From positions 1 to 11,488 of the forward strand of contig JAFQKZ010000038.1 of assembly GCA_017414725.1 (NCBI GenBank): a DNA stretch of 11,488 bases. The letters run 5' to 3'. Made by a program: the position numbers and the translations under genes. The stretch comes from Clostridia bacterium (lineage in GTDB: Bacteria > Bacillota > Clostridia > Oscillospirales > Acutalibacteraceae). The notes beneath the pieces were generated by a model. That model worked only from the letters and a program-made list of their open reading frames with translations. It was not told where the DNA came from and searched no databases. Positions 1 to 11,488 of the stretch are shown here, piece by piece. How positions within the stretch are numbered: the stretch's first letter is position 1; each line of letters opens with the position of its first letter.

Positions 1-25
1 CCGCCCGTCTAAATTAAAACACATA

Positions 26-54
26 TTGACAAACAATATATCTATATATAAGAT
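26..54 (+). promoter_or_regulatory. Sigma-A promoter of the acyl carrier protein gene
   Basis: The -35 box TTGACA (26-31) is a perfect consensus. A 17-base spacer separates it from TAAGAT (49-54), which matches 4 of 6 positions of TATAAT. The predicted start near 61 gives a leader of about 29 bases before the ATG at 90. No clear operator was seen. Confidence 0.6.
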
Positions 55-89
55 TTTTCTGTCATAATATTTAGAAAGGGGGAACAAAA

Positions 90-380
90 ATGGATTCTTT
101 AGAGAATACATATGAAAACGATATTTTTACAAGATTAGCGGGGGTTTTACGTGATGCGTGCTCTATAAGTAATAATATTGAGATAACGCCGGACATGACT
201 TTAGCTGAAGATTTAGGGCTAGATTCGTTAGATATTATAGATTTAGTTTCCGCGATAGAATCAGAGTTTGAAATAGATTTTGAGTTTCCAGAAGAAACAG
301 AAGAAAATGATCTCAGTAATATAACTGTAGGAAAAATTGTAGAGTATATAGAAGCGATATCTGAAAACGATGATAATTAA
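90..380 (+). CDS. Acyl carrier protein
   Basis: This 96-residue acidic protein is an acyl carrier protein, the small cytoplasmic carrier that holds acyl chains on a 4'-phosphopantetheine arm. The signature DLGLDSL lies at residues 41-47, with Ser46 as the expected attachment site. It is followed by the acidic recognition helix (DIIDLVSAIESEFEIDF) that partner enzymes contact. The length is slightly above the usual 75-85 residues because of an N-terminal extension and an acidic tail. The ATG at 90 follows a strong AGAAAGGGGG site (about 73-82). The gene stands alone, with its own promoter and an hsp20 downstream, and is not in a fatty-acid synthesis cluster. It could therefore be either the housekeeping AcpP or a dedicated ACP for another pathway; the sequence does not decide. 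Confidence 0.9.
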   Translation: MDSLENTYENDIFTRLAGVLRDACSISNNIEITPDMTLAEDLGLDSLDIIDLVSAIESEFEIDFEFPEETEENDLSNITVGKIVEYIEAISENDDN

Positions 381-389
381 AAAATAATT

Positions 390-418
390 TTGATATTTTC
401 TTTTGGAAGTATTATAAT
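390..418 (+). promoter_or_regulatory. Sigma-A promoter of hsp20
   Basis: TTGATA (390-395, 5 of 6 to consensus) is followed by a 17-base spacer and a perfect TATAAT (413-418). The promoter starts 10 bases after the acyl carrier protein stop, so hsp20 has its own start. Transcription should begin near 425, which coincides with the left end of an inverted repeat. The TTG at 390, which could open a longer Hsp20 frame, lies inside this -35 box and is not a translation start. Confidence 0.75.
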
Positions 419-424
419 AATAGT

Positions 425-445
425 GCAAGATTTAAAGTATCTTGC
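425..445 (+). promoter_or_regulatory. Inverted repeat at the hsp20 transcription start (operator or leader hairpin)
   Basis: GCAAGAT (425-431) and ATCTTGC (439-445) are perfect complements around a 7-base loop. The repeat starts at the predicted +1 of the hsp20 promoter. It is not the CIRCE element (TTAGCACTC-N9-GAGTGCTAA) and does not match the CtsR direct repeat. It could bind a repressor that blocks promoter escape, or fold at the 5' end of the mRNA. The ribosome binding site at 461-468 is not part of the stem, so the hairpin does not directly mask it. Confidence 0.5.
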
Positions 446-476
446 GGAAGTTATAATTTTTGAGGAGGTAGTTATT

Positions 477-890
477 ATGTCTTTATTGATGTCTTATCCA
501 GATAATTTTGATTTATTTCGTTCGCCGTTTGAAAGAATGTTCTCAAATTCCGGCCTTTCCGGTATGAAAACGGATATCGAAAAAAAAGAAACCGAAACAG
601 TTTATACTATTGAGATGCCAGGTATGAAAAAAGAGAATATTGAAATTTCTCTTGAAAAAGGTATATTAAGTATATCTGCTTCGAAACAAAAACAAGTTGA
701 CGAGTCTGATGACGAGAAAAATTATGTTCTTCACGAACGTAGTAGCGAAAGTTATTCACGCAGCTTTAAGGTTAATGAAAAATTAACAAAAGATGATATA
801 ACTGCTACACTTGAAGACGGAGTGCTTGAGTTGCATGTGCCTCATGTTGCCGAATCTGACTCCGGTAAACAGATCATAGAAATAAATTAA
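477..890 (+). CDS. Hsp20 / alpha-crystallin family small heat-shock protein
   Basis: This 137-residue cytoplasmic chaperone should hold unfolding proteins in an ATP-independent way and form oligomers. A short N-terminal arm (1-29) precedes the alpha-crystallin domain (about 30-122). That domain includes the beta-strand segment YTIEMPGM and the conserved A-x-x-x-D-GVL stretch (ATLEDGVLELHVP, about 110-121). The C-terminal I-x-I anchor is present (I134-E-I136). I chose the ATG at 477 because it follows a strong GAGGAGG site (462-468). The frame is open back to a TTG at 390, but that codon lies in the promoter and the extra residues do not resemble the family. It is transcribed alone between its own promoter and terminator. 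Confidence 0.93.
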   Translation: MSLLMSYPDNFDLFRSPFERMFSNSGLSGMKTDIEKKETETVYTIEMPGMKKENIEISLEKGILSISASKQKQVDESDDEKNYVLHERSSESYSRSFKVNEKLTKDDITATLEDGVLELHVPHVAESDSGKQIIEIN

Positions 891-914
891 AATTTTATAT
901 AATTAGTTTTAACG

Positions 915-947
915 CCCGGATAATTAAGTTTATCCGGGTTTGAGTTT
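915..947 (+). terminator. Intrinsic terminator of hsp20
   Basis: The 9-base stem CCCGGATAA (915-923) pairs with TTATCCGGG (930-938) around a 6-base loop. The T-rich tail TTTGAGTTTTT follows. It lies 25 bases after the hsp20 stop. Confidence 0.8.
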
Positions 948-1074
948 TTGTAATAATATTAATATAATTATTTAATAAAACCGGACAGGATATCGCGCAA
1001 AATATATTTATATTTCACAAAAAAATATTTGTTTTTTTTATGTTAATATGACGAGAATTAGTATCTGATACCGG

Positions 1075-1103
1075 TTGACATAAATATTTTTATGAATTAT
1101 AAT
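1075..1103 (+). promoter_or_regulatory. Perfect consensus sigma-A promoter of the rpmH operon
   Basis: TTGACA (1075-1080), a 17-base spacer and TATAAT (1098-1103) match the sigma-A consensus at all 12 positions. This fits the high expression expected of a ribosomal protein operon. The predicted leader is about 115 bases. The 11-base palindrome at 1061-1071 lies immediately upstream. Confidence 0.85.
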
Positions 1104-1145
1104 GAATTATGTAATGTGCAAAAACAACAATATTTTCCCAAATTC

Positions 1146-1174
1146 TTGATTTAATACTCAAATTGTGATAAAAT
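1146..1174 (+). promoter_or_regulatory. Possible second rpmH promoter
   Basis: TTGATT (1146-1151), a 17-base spacer and TAAAAT (1169-1174) form a second promoter-like pair closer to rpmH. It would give a leader of about 45 bases. It is weaker than the consensus site upstream and could be chance in AT-rich DNA. Confidence 0.4.
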
Positions 1175-1226
1175 ATTGTGGAATACGGTTTTTTCGTAAT
1201 AAATTTAACTTAGGAGGCAACAAAAG

Positions 1227-1361
1227 ATGCTTAGAACATATCAGCCGAGCAAGCTTCACAGAAAAAAGAAGCATGGTTTCCGTAAAAGAATGTCAACAAG
1301 CAACGGTATTAAAGTTCTGGCTCGCAGAAGAGCTAAAAGAAGACAAAGATTAACTCATTAA
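1227..1361 (+). CDS. rpmH: 50S ribosomal protein L34
   Basis: This 44-residue, strongly basic protein is L34 of the large ribosomal subunit. The N-terminal RTYQPSK, the central KHGFRKRM and the C-terminal [12 protein letters not shown] are the family hallmarks, and the length is the usual 44-46. The ATG at 1227 follows the strong site TAGGAGG (1211-1217) at a normal distance. It is easily missed because a longer open frame in another register (1165-1353) covers it; that frame has no family resemblance. It begins the operon, 75 bases before rnpA, as in most bacteria. Confidence 0.97.
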
Positions 1362-1436
1362 TTTTTTTACAGAAATTAAATTTGAGCAGAACTCTTTAAA
1401 AATTAATATAAATCAGACAAAGAAAGAGAAGCAAAA

Positions 1437-1790
1437 ATGGGGAAATTGGTTACTTTAAATAAGAACAAAGATTTTAAACGTGTTTATTCCAAAGGTAAAT
1501 ACGCTGCTTCTCCCGGTCTTGTTACATATGTACTAAAGAGTAGATTTAAGACAAATCGCATTGGAATAACGACTACAAAAAAGATTGGCAATGCGGTTCA
1601 GAGAAATAGATGCCGTCGGATTATTCGGGCGGCATATGCACAAATTGAAAAAAATTTGCTTATCGGAAATGATATTGTTTTTGTGGCGCGAGAAAAGACC
1701 GTAGAGTTAAAAACACAGAATATTTTGCGAGATATGCAATATCAATTCAGGAGACTTAATATGGTGAGAATAAGTGATAAGAGTAATTAA
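1437..1790 (+). CDS. rnpA: Ribonuclease P protein component
   Basis: This 117-residue basic protein is the protein subunit of RNase P, which with the catalytic RNA removes 5' leaders from tRNA precursors. The conserved RNA-binding stretch [13 protein letters not shown] (55-67) holds the RNR motif. The N-terminal [15 protein letters not shown], the usual start of the family, is also present, and the length is normal. The ATG at 1437 follows AGAAAGAGAAG. The 3' end overlaps the next gene by 17 bases if the GTG start of yidD is used, which suggests coupled translation. Confidence 0.97.
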
Positions 1791-2049
1791 AAGAACTGTA
1801 AAAAATATGATGTTAAAAATTATAAAGTTTTACATGAAGTTTATATCTCCGTTAAAGAAACCATGTTGCAGGTACGTTCCGACATGTTCAGAGTATACGT
1901 ACGAAGCTATACAAAAATTCGGGGTACTCAGAGGAATACTTTTAGGAATTTTTAGAATTTTAAGATGTACACCATTTAGTACAAAATCCGGATACGACCC
2001 GGTTCCTAACGAGTTTAAACTGAAAAAACTAATTAAAACAGGCAAATAA
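1774..2049 (+). CDS. yidD: Membrane protein insertion efficiency factor YidD
   Basis: This small membrane-associated protein helps YidC insert proteins. The signature is clear: FYMKFISPL, then the Cys-rich [31 protein letters not shown] and GYDPVP. The GTG at 1774 gives 91 residues, overlaps rnpA by 17 bases and follows a GGTGAG site. ATGs at 1807 and 1810 would give 80 or 79 residues, starting at the point usual for the family, but they lack a good binding site. I keep the GTG with moderate confidence in the start and high confidence in the identity. Confidence 0.93.
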
Positions 2050-2071
2050 TCAGGAAGAGGAGATCTTAGTT

Positions 2072-3070
2072 TTGGGCGCTATATTTGATTTTCTGGGAAA
2101 AATTTTTGGATACGTATTATGGTTTTTCTTTGACGCTGTAAGTAATTATGCATTAGCTATAGTTTTGTTTGTATTATTAATAAATATTTTAATGATTCCT
2201 ATTGCTATAAAACGCCAAAGAACTATGGCACTTACGGCTAAAATAAATATAAAAGACCAGGAATTACGTAAAAAATACGAAAAAAATCCAAAAAAATATA
2301 ACGAAGAAAAAGCTTTACTGTACGAAAAAGAGGGCATAGATCCTATGGCCGGTTGTTTTTCGACAATGATATTGCCGTTAATATTATGGAGCGGAATTTT
2401 AGGAGCAGTTGTCAAACCACTCGAAAATACGTTACATATAGATTCTCAGAAAGTATCCCAAGCAGTGCAAGTTTTATCGGAAACCCCAGAGTTTTCAGAG
2501 CTAAAAAACAACAATGTTAAGAATTACGAGCAATTGCATCTGGTTAGAAATTTTAATTCTATAAAACATAAACTTACAATGTTTACTCAAGAAGAATTTG
2601 ATGATATAGAAGAATATAGTCACGGATTTAATTTCTTTGGTATTAATTTACTGAGCCGTCCGAACAATTCGAAGTTTACGGAATTTGTATGGATTATACC
2701 GGTATTGTGTCTGTTAAGTTCGATATTGACTATATATGTTACCCAGAAAAGTTCCGGTACACAAGTCCAGGCTGAAGGGTGCATGAAATTTTTGCCGTAC
2801 AGTACGCCTCTTATAATGACTTATTTTGCGTACACAGTCCCCGCCGCGGTCGGACTATACTGGTTTTTGAATTCTATATTTGGTGCGATCCAAAGTATTT
2901 TGTTAAATAAATATTATAATATATATAGTATAAACGCACAGAACGAAGCTGCAAGACTGGCGCTTCTGGAAAATCAAGAAGCTCTGGTAATATGCACTCG
3001 TGATTTGGAGGAAGAGCAGAAAGAGCCAAAGGAGGCACGCGATGAGATTACCAAAAGAACACGAGAGTAA
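2072..3070 (+). CDS. yidC: Membrane protein insertase YidC/Oxa1 family
   Basis: This 332-residue protein should insert and fold proteins in the cell membrane, alone or with Sec. Five hydrophobic segments are visible: about 24-46, 96-115, 204-224, 239-256 and 257-278. A charged cytoplasmic hairpin (47-95) lies between the first two. The C-terminal TVPAAVGLYWFLNSIFGAIQ is typical. The TTG start at 2072 is supported by GAGGAG (2057-2062), nine bases upstream. Two oddities stand out. The outside loop between TM2 and TM3 is large (about 90 residues), and Asn38 (VLLINILMIPI) sits where Gram-positive YidC proteins carry the groove Arg or sometimes Lys. There is no lipobox Cys near the N-terminus, unlike Bacillus SpoIIIJ. 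The acidic and basic tail is probably cytoplasmic. Confidence 0.95.
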   Translation: MGAIFDFLGKIFGYVLWFFFDAVSNYALAIVLFVLLINILMIPIAIKRQRTMALTAKINIKDQELRKKYEKNPKKYNEEKALLYEKEGIDPMAGCFSTMILPLILWSGILGAVVKPLENTLHIDSQKVSQAVQVLSETPEFSELKNNNVKNYEQLHLVRNFNSIKHKLTMFTQEEFDDIEEYSHGFNFFGINLLSRPNNSKFTEFVWIIPVLCLLSSILTIYVTQKSSGTQVQAEGCMKFLPYSTPLIMTYFAYTVPAAVGLYWFLNSIFGAIQSILLNKYYNIYSINAQNEAARLALLENQEALVICTRDLEEEQKEPKEARDEITKRTRE

Positions 3071-3119
3071 AATAAAAATAAAATGTAAAAATATGAATGA
3101 AGTTAATTATTATTTATGA
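3042..3119 (+). CDS. Possible 25-residue small ORF overlapping the yidC end
   Basis: An ATG at 3042 follows an ideal AAAGGAGG site (about 3028-3035), six bases upstream. It opens a 25-codon frame (begins MRLPKEHESK, ends EVNYYL) in a register different from yidC. The peptide is Lys-rich and unrecognised. The binding site may simply be the yidC codons for Lys-Glu-Ala. It ends 21 bases before jag, so it could instead couple translation from yidC to jag. There is no evidence of function beyond its start signals. Confidence 0.25.
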   Translation: MRLPKEHESKIKIKCKNMNEVNYYL

Positions 3120-3140
3120 TTTTTTGGAGGTAAATTTACA

Positions 3141-4253
3141 ATGTTAAAAGAAGTAATATTGTCAGAAGAAACAGTAGAATTAGCGAAAGCAAAAGCGTGT
3201 AAAACTCTTGGTCAAAACGAAAATAATATAGATTTTGAAGTTATTCAACAACCGTCTACAGGACTTTTCGGAGTATTTGGAGGCAAAATGGCACAAATTA
3301 AAGCAACTATAAAACAAACACCCGCAGAAAAAGCAGTAAGTTTTCTAAAAAAGATTTTACCGGACATGGGCCTGTCAAGTTTATCAGTGAATATTCTTAA
3401 TGAAGAAAATGAATATTGTGAAATTAAAATGGACGGTGGCGTAGACGTTTCGTTTGTGTTAGGTAAACATGGCGAAGTTTTAGATTCTTTGCAATATTTG
3501 TGTGGTCTGATAGCAAATGACTCTTGTCATGAAGATTCCAGATTTTGCAGAGTTAGACTTGAAGCCGGCGAATATAGAGAAAACAGACGTAGAACTCTTA
3601 TGGCTTTAGGTAAAAACATCGCTGAACAAGTTTATAGACATGGTAAACCAATTTCTTTGGAACCGATGAAATCCTATGATCGTATGGTTATTCACATGGC
3701 AGTGGACAAGATTCGTGGGGTTAGATCTTGGTCCGAGGGTACCGATCGCGTAAGATATGTCGTGATTGCACCTGACTTTATGACCCAGAAAACCGTAGGA
3801 TATATGACTTCTGCCGAAAACTCCGACGAGCCATTTGGTGATTCGTACGCAGATGAATATGAACGCAGACCATATCATGAACATAATTATAATAATTATT
3901 CCGGTAGGAAACCTGATTATACCGACTCACGCGGCTATAGTTATAACACCCGCAAAGATATGAATAGATACGATTCGTATAGTAATTATAGTAATAGTTA
4001 TTCCAGATCAAGTTACCGTGAACGTCCGGAAAATAGTTACGGTTACAAAAAGCCGGAGTTCAGCACATCTGACACCAACTATGCTGATTATGATAATTAC
4101 AGCAAATACGATAAATACAACAAATATTTCCAGATGGACGAAAATTATTTTGACAATCATCCTGAAGATTCAGCGCCAACCAATGAAAATCCAAATGTAA
4201 ATTATAATTTTTCAGCGGCTTCAGAAATTCCGACATCAGACTATAAAAATTAA
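3141..4253 (+). CDS. jag: RNA-binding protein KhpB/Jag with a long Tyr-rich tail
   Basis: This 370-residue cytoplasmic protein is the KhpB/Jag RNA-binding protein, linked in Gram-positive bacteria to cell elongation and small-RNA biology. The Jag_N domain is at about 1-56. A KH domain (about 75-140) carries the GxxG loop GKHG (108-111). An R3H domain (about 142-210) carries the R-x3-H motif RMVIH (181-185). From about 225 the protein becomes a low-complexity tail rich in Tyr, Asn, Ser and Asp, with 24 Tyr in residues 236-370. Six of these are spaced exactly three apart (314-329). Family members I know end soon after R3H, so the tail is unusual. The ATG at 3141 follows GGAGG (3126-3130). It stands after yidC, as is usual. 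Confidence 0.93.
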   Translation: MLKEVILSEETVELAKAKACKTLGQNENNIDFEVIQQPSTGLFGVFGGKMAQIKATIKQTPAEKAVSFLKKILPDMGLSSLSVNILNEENEYCEIKMDGGVDVSFVLGKHGEVLDSLQYLCGLIANDSCHEDSRFCRVRLEAGEYRENRRRTLMALGKNIAEQVYRHGKPISLEPMKSYDRMVIHMAVDKIRGVRSWSEGTDRVRYVVIAPDFMTQKTVGYMTSAENSDEPFGDSYADEYERRPYHEHNYNNYSGRKPDYTDSRGYSYNTRKDMNRYDSYSNYSNSYSRSSYRERPENSYGYKKPEFSTSDTNYADYDNYSKYDKYNKYFQMDENYFDNHPEDSAPTNENPNVNYNFSAASEIPTSDYKN

Positions 4254-4261
4254 AAAAAACA

Positions 4262-4287
4262 TGCTCTCTTGAAGTATTAAGAGAGCA
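4262..4287 (-). terminator. Hairpin between jag and mnmE, best suited to stop minus-strand transcription
   Basis: TGCTCTCTT (4262-4270) pairs perfectly with AAGAGAGCA (4279-4287) around an 8-base loop. On the minus strand the stem is followed within two bases by eight T (complement of 4252-4259), which is a canonical terminator. On the plus strand only AATTATTTAT follows, which is weaker. It could stop read-through from the comF operon across mnmE, partly attenuate jag-mnmE read-through, or both. Confidence 0.55.
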
Positions 4288-4325
4288 AATTATTTATAAA
4301 ATCACACGAATTTGGAGTAAAAAAC

Positions 4326-5690
4326 ATGAATGAGATAGCTGCTATATCTACGCCCCGTGGGACAGGCGGCATAGGAGTGATACGGGTTTCCGGCGAAAAA
4401 TCAATTGAAATCGTAAATAAAATTTTCGTGCCGTTCAATAAAAACACGAGTATACTAGATCTCAAGGGTTACCACGCAAAATACGGTAAAATCATAAAAA
4501 ACAATAAATTTATAGATGAAGCGGTTGTACTGATTTATCGTGCTCCACATAGTTATACAGGCGAGAATGTTGTAGAGATTTCATGTCACGGAGGGCTTTT
4601 TGTAACGAGACAAGTTTTGCGAGCTGTTTTAGATGCCGGTGCAAGACTTGCCGAGCCCGGTGAATTTACGAAGCGTGCATTTTTGAACAACAAAATAGAT
4701 TTATCGCAAGCAGAAGCCGTCATGGATATAATTTCTGCGAAGAGTGAACGCGCGAATCTCATAGCTTTTAATCAAAAAGATGGGATAGTCACTAGAAAAA
4801 TTAACAAAATAAAAGAAAAATTAGTAGAAATTTGTGCACAATTGTCAGTGTGGTCGGATTACCCGGACGAAGAAATTATAGATATAAATAAAAACCAATT
4901 AATTTTAGATTTAGAAAATATTAAGAATACAATTGATAATATGATAAAAAACTACGATAACAGTAGTGTTTTAAAACAGGGCGTAAAGTCAGTGATTATC
5001 GGTCAACCAAATGTTGGAAAATCAACTTTTATGAATTTACTTACCGGAAGCGAGAAGTCGATAGTTACCGATATACCGGGCACCACGCGAGATATTATCG
5101 AAGAAAATATTATGATTGGCGACATTCCAATTATGTTGCAAGACACCGCCGGCATTCGTGAAACTGACAATATTATAGAAAAAATTGGCATAGAAAAAGC
5201 AAAAAATTCTATAAATATTTCAGAAATCATTATATATATATTAGATTCTAGCAAAAATTTAGATAATTACGATTTAAATTTGCTAGAAAAATGTGATAAA
5301 AATAGAACTATAATTATTCTAAACAAAACTGATTTAGATTCTAAAATAGACAAAAATTTATTATTAAATTATTCAAAATATATAATAAATTTCTCGGCTA
5401 TAAACGGTACAGGCCTCGAAGAACTGCAAAAATCAATTGAAAATATTATAGGTCTTGTAGATTTAGATCCATCAGAATCAATAATTTCTAACGAACGGCA
5501 GCTGGAAATTATCAAGAAAATTAAAGTATTATTAAAAAACATTATTATTGATATTAATTCAGGAATAACTTTTGATGCGATAACAGTATTAATTCACGAT
5601 TCTATAAATTTAATAATGGAATTAACCGGTGAGAACGCAACCGAAGAAATAATAAACAAAATTTTTTCACAATTTTGCGTTGGGAAATAA
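4326..5690 (+). CDS. mnmE: tRNA uridine-5-carboxymethylaminomethyl modification GTPase MnmE
   Basis: MnmE (454 residues) works with MnmG to modify the wobble uridine of certain tRNAs. The N-terminal tetrahydrofolate-binding domain begins with IAAISTPRGTGGIGVIRVSG. The G domain carries G1 GQPNVGKST (226-234), the PGTTRD segment (251-256), G3 DTAG (273-276) and G4 NKTD (333-336). The C-terminal FCVGK (450-454) corresponds to the family C-[IVL]-G-K end with catalytic Cys451. The length is normal. The ATG at 4326 follows GGAG (4314-4317). The usual next gene, mnmG, is absent; comF converges from the other side with one base between the stop codons. The middle of the gene is more AT-rich than its 5' third. 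Confidence 0.96.
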   Translation: MNEIAAISTPRGTGGIGVIRVSGEKSIEIVNKIFVPFNKNTSILDLKGYHAKYGKIIKNNKFIDEAVVLIYRAPHSYTGENVVEISCHGGLFVTRQVLRAVLDAGARLAEPGEFTKRAFLNNKIDLSQAEAVMDIISAKSERANLIAFNQKDGIVTRKINKIKEKLVEICAQLSVWSDYPDEEIIDINKNQLILDLENIKNTIDNMIKNYDNSSVLKQGVKSVIIGQPNVGKSTFMNLLTGSEKSIVTDIPGTTRDIIEENIMIGDIPIMLQDTAGIRETDNIIEKIGIEKAKNSINISEIIIYILDSSKNLDNYDLNLLEKCDKNRTIIILNKTDLDSKIDKNLLLNYSKYIINFSAINGTGLEELQKSIENIIGLVDLDPSESIISNERQLEIIKKIKVLLKNIIIDINSGITFDAITVLIHDSINLIMELTGENATEEIINKIFSQFCVGK

Positions 5691-5691
5691 A

Positions 5692-6351
5692 TCAATTTCT
5701 AGATCTTGCGATAGTACAACAAGTCACGCTATTCGCATTATGATTTAACAAAATTTTAACGCATTCCAGAAGTGTATTTCCGCTAGTCGTAATATCATCG
5801 CAAAGCAAAATATTTTTATTTTGAATATTTACATCGGAATTTATATCAAAAGCGCCTAAAACATTAACAGTTCTTTCGCTTAATTTTAATTCGTGTTGAG
5901 TTTTAGTATTTTTGATTTTTCTAAGTGCGTTCAGACATGGAATATGAAGTATTTTGGAAATATCTTTTGCCAAAAGTTCTGCTTGATTAAAACCACGAAT
6001 ATTTTGACGACTTTTGGTAAGTGGCACATAACATATGTAATCAAAATTCTTGATATTGATTTTTTGTAGCTCGCTCGCAATAATTTTCGCAAAAAATTCT
6101 GAATAATACTTGTAATTATGGAACTTAAATCTACGAATAGAATTTCTGATATTTCCAAAATATTCAAATGGAGATATGCAAATTATATTATTTTGGTGAT
6201 TCAAAACTCTAATTTTTGTATTTATTTTCAAATTCTTGCTACAATAATCACACAAAAATTCATCGGGTTTAATTATGATTTTATTACATAAGTAGCATTT
6301 TCTTGGATAAACAAAATCTATAATTTTGTTCAAAAATTTCTTTAACCACAT
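5692..6351 (-). CDS. comF: ComF family protein (phosphoribosyltransferase-like)
   Basis: This 219-residue protein belongs to the ComF/GntX family, linked to DNA uptake in naturally competent bacteria. An N-terminal zinc-finger-like motif uses Cys19, Cys22, Cys34 and Cys37 (CYLC and CDYC). The phosphoribosyltransferase fold follows, with the RGFNQAELLAK stretch (119-129) typical of ComF and the PRPP-loop motif LLCDDITTSGNT (182-193). The length is normal. The start overlaps the end of the S41 homologue by 10 bases and has no binding site of its own, so translation is probably coupled. It is the last gene of the minus-strand operon. Whether it acts in DNA uptake cannot be judged here because no other competence gene is present. 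Confidence 0.92.
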   Translation of the reverse strand: MWLKKFLNKIIDFVYPRKCYLCNKIIIKPDEFLCDYCSKNLKINTKIRVLNHQNNIICISPFEYFGNIRNSIRRFKFHNYKYYSEFFAKIIASELQKINIKNFDYICYVPLTKSRQNIRGFNQAELLAKDISKILHIPCLNALRKIKNTKTQHELKLSERTVNVLGAFDINSDVNIQNKNILLCDDITTSGNTLLECVKILLNHNANSVTCCTIARSRN

Positions 6352-7286
6352 AACAAATTCAATGCAATTTCAAGATGCTCATCGTCAGAATACACTAAAT
6401 CTCCGGTTTCGTATAATTTTTTGTGTTCATCATTCATAATAAAACTTTCGTCAGGATTTAAGCCTATACCATAAAAATTATTTTCTTTTGAAGTTACGTA
6501 TATGGCATCCGGAAAAATCAACATATGATCCCCGGATATTTCGGTGGTTTTTAGTCGAACTGCACAACCAACGCTTTGCTCTCCGACAAGCTTAGCGTCT
6601 AAATCATCACGTAATCCGGATGCTAAAACTTCAGACGCACCCTCAGTATTATTATTTATTAGCACCACGAATTTTAAATTATTAATTTCGGTTTCGCTGT
6701 GAGATTCACATGCAACCTCTTTTGTACCGTCTTTTAGAATACTGTAGACCAAATTCCCTGACGGCACTAAAAATTTCAAAATCTTGAAAACTTCGTCAAT
6801 TTCACCATTTTGGTTATTTCTTAAATCTATAATTATGTTAAAAATGTCATTGTTTCGCAGCGAATTTACAGATTTTATGAACTCGTCGCCGGAATTTTTA
6901 CCCAATGTCGAGCACTTTATATAACCCGTATTGTTAATTATTTCTGAAATAATTTTGTTGTGATTGTTTTTTCTATCAAAAATATACTTTTCGTAATTCT
7001 CACGCGTAAATAACCGACAATTTTTGTTGTTTACACCATTAATATATCCCGTATATAAATTACTTAAAATCGAAGATTCCTGAACGCTGTCTATATATTC
7101 GTTACGAATTATATAGTCAATTTCGCTCAAATCACCATACATTTTTTGCTTTTCTTGTGCATAAGATACTAAATTATTAAATTTGTTCAAAGAGATTTTA
7201 TATGCCAACGCGTACATTATAGAAGCTATCAGAAAAGTTATCACAAGTGATGTTCCTAACGAGATTTTCTTGCTAAACAAATTCAT
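6342..7286 (-). CDS. Degenerate S41 (C-terminal processing peptidase) homologue, probably inactive
   Basis: This 314-residue protein has an N-terminal membrane anchor (about 10-31) and an S41 fold outside the cell. The stretch from IDYIIRNEYID to RLFTRENYEKY matches the N-terminal helical part of CtpA/CtpB proteins. The frame then runs directly into GYIKCSTLGKN, so the PDZ domain is missing. IIIDLRNNQNGEIDE matches the family LDLRNNPGG segment. Aligned to the usual TASASE motif, the nucleophile Ser position is Gly216 (in NNTEGASE). The catalytic Lys, 25 residues on, is Cys241 (GEQSVGCA), and the Gln four further is Leu245. I start at the ATG at 7286 because GGAGGAG lies seven bases upstream; an ATG at 7313 adds nine residues but lacks a site. 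Its place after ftsEX and the hydrolase resembles the ctpB position in Bacillus. Confidence 0.85.
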   Translation of the reverse strand: MNLFSKKISLGTSLVITFLIASIMYALAYKISLNKFNNLVSYAQEKQKMYGDLSEIDYIIRNEYIDSVQESSILSNLYTGYINGVNNKNCRLFTRENYEKYIFDRKNNHNKIISEIINNTGYIKCSTLGKNSGDEFIKSVNSLRNNDIFNIIIDLRNNQNGEIDEVFKILKFLVPSGNLVYSILKDGTKEVACESHSETEINNLKFVVLINNNTEGASEVLASGLRDDLDAKLVGEQSVGCAVRLKTTEISGDHMLIFPDAIYVTSKENNFYGIGLNPDESFIMNDEHKKLYETGDLVYSDDEHLEIALNLLCG

Positions 7287-7313
7287 ACAAAATCTCCTCC
7301 AAATTTCCCACAT

Positions 7314-8648
7314 TTATCCGGCTATAGAAGTTTTTTGTGAATTTTTATTTGTAATCGGTTCAACCGGTTCGGGATTTTTAATGCTAACTTCCGGTTTTTT
7401 TACTTTTTTGGAACCGGGTACATTTACATAAGCCAGCGGATCTTTTCTTATGTTATCTATTCTTACTTCGAAATGCAAGTGGGGTCCTGTCGAAAATCCT
7501 GTACTACCAACGTTTCCAATAGTCTGACCCTTGGTTACTTTCTGACCTTTGGAAACCGAAACTACGCTAAGATGGCCGTACAGAGTCGAAATCTTATTGC
7601 CATGTGCAATCATGACATACTTTCCGTAACCGCCGCCACCTTGGCCGTTTGCGTCAACCACGGAATTTACAGCTATGACAGTTCCGGCGGTCACAGCTAC
7701 AACAGGGGCACCGTACACTCCTGCTCCGGCAATGTCTAGACCGTTGTGAGGACGAGTTCTGTTGGTTTTCTCGCCAAAATACGAAGTTATTTTACTGTAA
7801 CCAGGCACCGGCCACACAAAATTACTTGTGTCAACCACAGGCTCAACATAATTTTTGTTTTTCCGGCGTTCTTCCTCGATTCTGCGACGCTCTTCTTCAT
7901 AATATTTCGTGATTTCAGCGTTTAATTTGCGAATCGCACTATCGTTTTCGTCAATTTCTTTCTGAAACTGTTTCTGAGTTTTCTCGTACTCTGATAATAA
8001 TTTTTCGCTTTCTTCAAATAATTTCTGTAACTCTGCACGACTGGCCTCAGACTTTTTAAGCTCAGCTTTTTCATGTTCTTTAATCTCAAGAACGCGATTC
8101 TGCTTAGTTTCGAGACTGCCGATGTACTCTTTTAAGCTGTCTATGAGTTCTTTTATGGTACCGCTGACGGACCGTACAATATCGGCCTTGTCAAGGAAAT
8201 CATTGAAGTCTTTTGCGCCAAGAATAATATCAATAGCCATCGTGTCACCGGCAACATAAATAGAAACCAGCGCTTCTTTCAATAATTCAATTTTCTCTTT
8301 AATGATTTGTTTAGTTTCTTCGATTTGAATCTCAAGCTCACGGATCTGCGAACTCAACTCTGATATGTACACATTTGTTTCATCAATTTCTTTTTTTACA
8401 TGTGCAATTTTATTGTCTATGTCAAGCTTGTTTTTCTTCTCATCTTTGATATTTTTTACCGTGTTTCTGATATCTTTAATTTTTTCTTTGTTTTGTTTTA
8501 TGAGTTCGTTTTGTTTCTGTTTGTATTCTACTATATTATCTTTTGTAATGTTAACCGAAACTGTACTCGGACTCATTATGGTCGAACACAAGCAAATCAG
8601 CAAACTTGTACAAATTTGCTTGTCTATATATTTGTTGTTTTTATACAA
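7314..8648 (-). CDS. M23 (LytM) murein hydrolase with coiled coils, FtsEX partner
   Basis: This secreted protein (444 residues) should cut peptidoglycan cross-bridges under FtsEX control, like EnvC, CwlO or PcsB in role. A signal peptide (hydrophobic ICTSLLICLCSTIM) is followed by long Lys/Glu-rich coiled coils (about 35-265). An M23 domain (about 278-407) and a Lys/Pro-rich tail follow. The zinc and catalytic residues are complete: His301 and Asp305 (HNGLD), His359 (YGHLS), His390 and His392 (HLH). It is therefore probably an active hydrolase, not an activator such as EnvC. The TTG at 8648 is preceded by AGAAGGTG at good spacing. A GTG at 8657 would add three residues but has that site right against it. 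It overlaps ftsX by 8 bases with the TTG, 17 with the GTG. Confidence 0.92.
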   Translation of the reverse strand: MYKNNKYIDKQICTSLLICLCSTIMSPSTVSVNITKDNIVEYKQKQNELIKQNKEKIKDIRNTVKNIKDEKKNKLDIDNKIAHVKKEIDETNVYISELSSQIRELEIQIEETKQIIKEKIELLKEALVSIYVAGDTMAIDIILGAKDFNDFLDKADIVRSVSGTIKELIDSLKEYIGSLETKQNRVLEIKEHEKAELKKSEASRAELQKLFEESEKLLSEYEKTQKQFQKEIDENDSAIRKLNAEITKYYEEERRRIEEERRKNKNYVEPVVDTSNFVWPVPGYSKITSYFGEKTNRTRPHNGLDIAGAGVYGAPVVAVTAGTVIAVNSVVDANGQGGGGYGKYVMIAHGNKISTLYGHLSVVSVSKGQKVTKGQTIGNVGSTGFSTGPHLHFEVRIDNIRKDPLAYVNVPGSKKVKKPEVSIKNPEPVEPITNKNSQKTSIAG

Positions 8649-9537
8649 TGCTGACACCTTCTTTTTTCAGATATCTCCTGATAGATACCAGGCCTCCGAG
8701 AATCCCTATGAAAACGCCTGCAATTGAAAAATATTTCAGAACTTCCCAGAAAATATTTCTCGTATAAAATCCCTGAAAGCTGATAATACCGCCCAAAACA
8801 TCTATAAAACTTTTGTAAATAATATCTAAAATCACACTCGAAACTATAGCTGATAACAGGCCTATGACCACGCCTTCGACAATAAACGGAGTACATATAA
8901 ACATATTTGTCGCACCGACAGATTTCATGATACTGATCTCAAGGCGTCTATTGTGAATGGTCAATTTAATAGTATTTGAAATAATAAATATTGACACGAT
9001 CGCCAGTGCGCAAACCGTCCATAGTCCAGCAGTACTTATCAATCTGTTTAATTCTGAAAGCCGTCTGGCGGTTTCGCTCCTGTCACTCACAGATTCTACA
9101 TTTTTGATACTTTCAAGCTTCTTTACAGTCTGGTCATATAACGAAAAATCTTCCATACTAACGTGAAAAGCTTCCGGGAACGGATTGCCGGATTCTTGCA
9201 AAATCTCGTATAAATCTCCCAGGACTTCTTTATATTGGGCAGATGCTTGATCACTTGAGTAATATTCGCATTTTATTACATTAGGAACTTGCTTGATTTG
9301 CTCTTCTATTTGTGCTATTTCAACAGAATTGGTTTTTTTTGTTAAAAACACTTTTACGCTATTTTGATGTTCAACAGACTTTAAAGCACGTGTTAAATTT
9401 GTGGATAACAATATCGCGCTTCCTGTTAATATCATGCAACAAACCATGACTATAATCGAAGCCAAAGACATGATGTTATTCGCCCAAACGTTTTTTAAAC
9501 CTTCTTTTAGGCAGTATTTTATAGACTGAAATCCCAT
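8641..9537 (-). CDS. ftsX: Cell division protein FtsX
   Basis: FtsX (298 residues) is the membrane half of the FtsEX complex, which turns ATP use in the cytoplasm into activation of murein hydrolases outside. The layout is typical: a cytoplasmic N-terminus, TM1 (about 23-46), a large outer domain (47-170) and TM2-TM4 (about 171-192, 216-242 and 268-287). The outer domain holds the conserved NPFPEAFHV (118-126). The cytoplasmic loop after TM2 carries ISIMKSVGAT (201-210), the family coupling segment that contacts FtsE. The ATG follows the ftsE stop codon with no spacing, and its binding site GGAGG lies inside the end of ftsE. The 3' end overlaps the M23 hydrolase gene, so the three are tightly coupled. 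Confidence 0.96.
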   Translation of the reverse strand: MGFQSIKYCLKEGLKNVWANNIMSLASIIVMVCCMILTGSAILLSTNLTRALKSVEHQNSVKVFLTKKTNSVEIAQIEEQIKQVPNVIKCEYYSSDQASAQYKEVLGDLYEILQESGNPFPEAFHVSMEDFSLYDQTVKKLESIKNVESVSDRSETARRLSELNRLISTAGLWTVCALAIVSIFIISNTIKLTIHNRRLEISIMKSVGATNMFICTPFIVEGVVIGLLSAIVSSVILDIIYKSFIDVLGGIISFQGFYTRNIFWEVLKYFSIAGVFIGILGGLVSIRRYLKKEGVSIV

Positions 9538-10227
9538 TTAAACTACTTCCTCCGTATGTGTTAAATTATCCGTGTCGTTTCTCAGCACTCCGTTAGACAA
9601 CTCTACTACTCTGTAATTGAACATTTTTACAAGCGAAATATCATGCGTGACCATTATAATAGTCGTCCCGCACTTGTTAATATTACTCAGCAAGTTCACA
9701 ATATCATAAGACATCTCGGGGTCTATGTTTCCTGTAGGCTCGTCCGCTATTATTATGCCGGGATTATTCACGAGAGCTCTTGCCAGGCCTACTCTTTGTT
9801 TTTCGCCACCTGACAATTCACATACTTTGCTCCGAGATTTTCTGCGAAGGTCAACCAAATTCAAAACATAATCTACGCGCGACTCAATCTCCCTGGGATG
9901 AGCCCCGATTACGTGCATAGCGAAAGCTACATTATCATAGACCGTCATTTTTTCAATTAATCTAAAATCCTGAAAAACAATCCCAAGACTTCGTCTATAA
10001 TACGGGATTTTTCTTTTTGGAATATTATTCAAATTTACACCATTTACGTAAATCTTTCCGGTAGTGCAATCTTCTTCTTTAGTTAAAATTTTCAACATAG
10101 TGCTTTTCCCGGAACCCGAAGCCCCAACTACAAACAAAAATTGTCCGTCCGGTATTTTTAAATTTAAACCCTCTAGTGCTCTATTATTTTTATTATAAAC
10201 TTTAACAACGTTTCTAAATTCTATCAT
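9538..10227 (-). CDS. ftsE: Cell division ATP-binding protein FtsE
   Basis: FtsE (229 residues) is the ABC-type ATPase that drives FtsX. All motifs are present: Walker A GASGSGKST (35-43), Q-loop Gln86 (FQDFRL), signature LSGGE (138-142), Walker B IIIADE (158-163) and the switch His195 (VTHD). The FQDFRL stretch and the start MIEFRNV are characteristic of FtsE rather than of other ABC proteins. The ATG at 10227 gives the normal length, although its binding site is weak. It is the first gene of the minus-strand operon, behind a promoter at 10347-10375. Confidence 0.96.
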   Translation of the reverse strand: MIEFRNVVKVYNKNNRALEGLNLKIPDGQFLFVVGASGSGKSTMLKILTKEEDCTTGKIYVNGVNLNNIPKRKIPYYRRSLGIVFQDFRLIEKMTVYDNVAFAMHVIGAHPREIESRVDYVLNLVDLRRKSRSKVCELSGGEKQRVGLARALVNNPGIIIADEPTGNIDPEMSYDIVNLLSNINKCGTTIIMVTHDISLVKMFNYRVVELSNGVLRNDTDNLTHTEEVV

Positions 10228-10346
10228 GATTTTTTACTAACTCAACCCCAAACAAAATATCAATATAACTAAATTCAAATCATATTCACACGCAAAATAT
10301 ATATAATCTATACAACACATCTCGAATATACATGATTTCTATAGAC

Positions 10347-10375
10347 ATTATATGACAAATTAATACAAATAACAA
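10347..10375 (-). promoter_or_regulatory. Sigma-A promoter of the ftsE-ftsX-M23-S41-comF operon
   Basis: On the minus strand TTGTTA (10375-10370, 4 of 6 to consensus) is followed by a 17-base spacer and a perfect TATAAT (10352-10347). Transcription should begin near 10340, giving a leader of about 110 bases before ftsE. No other terminator or promoter is evident inside the operon. Confidence 0.6.
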
Positions 10376-10438
10376 GTACTATTTTTAAACTTTTTGTAAT
10401 TTTTTTTGGAAATATATTTTTAGTTTTTTAGATAATTT

Positions 10439-10468
10439 TTGTATAGTTTTAATAAATTTAAATATAAA
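10439..10468 (+). promoter_or_regulatory. Possible plus-strand promoter upstream of a structured leader
   Basis: TTGTAT (10439-10444), an 18-base spacer and TATAAA (10463-10468) resemble a sigma-A promoter. A transcript from here would start near 10475, at the hairpin 10472-10493. The region is very AT-rich, so a chance match is possible. Confidence 0.35.
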
Positions 10469-10471
10469 ATA

Positions 10472-10493
10472 ACTCCGGGGAATTTCTCGGAGT
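10472..10493 (+). other. Hairpin ACTCCG/CGGAGT
   Basis: ACTCCG (10472-10477) pairs with CGGAGT (10488-10493). The stem extends inward by three more pairs (two G-T, one G-C) to an AATT tetraloop. It is the most GC-rich patch of this intergenic region. Neither strand has a strong T tract next to it, so I do not call it a terminator. Confidence 0.5.
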
Positions 10494-10530
10494 GGTTTGT
10501 AAGTATATAAAAGACGAGGATATATAAAAG

Positions 10531-10602
10531 CAAAAACACATCTGCACTTTTTCTTCGCATGATGTGCTCATAGGTTATATCTGTGTTTTAGATGTTTTTT
10601 TC
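10531..10602 (+). ncRNA. Candidate structured leader or short terminated RNA
   Basis: Several exclusive pairings share the same bases. CACATC+TGC (10537-10545) can pair with GCA+GATGTG (10557-10566, one bulged base). AAAACACA (10533-10540) can pair with TGTGTTTT (10582-10589). ACATCT (10538-10543) can pair with AGATGT (10590-10595), which runs into seven T (10595-10601). The last pairing resembles a terminator and the first would prevent it, the pattern of an attenuator. No known riboswitch class was recognised. It may be a small RNA of about 125 bases from the promoter at 10439, a leader, or chance. Confidence 0.35.
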
Positions 10603-10621
10603 GTCAAAATTAACAAAATTT

Positions 10622-10631
10622 ATCATATGAT
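10622..10631. promoter_or_regulatory. Perfect 10-base palindrome beside the -35 box
   Basis: ATCATATGAT ends one base before the -35 box of the promoter at 10633. The position suits an operator of a dimeric regulator, but short AT-rich palindromes also arise by chance. Confidence 0.3.
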
Positions 10632-10632
10632 C

Positions 10633-10660
10633 TTGATATGTAGCAAGCTTGTTTTATAAA
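10633..10660 (+). promoter_or_regulatory. Sigma-A promoter of the unrecognised gene
   Basis: TTGATA (10633-10638, 5 of 6), a 16-base spacer and TATAAA (10655-10660, 5 of 6) lie 37 bases before the ATG at 10698. Transcription should start near 10667, giving a leader of about 30 bases that contains the strong AAAGGGTGAT binding site. Confidence 0.55.
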
Positions 10661-10697
10661 TTTATAAACGCAAACTATATATAAAAGGGTGATTATT

Positions 10698-11293
10698 ATG
10701 TCAGGATCTAAGAATAGAAAGAAAAGAACAACGACGGATACAACAACTCTAAGAATGAAGACGCTGCGCGTTGGTCGAAGAAAATAGAAGATGTAAGTAC
10801 AATTAGCTTTAAACTGAACGCCAATACACGCGATGCACTATTTACGGCTATAAAGGCTTATTTTGAGGTTTTGAAATATGCGTTTCCGAACGACATTATC
10901 CAGAGGGGAAAAAACGTTGACAAAAACTTGGTAGATAGAGCCGGTAGCTTACTAGATAACTTGGAATTAGAAACTTTACAAGGCAAAGACGAAGGGGAAA
11001 CTGTTAAGTGGTTGAACAAAGTGAATGATTTATTTACAGAGTTTGCAGAAATAAATGACAATGACGCCTCAAACAAAAAGAAGTTCGTGGGGGAGCTAAC
11101 GAAAAAATGTACAAGGTTTAATTCGTTAATGAGAATATCCCCTGCTTATATCGGTCATCAGCCTCTGTTTAAATATAAAAATGTACGCGAGGCATTTCAA
11201 AACCTCGGTAAAAATGTCGCTGCTTTCCCTAAGCTCGTGCAATATGCTATTGGCAAACTGCTCAAACCAGCTAAGGCAAAACCGCGTATATAA
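10698..11293 (+). pseudogene. Unrecognised gene with a frame change near its 5' end (broken or recoded)
   Basis: An ATG at 10698 with an excellent AAAGGGTGAT site opens a basic frame (begins MSGSKNRKKR) that stops at TAG 10785-10787. A second register, open from 10718 with no ATG, GTG or TTG before 10871, continues to the stop at 11291-11293. It is Lys/Asn-rich, then mainly helical-looking, with segments such as STISFKLNANTRDALF, IIQRGKNVDKNL and KFVGELTKKCTRFNS, and a basic end (KLLKPAKAKPRI). Joining the two needs a net -1 shift and gives about 198 residues. Two AAAA runs, 10722-10725 and 10781-10784, are candidate sites; the second lies right before the TAG. No signal peptide, membrane segment or known motif is visible. 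A TTG at 10871 would give 140 residues but has a poor binding site. A one-base deletion, a sequencing error or programmed frameshifting could explain it. I do not recognise the family. Confidence 0.6.
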
Positions 11294-11309
11294 AGATAAA
11301 AAAGAATAG

Positions 11310-11488
11310 AGGAAACAAGAAGTACCAAAAAAGCAAAAGAGACAAGTAAATCCCTGCTTTTTCTACTCAAAACAAGCCGTAATCAGACCGAGAGGCCAAA
11401 ATGCCTATCAGCGAGATAGAGGTTTGCAAGAGCAAACAAAAAATTCAATTTAGCAAACTGCTTTCGTTTGCCCCGGTATCGAGTTTTA
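11310..11488. repeat. Cluster of short inverted repeats with overlapping open frames at the right edge
   Basis: Four close hairpins are visible: AGGC/GCCT (11393-11406), CTATC/GATAG (11405-11419, sharing two bases with the first), GTTTGC/GCAAAC with an AAGA loop (11422-11437) and GCAAAC/GTTTGC (11453-11471). AAATT-C-AATTT lies at 11441-11451. Two frames are also open: one at 11310-11453 without a start codon (contains NPCFFYSKQAVIRPRGQNAY), and one from an ATG at 11401, with AGAGG six bases before it, to the window end (begins MPISEIEVCKSKQ). The segment may be a repetitive element, a structured RNA or remnants of coding DNA. The edge cuts it, so I cannot decide. Confidence 0.35.

Follow-up and report, generated by a model that had tools for sequence, protein, structure and literature searches.

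Judging by the residues at its active site, the S41 gene in the ftsEX operon of the window (the whole stretch of DNA analysed, 11,488 nucleotides in length) encodes a conserved pseudoprotease that is unable to cut by the Ser-Lys mechanism. In its relatives, a group of uncultured gut Clostridia, the catalytic serine was lost, nearly always to glycine, and some lineages also lost the substrate-recognition (PDZ) domain; the protein was kept nonetheless, which suggests a membrane-anchored regulator or scaffold. A more specific form of this reading, to which we give about an even chance, is that the membrane-anchored pseudoprotease would act on the FtsEX/M23 complex as an adaptor without catalysis. 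The features of the locus are listed in Table 1.

Table 1. Features of the ftsEX-linked S41 locus in the window.
Feature	Position	Strand	Remark
S41 pseudoprotease gene	6342..7286	-	open frame, 314 aa, ATG start
GGAGG ribosome-binding site of the S41 gene	7296..7300	-	9 nt 5' of the ATG
Residues 10-62 of the S41 protein, predicted helix, transmembrane then juxtamembrane anchor	7101..7259	-	
Residues 105-118, location of the PDZ domain in PDZ-bearing kin	6933..6974	-	linker comparison
Residues 119-280, S41 core	6447..6932	-	PF03572 match
Gly216 (GGT), nucleophile position	6639..6641	-	alignment
Cys241 (TGT), catalytic Lys position	6564..6566	-	alignment
Leu245 (CTA), catalytic Gln position	6552..6554	-	alignment
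M23 hydrolase, PcsB-type coiled coil	7314..8657	-	HNGLD, YGHL and GPHLHF motifs intact
ftsX with extracellular domain	8641..9537	-	profile match
ftsE (ABC ATPase)	9538..10227	-	Pfam
comFC-like phosphoribosyltransferase	5692..6351	-	10-nt overlap with the S41 gene

The match to PF03572 was significant (E 3.3e-24; 85.8 bits against a cut-off of 24), and it was the only one that the Pfam scan reported in the protein, which revealed no PDZ domain. The TIGR00225 (CTP) score was 80.3 bits, below the NCBIfam cut-off of 218.6. In the alignments, the CTP columns for Ser, Lys and Gln are occupied by Gly216, Cys241 and Leu245, and the CTP triad is accordingly lacking. The published triads are Ser302-Lys327-Gln331 for CtpA and Ser309-Lys334-Gln338 for CtpB, with spacings of 25 and 4 as reported (PMC8764530); the three window residues keep these spacings exactly. 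A family profile built from 16 sequences matched CtpB (4c2e) with an E value of 8.4e-65. The linker between the N-terminal helices and the core is 9 residues long in the window protein, which leaves it without the PDZ domain of the CTPs. Linker lengths over 91 family sequences were 9-16 residues in 19 sequences and 92-123 residues in 72, so the absence of the PDZ domain is clear-cut. The preliminary description had reported an S41 core without a PDZ domain, the substitution of Ser, Lys and Gln at unchanged spacing, and an intact reading frame with a strong binding site; all of these points held.

An AlphaFold2 model was built from the nine same-genus sequences and was used for secondary structure only. 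Its mean pLDDT was 82.5, with ten-residue blocks of the core at 79-95 and a weak stretch at residues 31-90 (about 60-72). Residues 10-62 were predicted as one helix, with a pLDDT of only about 62-72 for residues 31-62. Gly216 directly precedes a helix (residues 217-229) in the model, a placement that we take to fit the nucleophile turn.

The genes of the operon follow one another on the minus strand in the order ftsE-ftsX-M23-S41-comFC, with 27 nt between the M23 stop and the S41 start; the preliminary description had likewise put the S41 gene in the ftsEX operon. The arrangement extends well beyond the window: an M23 ORF lies at most 900 nt upstream of the S41 gene on the same strand in 86 of the 91 family sequences, and comFC also adjoins S41 in the eight other copies from the genus. 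The 864-kb genome bin to which the window belongs (150 contigs, 91.8% complete) has no PF03572 match besides this S41 gene. In four loci (L039, L148, L124 and L121) the S41 gene is preceded by two or three M23 ORFs in tandem. An ORF of 140 aa without a Pfam match is located upstream of ftsE, at positions 10871-11293 of the plus strand of the window.

The genus sample comprised 11 genomes, nine of which have the S41 gene (window included); two genus-relative genomes were assembled from goat gut. All nine copies are stop-free, lack the PDZ domain, and carry Gly216 at the nucleophile site. In the two genomes without a match, the contig breaks off within the M23 gene or right after it; the S41 gene is thus present in all nine genus loci in which its site is assembled. 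The alignment of close homologues that the preliminary description had proposed found Gly216 conserved and Cys241 not: the residues at the Lys site of the nine copies are C, N, K, N, N, N, T, S, and N. A one-off decaying gene is ruled out, because Gly216 occurs in every genus copy.

Selection was measured within the genus, using NG86 on 14 pairs. In four close pairs (L032, L033 and L036 make up three of these) the dN/dS of the S41 gene was 0.09-0.12 at a dS of 1.2-1.6, similar to the 0.08-0.11 calculated for comFC in close genus pairs. The closest pair of the window (with L034) had a dN/dS of 0.18 at a dS of 2.4, and for five of the other nine pairs dS was not computable. Stop-free frames throughout and dN/dS values near 0.1 in the close pairs are not those of a pseudogene; on these sequence comparisons, the S41 gene in the genus is under purifying selection. 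The earlier proposal of a pseudo-protease, as opposed to a decaying protease gene, is in line with these values.

Two further observations were made in the genus. Cys193 (window 6708-6710) and Lys246 (6549-6551) are invariant in the nine copies and variable in the wider family. Three same-genus genomes (G005, G008 and G006) contain a second, different S41 gene (L045, L046 and L047, respectively; 495-695 aa from stop to stop) that has Ser at the aligned position without the Lys/Gln pattern.

A match to S41 was found in 235 of the 398 family genomes searched and in none of the remaining 163. The survey of the site used 91 sequences from the family and 22 from the order; these were hand-picked from ranked lists, not drawn at random, and represent many but not all genera, each with at least one sequence. 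Six sequences of another kind (L045, L046, L047, L154, L166 and L167; all with Ser, none behind M23) were excluded before counting. The nucleophile position of the 91 family sequences is occupied by Gly in 64, Ser in 25, and Ala in 2. Thirteen different residues occur at the Lys site of the 66 non-Ser sequences (N 23, K 8, R 7, V 7, H 5, Y 4, I 3, S 3, T 2, and C, D, E and L once each), and the Gln site holds Q in 37 and other residues in 29. Both Lys and Gln are found in 24 of the 25 Ser sequences; L139 has Asn in place of Lys. This lone Ser copy (L139 3854-5089) falls inside a Gly clade and is perhaps a reversion or a remnant. The PDZ domain is missing from 19 of the 66 non-Ser sequences and from none of the 25 Ser sequences (Fisher p 0.0012, a test that ignores kinship). 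At the order level, 19 of the 22 sequences have Ser, two Gly, and one Lys.

By a hand count in these incomplete bins, the non-Ser copy is the only PF03572 match in 61 of its 66 genomes. Ten family genomes without S41 were inspected: six keep ftsE-ftsX-M23 with no S41 gene within about 10 kb, and the other four had no FtsX_ECD match. The S41 gene is dispensable in these relatives.

We also compared 28 loci from f25, another family of the same order. These all stem from the top of a ranking against the pseudo profile, as far as it was listed, and the counts among these listed matches (Ser 10, Gly 9, Cys 8, Asn 1) are shares of the sample and not frequencies. The Cys loci include four duplicate pairs, each counted once (L213/L248, L219/L249, L223/L246 and L227/L247); L224, which has Ser-Lys-Gln, was left out of the comparison. 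All 20 loci with flanks have an M23 or FtsX ORF upstream, on the same strand and within about 0.9 kb; the remaining eight were read as the gene without its flanks. In L230, L238, L240 and L245-L249 the nucleophile is replaced by Cys, Lys and Gln are kept, and the S41 gene stands behind M23, with motifs such as GCAAE..GKSAIQ and ACVAE..GKSELQ. These Cys-Lys-Gln proteins could be CTP proteases that naturally use a thiol. Genus g177 includes both Cys and Gly forms, and in L241 Asn takes the place of the nucleophile while Lys and Gln remain.

Phylogenies were used to count the losses. The S41 tree (113 sequences) required four changes for the Ser/non-Ser label and four for the PDZ domain; the tree from FtsE plus FtsX (89 sequences) required six and two, respectively. 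The AU tests are weakened by the fact that their groups were defined once the trees were known; with this limit, a single PDZ-less clade (17 sequences) was rejected (p 6e-5), and so was one non-Ser clade of both families (p 0.0018; tree of 141 sequences, 84 of them plus L139 in the clade, with the non-Ser order sequences L048, L180 and L181 left out), whereas a single non-Ser clade within family f1 that includes the Ser sequence L139 was not rejected (p 0.119). The f1 non-Ser sequences and L139 already form one side of a branch, whose support is 6.7. On these trees the PDZ domain was lost at least twice in the family. Because the single non-Ser clade of both families was rejected, we read the trees to mean that Ser was lost at least twice; loss followed by regain, which would also break the clade, seems less likely. 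The suggested order of events is that catalysis was lost first and the PDZ gate later.

The kin conserve the anchor sequence KKISLG...FNxxVxxxxERQxMY. Mean identity is a rough gauge of its conservation when the groups differ in depth; by this gauge, the mean identities of juxtamembrane helix and core are 0.51 and 0.42 in Gly clade A, 0.36 and 0.43 in clade B, and 0.48 and 0.34 in clade C (anchor/core ratios 1.21, 0.84, and 1.40), compared to 0.24 and 0.49 in Ser clade S1 and 0.30 and 0.49 in Ser clade S2 (ratios 0.50 and 0.62; S2 includes two order sequences). The Ser sequences from the order gave 0.17 and 0.41 (ratio 0.42), and group-by-group alignments resulted in the same pattern. The dead copies thus keep the transmembrane and juxtamembrane helix as their core relaxes. 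Conservation on the face of the transmembrane helix had a p of 0.0012 for clade C in one alignment; in a second alignment p was 0.035 (clade C), 0.039 (A) and 0.66 (B), and these values carry no weight here. The f25 Ser enzymes among the listed matches conserve both helix and core (0.42 and 0.44, ratio 0.95), and going further down the ranking added only three Ser sequences (ratio 0.91); this set comes from a capped list ranked by score against our own pseudo profile and may favour a conserved anchor. The non-Ser f25 sequences among the listed matches keep the anchor and have a looser core (0.45 and 0.38). Since Ser enzymes of f25 also conserve the anchor, it is not a mark of dead copies, and the idea that constraint shifted to the anchor after catalytic loss is weakened. 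Anchor and catalysis seem to have been lost separately.

These comparisons allow a broader reading, which we regard as tentative: the ftsEX-linked S41 protein of the order may have two separable jobs, with Gly-type catalysis-free septal regulators arising recurrently and some of the f25 Cys-Lys-Gln proteins acting as enzymes. The corresponding division of labour is likewise doubtful, if conceivable: the f25 Ser enzymes would do both jobs, clade S1 would have kept catalysis while its anchor drifted, and the Gly clades would have kept the anchor on a dead core.

The same data bear on the possibility that the protein is a passive leftover, which lost catalysis, was kept through the operon or through a fold that stabilises its neighbours, and is on its way out. 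The family genomes that lack S41, including the six ftsEX loci checked, would agree with this, as would a core that is less conserved than in the Ser-bearing clades of the family. A leftover, however, would not be expected to retain Gly in 64 of 66 non-Ser sequences while the Lys site varies, nor to have the low dN/dS of the close genus pairs, a conserved anchor helix, and an S41 gene at every assembled genus site; we consider this explanation rather unlikely.

The neighbouring M23 hydrolase is probably active, because the four metal-site residues checked are kept in 114 of 119 M23 ORFs, and two of the five misses are pieces of ORFs. An apparent co-degeneration of M23 beside the dead S41 was an artefact of a strict HxGxD pattern and disappeared in the alignment. 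Two M23-like ORFs in ftsEX operons (L122 7055-8230 and L142 2504-3862) lack metal-site residues.

CtpA of P. aeruginosa is reported to degrade M23 hydrolases, and the dead CtpA-S302A copurifies with its substrate MepM (PMC6050968). With the M23 hydrolase probably active, a dead CtpA that binds MepM, and PDZ-less copies found only among non-Ser sequences, we infer an adaptor. Its transmembrane and juxtamembrane helix would dock the S41 protein on the FtsEX/M23 wall-cutting complex, where it would bind rather than cleave the M23 hydrolase (or FtsX), hold or shield the hydrolase near FtsX, and so tune the place and time of its action; the proposal that it docks on either partner comes from operon linkage together with the literature. 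CtpB without its PDZ domain is described as constitutively active, the PDZ domain restraining the active site (PMC6686036). Loss of the PDZ domain may therefore be harmful unless catalysis is already gone, and the gate would have been shed once it was. The lack of an S41 match in 163 of 398 family genomes, and the six such genomes that keep ftsE-ftsX-M23, argue against an adaptor. The eight non-Ser copies that retain Lys and the 37 that retain Gln also count against the overall explanation, as do the anchor conserved in f25 Ser enzymes, the dN/dS of 0.18 in the window's closest pair and the weak stretch of the model.

Instead of a protein partner, a lipid or wall precursor could bind to the S41 scaffold, as small ligands do in IRBP/RBP3, which is reported to carry them without catalytic residues (PMC11750400). 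In IRBP, the residue aligned with the nucleophile is Gly in modules 1 and 4, Thr in module 2 and Ser in module 3. The best single IRBP module scored 39 bits, however, against 82 for a bacterial CtpA, and the linkage to ftsEX and M23 points to a protein partner; ligand binding is improbable. IRBP was rejected as the closest kin, since its rank as top whole-sequence PDB match arises from summing four modules.

That the protein remains catalytic through a different nucleophile or base (Thr214, Ser218, Lys246, or Cys241 in the window) is very improbable: the f25 Cys-Lys-Gln sites could be active, Lys246 is invariant in the genus, and Thr214 occurs in 97% of non-Ser sequences, but Thr214 also occurs in 74% of Ser sequences, the NPGG-loop residues 158 and 160 fall from 97% in Ser sequences to 45% and 18% in the window's clade, and neither residue named in the preliminary description as a possible substitute is conserved, Ser218 being present in only two of nine genus copies and the window copy having the only Cys at the Lys site among the 66 non-Ser family sequences.

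S41 proteases have a known role in the control of wall hydrolases, which they exert by destroying these enzymes (PMC6050968). In the ftsEX-linked S41 proteins cutting appears to have stopped more than once with the protein kept, which offers a natural test of whether such proteins regulate the wall machinery through binding in addition to proteolysis, and natural Ser, Cys and Gly variants are available for comparison. In open-access titles and the opening lines of abstracts we found no description of an inactive S41 protein beside ftsEX, and the available portions of PMC3608642, PMC8498115, PMC7668044 and PMC11627006 describe no S41 gene in that location.

Compared to known systems, the window protein resembles CtpB of Bacillus subtilis and other CTPs in its N-terminal helices, S41 core, and the spacing of the active-site columns; it differs in the replacement of Ser, Lys and Gln and in the absence of the PDZ domain. 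With CtpA-S302A of Pseudomonas aeruginosa it shares the connection of a dead S41 protein with an M23 hydrolase. The CtpA variant, however, is an engineered Ser to Ala change that keeps the PDZ domain and Lys and works with LbcA, whereas the window's clade, characterised here by sequence, has a natural Ser to Gly change and no PDZ domain. IRBP (retinol-binding protein 3) is likewise an S41 fold without protease residues, with Gly in two of its four modules, and is described as a case in which this fold has become a binding protein (PMC11750400, PMC10450429); it differs in being a vertebrate protein of four modules that transports retinoids and fatty acids (PMC11750400). EnvC of E. coli is similar as a non-catalytic, peptidase-like activator in the FtsEX pathway, according to PMC7668044. 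In EnvC, however, the dead domain is of the M23/LytM fold, whereas here the metal site of the M23 hydrolase is intact and the S41 protein is the dead one.
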